From NCBI GenBank assembly GCA_902806095.1, contig CADCVF010000014.1:1-47773 (forward strand): a stretch of 47,773 bases of DNA, in the 5' to 3' direction. Positions 1-47,773 of the stretch are shown in pieces. The stretch's first letter is position 1, and every line of letters begins with the position of its first letter. The stretch is from an uncultured Rubrobacteraceae bacterium. GTDB lineage: Bacteria > Actinomycetota > Rubrobacteria > Rubrobacterales > Rubrobacteraceae. The position numbers and the translations under genes are program-made. The notes under the pieces are model-generated. The model ran no database searches. It was not told the origin of the DNA and was given only the letters and a program-made list of their open reading frames with translations.

Positions 1-242
1 TTACCCGCCGCGTAGGCGAGGAGCTCGATCCTGAGGAGGTGGCCGAGAGAGTCCTCCGGGGCGTGACGGAGGGCAGGGTCAGGACCGTGGACGGTAACGA
101 CATAGAGGTGGCTGCTGACTCGATCTGCGTCCACAGCGACACCCCAGGGGCCGCGAGGCTGGCCGAGACCATAGTGCGCAAGCTCGGGGATAACGGCGTT
201 GAGGTAAGGCCCGTCGGACGGGCGGAGCAGAGGGTTCCCTAG
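1..242 (+). CDS. pxpA: 5-oxoprolinase subunit A (LamB/YcsF family), C-terminal part only
   Basis: This is the last 79 or so codons of a gene that begins left of the window; the frame is open from base 3. The end contains the family signature around ICVHSDTPGA followed by an alternating helix typical of the LamB/YcsF TIM-like fold. In this family the protein works with PxpB and PxpC in ATP-dependent opening of 5-oxoproline to glutamate. A GTG at 39 lies inside the domain and is not a real start. A small biotin-carrier gene follows 17 bases later, a combination often seen in pxp/allophanate-type clusters. PxpB/PxpC are not in the window. Identification is from the C-terminal motif only. Confidence 0.75.
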   Translation, partial: TRRVGEELDPEEVAERVLRGVTEGRVRTVDGNDIEVAADSICVHSDTPGAARLAETIVRKLGDNGVEVRPVGRAEQRVP

Positions 243-259
243 CACGAGGAGAGTTCGAA

Positions 260-496
260 TTGGCGAAGACCGTGAAAGCCCAGATGCCAGGTACCTTCTA
301 CCGCCGCCCCGATCCGGAGAGCGACACTTACGTCGAGGAGGGTGAGAAGGTCTCGGCCGGAGATACCGTCGGCCTGATCGAGGTCATGAAATCGTTCCAC
401 GAGGTCAAGGCCGAGGAAGAGGGCACCATCGCCAGGTTTCTCGTGGAGAACGAGGAGGCCGTGGACGCGGGCCAGGATCTCCTAGAGATGGAATAG
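260..496 (+). CDS. Small biotin/lipoyl carrier protein (BCCP-like)
   Basis: A 78-residue protein consisting only of a biotinyl domain. The biotin attachment site is EVMKSFHEV, with the modified lysine at about residue 44, in a beta-hairpin flanked by GDTVGLI and EGTIARFLV. Full AccB proteins are about 150 residues, with a Pro/Ala-rich N-terminal extension that is missing here. The start is TTG at 260, supported by GAGGAGAG about 6 bases upstream. It lies 17 bp after pxpA and is probably co-transcribed with it. In related clusters such a carrier pairs with an AccC-like biotin carboxylase, but no carboxylase is in the window, so the acceptor substrate is unknown. Confidence 0.8.
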   Translation: MAKTVKAQMPGTFYRRPDPESDTYVEEGEKVSAGDTVGLIEVMKSFHEVKAEEEGTIARFLVENEEAVDAGQDLLEME

Positions 497-614
497 GATG
501 CCGGCACACCTCCGTAACCGCCCGTACGCACAAGATCAGGGGAGACTTCGCGGTGCACAATAGAAATGGCTGCTACTGGTTAAAGGACTCCGACTCGAAG
601 GAGGAGGTTGCGCC

Positions 615-3179
615 ATGACGGAAATGGCCCGACGATACATGGGGAACAGCGTACCACGCAAAGAGGACCCGACGCTCCTGACGGGACACAGCAACTTCAC
701 CGACGACATCCGACTGCCGGGAATGCTGCACATGGTCTTTCTGCGAAGCCCCCACGCCCACGCCAGGATCTCCTCAATCGACGTCTCGGCCGCCAGAGAG
801 CAGCCCGGCGTCGTGGCCGTCTATACCAGCGAGGACCTGGCCGACGTGTTGGAGGGTAGCGCGTTGGATGCCGACAGCGCTCCCGGCTACGCTGTCGAGA
901 TCGACAAACCGGCCGGAAGCGAGGCCGATGTCACCCCAACTGGTAGCGAAGAGTCCGCCGATGTGTCCGAGCCTCCGCCGAGGACCTTCTGCGGCTGGCC
1001 GGTCACGGAGAACATCAAGATCCCGCACCACTCGCCGCTGGCCCACGACGAGGTGAACTTCGCCGGGGAGCCCGTGGCCGTCGTCCTGGCGACCGACCGC
1101 TACAAGGCCCAAGACGCCCTCGAGTTCATCGAGGTCGAATACGAGCCCATGAACCCGGTGACGGATATCGAGGATGCGCTCGAAGACGGAGCTCCCCTGG
1201 TGCACGAAGAATTCGGGACCAACGAGTGCTACGTCTGGCCGCTCGCGACGGGAGACATAGACGAGGCCTTCGAGAAGGCGGATGTGGTGGTCAGTGGACG
1301 CTACATCCAACAGCGCCTCATCCCCAGCGCCATCGAGACACGGGCCGTCATCGCACAGCCCGAGCCGCTGGATAGCTTTACCGTGTATACCTCGACGCAG
1401 GTTCCCCACTTCGTCAAGGATGTGCTCTCCTTGATGTGCGGGGTGCCCGATACCAAGCTACGGGTCGTGGCGCCGGACGTCGGAGGGGGTTTCGGGTCCA
1501 AGCTGAACGTGTACTCCGAAGAGGTGCTGGCGCTGGAGGTGGCGCGCAAGCTCGGGGCACCGGTGAAGTGGGTGGAGGACCGCTCCGAGAACCACCTGGC
1601 GACGACCCACGGCAGGGGACAGGTCCAGTACATCGAGCTCGCCGCGACGAGCGAGGGCAAGATCCTCGGGATGAAGGTCAAGCTCCTGGCCGATATGGGC
1701 GCCTACCTGCAGCTCCTAACGCCCGGCGTCGCCATCTTCGGCTCCTTCACCTACCCTGGCCTCTACGCCTTCGACGCTTACTCCTTCGAGTGCACCGGGG
1801 TCTTTACCAACCTCACGCCGACCGACGCCTACCGCGGTGCCGGGCGCTCCGAGGCGGCTTACGCCCACGAGCGCATCATGGACGCCCTCGCCCGTGAGCT
1901 CGATATGGACCCGGCGGAACTGCGCCTGAAGAACTTGATTCCGCCCTTCGACGAACCCACCACGAACCCGGCGGGCGTCCAGTATGACTCCGGCAACTAC
2001 GAGTCTTGCATGAGGAAGGCCCTGGAGCTGGCGGACTACGAGGAGGTCCGCGCCGAGCAACGTCGCCGCCGCGAGACTGCTGACGTTAATCAGATCGGCA
2101 TCGGCATCGGTAATTTTACCGAGAGCGGTGGTCTCTCACCCTCGAAGGTCTCGGCGGCGGTCCGCCTGCAGAGCGGCGGTTGGGAGGCCGCCACCGTGCG
2201 TATGTTCGCCTCGGGCAAGGTAGAGGTCGTCACGGGTACCAGCCCACACGGCCAGGGCCACGAAACCAGCTGGTCCCAGATAGCAGCCGACGCCCTGGGC
2301 GTCGATGTGGACCACGTGGAGGTCCTGCACGGCGACACGGCGATAGCCCCCTACGGCCGCGACACCTACGGCTCCCGCAGCCTCCCTGTCGGGGGCGTCG
2401 CGGTGCACCTCGCCTGCGACAAGGTGGTGGAGAAGGGCAAGAAGATAGCTGCGCACATGCTGGAGGCGGCGGAGGAGGATATCGAGTTCGAGGGCGGACG
2501 CTTCTCCGTGGCCGGTTCCCCTGACCAGAACGTCACGATACAGGACGTCGCCGCGGCGGCTTACCTGGCTGACAACCTCCCCGAGGGGATGGAACCGTTG
2601 CTCAACGAGGACTACGTCTTCGATCCGCCCAACTTCACCTGGCCTTACGGGACCCACATCTGCGTGGTGGAGGTGGACACCGAGACGGGGATGGTGACCA
2701 TCCCCAAGTACGTGGCGGTGGACGACTGCGGGCCGGTGGTCAACCCGGCTATCGTGGACGGCCAGCTGCACGGCGGCATCGCACAGGGTATAGCGCAGGC
2801 CCTCTACGAGGAGGCCGTCTATGACGACGAAGGCAACCTGGTGACAGGCACGATGGTTGACTACCTCGTCCCCGGCGCCCCCGAGATACCGAACATGATA
2901 CTCGACCGGACAGAGACTCCATCCCCTACCAACCCGATGGGCGTGAAGGGCATAGGGGAGTCGGGCGCCATAGCCGCCCAACCGGCCGTCATAAACGCGG
3001 TCATAGACGCGCTTTCGCACGAGGGCGTCACCCACGTAGACATGCCGGCTTCTCCGATGCGGGTGTGGCAGACCTTGCAAGAAGCCCGAGGCCAGAGATC
3101 CGGCACACGCGACGCCGACCTCTCAGGACGCCCTTCGCTGTCGAGTAGGGCGGAGCAAGACGACGTCGATAGTGTCTAG
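615..3179 (+). CDS. Xanthine dehydrogenase/CO dehydrogenase-type molybdopterin-binding large subunit (form II CoxL-like)
   Basis: 854 residues with the aldehyde-oxidase/xanthine-dehydrogenase fold. It starts RRYMGNSVPRKEDP, and further in has APDVGGGFGSK and the active-site loop AYRGAGR at residues 405-411. True CO dehydrogenases (form I) carry AYxCSFR here; AYRGAGR is the form II signature, whose substrate is usually not CO. The late VKGIGESG motif contains the glutamate that acts as base in this family. Family proteins are about 770-800 residues; the excess is an acidic Ser/Pro-rich insert around residues 80-128 and a polar tail of about 30 residues. The start ATG at 615 has GGAGGAGG upstream. 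The FAD (CoxM) and iron-sulfur (CoxS) subunits are not adjacent, so this is an orphan large subunit within the window. Confidence 0.88.
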   Translation: MTEMARRYMGNSVPRKEDPTLLTGHSNFTDDIRLPGMLHMVFLRSPHAHARISSIDVSAAREQPGVVAVYTSEDLADVLEGSALDADSAPGYAVEIDKPAGSEADVTPTGSEESADVSEPPPRTFCGWPVTENIKIPHHSPLAHDEVNFAGEPVAVVLATDRYKAQDALEFIEVEYEPMNPVTDIEDALEDGAPLVHEEFGTNECYVWPLATGDIDEAFEKADVVVSGRYIQQRLIPSAIETRAVIAQPEPLDSFTVYTSTQVPHFVKDVLSLMCGVPDTKLRVVAPDVGGGFGSKLNVYSEEVLALEVARKLGAPVKWVEDRSENHLATTHGRGQVQYIELAATSEGKILGMKVKLLADMGAYLQLLTPGVAIFGSFTYPGLYAFDAYSFECTGVFTNLTPTDAYRGAGRSEAAYAHERIMDALARELDMDPAELRLKNLIPPFDEPTTNPAGVQYDSGNYESCMRKALELADYEEVRAEQRRRRETADVNQIGIGIGNFTESGGLSPSKVSAAVRLQSGGWEAATVRMFASGKVEVVTGTSPHGQGHETSWSQIAADALGVDVDHVEVLHGDTAIAPYGRDTYGSRSLPVGGVAVHLACDKVVEKGKKIAAHMLEAAEEDIEFEGGRFSVAGSPDQNVTIQDVAAAAYLADNLPEGMEPLLNEDYVFDPPNFTWPYGTHICVVEVDTETGMVTIPKYVAVDDCGPVVNPAIVDGQLHGGIAQGIAQALYEEAVYDDEGNLVTGTMVDYLVPGAPEIPNMILDRTETPSPTNPMGVKGIGESGAIAAQPAVINAVIDALSHEGVTHVDMPASPMRVWQTLQEARGQRSGTRDADLSGRPSLSSRAEQDDVDSV

Positions 3180-3235
3180 CCTAGGGACGGACCACCGTTC
3201 GTCCCCGGTCTCCGGCGCCGCAGGTACCAGCAAGT

Positions 3236-3260
3236 GTTTCATTCCCGAAGCTCCGGGTAA
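3236..3260 (+). promoter_or_regulatory. SigB-type promoter of csbD
   Basis: GTTTCA (3236-3241) and GGGTAA (3255-3260) are separated by 13 bp, close to the general-stress sigma factor consensus GTTTaa-N12-15-GGGTAt known from Gram-positives. The site lies 37 bp before the csbD start, and csbD is a SigB-regulon gene in Bacillus, so position, sequence and target agree. Sequence match is seen; sigma factor identity is inferred. Confidence 0.6.
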
Positions 3261-3297
3261 GTAAAGTAACGTACATTCCCGGGCAGAGGAGGAACAG

Positions 3298-3477
3298 GTG
3301 GGTAGAAGCGGCAGGCAGGACAAAGACGAAGGCGCCATGGATAAGGCAAAGGGCCGGATGAAGGAAGCGGCCGGTTCTCTAACCGGTGACAAAGAAACGA
3401 AACGCGAAGGCCGCTCGGACCAGCGCCGCGGAAACATAAAGGATAAGAAGGGCAACCTGAAGGACCTTCTGAAGTAG
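3298..3477 (+). CDS. CsbD-family stress protein
   Basis: A 59-residue, highly charged Lys/Asp/Gly-rich protein. The CsbD signature is MDKAKGRMKEAAGSLTGD, followed by a repeated KDKKGNLKD segment near the C-terminus. CsbD proteins are small four-helix cytoplasmic proteins induced by general stress; their molecular role is not established. I chose GTG at 3298 because AGAGGAGG ends about 5 bases before it. An internal ATG at 3337 would give 46 residues and has no ribosome binding site. The gene stands alone between a SigB-like promoter and a strong hairpin, so it is likely monocistronic. Confidence 0.85.
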   Translation: MGRSGRQDKDEGAMDKAKGRMKEAAGSLTGDKETKREGRSDQRRGNIKDKKGNLKDLLK

Positions 3478-3511
3478 CTACAAGGCTTCAGTTGAGAAAA
3501 GCAGAATGACA

Positions 3512-3551
3512 GGCGAGAGGGCCGGGGAGATATCTCCCTGGCCCTCTCTGT
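3512..3551 (+). terminator. Long hairpin downstream of csbD
   Basis: GAGAGGGCCGGGGAGAT (3515-3531) is followed directly by its inverted copy with one G.T pair (3532-3548), and GGACAG/CTGTCC extends it outward. It starts about 35 bp after the csbD stop. No U-run follows, so it may act as a rho-independent-like terminator or an mRNA stabiliser. Confidence 0.55.
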
Positions 3552-3908
3552 CCGCAGCCGCTCCGCAGTCCTGTTGATCCGCTTTGTAGTATCCACTCTC
3601 GGCCTCCCGATAATGGACATCACATACGTGCCGCATACAAATATCAAGCTGGTCAATGGTGACATGGATCGCGGGCGAAACTCGGTTGTCACCATGGATT
3701 AGATTCTGGCCTTTACACCCGGAGTCGCAAACTTTAATATAAGCGTCCGGCAGAGTCATCCAGGCGCAGCGGGCGTCGTGACGTGTTGTGAGAGGGCTTT
3801 CACAGGAGGCTTGTAACGAAGATTCGGTCCGATCGTTACCGCCTTGTTATCTTTGGTCTGTATGCTAACTGAGCGCGGCGTCTGGTGGAGACAGCGAGAG
3901 GTGATGAG
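3552..3908. other. Intergenic region without a recognisable gene
   Basis: About 350 bp between csbD and the sortase gene. The open frames crossing it on the minus strand have no family features and poor composition. I see only a weak inverted repeat near 3785-3805 (TTGTGA..TCACAG) and a possible extended -10 (TGTATGCT near 3858-3865) for the sortase gene. Confidence 0.4.
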
Positions 3909-4628
3909 ATGCGTTCGAGAAATCTGGTGCTGATACTGGCGGCCCTAGCGTTGGTCGTGGCGCTGAGCGCTTGCTCCTCCTCAGGCCAATCCTCCGGTGC
4001 GGGGCAGAAGGATCAGGCAGAGAAACAGACTTCCGGGGAGCAGGCACAGAAGCAGAAACCTGCAGAGAAGACACCCAAGGACAGGCAGAAACCTCCCAAG
4101 AAGATGTCGAAGGAGGCAAAGAGCAAGCAGGTCGCGCCGAAGAAGGGTGTTGAGCAAGGGCCTCGTAAGGTAAGGAATGCGCTCGAGCCCCCCAAGGACA
4201 AGACCCTCAAGCTCACGGTTCCTGGGATGAAGCAGATCGAGGACGACACCATACCGACCGGGACAGGCACCAACGAGGCGCTGTTCCGGGATCACGCCGC
4301 TGTCCATCTTAGGGACACGGGTTTCCCGTGGCAGAGGACTGCCAACGTCTACATCGCGGGACACCGCATCGGGTTTCCTGGGACAGATAGCAACCTGGCC
4401 TTCTACGATCTCGAGGACTTGAAGAAGGGTGACAAGGTTTACCTCGAGGACGCGGAAGGCAGAGAGTACACTTACCAGGTCTTCAGGAAGCTTGTCGTCG
4501 AGCCCACGAACCTCTCCGTACTTATGCCGATCAAGGGCAAGAACATCGTCAGCCTTCAGACTTGCACGCTGCCTGACTACACAAACCGTGTCATCTACAG
4601 GGCCGTGCTCAAGGACGTCAAGTCGTAA
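3909..4628 (+). CDS. Sortase-family transpeptidase with lipoprotein signal
   Basis: 239 residues. Residues 1-22 form a lipoprotein signal: MRSR, a hydrophobic stretch, then the lipobox LSAC with Cys22. Residues 23-95 are a Lys/Gln/Glu/Pro-rich linker. The sortase domain (about 105-239) carries the three catalytic elements: His in IAGHRIG, Cys in SLQTCT (variant TLxTC), and Arg in NRVIYRAV. The overall look is of the class E/F sortases of high-GC Gram-positives. Sortases normally use an uncleaved TM anchor; here anchoring would be by lipidation, outside the membrane. ATG 3909 is preferred over the in-frame GTG 3885 because AGAGGTGA precedes it and the lipobox then sits at the usual distance. 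No LPxTG-type substrate or pilin gene is nearby. Confidence 0.85.
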   Translation: MRSRNLVLILAALALVVALSACSSSGQSSGAGQKDQAEKQTSGEQAQKQKPAEKTPKDRQKPPKKMSKEAKSKQVAPKKGVEQGPRKVRNALEPPKDKTLKLTVPGMKQIEDDTIPTGTGTNEALFRDHAAVHLRDTGFPWQRTANVYIAGHRIGFPGTDSNLAFYDLEDLKKGDKVYLEDAEGREYTYQVFRKLVVEPTNLSVLMPIKGKNIVSLQTCTLPDYTNRVIYRAVLKDVKS

Positions 4629-4796
4629 TCCATGGAGAACCGCGGCTACGGAGCGATGAACCTACAATAAGAGCCGTAACGCCTGCGTACGATCTGCGGA
4701 GGACGGTAACGTTCAGAAGAGGTACGGTAGCGCCTGTGCGCTATCGGGGTTAGGTCGTATCCGAGCGGGGCATTGGGAACGGATGAAGGAGGAGTG

Positions 4797-5672
4797 ATGA
4801 CGGCGCTCTCGAAGGATGGCGGTCCGGCCTTCGGGGCCCACGCTTTTATCTGGGCGGGTGAATGGACGCGCGAGGGCGCCGAGCGTGTTATCTCGGGCGC
4901 CGCAGAGGTTGGCCTGGATTTTGTAGAGATACCGCTCCTCGACCCCACCTCGATAGACGTCGAGCATACCCGCTCCCTGTTGGATCGCTACGGTCTCGGT
5001 TGTTCGTGCTCACTCGGCCTTCCCCTGGAGCTCCATCTGCCCTCTAACCCAGAAGGCGCACGACGCTTCCTCGAAGGGGCACTGGAGGCGACGGCAGCCC
5101 TTGGCTCGCCGGTGCTCACGGGTTGTCTGTACACGCACGTGGGCACGCTGACAGGCAAGCCCCCCGAGCCTGCGGAGCTCGGGATCGTGGCCCGCACCCT
5201 CAAGCAAGTGGCCCGTCGCGCCGCCGAGTACGGCGTCGAACTTGGTATCGAGGCCATCAATCGCTACGAGACATATCTCGTCAATCTCGCTTCTCAGGCC
5301 GACGAGCTGCTGAATCGCATAGACGAACCCAACGTCTTCGTCCACCTCGACACGTACCACATGAACATTGAGGAGAAGGGCTTCTACGAGCCGATCGTTT
5401 CTTTGGGATCCCGGCTCGGCTACATCCACCTCTCCGAGTCCGACCGCGGCACGCCCGGGACGGCCAACGTCCACTGGGACGAGGTGTTCCGCGGCCTCGA
5501 GGACATCGACTACGGCGGCGATCTCGCGATGGAATCCTTCGCCGCCGTGAACGAGGACCTCATCGGCGCGACGGCGCTATGGCGCGACGTTGTCGGGAAC
5601 CCTGACATCCTCGTCCGGGACGGGATCGCCTTCCTGCGCGCGAAGGGAAAAGAGCATGGTGTGCTCGGATGA
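4797..5672 (+). CDS. Sugar phosphate isomerase/epimerase, D-tagatose/D-psicose 3-epimerase type
   Basis: 291 residues, TIM barrel of the AP-endonuclease 2 superfamily. The four metal/catalytic positions of ketose 3-epimerases are visible: Glu in GIEAINRYETY, Asp in HLDTYHMNIEE, His in YIHLSESDRG and Glu in AMESFA. Such enzymes invert C3 of free ketoses such as tagatose, psicose or ribulose/xylulose in the cytoplasm. The start ATG 4797 directly follows AAGGAGGAGTG; an upstream in-frame TTG at 4773 lacks this. The xylulokinase gene begins 41 bp downstream, so the pair probably converts a rare ketose or ketopentose to a phosphorylated pentose-pathway intermediate. The exact sugar cannot be read from sequence. 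Confidence 0.87.
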   Translation: MTALSKDGGPAFGAHAFIWAGEWTREGAERVISGAAEVGLDFVEIPLLDPTSIDVEHTRSLLDRYGLGCSCSLGLPLELHLPSNPEGARRFLEGALEATAALGSPVLTGCLYTHVGTLTGKPPEPAELGIVARTLKQVARRAAEYGVELGIEAINRYETYLVNLASQADELLNRIDEPNVFVHLDTYHMNIEEKGFYEPIVSLGSRLGYIHLSESDRGTPGTANVHWDEVFRGLEDIDYGGDLAMESFAAVNEDLIGATALWRDVVGNPDILVRDGIAFLRAKGKEHGVLG

Positions 5673-5713
5673 AGGAGAACCGTCTGTCCCCAGGACGGGT
5701 GTAAGACTCCCCG

Positions 5714-7165
5714 ATGCTCCTCGGCCTCGACCTCGGGACGAGTTCCGTCAAAGCGCTGCTACTGGACGAGAGCGGCGACACTCTCGGGGATGGGTCCGCC
5801 TCCTACGCGGTGCGCGCGCCGCGTCCGGGCTGGGCTGAATCTTCCCCGGAAGACTGGTGGGAGGCCGTCCTGGAAGCGACGGCCGCTGCCGTTGGCCGGA
5901 GGGGAGCGGAGGTGAAGGCTCTCGGGCTCTCGGGCCAGATGCACGGCGTTGTCCTCGCAGACGAACTTGGCCTTCCCTTGCGGCCCGCCGTACTCTGGGC
6001 TGACGCCAGATCCAGTGCAGAGCTGGCAGCTTACCGGAGGCTCGACGACGACCTGGGCCGCCGGCTCGCAAACCCGCCGGCCGTGGGCATGGCAGGCCCG
6101 AGCCTCCTGTGGCTGCGTGAGCGGGAGCCCGATACATATGAATCCGCAAGATGGGCGTTGCAGCCGAAGGATTGGCTCCGCATGCGTCTTACGGGGGAGG
6201 CCGCCGCAGAACCATCGGATGCCTCGGCCACCTTGCTCTACGATCTCATCGCCGACGACTGGTCCTACGCGGCGGCCGAGGATCTCGGCCTCCGCACAGA
6301 GCTTCTGCCTTCGCTAGCCCCCTCCGCCGCAGTCGCCGGGACGTTAGAGGGAGAGGCCGCCACCGACCTCGGGTTGAGGGACGGACTGCCCGTTGCGGCC
6401 GGGGCGGCCGACACCGCGGCCGCCATGCTCGGCGCCGGACTCTTGCGGCCAGGTCCCGTGCAGCTCACCGTCGGCACGGGCGGCCAGGTCGTGACGCCGA
6501 AGGAAGGGCCTGACCCCGACCCGCATGGGCGTACCCACCTGTATCGGGCAGCCGTACCAGGACTCTGGTACTCGATGGCGGCGGTCCAGAACGCAGGCCT
6601 CGCCCTCGAGTGGGTCCGCAAAATGCTCGGCGCCTCCTGGAACGATGTCTACGAGGAGGCCTTCGCAGTGCCGCCTGGCTCGGGAGGCGTCACGTTCCTG
6701 CCATACCTGAGCGGAGAGAGGACGCCGCGTTTCGACCCCGGCGCCCGTGGCGCCTGGACCGGCCTCGGCCTCGACCACACGCGCGGCCATCTCTTGCGCG
6801 CCGCCCTCGAAGGCGTCGCATTCGCCCTGCGTGAGGCCCTCGAGGCGCTCGAGGATCAGGGTACCCTGGCCCCCGAACTGCGCCTCGCAGGAGGTGGAAC
6901 CAGAGGAGGCTCGGGCGAACCCTGGCGGCAACTACTCGCCGACGTGCTCGGCCGCCCGTTGTGGCTGTTGCCCGATGAGATATCCTCCGTCGCATCGGCC
7001 CGTGGCGCCGCTTTCCTGGCCGGCCTCGCCTCCGGCGTCTACCCCACAGCCGAAGACACGCTCCCCCTAACCCCAGAACCCGAGAGCCCCATAAGGCCTG
7101 GCGAGACGGCCTACGAGCCCGCCTACGAACGCTACAAACAACTCTACCCGAGGCTCTACGGCTGA
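5714..7165 (+). CDS. xylB: Xylulokinase (FGGY-family carbohydrate kinase)
   Basis: 483 residues, typical of the family. The N-terminal ATPase/phosphate loop is LGLDLGTSSVKALL, the substrate loop is SGQMHGVVL (the xylulose/xylulokinase-like form), and the catalytic Asp lies in the AGAADTAAAMLGAG segment. The C-terminal FGGY half includes YLSGERTPRFDP and the nucleotide-binding LAGGGTRG. It phosphorylates D-xylulose to xylulose 5-phosphate in the cytoplasm. It is the second gene of a two-gene unit with the ketose 3-epimerase. A related ketose such as ribulose cannot be excluded. Confidence 0.88.
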   Translation: MLLGLDLGTSSVKALLLDESGDTLGDGSASYAVRAPRPGWAESSPEDWWEAVLEATAAAVGRRGAEVKALGLSGQMHGVVLADELGLPLRPAVLWADARSSAELAAYRRLDDDLGRRLANPPAVGMAGPSLLWLREREPDTYESARWALQPKDWLRMRLTGEAAAEPSDASATLLYDLIADDWSYAAAEDLGLRTELLPSLAPSAAVAGTLEGEAATDLGLRDGLPVAAGAADTAAAMLGAGLLRPGPVQLTVGTGGQVVTPKEGPDPDPHGRTHLYRAAVPGLWYSMAAVQNAGLALEWVRKMLGASWNDVYEEAFAVPPGSGGVTFLPYLSGERTPRFDPGARGAWTGLGLDHTRGHLLRAALEGVAFALREALEALEDQGTLAPELRLAGGGTRGGSGEPWRQLLADVLGRPLWLLPDEISSVASARGAAFLAGLASGVYPTAEDTLPLTPEPESPIRPGETAYEPAYERYKQLYPRLYG

Positions 7166-7245
7166 GAATCTGAGAGCAGACTGATGTGCAGGAGCCATTT
7201 ACCTACACTGAACCGCGCACTCGACTACGAGAGAGAACAAAGAGC

Positions 7246-7322
7246 CGACAAGCTGAAACGCTGACAAGCGGAGGCGAAGCCGGAGCGTGCTGAAGTGCTG
7301 ACAAGCTGAAGTGCTGAAATGC
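7246..7322 (+). repeat. Short degenerate tandem repeats of GCTGAa/cNNGC type
   Basis: Within the gap between xylB and menF the octamer-like unit (T)GCTGAA/GCTGACAA recurs at least six times: GCTGAAAC GCTGACAAGC, then GCTGAAGTGCTGACAAGCTGAAGT and GCTGAAATGC after a break. No protein frame explains it. It could be a replication-slippage relic or a short intergenic repeat. Confidence 0.5.
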
Positions 7323-7328
7323 TCTCAA

Positions 7329-7358
7329 TTGTGAGTGAAGCCGCTAAACCGCTAGATA
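7329..7358 (+). promoter_or_regulatory. Candidate promoter for menF-menD-menH
   Basis: TTGTGA (7329-7334) and TAGATA (7353-7358) are spaced by 18 bp. They lie 45 bp before the menF start, in the only non-coding gap ahead of the menaquinone genes. Moderate match only. Confidence 0.35.
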
Positions 7359-7402
7359 CTCCTTGCTACACTACACCCTGAGATGACGAGGTGGCATAGA
7401 TC

Positions 7403-8830
7403 TTGCTGAGCAGAGAACACTCCGGCTCCCTCAGAGAGAACGGCGCGGCATCCGACGCCCGCTGGCTTCTGGCCGACCGGGTGAGCCATACGCTCTCAGA
7501 GGCACGGCTGGAGAGCGTCGCCGAGGAGGTCGAGCGGATCGTGCGTCTCACCGTGCTCGCAGGACGGATAGACCCTTTCAGATGGCTCTCAGAGCAGGAA
7601 ATGTTCCCGAAGGTCTACTGGTCGGGGCGCGGGGATAGAGTCGGGGTCGCGGCCGTCGGGACCGCGGACCTGCGGGAGGCCGGCGTCTCTGAGGGTGCCG
7701 GATCTTTATCCAAGTTACTCGCATCATTGCCCGATTCAGGGGTTTCGGGGGCTCGCTACTACGGGGGAGCGCGCTTTGATCCGCTCGGGAAGCCCGACGA
7801 AGAATGGGCCGCGTTCGGCGCTTACCGATTCGTCCTGCCGCGCTTCGAGCTGCACGCCGGGGAGACGGAGACGACGCTGGTCTGCAACCTGGTACTCCCC
7901 AGGGATACGGACTACACCTCGATGGTAGTGCAGGAGATCGAAGACCTCTCGTTGCCCGAGGGTACGTCAGGTGCCCTGTTGCCGACCCCCTTACTCCGTG
8001 AGGATAGCCCCGGCCCGCAGGGTTGGAGGAAGAACGTCGAGCGGGCCCTCGGCGCGTTTTCGGAAGGACGCCTGGGGAAAGTCGTGCTCGCCCGCAGGGC
8101 CGAGTTCGGTTTCGATGGGGACCTGGACCCCACGCTGCTTCTCGAGAGCCTGAAGGCGGCTACGCCGGACTGCTTTCATTTCTACGCCGAGCCTGAGGAT
8201 GGGACGGCGTTTCTTGGGGCCTCCCCCGAACGCCTGTTCCGCCGCGATGGACGCCTGGTGGAGAGCGAGGCCGTAGCAGGAACCAGGCCTCGTGGGGCAT
8301 CCTCGGCGGACGACGAGGGGCTGCGCGACGAGCTGTTGCACAGCGCCAAAGACAGGGTCGAGCACACTTATGTGAGCAAAGGTATCAGGGAGGCGCTCGG
8401 GCCGCTCTGTGACGAGCTAGAGATAGAGGATCGCGTTTCGGAGATGAAGCTGGCGCGGGGAAGGCACCTGAGGTCGATGGTTCGTGGGACGCTCAAGGAG
8501 GGCGTGACGGACGCCTGGCTGCTCGACGCCATGCACCCTACTGCCGCCGTTGGTGGGTATCCGCGAGGCGAGGCGCTGGAGGGGATACGCGCCCTCGAAC
8601 CCTTCGACCGGGGCTGGTACGCTGGTCCTGTCGGTTGGATCGGGGCAGACGCCTCCGAGTTCGCAGTCGGCATCCGCTCGGGACTCGTGCGGGGACAAAC
8701 GCTTGCCCTGTATTCGGGGGCCGGGATCGTCGCCGGCTCCGTGCCTGATGAGGAGTGGGCCGAGATCGAGCAGAAGATCGGCGACTTCACCGGGATGTTC
8801 GGGCTTGAACAGGGACACACCGCGCGCTAA
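7403..8830 (+). CDS. menF: Isochorismate synthase
   Basis: 475 residues, chorismate-binding (MenF/EntC/salicylate synthase) family, converting chorismate to isochorismate as the entry to menaquinone synthesis. The C-terminal catalytic domain shows GKVVLARR with the general-base lysine, the GASPERLF loop, AGTRPRG, LLHSAKDRVEH, HPTAAVGG and GAGIVAGSVPDEEW with Mg-binding glutamates. The start is TTG at 7403 with GAGGTGG 8 bases upstream; no better start lies nearby. Its last 26 bp overlap menD, indicating translational coupling. Confidence 0.92.
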   Translation: MLSREHSGSLRENGAASDARWLLADRVSHTLSEARLESVAEEVERIVRLTVLAGRIDPFRWLSEQEMFPKVYWSGRGDRVGVAAVGTADLREAGVSEGAGSLSKLLASLPDSGVSGARYYGGARFDPLGKPDEEWAAFGAYRFVLPRFELHAGETETTLVCNLVLPRDTDYTSMVVQEIEDLSLPEGTSGALLPTPLLREDSPGPQGWRKNVERALGAFSEGRLGKVVLARRAEFGFDGDLDPTLLLESLKAATPDCFHFYAEPEDGTAFLGASPERLFRRDGRLVESEAVAGTRPRGASSADDEGLRDELLHSAKDRVEHTYVSKGIREALGPLCDELEIEDRVSEMKLARGRHLRSMVRGTLKEGVTDAWLLDAMHPTAAVGGYPRGEALEGIRALEPFDRGWYAGPVGWIGADASEFAVGIRSGLVRGQTLALYSGAGIVAGSVPDEEWAEIEQKIGDFTGMFGLEQGHTAR

Positions 8831-10550
8831 TCGCCTCTGGGCGCACCTGATCGTCGAAGAGCTTCTCCGCTGCGGCGTAGACTTCTTCTGCGTCGCCCCA
8901 GGCTCGCGCTCGACGCCCCTGGTCGCGGCGCTCGCCGCGAACGAGAAGGCCCGTAGCCTCATCCACTTCGACGAGCGCGGGACCGCCTTCGCCGCCCTCG
9001 GTCACGCACGCGCCACCCGACGTCCTGCGGCCTGGATCACGACATCGGGTACCGCGGTCGCCAACGGCCTGCCTGCCGTCGTCGAAGCCGCGACCGACGG
9101 TGTGCCCATGATCCTGCTCACCGCCGACCGCCCCCCTGAGTTGCGCCAGACCGGGGCAAACCAGACCATAGACCAGCCCGACATCTTCGGCGACTACGTC
9201 CGCTGGCGCTTCGACCTGCCGGCCCCCGACTCTGACATCGACCCAGCTATGGTCCTGACCACCGTAGATCAGGCCGCCTACCGTGCAGTCCGAACGCCAC
9301 AGGGCCCCGTCCACCTGAACCTGATGTTCCGCGAACCTTTCCTCTCCGATCCGGAGGACGACGGTGCCCTATCCGGACCATCCTCCTGGGCGCAAAGCGG
9401 CAAACCTTACACCCGCTACGCCGCGTCCAAACCCACCGTAGACGAGATGGAGATCCACAACCTGTGGGAAACGCTTCGCCCTGTGGGACGCGGTCTCATC
9501 GTCGCTGGCCGTCTGGCCTCCCGTAAGCAGGGCGAGGCTGTTCTGCGGCTCGCCGACACCCTGGGCTGGCCGCTACTACCTGACGTGGGTTCCCAGGTCC
9601 GCCTCGGCGCAGATGGCCACGCCGCCCACTACGATGCGCTTCTGGCGGGTGACTCATTCACGAGGACACACGTGCCAGAGGCTGTTGTCCACGTCGGAGG
9701 AAGGGCGCTCTCCAAGCGATTGGAAAAGTTCGTTGCTAGCAGCCGACCCGACCCTTACGTCGTCGTGCGCGAGAACCCTTTCAGGCTCGACCCTGCCCAC
9801 CTCGTTACCCACAGCATCGAGGCGAACGTCCTTGACTTCTGCGCCGCGCTGGTCAGTGCCGCTGCCGAAGACCCACCGGCGATGGACTCTGCATGGACGG
9901 CGGACTGGCAGGAGGCATCGGAGGAGGTGGCCCGCCATCTGGATGGGATCTCCTCCGGAGAACCTAATGAACCGCTCGTGGCCAGGGTCCTATCGCGGAA
10001 CGTACCTCCGGACCACGGTCTCGTTGTCGCGAGCAGCATGCCCGTGCGGGACCTCGATACCTACGCGGCGACCGACGGCGTACCCGTCCCCGTCGCCGCC
10101 AACAGGGGCGCGAGCGGCATTGATGGCACCGTCGCTACAGCGGCAGGCTTCGCAAGGGGCCTCGGACGCCCCGTGACGCTCCTGATCGGGGACCTTGCCC
10201 TGCTTCACGACCTGAACTCTCTCGCCATGCTGCGCGACATCCAGGTCATCGTCGTGGTGCTCAACAACGACGGTGGCGGCATCTTCTCCTTCCTGCCCAT
10301 CGCTAGCCAGGAGGAGTTCTTCGAGCCGTACTTCGGCACGCCGCAGGGCGTAGGCTTCGAGCCAGCGGCACAGATGTTCGGCCTCGCCTACGAGCGTCCT
10401 GGCACGATGGAGGACTTTGCCCAGGGGTACGGCTCTGCGTGTGCCCGCGGCTCCTCGACACTGATCGAGGTTCGCACCGACCGCGAGGAGAACGTGGCAT
10501 TGCACCGCAAGATTCTCGAAGAGGTAGCAGCCCTGGTAGAGAAGGTGTGA
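8805..10550 (+). CDS. menD: 2-succinyl-5-enolpyruvyl-6-hydroxy-3-cyclohexene-1-carboxylate synthase (SEPHCHC synthase)
   Basis: 581 residues from TTG 8805, a thiamine diphosphate enzyme that joins isochorismate and 2-oxoglutarate. Near the N-terminus VAPGSRSTPL is the MenD signature, FDERGTAFAALGHA contains the glutamate that activates ThDP, and GDLALLHD...NNDGGGIF is the ThDP/Mg binding motif. The frame is open upstream to 8550, but that part is the shadow of menF. The TTG gives MNRDTPRANRLWAHLIVEEL, matching the usual MenD N-terminus. It overlaps menF by 26 bp, so the two are coupled. Confidence 0.93.
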   Translation: MNRDTPRANRLWAHLIVEELLRCGVDFFCVAPGSRSTPLVAALAANEKARSLIHFDERGTAFAALGHARATRRPAAWITTSGTAVANGLPAVVEAATDGVPMILLTADRPPELRQTGANQTIDQPDIFGDYVRWRFDLPAPDSDIDPAMVLTTVDQAAYRAVRTPQGPVHLNLMFREPFLSDPEDDGALSGPSSWAQSGKPYTRYAASKPTVDEMEIHNLWETLRPVGRGLIVAGRLASRKQGEAVLRLADTLGWPLLPDVGSQVRLGADGHAAHYDALLAGDSFTRTHVPEAVVHVGGRALSKRLEKFVASSRPDPYVVVRENPFRLDPAHLVTHSIEANVLDFCAALVSAAAEDPPAMDSAWTADWQEASEEVARHLDGISSGEPNEPLVARVLSRNVPPDHGLVVASSMPVRDLDTYAATDGVPVPVAANRGASGIDGTVATAAGFARGLGRPVTLLIGDLALLHDLNSLAMLRDIQVIVVVLNNDGGGIFSFLPIASQEEFFEPYFGTPQGVGFEPAAQMFGLAYERPGTMEDFAQGYGSACARGSSTLIEVRTDREENVALHRKILEEVAALVEKV

Positions 10551-10595
10551 TACGGAATGGATCACCTACGAGGGGTGCTTTCCTGATCACACGAC

Positions 10596-11429
10596 ATGCG
10601 CCTACCGGATAGTCTGAACTACGAGGTCTCGGGCGACCGCCTGTCTCCCACAGTCCTCTTCCTGCACGGCTTTATGGGTTCGTCTGCCGACTGGCGGGAT
10701 GTGATGGTGCTGCTAGGAGACCGAACCTTCTGCATCGCAGTGGACCTGCCGGGGCACGGCGCATCGCTGGGAATGGCGCCGGTTACGTATACGATCGAGG
10801 GCGCGGCGCGGGCAATGATCGGTATCCTGGACGACCTCGAGGTCGTCCGTCCCATAGTCGTTGGTTACTCGATGGGTGGGCGGCTTGCCTTGTACCTGGC
10901 CCTGCGTTACCCGGAACGCTGCGCGGGGCTCTTCCTCGAATCGGCCTCACCCGGCCTGGAGAGCGCCGATGAGAGGGCAGCGCGCCGCGCGGCGGATGAG
11001 TCGAAGGCGAGACGCCTCGAATCAGGGGACTTCAGAGCGTTTCTTCGGGACTGGTACCGCGAGCCGCTCTTCGCGTCCCTGGCACGGGACGAGAACCTGC
11101 TCTGGCGAACCATCGAGGCGCGCCTACGCAACGATCCTGTCGAGCTCGCCCTATCTCTTCGGGGGATGGGAACGGGGAGACAGCCTTCGTTATGGGGAGA
11201 ACTGGAAAACCTCACCGTACCGACGCTCGCCGTCGCCGGAGGGCTTGATGGGAAGTACGCTGGGATCTCATCGCGCCTGGCGGGCATCAACCCACGGATA
11301 ATATCCGCAGTGGTCCCTGGAGCAGGGCACAACGTGCACGCCGAGACTCCGGCGGCATACATCTCCATGCTCGGGGGTTTTCTGGATGGACTATTTCTTG
11401 GGCTGGGTGAGGCTGAACCAGTTCCCTGA
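10596..11429 (+). CDS. menH: 2-succinyl-6-hydroxy-2,4-cyclohexadiene-1-carboxylate synthase (alpha/beta hydrolase)
   Basis: 277 residues, alpha/beta-hydrolase fold. LHGFMGSSADW forms the oxyanion region, GYSMGGRLAL carries the nucleophilic serine, ESASPGLESADERAARRAADE is a strongly MenH-like segment, and GAGHNVHAE carries the catalytic histidine. It eliminates pyruvate from SEPHCHC. It follows menD by 45 bp. No ribosome binding site is evident before ATG 10596. Its last 39 bp overlap, tail to tail, the end of the VOC gene on the other strand. Confidence 0.88.
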   Translation: MRLPDSLNYEVSGDRLSPTVLFLHGFMGSSADWRDVMVLLGDRTFCIAVDLPGHGASLGMAPVTYTIEGAARAMIGILDDLEVVRPIVVGYSMGGRLALYLALRYPERCAGLFLESASPGLESADERAARRAADESKARRLESGDFRAFLRDWYREPLFASLARDENLLWRTIEARLRNDPVELALSLRGMGTGRQPSLWGELENLTVPTLAVAGGLDGKYAGISSRLAGINPRIISAVVPGAGHNVHAETPAAYISMLGGFLDGLFLGLGEAEPVP

Positions 11430-11810
11430 GCTGTCTTTGACGATGGCCTCCGTGCCGTGGAACCGTTCCTCGGGTGGCGACACGAACTCGACGCCCTGAC
11501 TGCTCAGGCGCTCGTAGTCGCCGTTGATGTCGTCTGTCTCGAATACGCCGATGCCGAACGTACCCTTCTCGACCAGCGCCTTCATCTCGCTGGCGGCTTC
11601 GGCGTCGAACATGGAGCCGAGAGCTATCGGCATCAGGACGATCTCGAGGTCCGGCTGTCCTTTCGGGCTTACCGTCAGCCAGCGGGCGGTGCCTTCGTCG
11701 TTCATGGGCATGTCGGTGCGGACCTCGAAGCCGAGTTTGCCGCGGTAGAACTCGAGGGCCCTATCCTGGTCGGTCACGTAGATAGTCGAATGGCTCTGGC
11801 GCTTGATCAC
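11391..11810 (-). CDS. VOC-superfamily protein (glyoxalase/dioxygenase-like)
   Basis: 139 residues with the paired beta-alpha-beta-beta-beta modules of the vicinal oxygen chelate fold: STIYVTDQDRALEFYRGKLGFEV in the first half and GIGVFETDDINGDYERLSSQGVEF...IVKDSSGNWFSL in the second. Members include glyoxalases, dioxygenases and antibiotic-binding proteins; the function here cannot be assigned. It starts 3 bp after the stop of an AraC-type regulator and is almost certainly in the same operon. The 3' end overlaps menH by 39 bp in convergent orientation. Confidence 0.85.
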   Translation of the reverse strand: MIKRQSHSTIYVTDQDRALEFYRGKLGFEVRTDMPMNDEGTARWLTVSPKGQPDLEIVLMPIALGSMFDAEAASEMKALVEKGTFGIGVFETDDINGDYERLSSQGVEFVSPPEERFHGTEAIVKDSSGNWFSLTQPKK

Positions 11811-11813
11811 GGC

Positions 11814-12299
11814 TTACCTCCTGGTCTCGGTGCTCTGGCCCGAAGATACCACCGGCTCCATGCCTTCTGCTTCTCGAAAATTGCGCTCTCCCGAAGTTCC
11901 GTACAACATGGTGAAAAAGCATGAGGGAACGAACAGTGACCTGACCTTAGAAGGAACGGAGGTCGTCGAGCGGGAGTAGCGCCTGTACTCGGAAGGGGAG
12001 AGGCCCACGCGATCTGCGAAAAGGACGCTGAAGCTGCCCAGGCTGGAGAAGCCTACCTGGAAGCAGGCTTCTGTGACGTTATGGCTCCCCTTCGCCAGAA
12101 GTGTCTTCGCCCTCTCTATGCGCAGACGCGTCAGAAACTCGTGCGGTGTCTCCCCGTAAGCCCGCCTGTAGACGCGCAGGAAATGGTAGGGAGAGAGGTT
12201 CGCCTGGGCCGCAACGTCGAGTAGAGAGACGGGACGCTCGTAGGCGTGGCGCATGAATTCCCTGGCCCGGGTGAGGCTCCTGTACGTCTGAGGATGCAT
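11814..12299 (-). CDS. AraC-family transcriptional regulator (DNA-binding domain only)
   Basis: 161 residues. Two helix-turn-helix motifs occupy residues 15-110: SLLDVAAQANLSPYHFLRVYRRAYGETPHEFL, then RAKTLLAKGSHNVTEACFQVGFSSLGSFSVLFADRVGLSPSEYRR. There is no N-terminal cupin/sensor domain. A tail of about 50 residues, rich in Ser/Val/Phe, follows with no recognised fold. It is co-transcribed with the VOC gene, a pairing in which the VOC protein may be the sensor or the regulated enzyme. It is divergent from menB with 98 bp between starts, so it could also influence menB. Confidence 0.87.
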   Translation of the reverse strand: MHPQTYRSLTRAREFMRHAYERPVSLLDVAAQANLSPYHFLRVYRRAYGETPHEFLTRLRIERAKTLLAKGSHNVTEACFQVGFSSLGSFSVLFADRVGLSPSEYRRYSRSTTSVPSKVRSLFVPSCFFTMLYGTSGERNFREAEGMEPVVSSGQSTETRR

Positions 12300-12384
12300 G
12301 TAGAGAGAGTACAGGACGCTCTCAGTGAGCCAATGGCGTTATGGAGTGGAGCTAAGCACCTCAATGAGGGACGTTTAGATCCCA

Positions 12385-12398
12385 TATAATCCGTTGCA
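12385..12398 (+). promoter_or_regulatory. -10 element of a probable leaderless menB transcript
   Basis: A perfect TATAAT (12385-12390) ends 7 bp before the menB ATG at 12398. No Shine-Dalgarno sequence exists in between, so transcription would begin at or next to the A of the start codon. A -35 element is poor (CAATGA/TCAATG about 17 bp upstream). Confidence 0.5.
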
Positions 12399-13249
12399 TG
12401 ACTAACATACAGTGGGAACCAGCCGGAGAATTCGAGGACATCAGGTACGAGAAGGCGGAGGGGATCGCTAAGATCACCATAAACCGCCCCGAGGTCAGGA
12501 ACGCATTCCGTCCGTTGACGGTCGTGGAGATGCAAAGGGCTCTCGAAGACGCCCGCGAGGACCACGAGACGGGGGTCATCATCCTGACCGGAGAAGGCCC
12601 CGACGCTTTCTGCTCGGGTGGGGACCAGAAGGTACGAGGAGACGCCGGATATCTCGAAGACCCCGCCGACCCGCGGCGCACCCCAGGAGGTGAGTCTATC
12701 GGGCGCTTCCACGTCACGGACCTGCACGTTCAGATCCGGCGCTGCCCCAAGCCAGTCGTCGCGATGGTGGCAGGATACGCAGTCGGCGGGGGTCACGTCC
12801 TGCACGTGATATGCGACCTCACCATCGCTGCCGACAATGCGAAGTTCGGGCAGGTCGGCCCGAAGGTCGGCAGCTTCGACGGCGGTTTCGGCGCATCCGT
12901 CCTCACCAGCCTCGTCGGACCGAAGAAGGCGAAGGAGATGTGGTTCCTTTGCAGGATGTATTCTGCCGAAGAGGCGCTAGAGATGGGGCTCGTAAACGAG
13001 GTCGTGCCGCTCGCCACACTCGAAGACGAGACCATCCGCTGGTGCCGTGAGATGCTGGATCGCTCGCCGTTCGCGCTGCGTCTCCTGAAGGCGAGCTTCC
13101 ACGCCAACGAGGACGGGTTCGCCGGCATCCAACAGCTCGCCCACGACGCCAACCTCCTCTTCTACGGTAGCGAAGAAGCTCAGGAAGGGCGCGACGCCTA
13201 CAAACACAAACGCAAACCAGACTTTTCGAGGTTTCCTCACCGTCCCTGA
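12398..13249 (+). CDS. menB: 1,4-dihydroxy-2-naphthoyl-CoA synthase
   Basis: 283 residues of the crotonase superfamily, closing the second ring of menaquinone by converting o-succinylbenzoyl-CoA. The oxyanion-hole stretch is [12 protein letters not shown], the second is [13 protein letters not shown], and [15 protein letters not shown] is the MenB-specific active-site loop. The C-terminal [18 protein letters not shown] tail is typical and crosses into neighbouring subunits of the hexamer. It sits in its own unit between the AraC/VOC pair and ltrA. Start ATG 12398 appears leaderless. Confidence 0.94.
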
Positions 13250-13298
13250 CGTCCTCAGCAAGAGACTATCCCATGCAAATCCTGTTGCCTGATACCCG

Positions 13299-13361
13299 GC
13301 TTGTGGAAGGCTCAGCCTTTCCGCAAGCTGCTTCGAGGCAGAGCTTCGCCTTCTGCCTCGA
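13299..13361. terminator. Two hairpins between convergent menB and ltrA
   Basis: An imperfect stem, GCTTGTGGAAGGC/GCCTTTCCGCAAGC (13299-13328), spans the ltrA stop codon. A perfect 10-bp stem, TCGAGGCAGA/TCTGCCTCGA (13333-13361), lies inside the last ltrA codons. Together they probably serve as a bidirectional terminator; there is no U-run. Confidence 0.4.
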
Positions 13362-14511
13362 CACTGGAAGGCGCCAGATGGCTAGATCCGATCACCGCCA
13401 CCAGTACTACGATTAGCAGTCCTGCTAACACCAGCGCGGGCACGAGGAGACCGACAAAGCCGACCGCGACGCAAGCCAGTGTCCCGAAGAGCTTCATCTT
13501 GTACACCACCCCCGTCAGCCTGTAGCCGAAGAGGGTGTGGGCGAAGAGGTACACGGCCGGACCCGCCGCCACCGCCGCAACTTCGTATGGCGGCAGGACC
13601 TCCGTGGGGTGGGCGATCACCAGCTCGTCTCCGACGGCGGAGAGGATGATCCCGGCGACGAACACCACGTGCAGATAGGTGTAGGCGTCTCTGGCGAGAA
13701 TAGTCCTGTTCTCGGAGATCTCGAGGTAACGCTCCCCGATCGTCGACACGGACGTGAAGTACAGCCACCAGATCGCCGCCGCTCCGAGGAAGGCCCCGAT
13801 GAAGGCGAGGATTCGGGAGGGGGTGAGCTCCAACCCTGAGATGGTCGCCCCGGTGAGGACTATGGACTCTCCCAACGCGAGGATGATGAACAAACCGAAG
13901 CGCTCGGCGAAGTGCACTGTTCCCACGTTCCAGGTAGCGGGTGGGAGGCGCCGCCGGCCCGGTACCCAGTAAGTCACGAGCGGTGCACAGTAGTCGAGCG
14001 CGAGCGCGAGCAGCCAGAGTACGACGCGTTCCGGACCGTCGAGCAGGGCTCCTACCACCCACAGCATGCCCACCACTACAAACCAGGTGAGGATACTTCC
14101 GGCCCGCTCGCGTTCGACCGTCCCACTATCCGCCGCCGCGAAGGTCAGGAAAGAGTGCCTTCCCACCTGGATCGCAACGTATGAACCGGCAAACAGCAGC
14201 GCATGAGCCTCGAACGCCTGCGGTATCGCCACCGACATGAGGAGGCTAACGAGCATCAGGGCCAGGAGCAGCAGACGGACAGGGACGGTCTCCGTATCCA
14301 GTTCGTTTGTGGTCCAGGTCGTGTAGTTCCACGACCAATACACCGCGAGAAGCACGATCAGGGACTGCAGGACACCGGCCCACGTCAAGTGCTCGAGCAG
14401 CAGGTGAGAGACTTGCGTGATCGCGAATACGAACACGAGGTCGTAGAAGAGCTCGAGGGTCGAGGCCCTCTGGCTCGCCCCATCCGTCAGTCGTCGCCTC
14501 ACATATCCCAC
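13312..14511 (-). CDS. Low-temperature-requirement A (LtrA) family membrane protein
   Basis: 399 residues with about ten to twelve hydrophobic segments. The family signature is at the N-terminus (STLELFYDLVFVFAITQVSH), then YWSWNYTTW, and HFAERFGLFIILALGESIVLTG in the middle, characteristic of the bacterial LtrA family. These are polytopic inner-membrane proteins of unknown biochemical function, named from a Listeria cold-growth mutant. The gene is convergent with menB and divergent from menC. Nothing in the sequence ties it to quinone synthesis. Confidence 0.88.
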   Translation of the reverse strand: MGYVRRRLTDGASQRASTLELFYDLVFVFAITQVSHLLLEHLTWAGVLQSLIVLLAVYWSWNYTTWTTNELDTETVPVRLLLLALMLVSLLMSVAIPQAFEAHALLFAGSYVAIQVGRHSFLTFAAADSGTVERERAGSILTWFVVVGMLWVVGALLDGPERVVLWLLALALDYCAPLVTYWVPGRRRLPPATWNVGTVHFAERFGLFIILALGESIVLTGATISGLELTPSRILAFIGAFLGAAAIWWLYFTSVSTIGERYLEISENRTILARDAYTYLHVVFVAGIILSAVGDELVIAHPTEVLPPYEVAAVAAGPAVYLFAHTLFGYRLTGVVYKMKLFGTLACVAVGFVGLLVPALVLAGLLIVVLVAVIGSSHLAPSSVEAEGEALPRSSLRKG

Positions 14512-14599
14512 GAGAGCAGTCTAACCACGTTCTGTCCCGGCCGCGATAGTCAGGCCCCAAACGCGCGACGAGCGAGTCCAGTTTTTCGCATCATTCAAC

Positions 14600-14653
14600 G
14601 CTTGCGAATACGCAAGCAAATCTCCTTTCTGCACCCGTTCGTGACAAGTGTCA
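14600..14653. promoter_or_regulatory. Inverted repeats in the ltrA/menC intergenic region
   Basis: A perfect GCTTGCG-AATA-CGCAAGC (14600-14617) and a TGACAAGTGTCA palindrome (14642-14653) lie between the divergent ltrA and menC starts. Either could bind a regulator; no regulator is identified. Confidence 0.35.
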
Positions 14654-14698
14654 ATATGACGACCAGATGACGCCGTTATGCTGTCAGAAATTACCGGG

Positions 14699-15781
14699 AT
14701 GAAGCTAACCCGCTACGATCTCTACAGCTACAGCCTGCCCTTCTACAGGCCGGTGACGCTCGGGGGCATTACGCTCCGTCATCGAGAAGGCCTCCTCCTG
14801 AAGCTGTCCGGCGACGATGGTTCAGGGGGCTGGGGCGAGAGTGCGCCGCTCCCCGGCTTCAGTGGGGAGAGATTGGACGAAGCCGCCTCGCAGCTGCGCC
14901 GGCTCGCCGGCTCGATGATGGGCCGCGAAGTTACCGACGATTGGGTGGACCCGTACGGGTCGTTTGGTCGTGAGCTGGACCACGCCGCACCCTCCGTCCG
15001 GTTTGGGTTCGAACTGGCCGTCTGGAACCTGTGCGGGGCTTCTTCCGGGAGGACGCTGCCTGAGGTGGTGACGCCCGCTCCGAGGACCGTGGTACCGGTA
15101 AACGGGTTACTTTCGGGATCCCCCGCGGAAGTACTCGTGGAGGCGCGGCGCATGAGGGACACAGGTTACAGGAGCGTCAAGCTCAAGGTCGGCACAAGTA
15201 CCGTCGCCGAGGACGTCGCCCTCGTCCGCGCGCTGGGTGAAGAGCTAGGCGAAGATATCTCCTTGCGTCTCGACGCGAACCGGGCGTGGGGCTACGAGGA
15301 GGCGGCTGAGTTCGTAGGTGGCACGGCGGGGGTGCGCTTCGAGTACGTCGAGGAGCCGCTCGCTGACCCCGCGCGGCTGCCCGGGCTCGTCCGGCACTTC
15401 GGCGTGCCTGTGGCGCTCGACGAGTCGCTGGTCGGGATGGAGCCGGAGAAGGTGGAGGAGACCTTCGCGGTGGCATTCGTGCTCAAGCCGACGCTGCTCG
15501 GCGGTATCTCGCGGACGCTGCGGGCGGCGGGGCGGGCGCTCCGCCTCGGCGTGACGCCCGTTATCAGTTCGGCATACGAGAGCGGCGTCGGGACGGCGGC
15601 ACTGGTAGCGCTGGCGGCCGGCATCGGAGATCGCCCTGTTGCAGCAGGGTTGGATCCCTACCGCATCATGGCCGAAGAAGTCCTCGAGACACCTCTGAAC
15701 CTGCCGGCTCCGAGCGTCGACGTCAGGGAGACGGCTGACGCCTCACGCACGATAGATGTTCGTAGACTGGAGAGACTCTAA
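14699..15781 (+). CDS. menC: o-succinylbenzoate synthase
   Basis: 360 residues, enolase superfamily. The capping domain begins MKLTRYDLYSYSLPFYRPV. The barrel holds the lysine pair VKLKVG and metal ligands in LDANRAW, YVEEPL and ALDESL, followed by lysine in FVLKPTLLGG, all as in MenC. It dehydrates SHCHC to o-succinylbenzoate. I prefer ATG 14699, which begins exactly at the conserved N-terminus; ATG 14678 would add seven residues. Neither has a clear ribosome binding site. menE follows after an intervening ABC-F gene. Confidence 0.9.
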   Translation: MKLTRYDLYSYSLPFYRPVTLGGITLRHREGLLLKLSGDDGSGGWGESAPLPGFSGERLDEAASQLRRLAGSMMGREVTDDWVDPYGSFGRELDHAAPSVRFGFELAVWNLCGASSGRTLPEVVTPAPRTVVPVNGLLSGSPAEVLVEARRMRDTGYRSVKLKVGTSTVAEDVALVRALGEELGEDISLRLDANRAWGYEEAAEFVGGTAGVRFEYVEEPLADPARLPGLVRHFGVPVALDESLVGMEPEKVEETFAVAFVLKPTLLGGISRTLRAAGRALRLGVTPVISSAYESGVGTAALVALAAGIGDRPVAAGLDPYRIMAEEVLETPLNLPAPSVDVRETADASRTIDVRRLERL

Positions 15782-15895
15782 CGCCTCGACAACTCTGTGC
15801 GAGTTTGTGACGCTGAGGTATACTGTCAGGCATGTAGCGATCTTCCTTTGCAATAAGTTCCAGCTTCCTTCTCTAGTCTCGCAAAGGACCTCCAC

Positions 15896-17515
15896 GTGCT
15901 CGCCCAACTCAGAAACGTCTCGCTCTCGTTCCCCGACAAGAAGGTACTCGAAGACGCATCCCTCACCGTCTATCCTGGGGATAGAATCTCACTCGTGGGC
16001 GAGAACGGCGTGGGGAAGACGAGCCTCTTCCGCATTCTGAAGGGACGCCTGGCGCTGGATTCAGGCGAGGTCTCGCTCTCCAGAGGGGTCCGCATCGGGC
16101 ACCTGGAGCAGGACTTCGCGGGCATGGAGGAGAACTCGAGACACACCTGCATGGAGGTGGCGCTGGAGCCTTTCGGGCCCCTGATCGAACTGGAGAAATA
16201 CATCGAGATCCTCGCCTCCAAGCTCGGCGAGGCGGGAGAGAGCGAACGCACCTCGGAGTTACTGGCCGATCTGGGCGAAGCGCAGCAGCGCCTGGAGGTC
16301 TCGGGCGGCTACGAGTTCAGGGCGAGGACACAGTCTACGCTGACGGGGCTTGGCCTCTCGAAGGCGTTCTGGGACCGCGCGGTCTCCGACCTCTCCGCAG
16401 GCCAGAGGGTGCGCCTCGCGCTCGCGAGGCTGTTGCTGGAGGATCACGACCTCATCCTTTTCGACGAGCCGACCAACCACCTCGACGTCCCCGCCCGCGA
16501 ATGGCTCGAAGGACACCTCGCGGGGATCGACGCAGCCTACGTCCTGGCCTCCCACGACCGGCGCTTCCTCGACGCCGTCTCCAGCAAAGTCGCCCACATC
16601 GATCGAGGCAAGCTCACCGTCTACTCGGGCGACTACACCGCGTTCAGGCAACAACTGAGGCAGGCCGAGGAGGAGGGATGGCGCAGGTACGAGAAGAGCA
16701 GGAAGCTGGCGAAGAAGCTGCAGCGGCAGGCCCAGGACTACCAGAGGTGGTCCGACGCCGGCGAGAAGAAGAAGCGGGGCGCGGCGGACAAGGGGTTCGT
16801 CAGCCACAAGGCAGCGAAGGTCATGAAGCGTTCGCTCGTGGCGCGGCGCCGGATGGAGGAGGCTGGCGAGAACGCCAGGACGGAGAAGCCGTTCGAGAAG
16901 GACGCGGTCAAGATAGAGTTCGGGACCTCCAGGGGTCGCAGCCTTCTACGCGCCGAGGACATCGTGGTCGGTTACTCAGAAGAACGTCCGCTGACCGGTG
17001 AGCTGTCTCTCGATCTCTGGGCTGGGGACAGGCTCGCTGTCCTCGGGCCGAACGGTTGCGGCAAGACCGCGCTTCTGCGTACCGTGCTCGGTGAGATCCC
17101 ACCCCTGCACGGCGATGTTCATCTCGCACCTTCCTCGAAGGTAGGCTACTTCGATCAGGACAACCGCCTCGTGCCCCCTGACGTCACGGCCCTGGAGGCG
17201 GTCCTCGGGAGAGGACGCGACGAGACCCTTGTCCGTACTGTCTTAGGCAGGATGGGTGTTAGGAGGGAGACCGTCAACAAGAAGGTGGCGAAACTGAGCT
17301 CCGGCGAGCGCGCCAAGGTGCTCCTGGCCGGGCTCATCCTCGTGGACAATAACCTCCTCGTCCTCGACGAGCCCACGAATTACCTGGATATAGAGACCCA
17401 GGACGTACTGCTGGAGGCGCTGAGAGACTTCCCCGGCGGGATACTTTTCGTCTCCCACGACCGCTACTTCGTGGAGGAGCTCGCAACAGAGACCCTGACG
17501 CCCGGGCTAACATAG
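15896..17515 (+). CDS. ABC-F family ATPase (ribosome-associated type)
   Basis: 539 residues with two nucleotide-binding domains and no membrane segments. NBD1 has Walker A GENGVGKTSL (35-44), signature LSAGQRVRLALARLL and Walker B LILFDEPTNHLD. A long Lys/Arg-rich interdomain helix pair (about residues 255-345) is the ribosome P-site tRNA interaction region. NBD2 has GPNGCGKTAL (about 384), LSSGERAKVLLAG and LLVLDEPTNYLD. ABC-F proteins act in the cytoplasm on ribosomes as translation factors or antibiotic-protection proteins. The start GTG 15896 follows AAAGGA. The protein ends abruptly after the last strand with no C-terminal extension. It lies between menC and menE and nearly abuts menE (4 bp), so it is probably co-expressed with menaquinone genes. 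Confidence 0.88.
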   Translation: MLAQLRNVSLSFPDKKVLEDASLTVYPGDRISLVGENGVGKTSLFRILKGRLALDSGEVSLSRGVRIGHLEQDFAGMEENSRHTCMEVALEPFGPLIELEKYIEILASKLGEAGESERTSELLADLGEAQQRLEVSGGYEFRARTQSTLTGLGLSKAFWDRAVSDLSAGQRVRLALARLLLEDHDLILFDEPTNHLDVPAREWLEGHLAGIDAAYVLASHDRRFLDAVSSKVAHIDRGKLTVYSGDYTAFRQQLRQAEEEGWRRYEKSRKLAKKLQRQAQDYQRWSDAGEKKKRGAADKGFVSHKAAKVMKRSLVARRRMEEAGENARTEKPFEKDAVKIEFGTSRGRSLLRAEDIVVGYSEERPLTGELSLDLWAGDRLAVLGPNGCGKTALLRTVLGEIPPLHGDVHLAPSSKVGYFDQDNRLVPPDVTALEAVLGRGRDETLVRTVLGRMGVRRETVNKKVAKLSSGERAKVLLAGLILVDNNLLVLDEPTNYLDIETQDVLLEALRDFPGGILFVSHDRYFVEELATETLTPGLT

Positions 17516-17519
17516 TGCC

Positions 17520-18941
17520 GTGAGCGACGACACTCCATACGTCCCCTGTCCTCTGCGGTCGGCGGCCCTCGCAGCACCGGAGACCGCTGCCCTCGTCGGC
17601 CCGCGGGGTGCCACCTCCTACAGGGAGCTGGACAGGATGGTCTCGGCTGCGGCGCTTCATCTAGGAGAACTCGAACCGGGGAGCCGGGTGGCGCTCTACT
17701 TGCAGAGAGATGAACGTTACGTGGCGTTGGTGCTCGCCCTGATCCGTGCCGGCCACGTGGCCTGTCCCGTCAGCGACCGCCTCCCACCACAGGGCGTGGC
17801 ACCACTTCTCGAGAGGGCGGCCTGCTCGGGCCTGGTCTCCGAAGACGAAGAGCTCCTGCAAACGGCCGGCGCCGACCTCCGCAGGCCACAGCCCGAGACC
17901 TTGCTCCGAAAGGGTGGGCAACATGCGGAGCCTACGGACATTCCACTGGAGCGCCCCGCGACCATAATCTTCACCTCGGGGAGCACCGGTGTCCCTAAGG
18001 CGGCACTCCACACCTTCGGCAACCACCACCACAGCGCGCTCGGCTCGAACGCCAACATCGATCTCAGGCCAGGCGACAGGTGGCTCCATTCTTTGCCGAT
18101 GTATCACGTCGGGGGGCTCTCTATACTCTTCCGGTGCCTGCTCGTAGGGGCGACGGTCGCGCTTCCGCGGCTGGGGACTACGCCCGCCAGGGCTATAGCC
18201 GGCCTCGGTGCCACACACGTCTCGCTGGTCTCTACCCAACTCTCGAGGCTGCTGCGAGAGAGCGCCGGCCTGGGTGGGCTCAAGGCCGTCCTTATGGGCG
18301 GAGGTCCGGTTCCGCCCTCTCTCGTAGACGAGGCGCTCTCCCGCGGACTGCCGGTCCACACCAGTTACGGCCTCACGGAGATGGCCTCGCAGGTCACCAC
18401 GACACCACCAGGCGCCACACCGGAGGAGCTGCGGACCGCGGGCCGTGTCTTGCCGAACCGCGAGGTCTCGATCTCTGAGGAGGGGGAGATCCTGGTCCGG
18501 GGCGCGACGCTCTTCGCCGGCTATACCGAAGGCGAGGGGTTGGACCTTCCTCTGGACGCGGACGGCTGGTTCCATACCAGAGACCTCGGCGAGCTCGACG
18601 AGGGCGGCTATCTGCGGGTCGGAGGACGTATGGACAACCTCTTTATCTCGGGCGGCGAGAACGTTCAGCCCGAGGAGATAGAAGAGGCCCTCTGCCATCT
18701 GGAAGGGATCGACGAGGCTGTGGTCGTGCCCGTGCCCGACGAAGAGTTCGGGGCAAGACCCGTCGCCTTCGTACGGACCGACGGAGGGGTGAGGAATCTA
18801 TCGAAAGAGCTCGAGCCGGTCTTGCCACGGTTCAAGATCCCTATCTCCTTCCACCCGTGGCCCGAGGAAGCGCGAGGAGGCATGAAAGCAGACAGGGCCG
18901 CCCTTGGTGAGCTGGCGCGGCGGTTGCGCAACAGAGGATGA
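17520..18941 (+). CDS. menE: o-succinylbenzoate-CoA ligase
   Basis: 473 residues of the acyl-adenylate-forming family. The P-loop is TSGSTGVPK at 152-160, followed by SLPMYHVGGLSILFR, typical of MenE. YGLTEMASQVTT is motif A5; DGWFHTRDLGELDEGG and GRMDNLFISGGENVQPEEIE mark the hinge and C-terminal domain. It activates o-succinylbenzoate with CoA for MenB. The GTG start lies 4 bp after the ABC-F stop. Length matches the family. A general acyl-CoA ligase is unlikely given the men context. Confidence 0.9.
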   Translation: MSDDTPYVPCPLRSAALAAPETAALVGPRGATSYRELDRMVSAAALHLGELEPGSRVALYLQRDERYVALVLALIRAGHVACPVSDRLPPQGVAPLLERAACSGLVSEDEELLQTAGADLRRPQPETLLRKGGQHAEPTDIPLERPATIIFTSGSTGVPKAALHTFGNHHHSALGSNANIDLRPGDRWLHSLPMYHVGGLSILFRCLLVGATVALPRLGTTPARAIAGLGATHVSLVSTQLSRLLRESAGLGGLKAVLMGGGPVPPSLVDEALSRGLPVHTSYGLTEMASQVTTTPPGATPEELRTAGRVLPNREVSISEEGEILVRGATLFAGYTEGEGLDLPLDADGWFHTRDLGELDEGGYLRVGGRMDNLFISGGENVQPEEIEEALCHLEGIDEAVVVPVPDEEFGARPVAFVRTDGGVRNLSKELEPVLPRFKIPISFHPWPEEARGGMKADRAALGELARRLRNRG

Positions 18942-18960
18942 GGGCGGACGCTCTCGTGGA

Positions 18961-19950
18961 TCAGACCGTGGCCACGCGCTCTCCGGACTCGAAAGATTCG
19001 ATGGCCGCATAGCCCAGTTCGAGCGCCCGGTAGCCGACGCGGGCGTGAACTGGCGGCTCTCCGCCGCGTCTGAATGCGCGCAGGACTTCGTCTACATACC
19101 TGTCGAAAGTCCTGTGGAACTCGCGGTCCTGGTCGTTGAAGTATCCGGCCTGCCACACCCGCGCAGTCTCATTACCGATGGCCTGGAACGTATACTTGCG
19201 CACGGTGTCCTCAATGAGCACACGTCCCGTTGTGCCGTTGATCTCCAGTGAGTGCGTCCCGCCGTAGGCGTAGGACGAGTCGTAAGAGCCAAGGAGGCTG
19301 CCGACCGCCCCGTCGGCGAAGCGCAGGGCGAGGGAGATCGTACTGTACCCGCGGCCTGTCTTCTCTGTCATCTGGGCCATGACGGATTCGATCCTGCCAC
19401 ACAGGTGCTCGAGCATGTCGAAGCCGTGGCATTGGGTCTCTATGAGGTTGGCGTGGGGGTGGGGGGTATCGGATGGCTCTCCGCCGAAACGCCACGTAGC
19501 GAAGACTACCTCGCCGAGCAGCCCTTCCTCTATCGCTTCCCGCGCCATCTGAACCGGCCTGGCGTAGCGGTGATTGAAGTTGATGGCGAAGAAAAGGCCG
19601 CGCCTGGAGGCCTCGTCTAACAGTTCTTCGGCCTCTCCCAGGTCGAAGACCAGGGGTTTCTCCACGAGAAGGGGGTACCCTGCCTCTATAACCTGGAGGG
19701 TCGGCCCGAAGTGGCCGAGGTTGGGCAGGCAGAGGCTTACTAAGTCGGGACGCTCTTTGTCCAGCATCTCCTTAATATCGAGGTAATGGCCTGTGTCGAA
19801 CTCTTCGGCCCGCGGCTCTGTCCTCTCCTGGGTTCGCCCTACTACAGCGCAGAAGTAAACGTCCTGACGGCCGGCGAAGATGCGCGCGTGCTGCCTCCCC
19901 CAGCCTCCAGCTCCGATCAGGGCGACCTTTATGCGCCCGGCCCGGTTCAT
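18961..19950 (-). CDS. Gfo/Idh/MocA-family oxidoreductase
   Basis: 329 residues. The N-terminal Rossmann domain has VALIGAGGWGRQHARIF. The catalytic EKPL motif (LLVEKPLVFD) contains the lysine conserved in this family, and INFNHRYAR follows. The C-terminal domain has THSLEINGTTGRVLIED. Members oxidise or reduce sugars, inositols and their derivatives with NAD(P). I start at ATG 19950, which overlaps the stop of the upstream dehydrogenase by 4 bp (ATGA). The frame is open further upstream, but that extension is an Arg-rich shadow. The pair is transcribed away from control array A. Confidence 0.88.
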   Translation of the reverse strand: MNRAGRIKVALIGAGGWGRQHARIFAGRQDVYFCAVVGRTQERTEPRAEEFDTGHYLDIKEMLDKERPDLVSLCLPNLGHFGPTLQVIEAGYPLLVEKPLVFDLGEAEELLDEASRRGLFFAINFNHRYARPVQMAREAIEEGLLGEVVFATWRFGGEPSDTPHPHANLIETQCHGFDMLEHLCGRIESVMAQMTEKTGRGYSTISLALRFADGAVGSLLGSYDSSYAYGGTHSLEINGTTGRVLIEDTVRKYTFQAIGNETARVWQAGYFNDQDREFHRTFDRYVDEVLRAFRRGGEPPVHARVGYRALELGYAAIESFESGERVATV

Positions 19951-20981
19951 TGCTCTACTAGCACCTTGCCCGTCTCCCCGCGCAGGAAGATCTCGAACGC
20001 CTCCTGAAGATCCTGTAACGCGACCCTGTGGGTGATGATCTGTCCGAGATACGGCAAATGTTCGTGGAGTATCTGCATATTGGAGTGGAGCTCGTCGTAG
20101 CGGAAGTATTCGCTCCCAAGCACGGCGCGTTCTGGTGCGATCAGATCCCGCGAGACGTCGAGGCTCAAACCTTCCCCGTGTCCCGCGCACACGAGCACCC
20201 CACGCTTCGAGAGAGCCTCCATGTGAGACTGCCTGGCCGGCGCCTTTCCGCTCGTGTCTATGGCCAGGTCGACCTCCTCGAGGCCGTGCTCTCGCAAGCC
20301 TTCGAATAGCGTCTTCTCTCTGAGGTCTATGGTCTTGCCGCCGAGACGCCCGGCGAGGTCGAGCCTGTAAGGGGAGAGGTCGGAGATCACGACGGAGACC
20401 TCAGGACCCAGCAATATCTTCGCCATGGCAAGCGTGCCGAGACCGACAGGACCTGCACCGGCGATCCCGAGTGACCGAACGTCCTCCCGCAACCTCAGCC
20501 CGCGCTTTATAGCATGCCCCGTAGTGCCCATGACGTCGAGGAGCATGGTCGCCTCCGCCAGGGGGACGTCGTCCCCTGTGGGGAAGAAGACGTTCTCGTT
20601 TACGAGGACGTAAGGTCCGTAACCGCCATCCTCGTTGAAACCGTAGTCGCCCCGCTTGTTCGTGCACTGGTTGGTAAAGCCCAGCGCGCAACTGCGGCAC
20701 TCGCCGCAGAAATCCATCAGGTAGATCACACCACGAGTACCGACGGCCGTTCGCGTCTCGGGCCCCGCATCCACCACGACCCCAGCCGCCTCGTGGCCCG
20801 GCGTCACACCTGACCCGTCGAAGAACTGGCCCCTCTCGGAACCGCACAGCGCGTTGGCTTTCACCGCGATCGACAATTGCCCACGCCCCGGTTTCTGTAC
20901 CGGCTTGCGTACGAAACTTATCTCCCCTTCCCCAAGAAACCTGGGGACGAGCATCTCGGCGGGTACAGTGTCGCCCGTCAT
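19947..20981 (-). CDS. Zinc-dependent medium-chain dehydrogenase (threonine/sorbitol dehydrogenase-like)
   Basis: 344 residues, MDR superfamily. The catalytic-zinc cysteine lies in ALCGSERG and the histidine-glutamate pair in PGHEAAGV. Four structural-zinc cysteines are visible in FCGECRSCALGFTNQC, and the NAD-binding glycines are in GIAGAGPVGLG. Likely substrates are polyols or sugar alcohols. I chose ATG 20981, preceded by GAGGCGG, over GTG 21023, because a sigma70 -35 element for the opposite strand lies at 21010-21015 and the longer N-terminus adds no conserved residues. It is the first gene of a two-gene unit with the Gfo/Idh protein. Confidence 0.87.
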   Translation of the reverse strand: MTGDTVPAEMLVPRFLGEGEISFVRKPVQKPGRGQLSIAVKANALCGSERGQFFDGSGVTPGHEAAGVVVDAGPETRTAVGTRGVIYLMDFCGECRSCALGFTNQCTNKRGDYGFNEDGGYGPYVLVNENVFFPTGDDVPLAEATMLLDVMGTTGHAIKRGLRLREDVRSLGIAGAGPVGLGTLAMAKILLGPEVSVVISDLSPYRLDLAGRLGGKTIDLREKTLFEGLREHGLEEVDLAIDTSGKAPARQSHMEALSKRGVLVCAGHGEGLSLDVSRDLIAPERAVLGSEYFRYDELHSNMQILHEHLPYLGQIITHRVALQDLQEAFEIFLRGETGKVLVEQ

Positions 20982-21009
20982 CCCCACCGCCTCTCGGAGA
21001 TGCCGGCTC

Positions 21010-21039
21010 TTGATCCATGACACAAAGATATGCTAGCTT
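21010..21039 (+). promoter_or_regulatory. Rightward promoter of array A
   Basis: TTGATC (21010-21015) and TAGCTT (21034-21039), 18 bp apart, would drive the epimerase gene at 21142. The -35 is identical, and the spacing equal, to the promoter at 32065-32094 upstream of the second sugar operon. The -10 is degenerate and overlaps the first half of the CTTGTGACACAAG palindrome. Confidence 0.5.
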
Positions 21040-21106
21040 GTGACACAAGTAAGATTATAGGTGGCACAAGTGGGGGTGTAAATAGACTAAGTTGGGCTTG
21101 ATAGAG
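21037..21106. promoter_or_regulatory. Control array A: three 21-bp operator-like direct repeats
   Basis: CACAAGT at 21044, CACAAGT at 21065 and ACTAAGT at 21086 recur at exactly 21 bp, two helical turns, each followed by a G-rich stretch. The first is part of a perfect 13-bp palindrome CTTGTGACACAAG (21037-21049). The array is closely matched at 32099-32161. The binding protein is inferred, not shown. Confidence 0.65.
21054..21082 (-). promoter_or_regulatory. Leftward promoter of array A
   Basis: On the minus strand TTTACA (21082-21077) and a perfect TATAAT (21059-21054), 17 bp apart, would drive the dehydrogenase and Gfo/Idh genes. The predicted start point is near 21047, almost the same base as the rightward start, so the two promoters face each other and overlap. 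The second CACAAGT box lies in its spacer. Confidence 0.65.
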
Positions 21107-21141
21107 GCTGTCGACCCGACCCTGGATGAGGAGGATGTTGC

Positions 21142-21930
21142 ATGAAGCTAGCGCTGCGCGAGGACATGTGCCGGGGTGAAACGTTGGCCGAACAGTTATC
21201 GTGGCTCGATGGCATCGGGTTCGAGGGCATCGAGTTGTCGGCGGCATCTTTGGATCTGCCGCCGCGGGAGCTCGAGGAGACCTTCGCCGACTCGTCGGTC
21301 AGGCCTGCGAACATCGCCGGTAGCGGGGCCCTGCTCGACCCTGACCCTGCCGAACGCGCCGCGGGGAAGGAATTGATGCGCAGGCGGTTGGAGCTGGCGG
21401 CGACGCTCGGCGCGGTCGGCCTCCTGACGGTGCCGCAGTTCGGTTCTGCGCCGCGCCTGCCCGACCTGTCCCCGTATAAGACGGGGGCAGAGCTCGAGCG
21501 TGAGTTGTTTGTGGAGCAGCTGGAAGAGCTCGCGCCGGCGGCCAGCGACGCTGGCGTGCCGATCTTCCTCGAGCCGCTCAACCGTTACGAGCAGCACCTC
21601 GTCAACCGGCTTGAGCAGGGCGTCGCATTCGCCGAGCAGGTCGGTGGTGGGGTCGCGATCATGGCTGATTTCTTCCACATGAATATCGAGGAGGCTGACA
21701 TCGCGGCGAGCATCCGTGCGGCCGGGCAGCACATCGTCCACGTCCACGTCGCCGACAGCAACCGCCTCCAGCCCGGTAAAGGACACCTCGACTTCACTCC
21801 AGGCTTCGCCGCGCTCAAGGAGGTCGGCTATGATGGGTACCTTGGTATCGAGTGTAGGGTCTCGGGCTCCTATGACGAGGCGTTGGCCGAGTCTGTCGCG
21901 CTTCTGAGGGAGCTTTGGGACGCCGCGTAG
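21142..21930 (+). CDS. Sugar phosphate isomerase/epimerase (TIM barrel)
   Basis: 262 residues of the xylose-isomerase-like barrel. Metal and substrate positions are seen in IFLEPLNRYEQHLVNR, MADFFHMNIEEAD, HVHVADSNRLQPGKGHLDF and LGIECRVSG. The same strings recur almost unchanged in the protein at 37,208-37,999, so the two are paralogues in the same presumed regulon. The start ATG 21142 is preceded by GAGGAGG. It is the first gene rightward of array A and is followed 22 bp later by an F420-type oxidoreductase. Substrate unknown; ketose or inositol-derivative epimerisation is likely. Confidence 0.86.
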   Translation: MKLALREDMCRGETLAEQLSWLDGIGFEGIELSAASLDLPPRELEETFADSSVRPANIAGSGALLDPDPAERAAGKELMRRRLELAATLGAVGLLTVPQFGSAPRLPDLSPYKTGAELERELFVEQLEELAPAASDAGVPIFLEPLNRYEQHLVNRLEQGVAFAEQVGGGVAIMADFFHMNIEEADIAASIRAAGQHIVHVHVADSNRLQPGKGHLDFTPGFAALKEVGYDGYLGIECRVSGSYDEALAESVALLRELWDAA

Positions 21931-21952
21931 TGAATATTGAGAGGAGCAGACT

Positions 21953-22927
21953 ATGACGACCCGATTCGGTGTATTCGTACCGCAGGGCTGGCGGATGGAC
22001 CTTGCCGAGATAGAGAACCCTGTCGAGCAGTACGAGACCATGACGAGTGTAGCCCGCGCGGCCGACGAGGGCGGGTGGGACTCTATCTGGGTCTTCGACC
22101 ACTTCCACACCGTGCCCACGCCGGAGCTCGAGACCTGCTTCGAGGCCTGGACGATCAGCGCGACCCTGGCGCGGGACACGCAGAACGTCAAGATCGGTCA
22201 GATGGTCGGCTGCAACGGCTACCGCAACCCAGCGCTGTACGCCAAGATCTCCTCCACCGTCGACGTCGCCAGCCACGGCCGGCTGTACGCGGGTATCGGG
22301 GCGGGTTGGTACGAGCACGAGTGGCGCGCCTACGGCTACGGGTTCCCCGAATTGCGCGACAGAATGGGCATGTTCCGCGAGGCGTGCGAGATCATCCACC
22401 GTATGTGGACCGAGGACTACCCGCGTTTCGAAGGCAAATACTATACGATCGACGCGCCCATCAACGAGCCGAAGGGTGTCCAGAAGCCTCACCCTTCATT
22501 CTGGATCGGGGGCGGAGGAGAGAAGGTTACGCTGAAGCTCGTCGCCAAATGGGGCGACGCCTGCAACGTCGCAGGTTCCGTCCCTGCCGACGTCGACACG
22601 ATAGGGCACAAGCTCGATGTCCTGAAACGCCACTGCGACGATGTCGGCCGGGACTACGATGAGATCATCAAGTCGACCAGCGTCGAAATCCACGTCGTCG
22701 ACGACATAAACGAAGCCGAGCGGGCGACCGCAGACGCACGCGGCGACAAGCCCTACGACGATTATGCGACGGGCACCATCGTCGGTACGCCGGAGATGGT
22801 AAGGGAGCGTTTACAACCCGTGATCGAGGCCGGCATCGACTACTTCATCGTTACTATTCCGCGCGAAGCCTACGACCAGGAAGCGGTCCGACGCTTCGCC
22901 CGCGAAGTCATCCCGCTGTTCGACTAG
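21953..22927 (+). CDS. LLM-class flavin/F420-dependent oxidoreductase
   Basis: 324 residues, luciferase-like monooxygenase fold. RFGVFVPQG at the N-terminus, WDSIWVFDHFHT, IGQMVGCNGYRNPALYAKISSTVDVASHGRLYAGIGAGWYEHEW, then FWIGGGGEKVTLKL, all as in actinobacterial F420 oxidoreductases (TIGR03560-like pattern from memory). Such enzymes use F420 or FMN to oxidise or reduce diverse substrates. It has AGAGGAG before ATG 21953 and is followed 17 bp later by a phosphatase gene, so the three genes probably form one operon behind array A. Confidence 0.87.
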   Translation: MTTRFGVFVPQGWRMDLAEIENPVEQYETMTSVARAADEGGWDSIWVFDHFHTVPTPELETCFEAWTISATLARDTQNVKIGQMVGCNGYRNPALYAKISSTVDVASHGRLYAGIGAGWYEHEWRAYGYGFPELRDRMGMFREACEIIHRMWTEDYPRFEGKYYTIDAPINEPKGVQKPHPSFWIGGGGEKVTLKLVAKWGDACNVAGSVPADVDTIGHKLDVLKRHCDDVGRDYDEIIKSTSVEIHVVDDINEAERATADARGDKPYDDYATGTIVGTPEMVRERLQPVIEAGIDYFIVTIPREAYDQEAVRRFAREVIPLFD

Positions 22928-22944
22928 GGAGACGAAGGGGTCGA

Positions 22945-23691
22945 ATGGAGACCGGGAGACAGCGGACTCGCCGGTTGGCGTGGGAGGGCTGCCTGAACGT
23001 CCGGGACCTGGGTGGGTATCCTGCGGCGAACGGGCGGGAGACACGATGGGGAGCCGTCGTGCGCTCGGACAACCTCTCGCCCCTCACGGAAGCCGGGCGT
23101 AACGCTCTCCGCGACTACGGCATAGGATCTATCATAGATCTGCGCATGCCGGACGAGTTGGAGCAGCTCCCCAGCCCGTTCGCCGAGCCCGAAGAACCAG
23201 GCATCGCGTACACGAATGTGTCCTTCATAGATCCAGCCGTACCCCCACCGGATGAGTTCACCACTCTGGCCAATAGTTACGCGGGGATGCTCGAACGCTT
23301 CCAGCCTGAGGTGTCCGAGATCATGGGGACCATCGCCAGGGCTCCGGAGGGGGGCGTACTGGTGCACTGCCACGCCGGCAAGGACCGCACCGGCCTGGTA
23401 TGCGCCCTACTGCTGGAGCTGGCAGGCGTGGATCGGAAGACCGTTGGCGCGGACTACGCCCTGAGTGAGGAGTGTCTTAGGCCGCGCGTGGAGGAGTGGC
23501 TGGAGAACAGGCCCCCGGACGAGCGGGCCGAGCGAGAGAAAGAGCTGTCGAAGTACAGTCCGCGAGCTGAGGTGATGGTGGAGGTGCTAGACCGCCTGGA
23601 CCAGAGATACGGTGGTGTAGAGTCGTATCTCCTCCAGGCAGGCGTTGCCCCGCAGGAAATCGCGCGCCTGCGTGAGAAGCTACTATCCTAG
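22945..23691 (+). CDS. Tyrosine/serine protein phosphatase (MptpB-like, atypical DSP)
   Basis: 248 residues. LNVRDLGGYPAANGRETRWGAVVRSDNL is the N-terminal signature of the PTP/lipid phosphatase group, and HCHAGKDRTG is the CX5R active-site loop with an extra lysine typical of phosphatases that accept phosphotyrosine and phosphoinositides. A YALSEECLRPRVEEW helix follows. It acts in the cytoplasm or is released. It is the last gene of the rightward unit and is convergent with a GNAT gene. ATG 22945 lies 17 bp after the previous stop, with AGGGAG upstream. Confidence 0.87.
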   Translation: METGRQRTRRLAWEGCLNVRDLGGYPAANGRETRWGAVVRSDNLSPLTEAGRNALRDYGIGSIIDLRMPDELEQLPSPFAEPEEPGIAYTNVSFIDPAVPPPDEFTTLANSYAGMLERFQPEVSEIMGTIARAPEGGVLVHCHAGKDRTGLVCALLLELAGVDRKTVGADYALSEECLRPRVEEWLENRPPDERAEREKELSKYSPRAEVMVEVLDRLDQRYGGVESYLLQAGVAPQEIARLREKLLS

Positions 23692-23722
23692 CGTGCAGGG
23701 TAGTCTGCGAACAGGGCCCAAT

Positions 23723-23736
23723 GCGCGGTTCCGCGC
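23723..23736. terminator. Short GC hairpin between convergent genes
   Basis: GCGCGGTTCCGCGC forms a perfect 6-bp stem with a 2-base loop between the phosphatase and the GNAT gene. The loop is very tight and there is no U-run, so termination is only a possibility. Confidence 0.25.
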
Positions 23737-23742
23737 CATCGA

Positions 23743-24231
23743 TCACGAGCCACCGTCACTTGCTCGCGGCACACGCCACTCAAAGACGATGCCGTTTACC
23801 GGGTCCTCCCGCGGTGCACCCGCAAATGTGAAACGGCACTTCCTGGCGATCGCTTGTGAAGCAGTGTTATCGCGCGAGGTAATAGTGACTAACTTCCTCA
23901 ACGTGGTTGCGTCGATGCCGAATTGCTGAAGCAAGCGAAGCGCATTCGCGCCGATTCCACGCCCTCGAAGTTGTGATTCAAACAAGTGATAGCCGATCAA
24001 GCTCTCGCCAGAAGCCAGATCCATGTCGTGCAGAAAGACCTGGCAAACCGGTCTCTGGCTGTAAAGGATACTGAAATAGTAGATATCGTCGCGCACAAGC
24101 GCTTCTGCAAGCCAAGCATCAAACGCTTCGACGGCGTCAGAAGCTTTCGGGACACGGTGGAGTACGTCAGTATCCGGCGATCCAATACTGACATTCCCAT
24201 CGCTGTATGCGGGACCGCTATGCAGCGTCAT
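23743..24231 (-). CDS. GNAT-family N-acetyltransferase
   Basis: 162 residues. The acetyl-CoA binding motif A is seen as LIGYHLFESQLRGRGIGANALRLL (the R-x-x-G-x-G/A pattern is RGRGIGANA), followed by LVTITSRDNTASQAIARKCRF, the typical B motif. The substrate is unknown. It lies 72 bp downstream of the histidine-phosphatase gene on the same strand; the gap shows no promoter or terminator that I can recognise. Codon use is less GC-biased than in the flanking sugar genes, fitting an accessory region. Confidence 0.8.
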   Translation of the reverse strand: MTLHSGPAYSDGNVSIGSPDTDVLHRVPKASDAVEAFDAWLAEALVRDDIYYFSILYSQRPVCQVFLHDMDLASGESLIGYHLFESQLRGRGIGANALRLLQQFGIDATTLRKLVTITSRDNTASQAIARKCRFTFAGAPREDPVNGIVFEWRVPRASDGGS

Positions 24232-24303
24232 GGATAGATCCTGACCAATCCCTGGAATCAGTGCCCAGCACGAAGCCGAACAAAGCGGATCAAATCTCCA
24301 CCT

Positions 24304-24951
24304 CTAGATCTCACTGTAGAGACCGCCCAGATGCGTAACATCACCGATGCGCTGCATGACGGAGTAACGTGGCGCGCCGCCGCGGATTCGGCCGTGCGGC
24401 CAGAACTGGATCTCTGTAATCGAAGCAGTCGCCAGAGGAAACTCGTGTTGCCACAAGCTATCCGACGAAAAGCCCAGCGCCCATCGGATGGCCGCATCGA
24501 TCGTTCCGGAGTGAGCGAACACAGCGATGTCCTCACGTGGGTGCTGCTCGACCACCTCATTACAGAAGGCCACCACCCGCGCAGAGAACTCGCCGAGCGT
24601 TTCACCATTCTCTACACCTCGGTGCTCGGGACGCCACACGATCAGATCAAGCCGCTGTTGGATCGACTCGAATGAGCCTGTGCCGAGCTGAAACTCGGCC
24701 AGGCGCGGATCGACGCTAGGCCGTACGGCGAGCTGCTGGCACAACGGTGTCGCCGTTTCCAGAGCGCGAGGATACGGGCTCGAGTACACCACTACCGGTC
24801 GAGTGCCTGAGGCGAGTGCGTCGGCAAGCTGTGCCGCCTGACGGTGACCTAACTCGGTGAGCGGTGTGTTCTCATCGTAAGATCCATCGCTCGCTCGTGC
24901 TTGGCCATGCCGGATCAAGAGCAAAGTCGTAGCCGAGAACTCTTCGGACAT
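24304..24951 (-). CDS. Histidine phosphatase family protein
   Basis: 215 residues. The N-terminal LLLIRHGQA is the phospho-histidine RHG motif; YSSPYPRALETA supplies the second arginine; VFAHSGTIDAAIRW supplies the second histidine. Members include phosphoglycerate mutases, alpha-ribazole phosphatases and broad acid phosphatases; the substrate is not predictable here. I place the start at ATG 24951 because GGAGGAGG ends 4 bases before it; the longer open frame to 25047 has no such signal and reads across the end of the PIN gene. The VapBC-like pair lies immediately upstream on the same strand. Confidence 0.85.
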   Translation of the reverse strand: MSEEFSATTLLLIRHGQARASDGSYDENTPLTELGHRQAAQLADALASGTRPVVVYSSPYPRALETATPLCQQLAVRPSVDPRLAEFQLGTGSFESIQQRLDLIVWRPEHRGVENGETLGEFSARVVAFCNEVVEQHPREDIAVFAHSGTIDAAIRWALGFSSDSLWQHEFPLATASITEIQFWPHGRIRGGAPRYSVMQRIGDVTHLGGLYSEI

Positions 24952-24983
24952 GAAACCTCCTCCGCAGCTCCCTCGCCCCGCGG

Positions 24984-25397
24984 TCAGTGCTCGTTGATGA
25001 CGAGCTTTACGCCCGTCAACCCAAGGTGGACGTCCGTTGACCAGCACGTCCCGACTCTGCGCTCCTGCCTCATGTGGAGGCCTACGGCGTCGGTGAGCGT
25101 GAGGTCTTGATCTGAGAACCTGCGTAGCAGCCGTGTCGCGCCAGCCTGCTCAGCAGAGCCCACACGCGCGACCTTCAGCGGTTTGAGGTCTTCGATCAAC
25201 GCGAGAAACTGCAGCGCCCGGAACCGATCGTAGCGCCGCAGAAACCATGCATGCCCTTCGGCAATCACCAGGCTCGTCGTGAAGATTCCAGGCAGTTCCG
25301 AGAACAACCGGCGAAAGTGCGCGTGATGTGTATCCGATCGGTCATCGAAGGCAATAAATGCCGAGGTATCAACGTAAACCTCAGTCTTTTCGACCAT
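24984..25397 (-). CDS. PIN-domain toxin (VapC-like)
   Basis: 137 residues. PIN-domain acidic residues are visible: Asp in VYVDTSAFIA at the N-terminus, Glu in VIAEGHAWF, and Asp in DLTLTDAVGLHM with a further Asp in CWSTDVHLGL. VapC toxins are Mg-dependent RNases acting on tRNA or rRNA. Its first 17 bp overlap the antitoxin gene, the usual antitoxin-first order with coupled translation. It starts TACTTTCCACC-like on the complementary strand without a separate promoter. All acidic residues needed seem intact. Confidence 0.83.
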   Translation of the reverse strand: MVEKTEVYVDTSAFIAFDDRSDTHHAHFRRLFSELPGIFTTSLVIAEGHAWFLRRYDRFRALQFLALIEDLKPLKVARVGSAEQAGATRLLRRFSDQDLTLTDAVGLHMRQERRVGTCWSTDVHLGLTGVKLVINEH

Positions 25398-25605
25398 AGA
25401 CTACGTCGTCGATGTTCTGGCTCGATCGAGGATCCCCGGACTCAACCATCCCCGCATAGCGCATCCAGGGTTTGGCCTCATCAGCAGGGATCATCGTACG
25501 CAGCGAACGTCGCAGCAACTCCGCCAGCGATATTCCAAGACGCTCCGCCTCACGCTTCGCAGCAAGGTACTCCTTCTCCGTCAAACTGATCTGGGTACGA
25601 ATCAT
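25381..25605 (-). CDS. Ribbon-helix-helix antitoxin (VapB-like)
   Basis: 74 residues. The beta strand MIRTQISLTEKEYLAAKREAE and the helix pair LGISLAELLRRSL form a ribbon-helix-helix DNA-binding domain; the C-terminal half (PWMRYAGMVESGDPRSSQNID) is the flexible part that usually wraps the toxin. It represses its own operon together with the toxin. No ribosome binding site precedes ATG 25605; the likely -10 (TAGCCT) ends 6 bp before the ATG, so the mRNA may be leaderless. The start codon lies inside a long inverted repeat. Confidence 0.82.
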   Translation of the reverse strand: MIRTQISLTEKEYLAAKREAERLGISLAELLRRSLRTMIPADEAKPWMRYAGMVESGDPRSSQNIDDVVYGRKD

Positions 25606-25635
25606 GATAACAGGCTAGCACGTTTTGTTATCATG
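25603..25635. promoter_or_regulatory. Inverted-repeat operator of the VapBC-like operon
   Basis: CATGATAAC (25603-25611) and GTTATCATG (25627-25635) are perfect inverted copies separated by 15 bp, extending to TGATAACA-N13-TGTTATCA. Half-site centres are about two helical turns apart. The left half contains the antitoxin start codon. This suits autoregulation by the ribbon-helix-helix protein. Confidence 0.6.
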
Positions 25636-25666
25636 TTGCTATGTTCCGGACCGTCGCCTATTGTGC

Positions 25667-25717
25667 TCACGGGAAACGGATGCCGAGCTTGATCGAACAC
25701 TCGGGATGCTCGTCTAT
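25667..25717 (-). pseudogene. 3'-end fragment of a medium-chain dehydrogenase gene
   Basis: The minus strand encodes IDEHPECSIKLGIRFP followed by a stop, matching the last 16 residues of the dehydrogenase at 30,892 (IDEHPERSIKLGIRFP) with one residue changed. At DNA level about 43-45 of 50 bp agree. Upstream of this the similarity ends at once. It is a relic of a duplicated or rearranged dehydrogenase gene, not a functional gene. Confidence 0.7.
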
Positions 25718-25992
25718 TGAGGATCTGACCAGATCTCTGTTGCAGCCATCGGGATGAGTCTCGGAACACAAACAGGGAGCTACGATTTCGGGTGTTGTGG
25801 AGTGAGCATGAATCAGAGTTATCCTTGACCCTAGCTTAGAGCTTCCGCCAATAGGCATCGAAGTCGCATGACAAACGGGCACGAAATGTTCCATCATCCG
25901 GGAAGGTCTCTACGCTACCCGACGAAGGAGGGTACCCGTGCCCCACTACTGCTAGGAGGGGCGACCATCCCGATGATCATGAGCCCTAATCT
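25718..25992. other. Intergenic stretch with no convincing gene
   Basis: Part of a 540-bp gap between vapB and a small exported-protein gene. Base composition is more AT-rich than the flanks. An AAGGAGG followed by GTG at about 25949 opens only a five-codon frame. TTAGAGCTTCCG occurs twice (near 25835 and 25999). Nothing else is recognised; it looks like decayed sequence. Confidence 0.4.
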
Positions 25993-26023
25993 AGCAAGTT
26001 AGAGCTTCCGTCTCTAACTTGTT
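25993..26023. terminator. Hairpin with 12-bp stem
   Basis: AGCAAGTTAGAG (25993-26004) pairs with CTCTAACTTGTT (26012-26023) through a 7-base loop, with one G.U pair. No clear T-run follows on either strand, so its role is open. Confidence 0.4.
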
Positions 26024-26079
26024 ATTCGGCGTCACCCCACCTTGGCTGCAGTTCGGCGCTCGTCGTTGAAAGGCATCAT

Positions 26080-26120
26080 CGGGTCAGGTCTCATTACGAT
26101 AACGAGACCTGACCCGTTTT
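26080..26120 (+). terminator. Strong rho-independent terminator, plus strand
   Basis: CGGGTCAGGTCTC (26080-26092) and GAGACCTGACCCG (26104-26116) form a perfect 13-bp stem with an 11-base loop, followed by TTTTCTT. The T-tract is on the plus strand, yet no plus-strand protein gene lies upstream within 2 kb. It may end a small RNA, or serve as a barrier protecting the minus-strand genes. Confidence 0.65.
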
Positions 26121-26149
26121 CTTCCACGTCTATTGAGGTCCGAGGAATC

Positions 26150-26653
26150 TTACCACCGTAGGTGGCCTCTATAGGGGAAGTTTCCCGCTTCGATGTCGTC
26201 CTTCATGTCAATTCGCCCGGTGACACCCTCGAAGTCACCTGTGCCACTGCCCTCTACGATAGGATGTTGACAACGCCCAAAGATCTCTGTAGCCGGGTCG
26301 GTCACATCTTCGTACTTCGCCTCGAATCGGTAAGTCGTTTCGAACGTACCGGATCCATCCGAGGCAACGAAGAGCTCGGTTCCCGTCTCTCGGTAGGTCC
26401 CACTTGGCGAGCTTACTGCGGTCTCGACGAATGTGTAGAGACAACCTTCTTCCAAGTCCCCGCTCATGACGAGGGCATAGGCGGCGCCCGCACCTTCGGG
26501 GTCAACACAGTCACCCTCTTCGGCATAAGAGCCGATTCCCGATATCTGCGTGGCTCCCCCTGCGAACGCCGGAGACGGAGCCGTCGAAACAACACCGATA
26601 AATGCCACTATCGCCAGAGTAATGAGCGTTAAGATTGTTAATCGTCGTTCCAT
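26150..26653 (-). CDS. Small exported protein of unknown function
   Basis: 167 residues from ATG 26653, chosen because AGGAGAT lies 7 bases upstream; the open frame to 26746 is longer but unsupported. Residues 1-31 are a Sec signal peptide (MERR, hydrophobic core, AFA). The mature part is acidic, Gly/Thr-rich and probably all-beta, ending in GSGTGDFEGVTGRIDM...YRGHLRW. The G-x-G-x-F-x-G-x-T-G pattern recalls the small beta-barrel proteins of the DUF3224/allene-oxide-cyclase-like group, but I do not assign it. Two cysteines could form a disulfide. It is downstream of another small exported protein and a LuxR-type regulator gene lies upstream of both, on the same strand. Confidence 0.65.
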   Translation of the reverse strand: MERRLTILTLITLAIVAFIGVVSTAPSPAFAGGATQISGIGSYAEEGDCVDPEGAGAAYALVMSGDLEEGCLYTFVETAVSSPSGTYRETGTELFVASDGSGTFETTYRFEAKYEDVTDPATEIFGRCQHPIVEGSGTGDFEGVTGRIDMKDDIEAGNFPYRGHLRW

Positions 26654-26742
26654 GATTCTTATCTCCTGTTCAGTGATCCTTGTTGGAGCGGCGCTCCTCC
26701 ACCAATCGACGTCCTCTGCAAGGAGGGCCATCACGGAAGAGT

Positions 26743-26967
26743 TCATTTATTGTGAATGTCCCATCCGTAGTTTTCGCCTCCGGCATCCATATTCGCGGGG
26801 GCTGCTGCCGCGTCGGGGTTGCCGCCGCCACTGTCGCTCGCGGAGCTTGCTGCTGGCTGCAACGTGATGAGCAACGTGGACAACGTTACCACCACTACGA
26901 ACAACACGGTCGTGGTTAGTGCCAATGCCGCCGTCAGCATCGGTCGGTGGTCGAATCTAGCAATCAT
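26743..26967 (-). CDS. Small single-span membrane or exported protein
   Basis: 74 residues from ATG 26967, with AAGGAAGGAAG directly upstream. Residues 11-40 are strongly hydrophobic (LTAALALTTTVLFVVVVTLSTLLI), then a Ser/Ala/Gly/Asp-rich tail of about 30 residues rich in small residues and ending WDIHNK. This could be an anchored or secreted peptide; there is no lipobox. It is 89 bp upstream of the next exported-protein gene and probably co-transcribed. The family is not recognised, and the gene call rests on the ribosome binding site and the signal/anchor. Confidence 0.5.
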   Translation of the reverse strand: MIARFDHRPMLTAALALTTTVLFVVVVTLSTLLITLQPAASSASDSGGGNPDAAAAPANMDAGGENYGWDIHNK

Positions 26968-27057
26968 CGCTTCCTTCCTTTCTCCGTTGACCTTACTGTC
27001 GAGGAGCATGATGGCGCTGCAGAGTTGCAGAGAGATCGGCCAAATGGCCCAATAGGG

Positions 27058-27100
27058 ATGCCCATATTGCCGGTGAGGGACAATGGGCATAAATGCCCAC
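27058..27100. promoter_or_regulatory. Palindromic ATGCCCA repeats upstream of the exported-protein genes
   Basis: A perfect 16-bp palindrome TGGGCATAAATGCCCA (27084-27099) is accompanied by a further ATGCCCAT (27058-27065) inverted relative to ATGGGCAT (27083-27090). The cluster sits 90-130 bp ahead of the 74-residue protein gene and just after the LuxR-type gene. It is a plausible operator, possibly for that regulator. Confidence 0.45.
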
Positions 27101-27154
27101 AAGGAAGCTACAGAGCAGGGGAACCTATAAAGATAGAGTAAGACGTACAGTGGG

Positions 27155-29755
27155 TCATGCGAGCCCGTGTTCTAGGGCGAAGCGTGTAGCGGCGACCCGA
27201 GAGCTCACTCCGAGCTTGTGGTAGATGGAGTTGAGGTGCCTCTGGACGGTGCGGGGGCTGAGGAAGAGTCTTTGGGCGACCTGGACGTTGGTCATTCCGG
27301 TAGCTACCAGCCCTAGTACCTCAATCTCCCGAGGAGTGAGCCCGGCCGGATGCTCGGACACGGGCGCTGAGAGTTGCTCAGTGGGCGCAGCGGAGGAGGT
27401 AATGGTGGAGAGTTCCTCTTCCGATAGGGCGTACTCGACGGCCTCCTCTAGTTCCATGGCTCTTCCCTCCGCCAGCGCCGCTTCCCACCTCTCCTCTATT
27501 CGAGAGCGAGCAGCCACCAAGTAGGGCTCCTGCACCGCACGCTCGCTGGGTGACTGCTGGTAGCCTATCGCTTCGCGCAGCGCCTGCGCAGCCCCAAACA
27601 GCTTGGCTGCCCGTTCTGCCTCTCCTTTAGTCCCGACGGCGCACGCCAACCCCTCCAGGCTCTCTGTCGCCATCAGTTTGTTGCCCAGTTTCTGGGACAG
27701 CCTCAGGTTCTCTTCGTGCCATGTCTTAGCCTGCTCTTGGTCTCCTCGCAGAAGCGCCGCCCACCCCAGTCTTTCGAGTGTCCCTGGGATCCTTGCGTGG
27801 CCCCCTAGATTTGCCCCTTGCTTTCGGACCAGCGCAGTGGCTTCCGAGTTGACCGTCATCGCCCGTTCTTGGTCGCCTTGGAGCATGAACTCGCACGCCA
27901 GGGCGCTCAAGAAATTTGGGAGAGGTGTCGTGTATCCCGACTCTCGGCAAAGGGCGAGGCCCTCCTCGTAGAATTGCGTTGCCCGCTCATGGTCGCCCTG
28001 GACGCTCGACACTCTTCCTAGGTTGAGCAGCGACCACACAACAGTGTACTTGTCCTCAGCTTCCCGGCCGAGTGCCAAGCTTTCTCTGGAAAGCTCTGTA
28101 GCCTGCTCGTAGTCGCCCCGTATCTCCGCCGTGATCCCCAGCAGGCGCAGTAAGGAAGCGGCTACGCTGGCCTCGATGTCTAGTTGCGCGCGCAGCTTGA
28201 GGCCTTCCTCAGCGGCGGCCACTGCCCGATCTACATCGCCCAGTCCCAATGCCATGTAGCCTACCCCATCCAGGGCCCTAGCCCGCGCTGATGACGCCCG
28301 GCCACCTTTCGCAAGCGCTTGCTCTAACCACCTGCGCCCCTCGTCGAAGTACCCCCGCGCTTCCCAGAACCACCAGAATGCTACTGCCATATGCAGCCCT
28401 AGTTCAGGTTCCCCTCGCTCGAGCGCCCAAGAGAGTGCCCCCCTCAGGTTGTCGTGCTCGGCCTCCAGACGATCCAGCCACGTCGCTTGCTCCGCTCCCC
28501 TCATCTCCATCTCGGTCTTTTCTGCTATACCGAGGAAGAACTCGGCGTGGCGGCGTCGAGCCTCCTCGACTTCGTCGCTCTCCTCGAGCTTATCTAGCGC
28601 GTACTGGCGCACGGGTTCGAGTAGCCTGTAGCGCGCACCTCCCGGGTCGCCCCCTCTGACCATGACCAGAGACTTCTCCACGAGCCCGGAGAGCAGATCA
28701 AGTACTTCTCTCTCCTCCACGCCGTCGCCTGAGCCCACGGCCTCTGAGGCCTCAAGAGTCCATCCTCCCGCAAATACCGAGATCTTCCTGAACAACTTGC
28801 GCTCGGACTCTGAGAGCAAATCGTAGCTCCACCCCAGCGCTCCCTGTAGCGTACGGTGCCTTGGCACCGCCGTACGTCCTCCGCGCGTCAAGAGCTCCAG
28901 AGATCCTCCGAGCCTCTGCGAGATCTGCCCGACTGAGAGTGTACCTACCCGCGCAGCGGCAAGCTCAATGGCAAGCGGGATGCCCTCCAGCATCCGGCAG
29001 ATGTCGGCTACCGCAAGGGCGTTGGGTGGGCTCAAGGAGAAGGTGGGATCACGCTCCCTGGCTCGCTCGAGGAACAGCCGCACCGACTCGTAACCTCCTA
29101 GCTCCTCTGATGAGGGCGTGCCCTGAGGCTCGGGCACCGAGAGCGGAGGGACGACCCACCTGATCTCTCCTTCCACTCCTATTGCTTCGCGGCTTGTTGC
29201 CATGATCCGCAAGTGCGAGCATGAATCAAGGAGCCTGTCCACAAGCCTCGCGACTGCCTCCAGGAGGTGCTCGCAGTTGTCCAGGATGAGGAGCAACTCT
29301 CGGTTGCGCAAGACCTCGGCGAGGGTATCGGCAAGTGGCTGTGCGGGCCGCTCGGGTACCTTTAGGGCCTCGGCCACCGCCTTAGGCACCAGTACCTCCT
29401 CAGAGAGGGGAGCAAACTCCACAAGCCACACCCCGTTCGGGTAGGCCTCGACGAGGTCACGGGTCACCTCCAGGGCGAGACGTGTCTTGCCCGAACCGCC
29501 CACGCCGGTGAGAGTAAAGAGCCGTGTCACGGCCAACTCACGTTTGACCTCTTCTATCTCTCGCTCACGGCCGACGAAGCTGCTCCTCGGAGCGGGCAGA
29601 TTGTGCTGAGGGGTGCTGGAAGGCTTGTGTGCTCTGCGGGTGCTCAAAGAGTATCCCTTTTGTAGTCCGACCACTTGCCTTGAAGGAAGAAGCCAGTAGC
29701 CTTGCGTTCCTGCTTGGGGCAGGGCTCCATTCTCCTCGCGGCGCTTGTGCACCAA
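27155..29755 (-). CDS. Large LuxR-family transcriptional regulator with ATPase and TPR-like domains (LAL/AfsR-like)
   Basis: 866 residues. After a basic N-terminal 50 residues come FVGREREIEEV and a P-loop LTGVGGSGKTRL (about 82-93), then LLLILDNCEHLLEAVA (Walker B) of the NB-ARC/STAND type. A long helical middle part contains TPR-like repeats (GDYEQATELSRESLALG, GDHERATQFYEEGLALC, GDQERAMTVNSEATAL). The C-terminal 65 residues are a LuxR helix-turn-helix, LTPREIEVLGLVATGMTNVQVAQRLF...VQRHLNSIYHKLG. Such proteins activate transcription on sensing an unknown ligand or nucleotide state. The start is TTG 29755 or the adjacent GTG 29752; both lack a good ribosome binding site, so the N-terminus is uncertain. 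The two small exported-protein genes downstream are plausible targets. Confidence 0.85.
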   Translation of the reverse strand: MVHKRREENGALPQAGTQGYWLLPSRQVVGLQKGYSLSTRRAHKPSSTPQHNLPAPRSSFVGREREIEEVKRELAVTRLFTLTGVGGSGKTRLALEVTRDLVEAYPNGVWLVEFAPLSEEVLVPKAVAEALKVPERPAQPLADTLAEVLRNRELLLILDNCEHLLEAVARLVDRLLDSCSHLRIMATSREAIGVEGEIRWVVPPLSVPEPQGTPSSEELGGYESVRLFLERARERDPTFSLSPPNALAVADICRMLEGIPLAIELAAARVGTLSVGQISQRLGGSLELLTRGGRTAVPRHRTLQGALGWSYDLLSESERKLFRKISVFAGGWTLEASEAVGSGDGVEEREVLDLLSGLVEKSLVMVRGGDPGGARYRLLEPVRQYALDKLEESDEVEEARRRHAEFFLGIAEKTEMEMRGAEQATWLDRLEAEHDNLRGALSWALERGEPELGLHMAVAFWWFWEARGYFDEGRRWLEQALAKGGRASSARARALDGVGYMALGLGDVDRAVAAAEEGLKLRAQLDIEASVAASLLRLLGITAEIRGDYEQATELSRESLALGREAEDKYTVVWSLLNLGRVSSVQGDHERATQFYEEGLALCRESGYTTPLPNFLSALACEFMLQGDQERAMTVNSEATALVRKQGANLGGHARIPGTLERLGWAALLRGDQEQAKTWHEENLRLSQKLGNKLMATESLEGLACAVGTKGEAERAAKLFGAAQALREAIGYQQSPSERAVQEPYLVAARSRIEERWEAALAEGRAMELEEAVEYALSEEELSTITSSAAPTEQLSAPVSEHPAGLTPREIEVLGLVATGMTNVQVAQRLFLSPRTVQRHLNSIYHKLGVSSRVAATRFALEHGLA

Positions 29756-29838
29756 CCCGTCATCATTGTAGCAATCGGTCTAATGCGTCGTCGCGTGACG
29801 CCCAAGAGGACGACGTGGGTGGGATGCGGAGCAGTGCA

Positions 29839-30795
29839 TTAGTCGCGAACGAGGCTGCACAGCCTCTCGCCCGAGATGCCGCTGATCACGAGCCGCTCCT
29901 TCGCGTTGCTGAGCAACTTCTGCGTCCAATCGACAGCTCCTCCATCAGCAAGCTCCAACGAACGACCGGATGGCAGGATGGCGTGAATATGAAAGCAGAT
30001 CTCGGAGTAGTAGCCCCGGCCAGTCTGCCGGGACGGGTCGAATCGGAAGTCTACATCGGGGAACTGACCTTCCAAGGCAGCGATGACGCGCGAGCCGAAG
30101 CTTCCGTAGGAGGAGTCCGATGCGAGATCCGTCACGGAAACGCGCAGGGACGGACTCGGTCCGGCGAACGACCGCGCCGCGTGGAGGTAGAAACGCACGT
30201 GTTCCGAGAGAGCTTCGATCTGAAATCGTCCGCCGCCGACATCCCGACCAGCGCTGCAGAGCATGAACAGGCGGAAATGCGGCAGCAGGTGAGGATCTTC
30301 GTAGGCCTGAGTCCGCAGTAGCCGGTGGCTCGCCGCAAGGTGAACCGGAGTCGGAGCTTTCGGCTTCTGCCGAAGCAGTGCGCGGCGTCGCAGCGCACAC
30401 TCCAGCGCAAGAACGTTCGTCGCGTCGGAAACAACCTCGACATTACGAATCGTCGCGAGAGACTTGTTCTGGCTGACGGTTGCTATGACCGAGTTCGTCC
30501 CGAGTGGACACACGGGCGAGAGCTCGATAGGTTCGAACTCTTCGGGCAATGAAGCGAACGCCACCTGGTCCCAACGCAGTAGGTCGCCTGGGTCGGTCGT
30601 TGCCGGCCGAACGAACCGGTTCGATTCGAAGTCCGACAGAACAGCGGCAGGGCTTCGGTGGTCAGCACGACGGCGATACACCTCGAGAAGGAGCGAGTGA
30701 AGATCAGCAGGTTCCAAGCGTTCTGTGAGGAGCGCGGCCAGATCCGCAACTCCCGTTTCTCGCTCTATGCGTCCGAGGATCTCGTCTATTCCCAT
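29839..30795 (-). CDS. Conserved-looking cytoplasmic protein of unknown function
   Basis: 318 residues, soluble, no signal or membrane segments. Notable strings are SPVCPLGTNSVIATVSQN, EVVSDATNVLALECALRRR, LAASHRLLR and, at the end, WTQKLLSNAKERLVISGISGERLCSL. The pattern of a Gly-rich loop, an RNVEVVSD-type segment and a repeated His/Arg motif recalls the class II aminoacyl-tRNA-synthetase/HisZ-like core, but that is an impression, not an assignment. The gene stands alone in the accessory stretch, with the dehydrogenase gene upstream and the LuxR gene downstream on the same strand. ATG 30795 is the first start; GGAATGGG-like weak ribosome site. Confidence 0.7.
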   Translation of the reverse strand: MGIDEILGRIERETGVADLAALLTERLEPADLHSLLLEVYRRRADHRSPAAVLSDFESNRFVRPATTDPGDLLRWDQVAFASLPEEFEPIELSPVCPLGTNSVIATVSQNKSLATIRNVEVVSDATNVLALECALRRRALLRQKPKAPTPVHLAASHRLLRTQAYEDPHLLPHFRLFMLCSAGRDVGGGRFQIEALSEHVRFYLHAARSFAGPSPSLRVSVTDLASDSSYGSFGSRVIAALEGQFPDVDFRFDPSRQTGRGYYSEICFHIHAILPSGRSLELADGGAVDWTQKLLSNAKERLVISGISGERLCSLVRD

Positions 30796-30891
30796 TCCCG
30801 ACTCACCGCCTGATTGTTAGACAGTTTGACGAGGCGACCGGCTAGAGGTTCTTTGCATCATACGAATCCTGGAGTGATAGCCACCCACCTT

Positions 30892-32004
30892 CTACGGGAA
30901 GCGGATTCCGAGCTTGATCGAACGCTCGGGGTGCTCGTCGATCTCACGGTATGCCTCGACACTCTCCTCGAAAGGCACCACCGGCGTCACGATACCTTCT
31001 GTACGGAGACGGCCTGAAGCAAGCCAGCCGAGCGCCACCTCCACCAGCCGCTCCAGTGTCCATGTGGGGGCCTCGCGTAGCGGCAGGCTCTCAACGCGGG
31101 CGGAGACGAGCTGCTGGCGGTTGACGTGGAACTCGTCGCCTAGCCTGAGTCCGGCGGCGTCCCCGCCATAGAAGGAGATCATGCAGATCGTTCCTCCGAA
31201 CCTCGTGGCGCGGATGGCGTGGTGCAGCGCCGCAACACTCCCCGAAGCTTCGATCGCGACGTCAACGCCGCGCTGGCCGAACTGCGTCGGCACCTCCCAG
31301 TAGCCGCCGAGCACGCGCGCGCCATCAGGAGGCTCGACTTCCGATTGCGGAGCACCTGAGATGCGCCTGATGGCCATCCCCGCATCGCCGTCGCCGGCTA
31401 GCGGGTCGAGCACCGTGTCAGCGCCTAAAGCGTTCGCAACATCGCGGCGCGCCTCGATTGGGTCAACCCCTATTACCCGGTCAGCCCCGGCGATGCGGGC
31501 CATCTGGACGGCCATCAGGCCTATCGCGCCGAGTCCGAAGACGGCGACCTGATCCCCAAGACGGATCGAAGCGTCACGTATCGCCAGCGCCATGACCGCA
31601 GGGTCGAGACAAACCACCGCCTCAGCTCCGAGACCGTCGGGCAACGGATCTACCGACTCCTCATCGACGGTGTGTGTCTCGCGGACAGAGAGGTGCCCGA
31701 AGACCCTGTCCCCTACACGGAAACGCTCTACCTCGGGCCCGACCTCTGTGACAACGCCGACCGCCATGTTGCCGAGCGGGAAGTTGCGTGGCCCTTCGCC
31801 CGCCGGGCGTGGGATCATACACCCCCACTCAGGGTCGTAAGGCCTGCTCGCCGAAGGCTCGTTCCGATACCCGACCATCTCCGTCCCGTGCTTGGGCGAG
31901 GCGAACTCGGTCCGGATGCGGATCTGGCGCAGCCTTAACTCCTGCTCCTCATACTCCCGCAATACAGGCTTCCGCGGCTCCAGAGCTATCAACTCATGTG
32001 GCAT
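30892..32004 (-). CDS. Medium-chain dehydrogenase/reductase without canonical zinc ligands
   Basis: 370 residues. The Rossmann part is clear (VAVFGLGAIGLMAVQMARIAGADRVIGVD, then GVDVAIEASG). The N-terminal catalytic domain has FASPKHGTEM where zinc enzymes carry a Cys-Gly-Thr/Ser-Asp motif, and no four-cysteine structural-zinc lobe is visible, so metal use is doubtful. Substrate is probably a sugar or polyol given the neighbours. ATG 32004 is supported by GAGGAGGTT about 7 bases upstream; the open frame to 32034 is not. It is transcribed leftward from control array B. Its last 16 codons recur as a relic at 25,667. Confidence 0.85.
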   Translation of the reverse strand: MPHELIALEPRKPVLREYEEQELRLRQIRIRTEFASPKHGTEMVGYRNEPSASRPYDPEWGCMIPRPAGEGPRNFPLGNMAVGVVTEVGPEVERFRVGDRVFGHLSVRETHTVDEESVDPLPDGLGAEAVVCLDPAVMALAIRDASIRLGDQVAVFGLGAIGLMAVQMARIAGADRVIGVDPIEARRDVANALGADTVLDPLAGDGDAGMAIRRISGAPQSEVEPPDGARVLGGYWEVPTQFGQRGVDVAIEASGSVAALHHAIRATRFGGTICMISFYGGDAAGLRLGDEFHVNRQQLVSARVESLPLREAPTWTLERLVEVALGWLASGRLRTEGIVTPVVPFEESVEAYREIDEHPERSIKLGIRFP

Positions 32005-32064
32005 CGCTGTGAACCTCCTCGTGTCCGTCCGCAATCGTCAACCCGCCCGCGCCGGTGCGGACTC

Positions 32065-32094
32065 TTGATCCGCCGCGAGAAGATAGTCTATACT
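32065..32094 (+). promoter_or_regulatory. Rightward promoter of array B
   Basis: TTGATC (32065-32070) and TATACT (32089-32094), 18 bp apart, would start transcription near 32101 for the sugar ABC operon, whose first codon is at 32265. This leaves an untranslated leader of about 160 bases in which I see no known riboswitch. Confidence 0.6.
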
Positions 32095-32098
32095 GTGG

Positions 32099-32161
32099 CA
32101 TAAGTGGGATTATAGGTAGCATAAGTAGGGTTGTAAATGGTAGAAGTGGGGTCTGCCGGAT
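32099..32161. promoter_or_regulatory. Control array B: three 21-bp operator-like direct repeats
   Basis: CATAAGT (32099), CATAAGT (32120) and TAGAAGT (32141) are spaced exactly 21 bp, and the bases in between closely match array A (GATTATAGGT and GTTGTAAAT stretches). The first two boxes overlap the start points and the spacer of the leftward promoter, so a bound protein would block both. Confidence 0.65.
32109..32137 (-). promoter_or_regulatory. Leftward promoter of array B
   Basis: On the minus strand TTTACA (32137-32132) and TATAAT (32114-32109), 17 bp apart, identical to the hexamers of array A, would drive the dehydrogenase at 32,004 with a leader of about 100 bases. It faces and overlaps the rightward promoter. 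Confidence 0.65.
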
Positions 32162-32264
32162 ACCGCTACCGGGATCAGAGGCGTAGGCGAATGTGGGAAG
32201 GTTCCTGTGGCGGAGGACGTTGCCGTCATGGGAAGGATACCTGCACGCCGAGGAGGAACTAAGG

Positions 32265-33680
32265 ATGGCAGAGCAACACAGGTTCAGCCGGGGACGCTTT
32301 CTGCGACTCTCCGCGATGATGGCAGGTGGCGCGGTGCTGGTTGGGTGTAACCTCGAGGAGGGTGGCGGTCCTCCCGGTTCGGGCAATGGTGGAGGCGAGG
32401 ACGTCGACTTCAGCAAGATTCAGGCGGGCGGACAGAGCCAGGAGCTGGAGAAGCTGGCGGAGGACTGGAAGCCTTATGACGGCGAACCGGTAGAGATCTC
32501 GGTCTGGATGTACACTCCGGACGAGAGATCTTTGAACGCGTACAAGAAGGCGTTCGAGAAGAAGTACTCGAACATCAAGCTCAAGTACGTCATCTATCCG
32601 GAAGCAAACTACGTGACCAAGATCAACGTGGCGCTGCAGGCCCACAACCCTCCTGACGTAGCCATAGTAGAGGAAAAAGGCTGGATGAAGGCCGGCCTGG
32701 TCGCCGATCTCGCCCCGTTCTATGAAGCCTGGGGCATCCGCGTCGAGGATTTCGCCCCTGGCGGCGTGGGACGCTTTACGTTGGAAGATGGGCCAAAGCA
32801 GGGCGTCTTCGGCGTGGGCGACTTCCTCGCCGGCAACGTCATGATGTTCAACAAGGACCTCTTCGACCAGGCTGGTGCCGACTATCCGCCCGTGGATCGG
32901 TCGCTGGAGTGGCCTGAGTACGCCGAGCTCTGCCGCCAGGTGGCGCAGCCCAACGAAGACCCGACCAAAGCCGTTTACTGCGGCTCCGTGCCCGACTGGG
33001 GGTTCGGCATCTACGGGAAGTGGCTCTTCGGCCCCGACGGCCGGCGCGTCTTCGGCCACATGAACTCGGAGGAGCACATCGAGGCGTGGAACCTGGGCAG
33101 CGCGCTGGTGCGGGACAAGATCTCGCCGGGACAGATTCTCGACACGGTAGGTGAGCCCGACCTTTTCACCCAGAAGGGCACCGCGATGGTGTGGACGGAC
33201 TTCACGTTCGTCCGAGACTACGAGGCGGCAGGCATCAACTTCGGGATCGTGCCGTCGCCGGTGCAGACCGGCTCCGTGTCGTTCGTGGACACCTGGACCA
33301 CCGCGTGGGGCACGTTCGTCGAGTCCAAGAACCACCACGCAGCGCTGACCTTCCTGGAGTTCATGGGGACCGACGCGCAACGCATCAGGGCCGAGGTGTC
33401 GGTGGACCCGCCGCTCTCGCTCAAAATTGCCGAGGAGATCGACTACGGGGCGGGAGACCCGATCCAGGAGGAGTACCTGAAGGTGCTCGAAGCCGGCGCC
33501 AAGCCGCAGGTGTTCGTCCCTCCCCTGCCTGAGGGTGGGTGGGAGCCCGCCGAGGTTTACAATGACATGACAGTCCAGGGTAAGACCGACGCCAAGCCGA
33601 TCCTCGAAGCCGAAACCAAGCAGACGCAGCCGTTGCTCGACCAGGCGTGGAAAGACTGGGATGCGCTCGAGAGGAGCTAG
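32265..33680 (+). CDS. ABC transporter sugar-binding lipoprotein (family 1)
   Basis: 471 residues. A twin-arginine-like but imperfect signal (SRGRFLRLS) is followed by a lipobox AVLVGC, so it is probably lipidated and displayed outside the membrane. The mature part follows the extracellular sugar-binding fold: VEISVWMYTPDERSLNAYKKAFEK, then VALQAHNPPDVAIVEE, KDLFDQAGADYPP and later FLEFMGTDAQR. ATG 32265 has GAGGAGGAACT upstream; the frame open to 32193 lacks support. It is the first gene of an importer operon with two permeases, a small anchored protein and a GH43-type glycosidase, so the ligand is probably an oligosaccharide released from plant-type polysaccharide. No ATPase is encoded in the operon, so a shared MsiK-type ATPase is likely. 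Confidence 0.9.
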   Translation: MAEQHRFSRGRFLRLSAMMAGGAVLVGCNLEEGGGPPGSGNGGGEDVDFSKIQAGGQSQELEKLAEDWKPYDGEPVEISVWMYTPDERSLNAYKKAFEKKYSNIKLKYVIYPEANYVTKINVALQAHNPPDVAIVEEKGWMKAGLVADLAPFYEAWGIRVEDFAPGGVGRFTLEDGPKQGVFGVGDFLAGNVMMFNKDLFDQAGADYPPVDRSLEWPEYAELCRQVAQPNEDPTKAVYCGSVPDWGFGIYGKWLFGPDGRRVFGHMNSEEHIEAWNLGSALVRDKISPGQILDTVGEPDLFTQKGTAMVWTDFTFVRDYEAAGINFGIVPSPVQTGSVSFVDTWTTAWGTFVESKNHHAALTFLEFMGTDAQRIRAEVSVDPPLSLKIAEEIDYGAGDPIQEEYLKVLEAGAKPQVFVPPLPEGGWEPAEVYNDMTVQGKTDAKPILEAETKQTQPLLDQAWKDWDALERS

Positions 33681-33716
33681 CGGGAGCAGCCGGATGGGAA
33701 CACCGGAGGTGCCTGA

Positions 33717-34682
33717 ATGAGCATGCCTTCACAGCAGTTGGGTAAGCAGGAGATCGCGCACCCCCAACCCCGCCGTAGCAGGGCCGCTGCGAAGGAAGAG
33801 CGGGTCGCCTATCTGTTCCTGATGCCCTGGTTCGCGGGGCTATTCCTGTTCCTCGGGGTGCCGCTGGTGTACTCGCTGTACATCAGCATGACCGACAGGC
33901 GTTTGATCAGTGCCGGCAAGGCGCACTTCGTGGGCCTCCAGAACTACGTCTACATGTTCACCAAGGACGCCTTCTTCTACAAGTCCCTTCTCATAACGAT
34001 GAAGTGGATACTGATGAGCACGCCGCTCTTCCTGGTCGTCGGGCTGCTGATCTCACTCCTGCTCAATCAGAAGTACTTCGGGATGAACGTGTTCCGTACG
34101 ATCCTCTACATCCCGGCCGTCGTCTCAGGCGTGGCCGTTGCGGTCCTCTGGCTGAACCTCCTCAATCCCGAGCTGGGCGTCGTGAACTACGTGCTGATAC
34201 AGCTCGGCGTGGACAACCCACCGTACTGGCTGGAGGACCCCGAGTGGGCGATGCCCGCGGTCGTCCTGATGGGCTTGTGGGGCGTGGGCGGAATGGCGAT
34301 CATCTACCTGGCGGGCCTGCAGAACATCCCGCCGCACCTGTACGAGGCGGCCACCATAGACGGCGCAGGCGCCTGGGGGAAGTTCCGCTACGTAACGCTG
34401 CCGATGCTCTCCCCCACCATCTTCTTCCTGGTCCTCAACGCCGTAATCGATGCGCTACTGATCTTCGGTCCACTGTTCGTGCTTACCGGCGGAACGGGCG
34501 GGGGCGGACCTGACAATTCACTGCTCTTCTACATGCTGTACCTGTATCGGATCTCGTTCGTTCAGGGGTTCATGGGCTACGGCACGGCACTCGCCTGGAT
34601 CCTCACGATCATCGGCGTGCTCATGGTCGTCATCATGATGAAGCTGGAGCGGCGCTTCGTGTTCTACGAGTCGGAGGAGTAG
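33717..34682 (+). CDS. ABC sugar transporter permease (MalF/UgpA type)
   Basis: 321 residues with six membrane segments; the first follows a basic N-terminus (RRSRAAAKEERVAYLFLMPWFAG). The EAA loop that contacts the ATPase is YEAATIDGAGAWGKFRYVTLPMLSPT near residue 205. GGAGGT precedes ATG 33717. It pairs with the next gene to form the heterodimeric channel for the binding protein at 32265. Confidence 0.9.
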   Translation: MSMPSQQLGKQEIAHPQPRRSRAAAKEERVAYLFLMPWFAGLFLFLGVPLVYSLYISMTDRRLISAGKAHFVGLQNYVYMFTKDAFFYKSLLITMKWILMSTPLFLVVGLLISLLLNQKYFGMNVFRTILYIPAVVSGVAVAVLWLNLLNPELGVVNYVLIQLGVDNPPYWLEDPEWAMPAVVLMGLWGVGGMAIIYLAGLQNIPPHLYEAATIDGAGAWGKFRYVTLPMLSPTIFFLVLNAVIDALLIFGPLFVLTGGTGGGGPDNSLLFYMLYLYRISFVQGFMGYGTALAWILTIIGVLMVVIMMKLERRFVFYESEE

Positions 34683-34685
34683 GAG

Positions 34686-35576
34686 ATGGCACAGCGTGCT
34701 GCGGAGAGGCCGGTCGTTACAGCGCAATCCCCACGGGTGCGGCGGTTCCCGCGGATGTTGCACGCCGTGTTCGTGTACACCATGCTCACCTTGGCGAGCC
34801 TGTTCATCCTGCTGCCGGTGGGCTGGATGCTGGCCGCCGCGCTCAAGCCGGATACCGTGCCGGTCTTCACCTTCCCGCCTGAGTGGTTCCCGACCGAGTA
34901 CTGGCACTGGCAGACGTTCAGGACGGCCCTCTTCCAGGAAGAGTTCCTCCGCTACGCGGCAAACAGCGGCTTCCTGGTGGTCATGACGGTTCTAGGGGCG
35001 GTGCTCTCCTCCTCCCTGATCGCGTTCCCCTTCGCCCGGCTGCGGTTCCGCGGCAAGAACTTCCTCTTCACGTTCCTGATAGCCACGATGCTGCTGCCGG
35101 CGCCCGTGCTGCTCATACCCCAGTTCCTACTCTTTTACCAGATCGGCTGGTACGGAACCTACTACCCGCTCTGGGTACCGACCTTCGCGGGCAACGCGTT
35201 CTTTATCTTCCTAATGAGGCAGTACATGCGCTCGATCCCCATAGAGCTGGACGAGGCAGCGAGGGTAGACGGCGCCGGCTACTGGACGATCTACTGGCGG
35301 ATAATTATGCCCCTGTGCGTGCCGGTGCTGACGGTGGCGGCCGTGTTCCAATTCATGTGGACGTGGAACGATTTCTTCGGACCCCTGATCTACCTCGACG
35401 ACCCCGAAAAGTTCACGGTAGCCCTCGCCCTCGCCAGGCTGGTGCAGCGCGTCGGCACGGAGTGGAACCAGGTCATGGCCGCCAATCTCATCGTCATGAT
35501 CCCCGTCCTGATCATCTACTTCTTCGCCCAGGACAAGCTGATCGGCGGTATCGCCAACGTGGGCCTCAAAGGATAG
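34686..35576 (+). CDS. ABC sugar transporter permease (MalG/UgpE type)
   Basis: 296 residues with six membrane segments. The EAA loop is LDEAARVDGAGYWTIYWRIIMPLCVPVL, followed by FMWTWNDFFGPLIYL, typical of the second permease of carbohydrate uptake systems. It starts 3 bp after the first permease stop and is translationally coupled to it. Confidence 0.9.
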   Translation: MAQRAAERPVVTAQSPRVRRFPRMLHAVFVYTMLTLASLFILLPVGWMLAAALKPDTVPVFTFPPEWFPTEYWHWQTFRTALFQEEFLRYAANSGFLVVMTVLGAVLSSSLIAFPFARLRFRGKNFLFTFLIATMLLPAPVLLIPQFLLFYQIGWYGTYYPLWVPTFAGNAFFIFLMRQYMRSIPIELDEAARVDGAGYWTIYWRIIMPLCVPVLTVAAVFQFMWTWNDFFGPLIYLDDPEKFTVALALARLVQRVGTEWNQVMAANLIVMIPVLIIYFFAQDKLIGGIANVGLKG

Positions 35577-35595
35577 TTCGGCCCCGCACAGGAAT

Positions 35596-36084
35596 GTGAG
35601 GGCGCTGCGCATAGCTCTGTTGCTGGTCGTCACGGCGGAAGTGTGCCTGCTCATACTGGCGCTCGCGCCGCCCGAGAACACACTTCCAGCCGACTCGGAC
35701 TTGCCGAGAGAGCAGCGCGTAAGCGGGTGGCGGAAGGCCGCCGAACTCGCCCGCACGGACACCTTCGAGCTGACCTACGTGCCAGGAGACGTAAGACCCG
35801 AGTTGACGGTGCGCGGCATCCCTGGAGATAGCTCGCGCCCGCTCGCCGCCGAGTACGGGAACGGTCTACTCATGAGACAGGCGCACATAGACATTGATCC
35901 CCAGCTGGAGGATGAACCCGCGGAGGTGAAGGGGGCCAATGACGCCTGGTGGGGCATGATCAGGGAGAAAAGGTACCTCTATGTAAAGAGAGGCAAAACT
36001 CTGGTAATCATGTCTGGCCTGCCGAGGGAGGATCTGATCCAGACCGCAGGCTCGCTGAGACTCGTGGAGGTCAACAATGGCTAG
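35596..36084 (+). CDS. Small membrane-anchored protein of unknown function
   Basis: 162 residues from GTG 35596. Residues 5-25 are hydrophobic (LRIALLLVVTAEVCLLILALAPP) and likely anchor it or act as a signal. The outer part is mixed, with SGWRKAAELARTDTFELTYVPGDVRPELTVRG and LYVKRGKTLVIMSGLPREDLIQTAGSLRLVEV, which looks like a small alpha/beta domain; no family recognised. It sits 19 bp behind the permeases and its end overlaps the next start by 8 bp (ATGGCTAG), so it is part of the operon and may be an accessory component of uptake or of the glycosidase. Confidence 0.6.
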   Translation: MRALRIALLLVVTAEVCLLILALAPPENTLPADSDLPREQRVSGWRKAAELARTDTFELTYVPGDVRPELTVRGIPGDSSRPLAAEYGNGLLMRQAHIDIDPQLEDEPAEVKGANDAWWGMIREKRYLYVKRGKTLVIMSGLPREDLIQTAGSLRLVEVNNG

Positions 36085-36196
36085 GTGGCGCGCCGTCGTG
36101 GCGCTGGCGGCCCTGGCTCTCTTGCTCGCGGCATTTCTACTCGCCATACCTTCCGTACGTGCAGCGTTGCCTGGCATGACCCAACGCGCTGAATAG
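36077..36196 (+). CDS. 39-codon signal/anchor segment ending in an amber codon, in frame with the GH43 domain
   Basis: ATG 36077 is preceded by a clear GGAGG with six-base spacing. The 39 residues begin MARWRAVVALAALALLLAAF and form one hydrophobic span or signal peptide, then LPGMTQRAE and TAG at 36194-36196. The next codon continues in the same frame as the glycosidase domain with no other start codon before it. Read as one gene with the following entry, this is the N-terminus of a secreted or anchored GH43 protein broken by a single stop. It may also be a real microprotein. Confidence 0.6.
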   Translation: MARWRAVVALAALALLLAAFLLAIPSVRAALPGMTQRAE

Positions 36197-37150
36197 ACGA
36201 ACCCCGTTGTACGCTGGGACTTCGCGGACCCGCATGTCATAAAGGCCGGCGACGGCTGGTACTACGCTTACTCGACCGAGAACCTGACCTACGAACGCCT
36301 GGCGTACATCCAGGCCGCGCGCTCCAGGGACCTCGTGAACTGGGAGCTGCTTCCTGACGCCATGCCCGAGAAGCCGGAGTGGTCCGACACCACCCGCGAC
36401 TTCTGGGCCCCGGGCGTCATCGAGGCCGACGGCAGGTACTATGTGTACTTCTCGGGCATCCGCGACGGTACCGAGGGCATGTGTCTCGGGGTGGCCACGT
36501 CAGGGACGCCCGGTGGACCGTTCGAGCCCGAGGGCGAGCCGCTGCGGTGCGGTGACGGCTTCGTGAACATAGACCCCATGCCCTTCGACGACCCGAAGAC
36601 GGGCAAGCGCCTGTTGTACTGGGGTTCGGACAGCTCGCCGATCATGGTGCAGGAGCTTGCCGAGGACCGGGTGAGCTTCGCGCCGGGTTCAAGCCCGAAG
36701 GAGTTGATCTGTCCCAGCGGCCTGCAGCAGTACGAGCGCCTGATCGAGGGTGCGTTCGTCGTCTACAGAGACCCTTACTACTACCTCTTCTATTCGGGCG
36801 ACAACTGCTGCGTCGTGCCCGTGAACTACGCGGTGATGGTCGCCCGTTCGCGCAGCGCCACGGGCCCGTTCGAGAAGAAGGCCGACGTGACGGGCGAGTT
36901 CGGCGGCAGCGTGATCCTGCAGCAGAACGACCGGTGGGAAGGTCCCGGTCACAACTCGGTCGTCAGGGACGAAGAGGGCAGAGATTGGATCTTCTACCAC
37001 GCCATAGACCCCGACGACCGCTACAACCCGGGTACCGAGGCGTCCAAACGACCGATGCTCATGGACCAAATCGTGTACCGCTCCGGCTGGCCCGAGATCG
37101 CAGAGTCTTCACCCTCTACTACAGAAAGGCAAGGCCCGCTGGTGCGCTGA
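36197..37150 (+). CDS. GH43-type glycosidase domain, interrupted upstream by an in-frame amber codon
   Basis: 317 codons in frame with the preceding 39-codon segment. The five-bladed beta-propeller features are present: the first blade RWDFADPHVIKAGDGWYYAYST holds the catalytic-base aspartate in ADPH; DFWAPGVIEADGRYYVYFSG is the second blade; FVNIDPMPF has the pKa-modulating Asp; LIEGAFVVY has the catalytic acid Glu. Members hydrolyse arabinan, arabinoxylan or xylosides. No ATG, GTG or TTG occurs between the TAG (36194) and GTG 36335; starting at 36335 would delete the first blade and the catalytic base. So the gene is either a recent pseudogene, needs stop-codon readthrough, or carries a sequencing error. 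Confidence 0.75.
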   Translation, partial: TNPVVRWDFADPHVIKAGDGWYYAYSTENLTYERLAYIQAARSRDLVNWELLPDAMPEKPEWSDTTRDFWAPGVIEADGRYYVYFSGIRDGTEGMCLGVATSGTPGGPFEPEGEPLRCGDGFVNIDPMPFDDPKTGKRLLYWGSDSSPIMVQELAEDRVSFAPGSSPKELICPSGLQQYERLIEGAFVVYRDPYYYLFYSGDNCCVVPVNYAVMVARSRSATGPFEKKADVTGEFGGSVILQQNDRWEGPGHNSVVRDEEGRDWIFYHAIDPDDRYNPGTEASKRPMLMDQIVYRSGWPEIAESSPSTTERQGPLVR

Positions 37151-37207
37151 CGGTGTATCGTCGTATGGCGCCTCGTGAAAGGCAACGGAGTCTCCATTCG
37201 GTTTCGC

Positions 37208-37999
37208 TTACCCCATCCGTGACCGCAGGTGTCGGGCGACCTCGGGGAGGATCTCCCTGGCGTTGCCCCTGATACCACACTCCATCGCCATGTAGCCATC
37301 GAAACCGATGTCGCGCAGCGCCCCGAAGGCCCCGGCGAAGTCGGTGTGCCCTGCACCCGGTTGGAGGCGGTTGCTGTCGGCGAGATGGACGTGGGCCATG
37401 TGGCCGTTCGCCTGGCGGATGGCTTCGTCGAGATCGTCCTCCTCGATGTTCATGTGGAAGAGGTCGCCCATGACTTTGATGGAAGGACGTCCGATTGCCT
37501 CGCATAGCTCGACTGCCTGCTCTACGCGGTTCAGCATGTGGTCCTCGTAGCGGTTGAGCGGCTCGAGCAGCACGAGCGCCCCCACGCTCTCCGCGTGCAC
37601 GCCAAGCTCCTCCAGGGCTTCCAGCAGAACACGACGGTCCTCTTCCTCCGTGCGGGGCACCTCGAAGGGGGGCAGACGCCTGGTGGCGAGGCCGAAGGCT
37701 GCGGGTGTGATCGCGCCCCTCCCACCTAGCTCGGCTATTCCTGACAGCAGGTGCTTCATGTGCTCTATGGCCTCGCGGCGGCGCTCCTCTTCGAAATCCC
37801 CGATAAACCGGTCGGAGATCACGCACACGCTAGAGAACACGACTCCCCTATCACGCGCGGCCCTCAGGTCGTCGAGCCGCCCGCGCCAGCCATCTGTCCC
37901 CTGCAGCTCGATGCCGTCGAAGCCTGCTGAGGCGGCGAACTCCCACTTCTCCAGGATGCTCTCGCCCGGGAGTAGCTGCTCCTGGCACACCAGCTTCAC
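37208..37999 (-). CDS. Sugar phosphate isomerase/epimerase (TIM barrel)
   Basis: 263 residues, a paralogue of the protein at 21,142-21,930: LVLLEPLNRYEDHMLNR, MGDLFHMNIEEDD, HVHLADSNRLQPGAGHTDF and MAMECGIRG match motif for motif. These hold the metal ligands and the general acid/base glutamates. The gene is last in the ROK-SBP-permease-permease operon, 10 bp after the permease stop, and is convergent with the GH43 gene. It probably converts an imported sugar; the exact reaction is unknown. Confidence 0.86.
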   Translation of the reverse strand: MKLVCQEQLLPGESILEKWEFAASAGFDGIELQGTDGWRGRLDDLRAARDRGVVFSSVCVISDRFIGDFEEERRREAIEHMKHLLSGIAELGGRGAITPAAFGLATRRLPPFEVPRTEEEDRRVLLEALEELGVHAESVGALVLLEPLNRYEDHMLNRVEQAVELCEAIGRPSIKVMGDLFHMNIEEDDLDEAIRQANGHMAHVHLADSNRLQPGAGHTDFAGAFGALRDIGFDGYMAMECGIRGNAREILPEVARHLRSRMG

Positions 38000-38009
38000 G
38001 CCTGACGCC

Positions 38010-38894
38010 TCATCCCTTCAAGGCGCCGGTCGTGAGGCCTTTGATAAAGAACCGCTGGAAGATCAGGAAGAAGATCAGCACGGGGACGGTCATTATCAGG
38101 CTTGCGGCGGCCAGAAGCTCGTACTCCCCCGACCGCCCGCCCGCGAACAGGTAGAGCCCGGTGGCGAGCATCTGGTTGTCCGACCCCTGCAAGTACACCA
38201 GGGCCAGCACGAAGTTGTTCCAGGTCTGGAAGAAGACCAGTACCGCAAGCACCGCCACGCCCGGGGCCGACAGCGGGAGCATCACGCGCCAGAAAGCCTG
38301 AAACTCGTTGCACCCGTCCACGCGGGCGGCGTCGGCGAGGTCTTCGGGCAGGTCCATGTAGAAAGAGCGCATCAGGAACACGCCGAGGGGCACGCCGAAC
38401 CCGCTGGCGCCCGCTATGGCGGGAAGAATGACCGCGGCTTTCGTGCCCAAAAGACCCAGGTCCCTCAGCTCGTAGAACAGCGGGATCATCACCGAGAAGA
38501 ACGGGATCATTAGGCCAAGGATGAACACGAAGAAAATGAGATTGTTTCCGGGAAATTGGAAGCGGGCCAGGCCGTAGCCGGCCAGCGACGAGAGGGCCAC
38601 CACACCGGCCACGGTGATGCCGGTGATCACGACGGTGTTCCAGAAGTACCCGCCAAAGCCCCCGAGCGTCCACGCGTCGTAGAAGTTGATGGGGTTGAAC
38701 GAGCTGAACAGCGTGAACGGGTTCGCGGTCACGTCCAGCGGGTCTTTGAGGGAAGTAGAGACGATCAGAAGCAGCGGGTACAGGCTGAGGAGGGCGAACA
38801 GCAGCAGCACCACGTACTTGCCAGTGGAGCCCAGCCACCGTCTCGGTGCGCCGGTGGAGGCGGTGGACGCTATTCCTTGTCGCGGTTCAGTCAT
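38010..38894 (-). CDS. ABC sugar transporter permease (MalG type)
   Basis: 294 residues, six membrane segments. The EAA loop is LADAARVDGCNEFQAFWRVMLPLSAPGV, then FFQTWNNFVLALVYLQG. Its first 8 bp overlap the upstream permease gene (ATGACTGA), so translation is coupled. It forms the channel with the MalF-type partner for the binding protein at 39,860. Confidence 0.9.
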   Translation of the reverse strand: MTEPRQGIASTASTGAPRRWLGSTGKYVVLLLFALLSLYPLLLIVSTSLKDPLDVTANPFTLFSSFNPINFYDAWTLGGFGGYFWNTVVITGITVAGVVALSSLAGYGLARFQFPGNNLIFFVFILGLMIPFFSVMIPLFYELRDLGLLGTKAAVILPAIAGASGFGVPLGVFLMRSFYMDLPEDLADAARVDGCNEFQAFWRVMLPLSAPGVAVLAVLVFFQTWNNFVLALVYLQGSDNQMLATGLYLFAGGRSGEYELLAAASLIMTVPVLIFFLIFQRFFIKGLTTGALKG

Positions 38895-39846
38895 TTCTCT
38901 GGCGCTCCCTCAGTCGGACGAACACGACCGCCGAGACCAGGGACAGGACGGTGATCAGCATCGCCAGCGCGGAGCCGTAGCCCGCCTGGTTCTGCTGGAA
39001 CGCCGAGCTGTACGTGTACGTGGCGAGCACCTCGCTGGCGTGCCCCGGTCCTCCCCCGGTCATTACAAAGACGTTGTCGAAAACCGCGAAGCCGCCGATG
39101 AGCGTGATAGACGTCACCATCGTGATCACCGGGGCGATCTGCGGGATGATGATGTACCAGGCCCGCTGGAACCAGCTGGCCCCGTCCAACATGGAAGCCT
39201 CCACCTGGCTCTCGTCCACGCTCTGAAGGGCCGCGAACAGCACGACCACGACGAACCCGACGGCGCCGGGGATGGCCGAGATCAGAACCGCGTACAGCGC
39301 CGTCCCCGGCTCTCCCAACCAGCCGCGGCTGATCTGCTCGAGCCCGATGCTGTCGAGGAACCTGTTCAGCGGGCCGAAGATGGGATGGTAGATCCACTGC
39401 CACACGATGGCCACGACGACCAGCGGAAGCACGAATGGGAGAAAGTAGACGGTCCTGAAGAAGAGGGACCCGCGGGCCCCACTCCAGAGGATGATCGCCA
39501 GGAAAAGCCCGATGATCACGGGGGATGCCGTCCCGACGAGCACCCAAACGGCGTTGTTCCAGAACGCTTGGAGGACTGCCCCGTCGCCGAACATCCTCGC
39601 GTAGTTCGAGAGCCCGACGAAGTCCTTGTTCGCCGTGGCGCCGTTCCAGTTGGTGAGGCTGAGGTAGATCGTGGTCAGGAAGGGATAGAGCATGAAGACA
39701 AGGTAGAGGGCCAGCGCGGGTGAGATGAACACGATCGCGTAGTAGAGCTGCTGACGGCGCAGCGGCGGCACGTACAGATGACGCTCGACGAAGCCTCGTT
39801 TGGGCCGGTTCACCCGTGTGGCTCCGCCTTCCATACCGGCTTGCAT
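38887..39846 (-). CDS. ABC sugar transporter permease (MalF type)
   Basis: 319 residues, six membrane segments; the basic RHLYVPPLRRQQLYYAIVFISPAL leads into the first. The ATPase contact loop lies around EASMLDGASWFQRAWYIIIPQIAPVI. AAGGGG precedes ATG 39846. It is 13 bp after the binding-protein stop. No ATPase is encoded in this operon either. Confidence 0.9.
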   Translation of the reverse strand: MQAGMEGGATRVNRPKRGFVERHLYVPPLRRQQLYYAIVFISPALALYLVFMLYPFLTTIYLSLTNWNGATANKDFVGLSNYARMFGDGAVLQAFWNNAVWVLVGTASPVIIGLFLAIILWSGARGSLFFRTVYFLPFVLPLVVVAIVWQWIYHPIFGPLNRFLDSIGLEQISRGWLGEPGTALYAVLISAIPGAVGFVVVVLFAALQSVDESQVEASMLDGASWFQRAWYIIIPQIAPVITMVTSITLIGGFAVFDNVFVMTGGGPGHASEVLATYTYSSAFQQNQAGYGSALAMLITVLSLVSAVVFVRLRERQRND

Positions 39847-39859
39847 TCCGATCCCCTTC

Positions 39860-41173
39860 CTATTCCTGCGTGGCTATCTTGCCTTGCTTCTTGGCCTTCG
39901 CCCAAGCCTCCTGCAACATCGCGGCCTGCTCGGACGCGGACCTCGTGCCGTTCAAGACCTCCTGGAAGCCGGAGAACATCACCTCGTTGTAGTTCTGCGG
40001 GGTCAGGACGTCGATGTTGTAGCCGAAGGATCCCGCCTCCGTAGATTCCGACAGGTCGTCTAGAACCTGCTTGAACAGCTCGGGGAGATCAAGCCCCTTG
40101 GTGTCAACCGGATGCGCCGGAATGGTCTTGGTCGTCTCCATAACTGTGCGGGCAGTGTCTTCTTGCTGGTAGAAATCCATGAGGGCGATGCCACCCTCGG
40201 GGTTCTTGGCGTCCGCGGCTATGAACGAGCCCGCCCCTACACCCGCCGGCGGTGAGATGCCGGAGCCGTCTATGGACGGGAACGGGAAGAATCCGACCTC
40301 GAAGTCCTGGACGGTCTCGACGATCTCGGAGACGAGCCAGGTGCCCGTCATGTTCATGGCGGCTTTCCCAGCGTAGAACAGAGTGTTGGCGTCCTCGTAC
40401 GTAATAGCGTTGACGCCCTCGGGATAGTAACCGTTCTCCACGAAGTCCCGGAAGAAGAGCTCTATCGCCTCCTCCACCTCCGGGGTGTCCCAGCGGCCTT
40501 CGCCGTACAGGATGTTGTCCAGCCCTTCCCTGCCCAGGAGGTTGCTGATCCCGATGCTGTACAGGTGACCCGCGGGCCACTGCTCGGAGTCGCCGAAGCC
40601 GAACGGGATCTTGTTCTGTCCCTTGAGGTTTTCGGCCATCGCCCGGAGATCATCCAGGGTCTTCGGCACCTCGGAGACTAGGTCCTTGTTGTAGTAGACG
40701 ATCAGTTGCTCGACCTGGCTCGGGACCCCGTAGGTCTTGCCGCCGTAGGTGGCCCGCTGCTTGGCCCAGTCGTAGATCTTCCAGCCGTTTTCCTCGTACG
40801 CCTTGTCCAAGGGGTACAGCAGCCCCGCCTCCGCCAGAACGCCGGCGAAGCCCGGGCCGGTGTCGTAGCCGAAGAAGTCGGGGGGCTGCTCGGAGCGCAG
40901 CCTGGTCTGGATAACCTCACGGACCTGGTCGGGCGGTATGGACTCGCGCTCCACCGTGTACTTCGGGTTCTCCTGATCGAACCTCTCGACGAGCCTGATC
41001 GACTCCCTCTCCAGGGCCGCCGTCTCCGCCGTACCGACGAACATCCGGATAACCTTTTCGTTACTCGAGCTCCCGCCGCAGCCCGCGGCGCCTAGCAAAG
41101 CCGCGCCGGCGAGGCCACCGCCACCCAACCTCAAGAAATCCTTCCGGCTGACCGTCCTTCTCGTCTTCCGCAC
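39860..41173 (-). CDS. ABC transporter sugar-binding lipoprotein (family 1)
   Basis: 437 residues from GTG 41173, which has AAGGAGG 6 bases upstream; the frame open to 41209 is not supported. The N-terminus is a Tat-like signal (SRKDFLRLGGGG; a KR rather than RR pair) with lipobox LGAAGC. The mature part shows RMFVGTAETAALERESIRLVERF, DFFGYDTGPGF, TLFYAGKAAMNMTGTWLV and later ALMDFYQQEDTAR, all as in sugar-binding proteins. It is the second gene of the operon beginning with the ROK regulator. The ligand is unknown. Confidence 0.9.
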   Translation of the reverse strand: MRKTRRTVSRKDFLRLGGGGLAGAALLGAAGCGGSSSNEKVIRMFVGTAETAALERESIRLVERFDQENPKYTVERESIPPDQVREVIQTRLRSEQPPDFFGYDTGPGFAGVLAEAGLLYPLDKAYEENGWKIYDWAKQRATYGGKTYGVPSQVEQLIVYYNKDLVSEVPKTLDDLRAMAENLKGQNKIPFGFGDSEQWPAGHLYSIGISNLLGREGLDNILYGEGRWDTPEVEEAIELFFRDFVENGYYPEGVNAITYEDANTLFYAGKAAMNMTGTWLVSEIVETVQDFEVGFFPFPSIDGSGISPPAGVGAGSFIAADAKNPEGGIALMDFYQQEDTARTVMETTKTIPAHPVDTKGLDLPELFKQVLDDLSESTEAGSFGYNIDVLTPQNYNEVMFSGFQEVLNGTRSASEQAAMLQEAWAKAKKQGKIATQE

Positions 41174-41227
41174 GCTCTCCTCCTTCTCTATTTTTGCGAA
41201 CGTCCCCAACGCCGCATCGAAGCCTCA

Positions 41228-42466
41228 CTAGCCCACCCTCGTCTGCAATACTCCCTCCGCCGCCAAGACGCTCGCACCCGTTACACCGGCCGTCTGGTCG
41301 AGTTCGCTCAAGACTATGGAGAGGTTCCTCGTCGCGAGCGGCAGCGAGCGTTGATAGACGGTGCTCCGGATCTCCGCAAGCAACGAGTTGCCTATGTTCG
41401 CCACGCCTCCCCCGACCACGATGAGGGAAGGGTTGAGCGTGCTGACGAGCGTGGCCAGCACTTGCCCCACGAGCCGCCCCGACTCCCTGATGATCTGGAG
41501 CGCATGATAATCTCCGAGGGACGCCGCCTCGCCAACGTCCCTGGCTGTGAGCGCGCCACGCTGCTCGAAGACCTCCCGTAGACGCAGAGAGAGGCCTTCC
41601 TCCGCGCACTGCTCCGCTTTGGCGGCGATTGCCGGAGCGGCGGCCATCGCTTCGAGGCATCCCTTGTTGCCGCACGAGCAGACCGGCCCGTCAGGGTCCA
41701 CGCAGATGTGCCCTATGTCCCCGGCACACCCCTGGCTGCCGCGTTGCAGATGCCCGTCCGCGATGATGCCGCCGCCGATACCCGTGCCTATCTTGACGAA
41801 GAGCACGTTGTCTTCGCCCTTGCCGACACCGTCTCTATGCTCGCCGAGTGCCATCACGTTCACGTCGTTGTCCACGAATACGGGGGCATCGTACTCGTCG
41901 GCGAACGCCGCGCGTATGGGAAAACCGTCCCAACCAGGCATGATCGGCGGGCTCCTCAAGACGCCCGAGGCGTGCTCCACAGGACCAGGAACCCCTACCC
42001 CTATGGACAGGACGTCGCGCGCATCAGCCCCCTGCTCGGCGAGTAGCTCCGAAAGCAGCCCCTTGGCCCCGTCGAGCACACTCCGCGGACCGTCCTTGAC
42101 ATCCCCCGGCTCCCCGCGGTGTACCAGAATCTCGCCGCCAAGGGTGGACAGGGCGACGTCCGTGGAAGTTGCCCCGAGGTCAACGGCGGCTATCAGTCCG
42201 GCTGTATGGGGGATGCGCAATAGCGAGGAGCGACGGCCACCCTCCGACTTGGCCAGGCCGTCCTCGGCGAGGAGGCCGGCCTCGATCAACCGTCCTACCT
42301 CCATAGAGATCTTGCTCCTGCTGACGCCCAACGCATCCGTCATCTCGGAGCGCGATACAGGACGGTCCATCGTCCTTACGTGATGCATGATCTCAGCCTG
42401 AACGCGGTCCTCGACAAGCCGATGCCGGCCACCGGCTACCTCCGATACACCGTCTTCACTCCTCAC
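41228..42466 (-). CDS. ROK-family transcriptional regulator
   Basis: 412 residues. An N-terminal winged helix (DRPVSRSEMTDALGVSRSKISMEVGRLIEAGLL) is followed by the ROK sugar-kinase fold: IAAVDLGATSTDVAL (phosphate loop), FVDNDVNVMALGE, FVKIGTGIGGGII and the zinc motif VCSCGNKGCLEAM. Members such as NagC, Mlc and XylR bind a sugar or sugar phosphate and release their operators. I start at GTG 42466 because a -10 TATACT ends 6 bp before it and no start further upstream has a ribosome binding site; the longer frame begins at 42502. The binding-protein gene follows after 54 bp. It is the natural candidate for the regulator of the arrays at 21.0 and 32.1 kb. Confidence 0.9.
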   Translation of the reverse strand: MRSEDGVSEVAGGRHRLVEDRVQAEIMHHVRTMDRPVSRSEMTDALGVSRSKISMEVGRLIEAGLLAEDGLAKSEGGRRSSLLRIPHTAGLIAAVDLGATSTDVALSTLGGEILVHRGEPGDVKDGPRSVLDGAKGLLSELLAEQGADARDVLSIGVGVPGPVEHASGVLRSPPIMPGWDGFPIRAAFADEYDAPVFVDNDVNVMALGEHRDGVGKGEDNVLFVKIGTGIGGGIIADGHLQRGSQGCAGDIGHICVDPDGPVCSCGNKGCLEAMAAAPAIAAKAEQCAEEGLSLRLREVFEQRGALTARDVGEAASLGDYHALQIIRESGRLVGQVLATLVSTLNPSLIVVGGGVANIGNSLLAEIRSTVYQRSLPLATRNLSIVLSELDQTAGVTGASVLAAEGVLQTRVG

Positions 42467-42472
42467 GAACAC

Positions 42473-42502
42473 AGTATAGACAAACTTCCTCCATACGTCC
42501 AA
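42473..42502 (-). promoter_or_regulatory. Promoter of the ROK-ABC operon
   Basis: On the minus strand TTGGAC (42502-42497) and TATACT (42478-42473) are 18 bp apart; the -10 ends 6 bp before GTG 42466, predicting a leaderless transcript. TATACT lies in the context GTCTATACTGTG, the same as at the rightward promoter of array B. Confidence 0.6.
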
Positions 42503-42514
42503 CGACTTTTGCCG

Positions 42515-42532
42515 TATCTTGTCATAAGTTGG
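42515..42532. promoter_or_regulatory. Single array-type box upstream of the ROK promoter
   Basis: ATCTTGTCATAAGTTGG contains CATAAGT as in the repeats at 32.1 kb, within an imperfect inverted repeat CTTGTCATAAG. It is centred about 20 bp upstream of the ROK gene -35 element. A neighbouring copy 21 bp away is not recognisable, unlike arrays A and B. Confidence 0.5.
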
Positions 42533-42614
42533 CGAGCCTGAAGCACGAACGTTGCTGGCGACGAGGTATAACAGGCCGGGACTCTAGCGAGTTCTGGGCA
42601 ACACGGTCTTTGCT

Positions 42615-43949
42615 TTACAGGCCCATGGGCGCCTTGTCGAGGCGGGCGACTCCGCTCTCTATGGCCGCCTCTCGCACGGCGTTGGCTACTTGCAGGTGTA
42701 CGTCGGGGTCGAGGGCGTCTGGAACCAGCTCCGAGCCGGTAGCCAGGGATGCGAGGACTTCGGCGGCTGCCAGCTTCATCTGTGCGTTGATCCGCTCCGC
42801 CCCCGAGAGCAGGGCCCCGCGGAAGATGCCGGGATAGCCGAGGACGTTGTTTACACTCCGGCCGTCGGCGGCGAAGGCCGCCCCGGCTGTCAGTGCGACG
42901 TCGGACTCTATCTCGGGGTATGGGTTGGTGAGCGCAAGGATCACCTGCCCCTCGCGCACCATCTCGGGCTCGATGAGGCCCGGCACTCCTGTCGTGGCCA
43001 CGACAAGATCGGCCTCCGCCATGACGGTCTGCATGTCGGTTATCTCGATACCCTTCGCACTGGCGCGCTCGTGGGAGAGCGGGTTCGGGTCCGAGCCGAG
43101 CACACGTTTTGCTCCGGCATCGACGAGTAGGGCGGCGATCCCAAACCCAGCGGCGCCGAGCCCGATCTGGCCGACCACCTCATCCTGCAGCGTCAGCTCC
43201 GCGTCCCGGCAGGCCACGAGCGCGGCGGCGAGCGTGACGACGGCCGTGCCGTGGACGTCATCGTGCATGACGGGCTGGGGAAGCGCCTCTATAAGGCGGG
43301 CCTCTATCTCGAAGCACTCGGGCGCCGAGATGTCCTCGAGGTGGATCCCGCCGAACGTCGGCGAGATGCGCACCACCGTCTCGATGAACTCGTCAACGTC
43401 TTTGGTGTCTATGAGGATGGGCATCGCCGAGACGCCGGCGAGCTGTTGGTAGAAGACCGCCTTGCCCTCCATCACAGGCATCGAGGCGACGGGTCCTATG
43501 TCTCCCAAGCCCAGAACTCGCGTGCCGTTGGTGCAGATGGCGACGCTGCGCCCGATCATGGTCAGCTCGCCTGCCAGCGAGGGGTCCCCGGAGATAGCCT
43601 GGCACGCCCGCGCCACCCCAGGAGTGTAGACGTCGCGCATGTCCTGCACCGTCCTTACCGGGTGGGCCGACTCGATCACGAGCTTCCCGCCCTCGTGCCT
43701 TAGCAGCGCCCTGTCGCGTGCCCAGAGGACCTCGACGCCTTCCAGCTCGCCCAGCATGCCTACGATCCGCTCGGCCTGATCCCGGTCCTCGACCTCCAGC
43801 GTGATCTCCCGCACCGAAGCCTCGCGGCCGACGTTTACCGTCGTCACGTCCCCGATGAGACCTTCTCCTTCGGCAATCGTCCCTGCGACCCTGGCCAATT
43901 GCCCCGTGCGGTGAGGCACCTTGATGCGATACGTATAGTCGAGCGGCAC
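42615..43949 (-). CDS. NAD(P)-dependent malic enzyme with N-terminal ACT domain
   Basis: 444 residues from GTG 43949, preceded by AGGGGG; ATG 43985 would add 12 residues without a ribosome site. Residues 1-75 form an ACT domain (YRIKVPHRTGQLARVAGTIAEGEGLIGDVTT), a regulatory ligand-binding fold. The malic-enzyme part has DVYTPGVARACQAI, GKAVFYQQLAGV, GIHLEDISAPECFEIE with the metal ligands, HDDVHGTA and the Rossmann motif GLGAAGFGIA, then NPYPEIESDVA. It decarboxylates malate to pyruvate. It stands alone on the minus strand, downstream of the RidA gene. Confidence 0.92.
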   Translation of the reverse strand: MPLDYTYRIKVPHRTGQLARVAGTIAEGEGLIGDVTTVNVGREASVREITLEVEDRDQAERIVGMLGELEGVEVLWARDRALLRHEGGKLVIESAHPVRTVQDMRDVYTPGVARACQAISGDPSLAGELTMIGRSVAICTNGTRVLGLGDIGPVASMPVMEGKAVFYQQLAGVSAMPILIDTKDVDEFIETVVRISPTFGGIHLEDISAPECFEIEARLIEALPQPVMHDDVHGTAVVTLAAALVACRDAELTLQDEVVGQIGLGAAGFGIAALLVDAGAKRVLGSDPNPLSHERASAKGIEITDMQTVMAEADLVVATTGVPGLIEPEMVREGQVILALTNPYPEIESDVALTAGAAFAADGRSVNNVLGYPGIFRGALLSGAERINAQMKLAAAEVLASLATGSELVPDALDPDVHLQVANAVREAAIESGVARLDKAPMGL

Positions 43950-44065
43950 AGCAAACCCCCTGACGTCCCGGCGGTACGATTCCATCTTCGTGGACTACCC
44001 ACTCCAAACCCCGTATCCGGATTCTATATGAGGCCACACCCGGCGGCTATGTTCCGAGGTTCGCT

Positions 44066-44464
44066 CTACCCTACAACCGCTACGGCTTCGATCTCGATAA
44101 GGAGCCTGGGGTCTATGAGGGCGGAAACCTCTACCATCGAGGACGCGGGATATGGCTCTGCAAAATACCTTCTTCTGACCTCGTGGATCTCATCGTATAG
44201 TCCCATATCCGTTATGAAGACTGTTACCTTGACTATGTCGTCCATCCCACCGCCGGCCTCCTCGACCACGGTCTTCACGTGCTCGAGCACGGTCTCCGTC
44301 TGGCGCTTTATGTCTCCCTCTCCGACCACGTCTCCTTCTGCATCCATCGAGACCTGCCCCGAGACGTAGATCGTGCGCCCCTGAGGAGCCTCGACCCCCG
44401 AAGAGAAGGCGCCCCCACGCATAGGCGCCGGCAGGCTGGGATTACTGATTACACGCCTGGACAA
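44066..44464 (-). CDS. RidA family protein (YjgF/YER057c/UK114)
   Basis: 132 residues, single RidA domain. TIYVSGQVSMDAEGDVVGEGDIKRQTETVLEHVKTVVEEAGG is the family core, and the C-terminal PASSMVEVSALIDPRLLIEIEAVA contains the Glu near the conserved IEIEAVA. RidA proteins hydrolyse reactive enamines and imines. I chose TTG 44464 because AAGGAGG lies 5-6 bases upstream; the frame open to 44509 has no such site. Divergent from the class V aminotransferase gene, a natural pairing because PLP enzymes release such intermediates. Confidence 0.87.
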   Translation of the reverse strand: MSRRVISNPSLPAPMRGGAFSSGVEAPQGRTIYVSGQVSMDAEGDVVGEGDIKRQTETVLEHVKTVVEEAGGGMDDIVKVTVFITDMGLYDEIHEVRRRYFAEPYPASSMVEVSALIDPRLLIEIEAVAVVG

Positions 44465-44571
44465 AACGACCTCCTTACCCCGAATCCACTGCAGGGAGTA
44501 CGGTAGCATCCGTCTCCGGTCCGCGCCTGATATAAACTCGCCGGGCAGGAGGATTCGAGGTGGGAGGACAT

Positions 44572-45804
44572 ATGCAGCGTACGTTCGACGTACAGGCCGT
44601 CCGCGAGCAGTTCCCGGCGCTAAGCCGGACGCATAAAGGCCGCGGTGTCATCTACTTCGACGGGCCGGGTGGTTCGCAGGTAGCGCGGCAGGCTATCGAC
44701 GCCATCACGGGCTACATGGAGCGCGGCGGGGCGAACCTACACGGCGTCTTCCCGACGAGCACGGAGACAGAGGAGATCCTGTCCGACACCCGCAGGGCGG
44801 CGGCGGATTTCCTCGGGGCCGCGCCAGATGAGATCGCCTTCGGGGCCAACATGACCACCCTGACCTTCGAGATCTCCCGCGCCCTCGCCCGCGGGTGGGA
44901 CGAAGACTCTGAGATCGTCGTCACAGAGCTAGACCACCGCGCCAACGTGGACCCCTGGCTCATCGCCGCTAGAGAGCAGGGGGCGAGGGTGCGCTGGGTC
45001 AGGGTAGATCCCGAAACCCTTGCCCTCGACGGAGAAGACTTGGAGCAGAACATCAACGAAAGGACGAAACTCGTAGCTATAGGCCTGGCCTCGAATGCGG
45101 TCGGTACCATAAACGATGTGGCCGCCGTCGCCGAGAGAGCCCACAGCGCAGGTGCCTTAGTCGCCGTCGACGCCGTGCACGCGGCCCCGCACATCCCCTT
45201 GGACCGCGACGCAATAGGGGCTGACGTCATCACCTGCTCGGCCTACAAGTTCTTCGGCCCGCACGTCGGCGTGACGGCCATAAGGCGCGATCTCTTCGAG
45301 ACGATGGACGTCTACAGACTCGATCCGGCGCCGGATCACATCCCAGATAAACTGGAGACCGGCACCCAGAACCACGAAGGGATCGCCGGCGTAAAGGGCG
45401 CCCTCGACTTCATCTCTTCCCTGGGCGAAGGCACCTCTCAGCGGGAGAAACTCACGAGTGCCATGAACGCTACCGAAGAACACGAAGCCGCACTCGCCGA
45501 GACCTTCCGTACAGCACTCAGGAACATCCCCGGCGTAAAGCTCTACGCCGCTCCTGATGGCGTCCGCAAAACCCCCACCATAGCCTTCACGGTACAGGGA
45601 CAGCCGCCCGATGAAGTCTGCGCGCGGATGCTGGAGCACGGTTTCTTCATAGCCGCCGGCGACTTCTATGCTTCGACGCTCGCCGAAAAGCTCGGCATCG
45701 GGGACAGCGGAGGGTTCATCCGCGCAGGCCTCGCCCCTTACAACACCGAAGAAGAGGTCGAGAGGTTCATCGAATCGTTGGAGGAGATCGTACGCGAAAC
45801 CTGA
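44572..45804 (+). CDS. Cysteine desulfurase-like class V aminotransferase
   Basis: 410 residues. The PLP lysine is in TCSAYKFFGPHVG; IVVTELDHRANVDPW and VAVDAVHAAPHI are other PLP-contact segments. The pattern, including VIYFDGPGGSQV at the N-terminus, is that of the VC1184-type cysteine-desulfurase-like group rather than NifS/SufS: the loop around FIAAGDFYASTLAEKLG has no catalytic cysteine. The biological substrate is not known. ATG 44572 has GGGAGG at the proper distance; the frame open to 44560 is not preferred. Confidence 0.85.
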   Translation: MQRTFDVQAVREQFPALSRTHKGRGVIYFDGPGGSQVARQAIDAITGYMERGGANLHGVFPTSTETEEILSDTRRAAADFLGAAPDEIAFGANMTTLTFEISRALARGWDEDSEIVVTELDHRANVDPWLIAAREQGARVRWVRVDPETLALDGEDLEQNINERTKLVAIGLASNAVGTINDVAAVAERAHSAGALVAVDAVHAAPHIPLDRDAIGADVITCSAYKFFGPHVGVTAIRRDLFETMDVYRLDPAPDHIPDKLETGTQNHEGIAGVKGALDFISSLGEGTSQREKLTSAMNATEEHEAALAETFRTALRNIPGVKLYAAPDGVRKTPTIAFTVQGQPPDEVCARMLEHGFFIAAGDFYASTLAEKLGIGDSGGFIRAGLAPYNTEEEVERFIESLEEIVRET

Positions 45805-45847
45805 GATCCAAGGCTGCGAAACCTGGGATTGTCAAGGGATCACCACA

Positions 45848-45876
45848 TTCACCTACATCACCAGAGGTGGTAGACT
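45848..45876 (+). promoter_or_regulatory. Promoter of the second toxin-antitoxin pair
   Basis: TTCACC (45848-45853) and TAGACT (45871-45876, with extended TGG upstream) are 17 bp apart. The -10 ends 6 bp before the antitoxin ATG at 45883, and GGAGAA in between is the only ribosome-like sequence, so the transcript is probably leaderless. Confidence 0.5.
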
Positions 45877-45882
45877 GGAGAA

Positions 45883-46137
45883 ATGAAGCGGGCGACCATC
45901 ACGCTACCTGACGAGCTCGAAGAGGCGCTGGAGGCTTACCGGCGTTCTCAGGATTTACCCTTACCTCTTACCGCGCTGACACAGGCTGCGCTCCGGGAAT
46001 ACCTGGAGAAGCGGGGTTTTTTACCGCCTTCTTCGGGGCGGTCTTTCGGCATCACCCCGAACAGGCGCGGTAGTGGGAGTAAAGACGTCAGTTCAGAGCA
46101 CGACAGGTACCTGGCCGAGGCCGCCGACGAAGGATGA
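45883..46137 (+). CDS. Ribbon-helix-helix antitoxin (VapB-like)
   Basis: 84 residues. KRATITLPDELEEALEAYRRSQDLPLPLTALTQAALREYLEKRG is a CopG/ribbon-helix-helix DNA-binding domain; the rest, PPSSGRSFGITPNRRGSGSKDVSSEHDRYLAEA, is the flexible toxin-binding tail. It overlaps the toxin gene by 4 bp (ATGA). ATG 45883 lies directly behind a good sigma70 -10. Confidence 0.82.
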   Translation: MKRATITLPDELEEALEAYRRSQDLPLPLTALTQAALREYLEKRGFLPPSSGRSFGITPNRRGSGSKDVSSEHDRYLAEAADEG

Positions 46138-46541
46138 GCGGAACGGTCCTGGCCGATACGGGGCCGCTCTACGCCGCCGCGGACCCTTCTGACGACCACC
46201 ATGAGCGGGCGCAAGGGGATATCAGGCGGTTGAACTCGGAGGGTGTCGGGGTCACGGTTGCCTACCCGACGTTGTGCGAATGCTACTCGCTGGTCTTGTA
46301 TAAGCTGGGCGCAGGGGCAGCGCAGGGATGGCTGGGGGAGATCGAAGGCGGCTCCTTCCTGATGAATCCTACCCCCGAGGACTTCCGCGAAGCAGCTGGC
46401 CTGATACGTGAGTATCGGGATCAGGCGTTGAGCATGTTTGACGCCGTCACCGCGGTCGTCAGTCGGCGGCTCAGTATGCCGGTCTGGACGTACGATCACC
46501 ACTTCGACGTCGTTCGGGTCGAGGTGTGGCGCAACGGGTAG
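46134..46541 (+). CDS. PIN-domain toxin (VapC-like)
   Basis: 135 residues. TVLADTGPLYAAAD has the first catalytic Asp, YPTLCECYSLVLY a Glu, and ALSMFDAVTAVVSRRL with VWTYDHHFDVV the later acidic residues of the PIN active site. Intact and coupled to the antitoxin (ATGA). It is not closely related to the VapC-like protein at 24,984. Confidence 0.83.
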   Translation: MSGTVLADTGPLYAAADPSDDHHERAQGDIRRLNSEGVGVTVAYPTLCECYSLVLYKLGAGAAQGWLGEIEGGSFLMNPTPEDFREAAGLIREYRDQALSMFDAVTAVVSRRLSMPVWTYDHHFDVVRVEVWRNG

Positions 46542-46627
46542 CCTCCGTCGAGTCCCCGGTTGTCGATCGAAGGTCCATCGGGGATACTTGTGTTCGAGGG
46601 GTGTGGATCAGAGACGACGGAGGTTGC

Positions 46628-46735
46628 GTGACTACCGACGCGCTGGGTAGGCTGCAAGCCTTGCTGAGAGAGCTCTTTAAGTGCGGGAGCAAGGAACTGG
46701 CGTGCGGCATCGACCGCGTCATGAACCCGCAGACG
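46628..46735 (+). pseudogene. Possible remnant of a DNA methyltransferase N-terminus
   Basis: GTG 46628 has GGAGG 5 bases upstream and opens VTTDALGRLQALLRELF followed by KELACGIDRVMNPQ. This resembles the LLRELFxFDxADLDFGIYRIMN start of large adenine-specific DNA methyltransferases (PglX-like, from memory). After about 36 codons the frame turns into low-complexity Ser/Pro/Arg sequence antisense to the neighbouring gene, so if the match is real, only the 5' end survives. Weak evidence, one short stretch. Confidence 0.35.
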
Positions 46736-46781
46736 AGGTCTTCGTCAACATCGTCTCTTTCATCCCCGAGGCCGGGCCCTC

Positions 46782-47645
46782 CTACGAGCGGGCCGCGTCC
46801 AGGACCTCGAAGGCGGGCGGAGCATCGCGCAGGACACCGGCGGCACCAACCTTCCTGAGCAGGCCGAGCTCGCGCGGCGGACCATACAGCCAGTCGGTGC
46901 CGGAGAGGCCCATGGCGTTCCGCAACGCCCCCGAGTCCTTAACCGCGTCCGCCATCCCGAGCCGCTCCGAGAGTTTGGGTGCGGCGCTAGAGAGGAGGTC
47001 GATCTTCCAGCCCGAGAGGAGGAGGCTATCCTTCCAGCCGGGCTTCCAAGCGGAGGCGATGAGGCCATCGGTCTTCGTCTGGGCGCTGAGGAACGAGGCC
47101 GCGCTTCGTGCCGCCAACAGGTCGGCCCCGAGCATCTTGGCCGAGAAACCAAGGGTCGCGGACTTCTTCGGGATCGTCCCCGCCAGATCGGCCGCCTTGA
47201 AGGTGGAGGATAGCGAGGAGGCTCCTTTGAAGAGATCGGACAGCCCGTCGAACGCCGAGTACGGGCTGGACGCCTTGCCGAGCGCCAGGTCCTTCGCCGA
47301 GGCGACCCCCGCGATGTCTTTGAAGCGGCCCCCAAGGATGCCCTTGAGGCCCTCCCCCGCGAGGCCCATGTTCGGCTTGCCGAGCGCGACCGCCGCGTTC
47401 GCCCTGACGTCCGGGAAAGCCACCGTCGCGAGCCCGGCGGCAGCGCCGCCCACCCGGATGTCGCCCATACCGCCCAGGACCCCAGTAAGGCCGACTCCTG
47501 TCTCCGCGATTTCGGCCCTCCGGATGTCCGCGCTCGCACGCTCGACGACCTCCATGGCACTCTCCGCCGAGTCGAGGACCCTGAGCGCGGACCGAGAGAG
47601 CCCGAGGTCCACCAGGCCGGCCGTGCTGCTCCATTTGCGCTTCAT
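46782..47645 (-). CDS. Ala/Leu/Gly/Ser-rich protein of unknown function
   Basis: 287 residues from ATG 47645, with GGAGGT upstream; the frame open to 47681 has no better site. The sequence has low complexity but GC-rich coding character: many repeats of small helices such as GLTGVLGGMGDIRVGG, GLAGEGLKGILGG, SDLFKGASSLSSTFKAADLAG and SERLGMADAVKDSGAL. No transmembrane span and no cysteine-rich or enzymatic motif is visible. I do not recognise a family. It is convergent with the second toxin-antitoxin pair and the possible methyltransferase remnant, all suggesting an accessory locus. Confidence 0.55.
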   Translation of the reverse strand: MKRKWSSTAGLVDLGLSRSALRVLDSAESAMEVVERASADIRRAEIAETGVGLTGVLGGMGDIRVGGAAAGLATVAFPDVRANAAVALGKPNMGLAGEGLKGILGGRFKDIAGVASAKDLALGKASSPYSAFDGLSDLFKGASSLSSTFKAADLAGTIPKKSATLGFSAKMLGADLLAARSAASFLSAQTKTDGLIASAWKPGWKDSLLLSGWKIDLLSSAAPKLSERLGMADAVKDSGALRNAMGLSGTDWLYGPPRELGLLRKVGAAGVLRDAPPAFEVLDAARS

Positions 47646-47773
47646 CTGTTTCTTACCTCCACTGGCTAATTCTACTGTCATCCTCTAAAGGGGCACTACC
47701 GGAAGGTTTCTAGCCACGACCCGGAGATTTTCTCGAATAATTTCCGGAATCATGCTACACTTTTGTCGTACAA

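Follow-up and report, generated by a model that had tools for sequence, protein, structure and literature searches.

In-frame stop codons are common in bacterial genes, and most of them are short-lived (Belinky et al. 2021, PMC7918605). Since such stops are documented as common, the case that we describe here is ordinary. It lies in a window of 47,773 nucleotides from an uncultured Rubrobacteraceae bacterium (contig CADCVF010000014.1 of assembly GCA_902806095.1), where the only GH43 gene that we found in the genome is split by an in-frame TAG.

The split gene closes an operon for carbohydrate uptake that lies on the + strand throughout. The operon begins with an ABC solute-binding protein (32193-33680, PF01547), which is followed by two ABC permeases (33717-34682 and 34686-35576, both PF00528) and by a 162-amino-acid protein with an N-terminal hydrophobic segment (35596-36084). 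This protein is encoded directly upstream of the GH43 gene and matched no family in Pfam or NCBIfam. The GH43 start codon (ATG at 36077) overlaps the end of the upstream gene, whose own TAG is at 36082-36084. Facing the GH43 operon, on the minus strand, is another carbohydrate ABC operon (37208-42502), which encodes an isomerase/epimerase, two permeases, a binding protein and a ROK regulator. The two operons may be co-regulated.

The basic layout of the split gene is as the preliminary description had it. A Shine-Dalgarno sequence (GGAGGT, 36066-36071, + strand) lies 5 nucleotides ahead of the ATG, which opens a leader of 39 codons (36077-36196 with its stop, + strand). The encoded peptide, MARWRAVVALAALALLLAAFLLAIPSVRAALPGMTQRAE, looks by eye like a Sec-type signal peptide. 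The leader is closed at codon 40 by the TAG (36194-36196, + strand). The GH43 catalytic domain then continues in the same frame for 317 codons, up to a TGA at 37148-37150 (36197-37150, + strand). Our scan for in-frame starts confirmed that there is no ATG, GTG or TTG in the 46 codons after the TAG; the first is a GTG at 36335-36337 (+ strand), which is too late for an active enzyme, as starting there would delete both the NPV motif and the catalytic-base aspartate. No usual start codon past the TAG would thus give a complete GH43 domain. This start-less stretch of 46 codons has the score of coding sequence (0.55 bits per codon; the remainder of the gene has 0.43, and the operon's binding protein and one of its permeases have 0.48-0.57) and can be aligned with homologues, so the frame after the TAG is more than a chance opening.

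The frame after the TAG matches PF04616 over nearly its full length (183.8 bits against a cut-off of 32.2, E = 5.9e-54, profile positions 2-288 of 288), and the match opens with the codon that directly follows the TAG. In our alignment (A1), the gene retains the nearly invariant D11, the invariant D126 and E184, and H252. We take D11, D126 and E184 to be the catalytic base, the pKa-modulating aspartate and the catalytic acid of GH43. By sequence, the nearest relatives with a solved structure are endo-1,5-alpha-L-arabinanases (PDB 6a8h, 1wl7 and 3cu9), and like the GH43 arabinanases, the split gene has a full GH43 domain, the conserved acidic residues and a PGH motif. Unlike them, it scores far too low for the named arabinanase models (104 bits with AbnA, whose cut-off is 480), so the substrate is uncertain. 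We infer that the enzyme probably acted on arabinan or on a related arabinoside or xyloside.

We read the codon that aligns with the TAG in 19 homologues, which we collected in public genomes and in genomes related to that of the window. The preliminary description had proposed looking for a sense codon at position 40 in orthologues, and all 19 homologues have one. It encodes tyrosine in 17 of them (15 TAC and 2 TAT); the two exceptions, L028 with phenylalanine and L024 with leucine, are both distant. The six closest readable homologues (L003, L004, L005, L007, L008 and L013; 47-63% identity) all have TAC. The TAG stands two codons ahead of the asparagine of the NPV motif. The operon's own tyrosine codons are mostly TAC (61, versus 9 TAT), so the likely change is TAC to TAG, which takes one substitution, a transversion. 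The split arrangement is present in one genome only. In the order's other 38 genomes we found no orthologue that has the same module, nor any closer one, and this prevents us from dating the change on this lineage.

Of the full-length homologues, the closest two (L003 and L004) are from Chloroflexi-labelled metagenome-assembled genomes. In both, a homologue of the 162-amino-acid protein is encoded directly upstream of the GH43 gene (35% identity in L003 and 38% over 87 amino acids in L004; tblastn E values of 2e-23 and 1e-13), the GH43 start overlaps the upstream stop, the hydrophobic leader is unbroken, and transporter homologues are close by. Because these loci keep the upstream gene, the overlap and an unbroken leader, we conclude that the leader at 36077 is the genuine start of the gene and that the module is intact elsewhere. 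The preliminary description had named, as an observation that would refute it, orthologues with a start equivalent to 36335; this possibility is refuted. We also rejected a true start at 36335 in the split gene, because both the homology and the coding signal extend to the TAG.

The upstream protein deserves a comment of its own. A protein of 158-162 amino acids is conserved just before a secreted GH43 in distant genomes (35596-36084 in the window, 3396-3872 in L003 and about 3606-3866 in L004), and it is probably an accessory protein of the sugar-uptake module. The relatives in which we searched for it gave no match. Also, in L004, homologues of the binding protein and of the second permease are fused in a frame of 302 amino acids (1127-2044) with the intervening parts missing, which reflects either an internal deletion or a misassembly.

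We propose, with a probability of roughly 0.7, that the genome's only GH43 enzyme was recently lost to a nonsense mutation, so that a signal peptide of 39 amino acids is released and no active enzyme is made. Until recently, the operon would have encoded a binding protein, two permeases, the anchored 162-amino-acid protein and, as its closing gene, an ordinary secreted GH43 enzyme. A point mutation would then have converted the conserved tyrosine codon just ahead of the xNPV motif, most likely TAC, to TAG. Ribosomes starting at 36077 would now release the signal peptide, and apart from traces made by near-cognate readthrough there would be no enzyme, because the next usual start (36335) lies past the catalytic-base segment. 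Since the GH43 gene is the last in its operon, we expect no polar effect of the stop. The stop, the tyrosine in relatives, the intact remainder of the gene and the ordinary genetic code are all directly shown, whereas we infer that the population really has this base and that the enzyme is lost as a result. The preliminary description had also suggested that the stop might switch the product between a secreted enzyme and a free signal microprotein; a stop that is found in one genome only, one substitution away from a conserved tyrosine codon, gives this idea no support.

If the gene was inactivated, this appears to have happened recently. The frame after the TAG is undamaged and has no second stop, and the catalytic residues are in place, so the stop is young. 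The split protein deviates at 3 of 75 columns that are invariant in its close homologues, and the five closest homologues, some of them partial, each deviate at 1-6. Among random substitutions in the frame, 4.2% would add a stop, or 0.4 expected stops per 0.01 substitutions per site. Had the frame drifted neutrally, its lack of a second stop would imply, by our estimate, less than roughly 0.07 substitutions per site since the stop arose (a 95% Poisson bound under a flat substitution model). An intact frame does not fit long-standing decay; it does fit a mutation that is recent, a strain variant or an erroneous consensus base. Two observations count against a recent nonsense mutation: TAC to TAG is a transversion, which is rarer than a transition, and the lack of decay elsewhere in the gene would also be expected if the base were an error or the gene were in use.

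The main rival explanation, which we consider unlikely, is that the TAG is a consensus or assembly error and that the living population (or part of a mixture of strains) has the tyrosine codon and an intact enzyme. In favor of an error, the assembly is a draft in 85 contigs (estimated contamination 3.4%, estimated completeness 98.6%), the TAG is one base away from TAC, and the gene has no other damage. However, the site lies outside homopolymers and repeats, and a wrong single base is rare in the consensus of a well-covered assembly. A contaminant contig can be rejected: the GC content of the window (0.628) agrees with that of a sample of the genome (0.60-0.65), and a gene 8 kb from the GH43 gene has matches at 74-82% identity in most genomes of the same genus, so the contig belongs to this genome.

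It is improbable that the stop is functionally read through, with near-cognate tRNA-Tyr or another tRNA reading UAG often enough to give a useful yield of secreted enzyme. The intact downstream frame, with residues that look constrained, would be consistent with this, as would the purine directly after the TAG, because work in E. coli has found that a purine 3' of TAG favours suppression. However, the youth of the stop explains the intactness equally well. Conserved programmed readthrough is recognized by a stop that is kept in orthologues, and no homologue (0 of 19) has a stop at this codon. Useful readthrough would need suppressor machinery or a stop that is conserved, and as we saw neither, we rate it low. 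More doubtful again is the specific version in which the TAG has gone to fixation and the species reads it as tyrosine at a useful rate, with termination efficiency setting a low level of secreted GH43. The preliminary description had put forward three causes. Of these, the relatives favor a fresh nonsense mutation, leave a sequencing error open and give amber readthrough no support.

The genetic code is ordinary in this genome. Release factors RF1 (TIGR00019, over the cut-off) and RF2 are both present with intact frames. In a sample of 448 kb (about 12% of the genome), a simple gene finder based on open reading frames and composition predicted 290 genes, of which 116 (40%) end in TAG, 128 in TGA and 46 in TAA, and TAG terminates all four upstream genes of the operon. 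In the same 448 kb, we scanned for split genes, defined as any stop followed by at least 20 start-less, coding-like codons, and the GH43 gene was the sole case, so the many in-frame TAG codons that the preliminary description had thought worth looking for did not turn up. Nor did any of 44 PF00528 domains contain an internal stop. As for a suppressor tRNA, none of the 43 Rfam tRNA matches across all contigs of the genome has the anticodon CUA. tRNA-Asp and tRNA-Phe are also missing from this incomplete list, which suggests that there are gaps in the assembly despite its high estimated completeness, and a CUA tRNA gene within such a gap is not strictly excluded. We also considered whether the one match that ARAGORN missed and left untyped (G000:C82:32149-32218, or L077; 32.8 bits with Rfam) might be a hidden suppressor, but its anticodon loop, CUUCUAA, reads UCU (arginine), and it is a candidate tRNA-Arg(UCU) with a short D arm. 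The release factor, the stop codon usage, the tRNAs and the scan for split genes together lead us to reject genome-wide recoding of TAG. Recoding as pyrrolysine is rejected as well, as no protein in the genome scored over the cut-off of the PylD model and the weak matches below it resemble those that the model gives in most of the control genomes, E. coli included.

Least probable is that ribosomes terminate at the TAG and reinitiate at the non-standard ACG at 36197, just past it, to give a leaderless cytosolic enzyme: L007 and L008 appear to be leaderless, with starts a few codons before NPV, so a leaderless GH43 is viable, but ACG is a very poor start codon, there is no ribosome site before it, the closest homologues carry leaders, and no feature of the sequence speaks for such a start.

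The case matters mainly for annotation: the only GH43 gene of this genome ought to be flagged as interrupted and not entered as an enzyme of 271 amino acids from 36335. Like loci with pyrrolysine or amber-suppressor recoding, this one has an in-frame TAG that is followed by conserved coding sequence. Unlike them, it is in a genome with an intact RF1 and with TAG as a normal terminator, where we found no CUA tRNA and no PylD over the cut-off. A readthrough locus can be told apart from an ordinary nonsense mutation by checking which residue relatives have in place of the stop, and here intact homologues have a sense codon where the TAG stands, as in nascent nonsense pseudogenes. It resembles those pseudogenes (PMC7918605) in having a single TAG in an otherwise intact and conserved gene and in seeming short-lived. 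It differs from the worked example of that study, a CAG/TAG site in several Paenibacillus species, in that the TAG is in one genome and its relatives have tyrosine (TAC).
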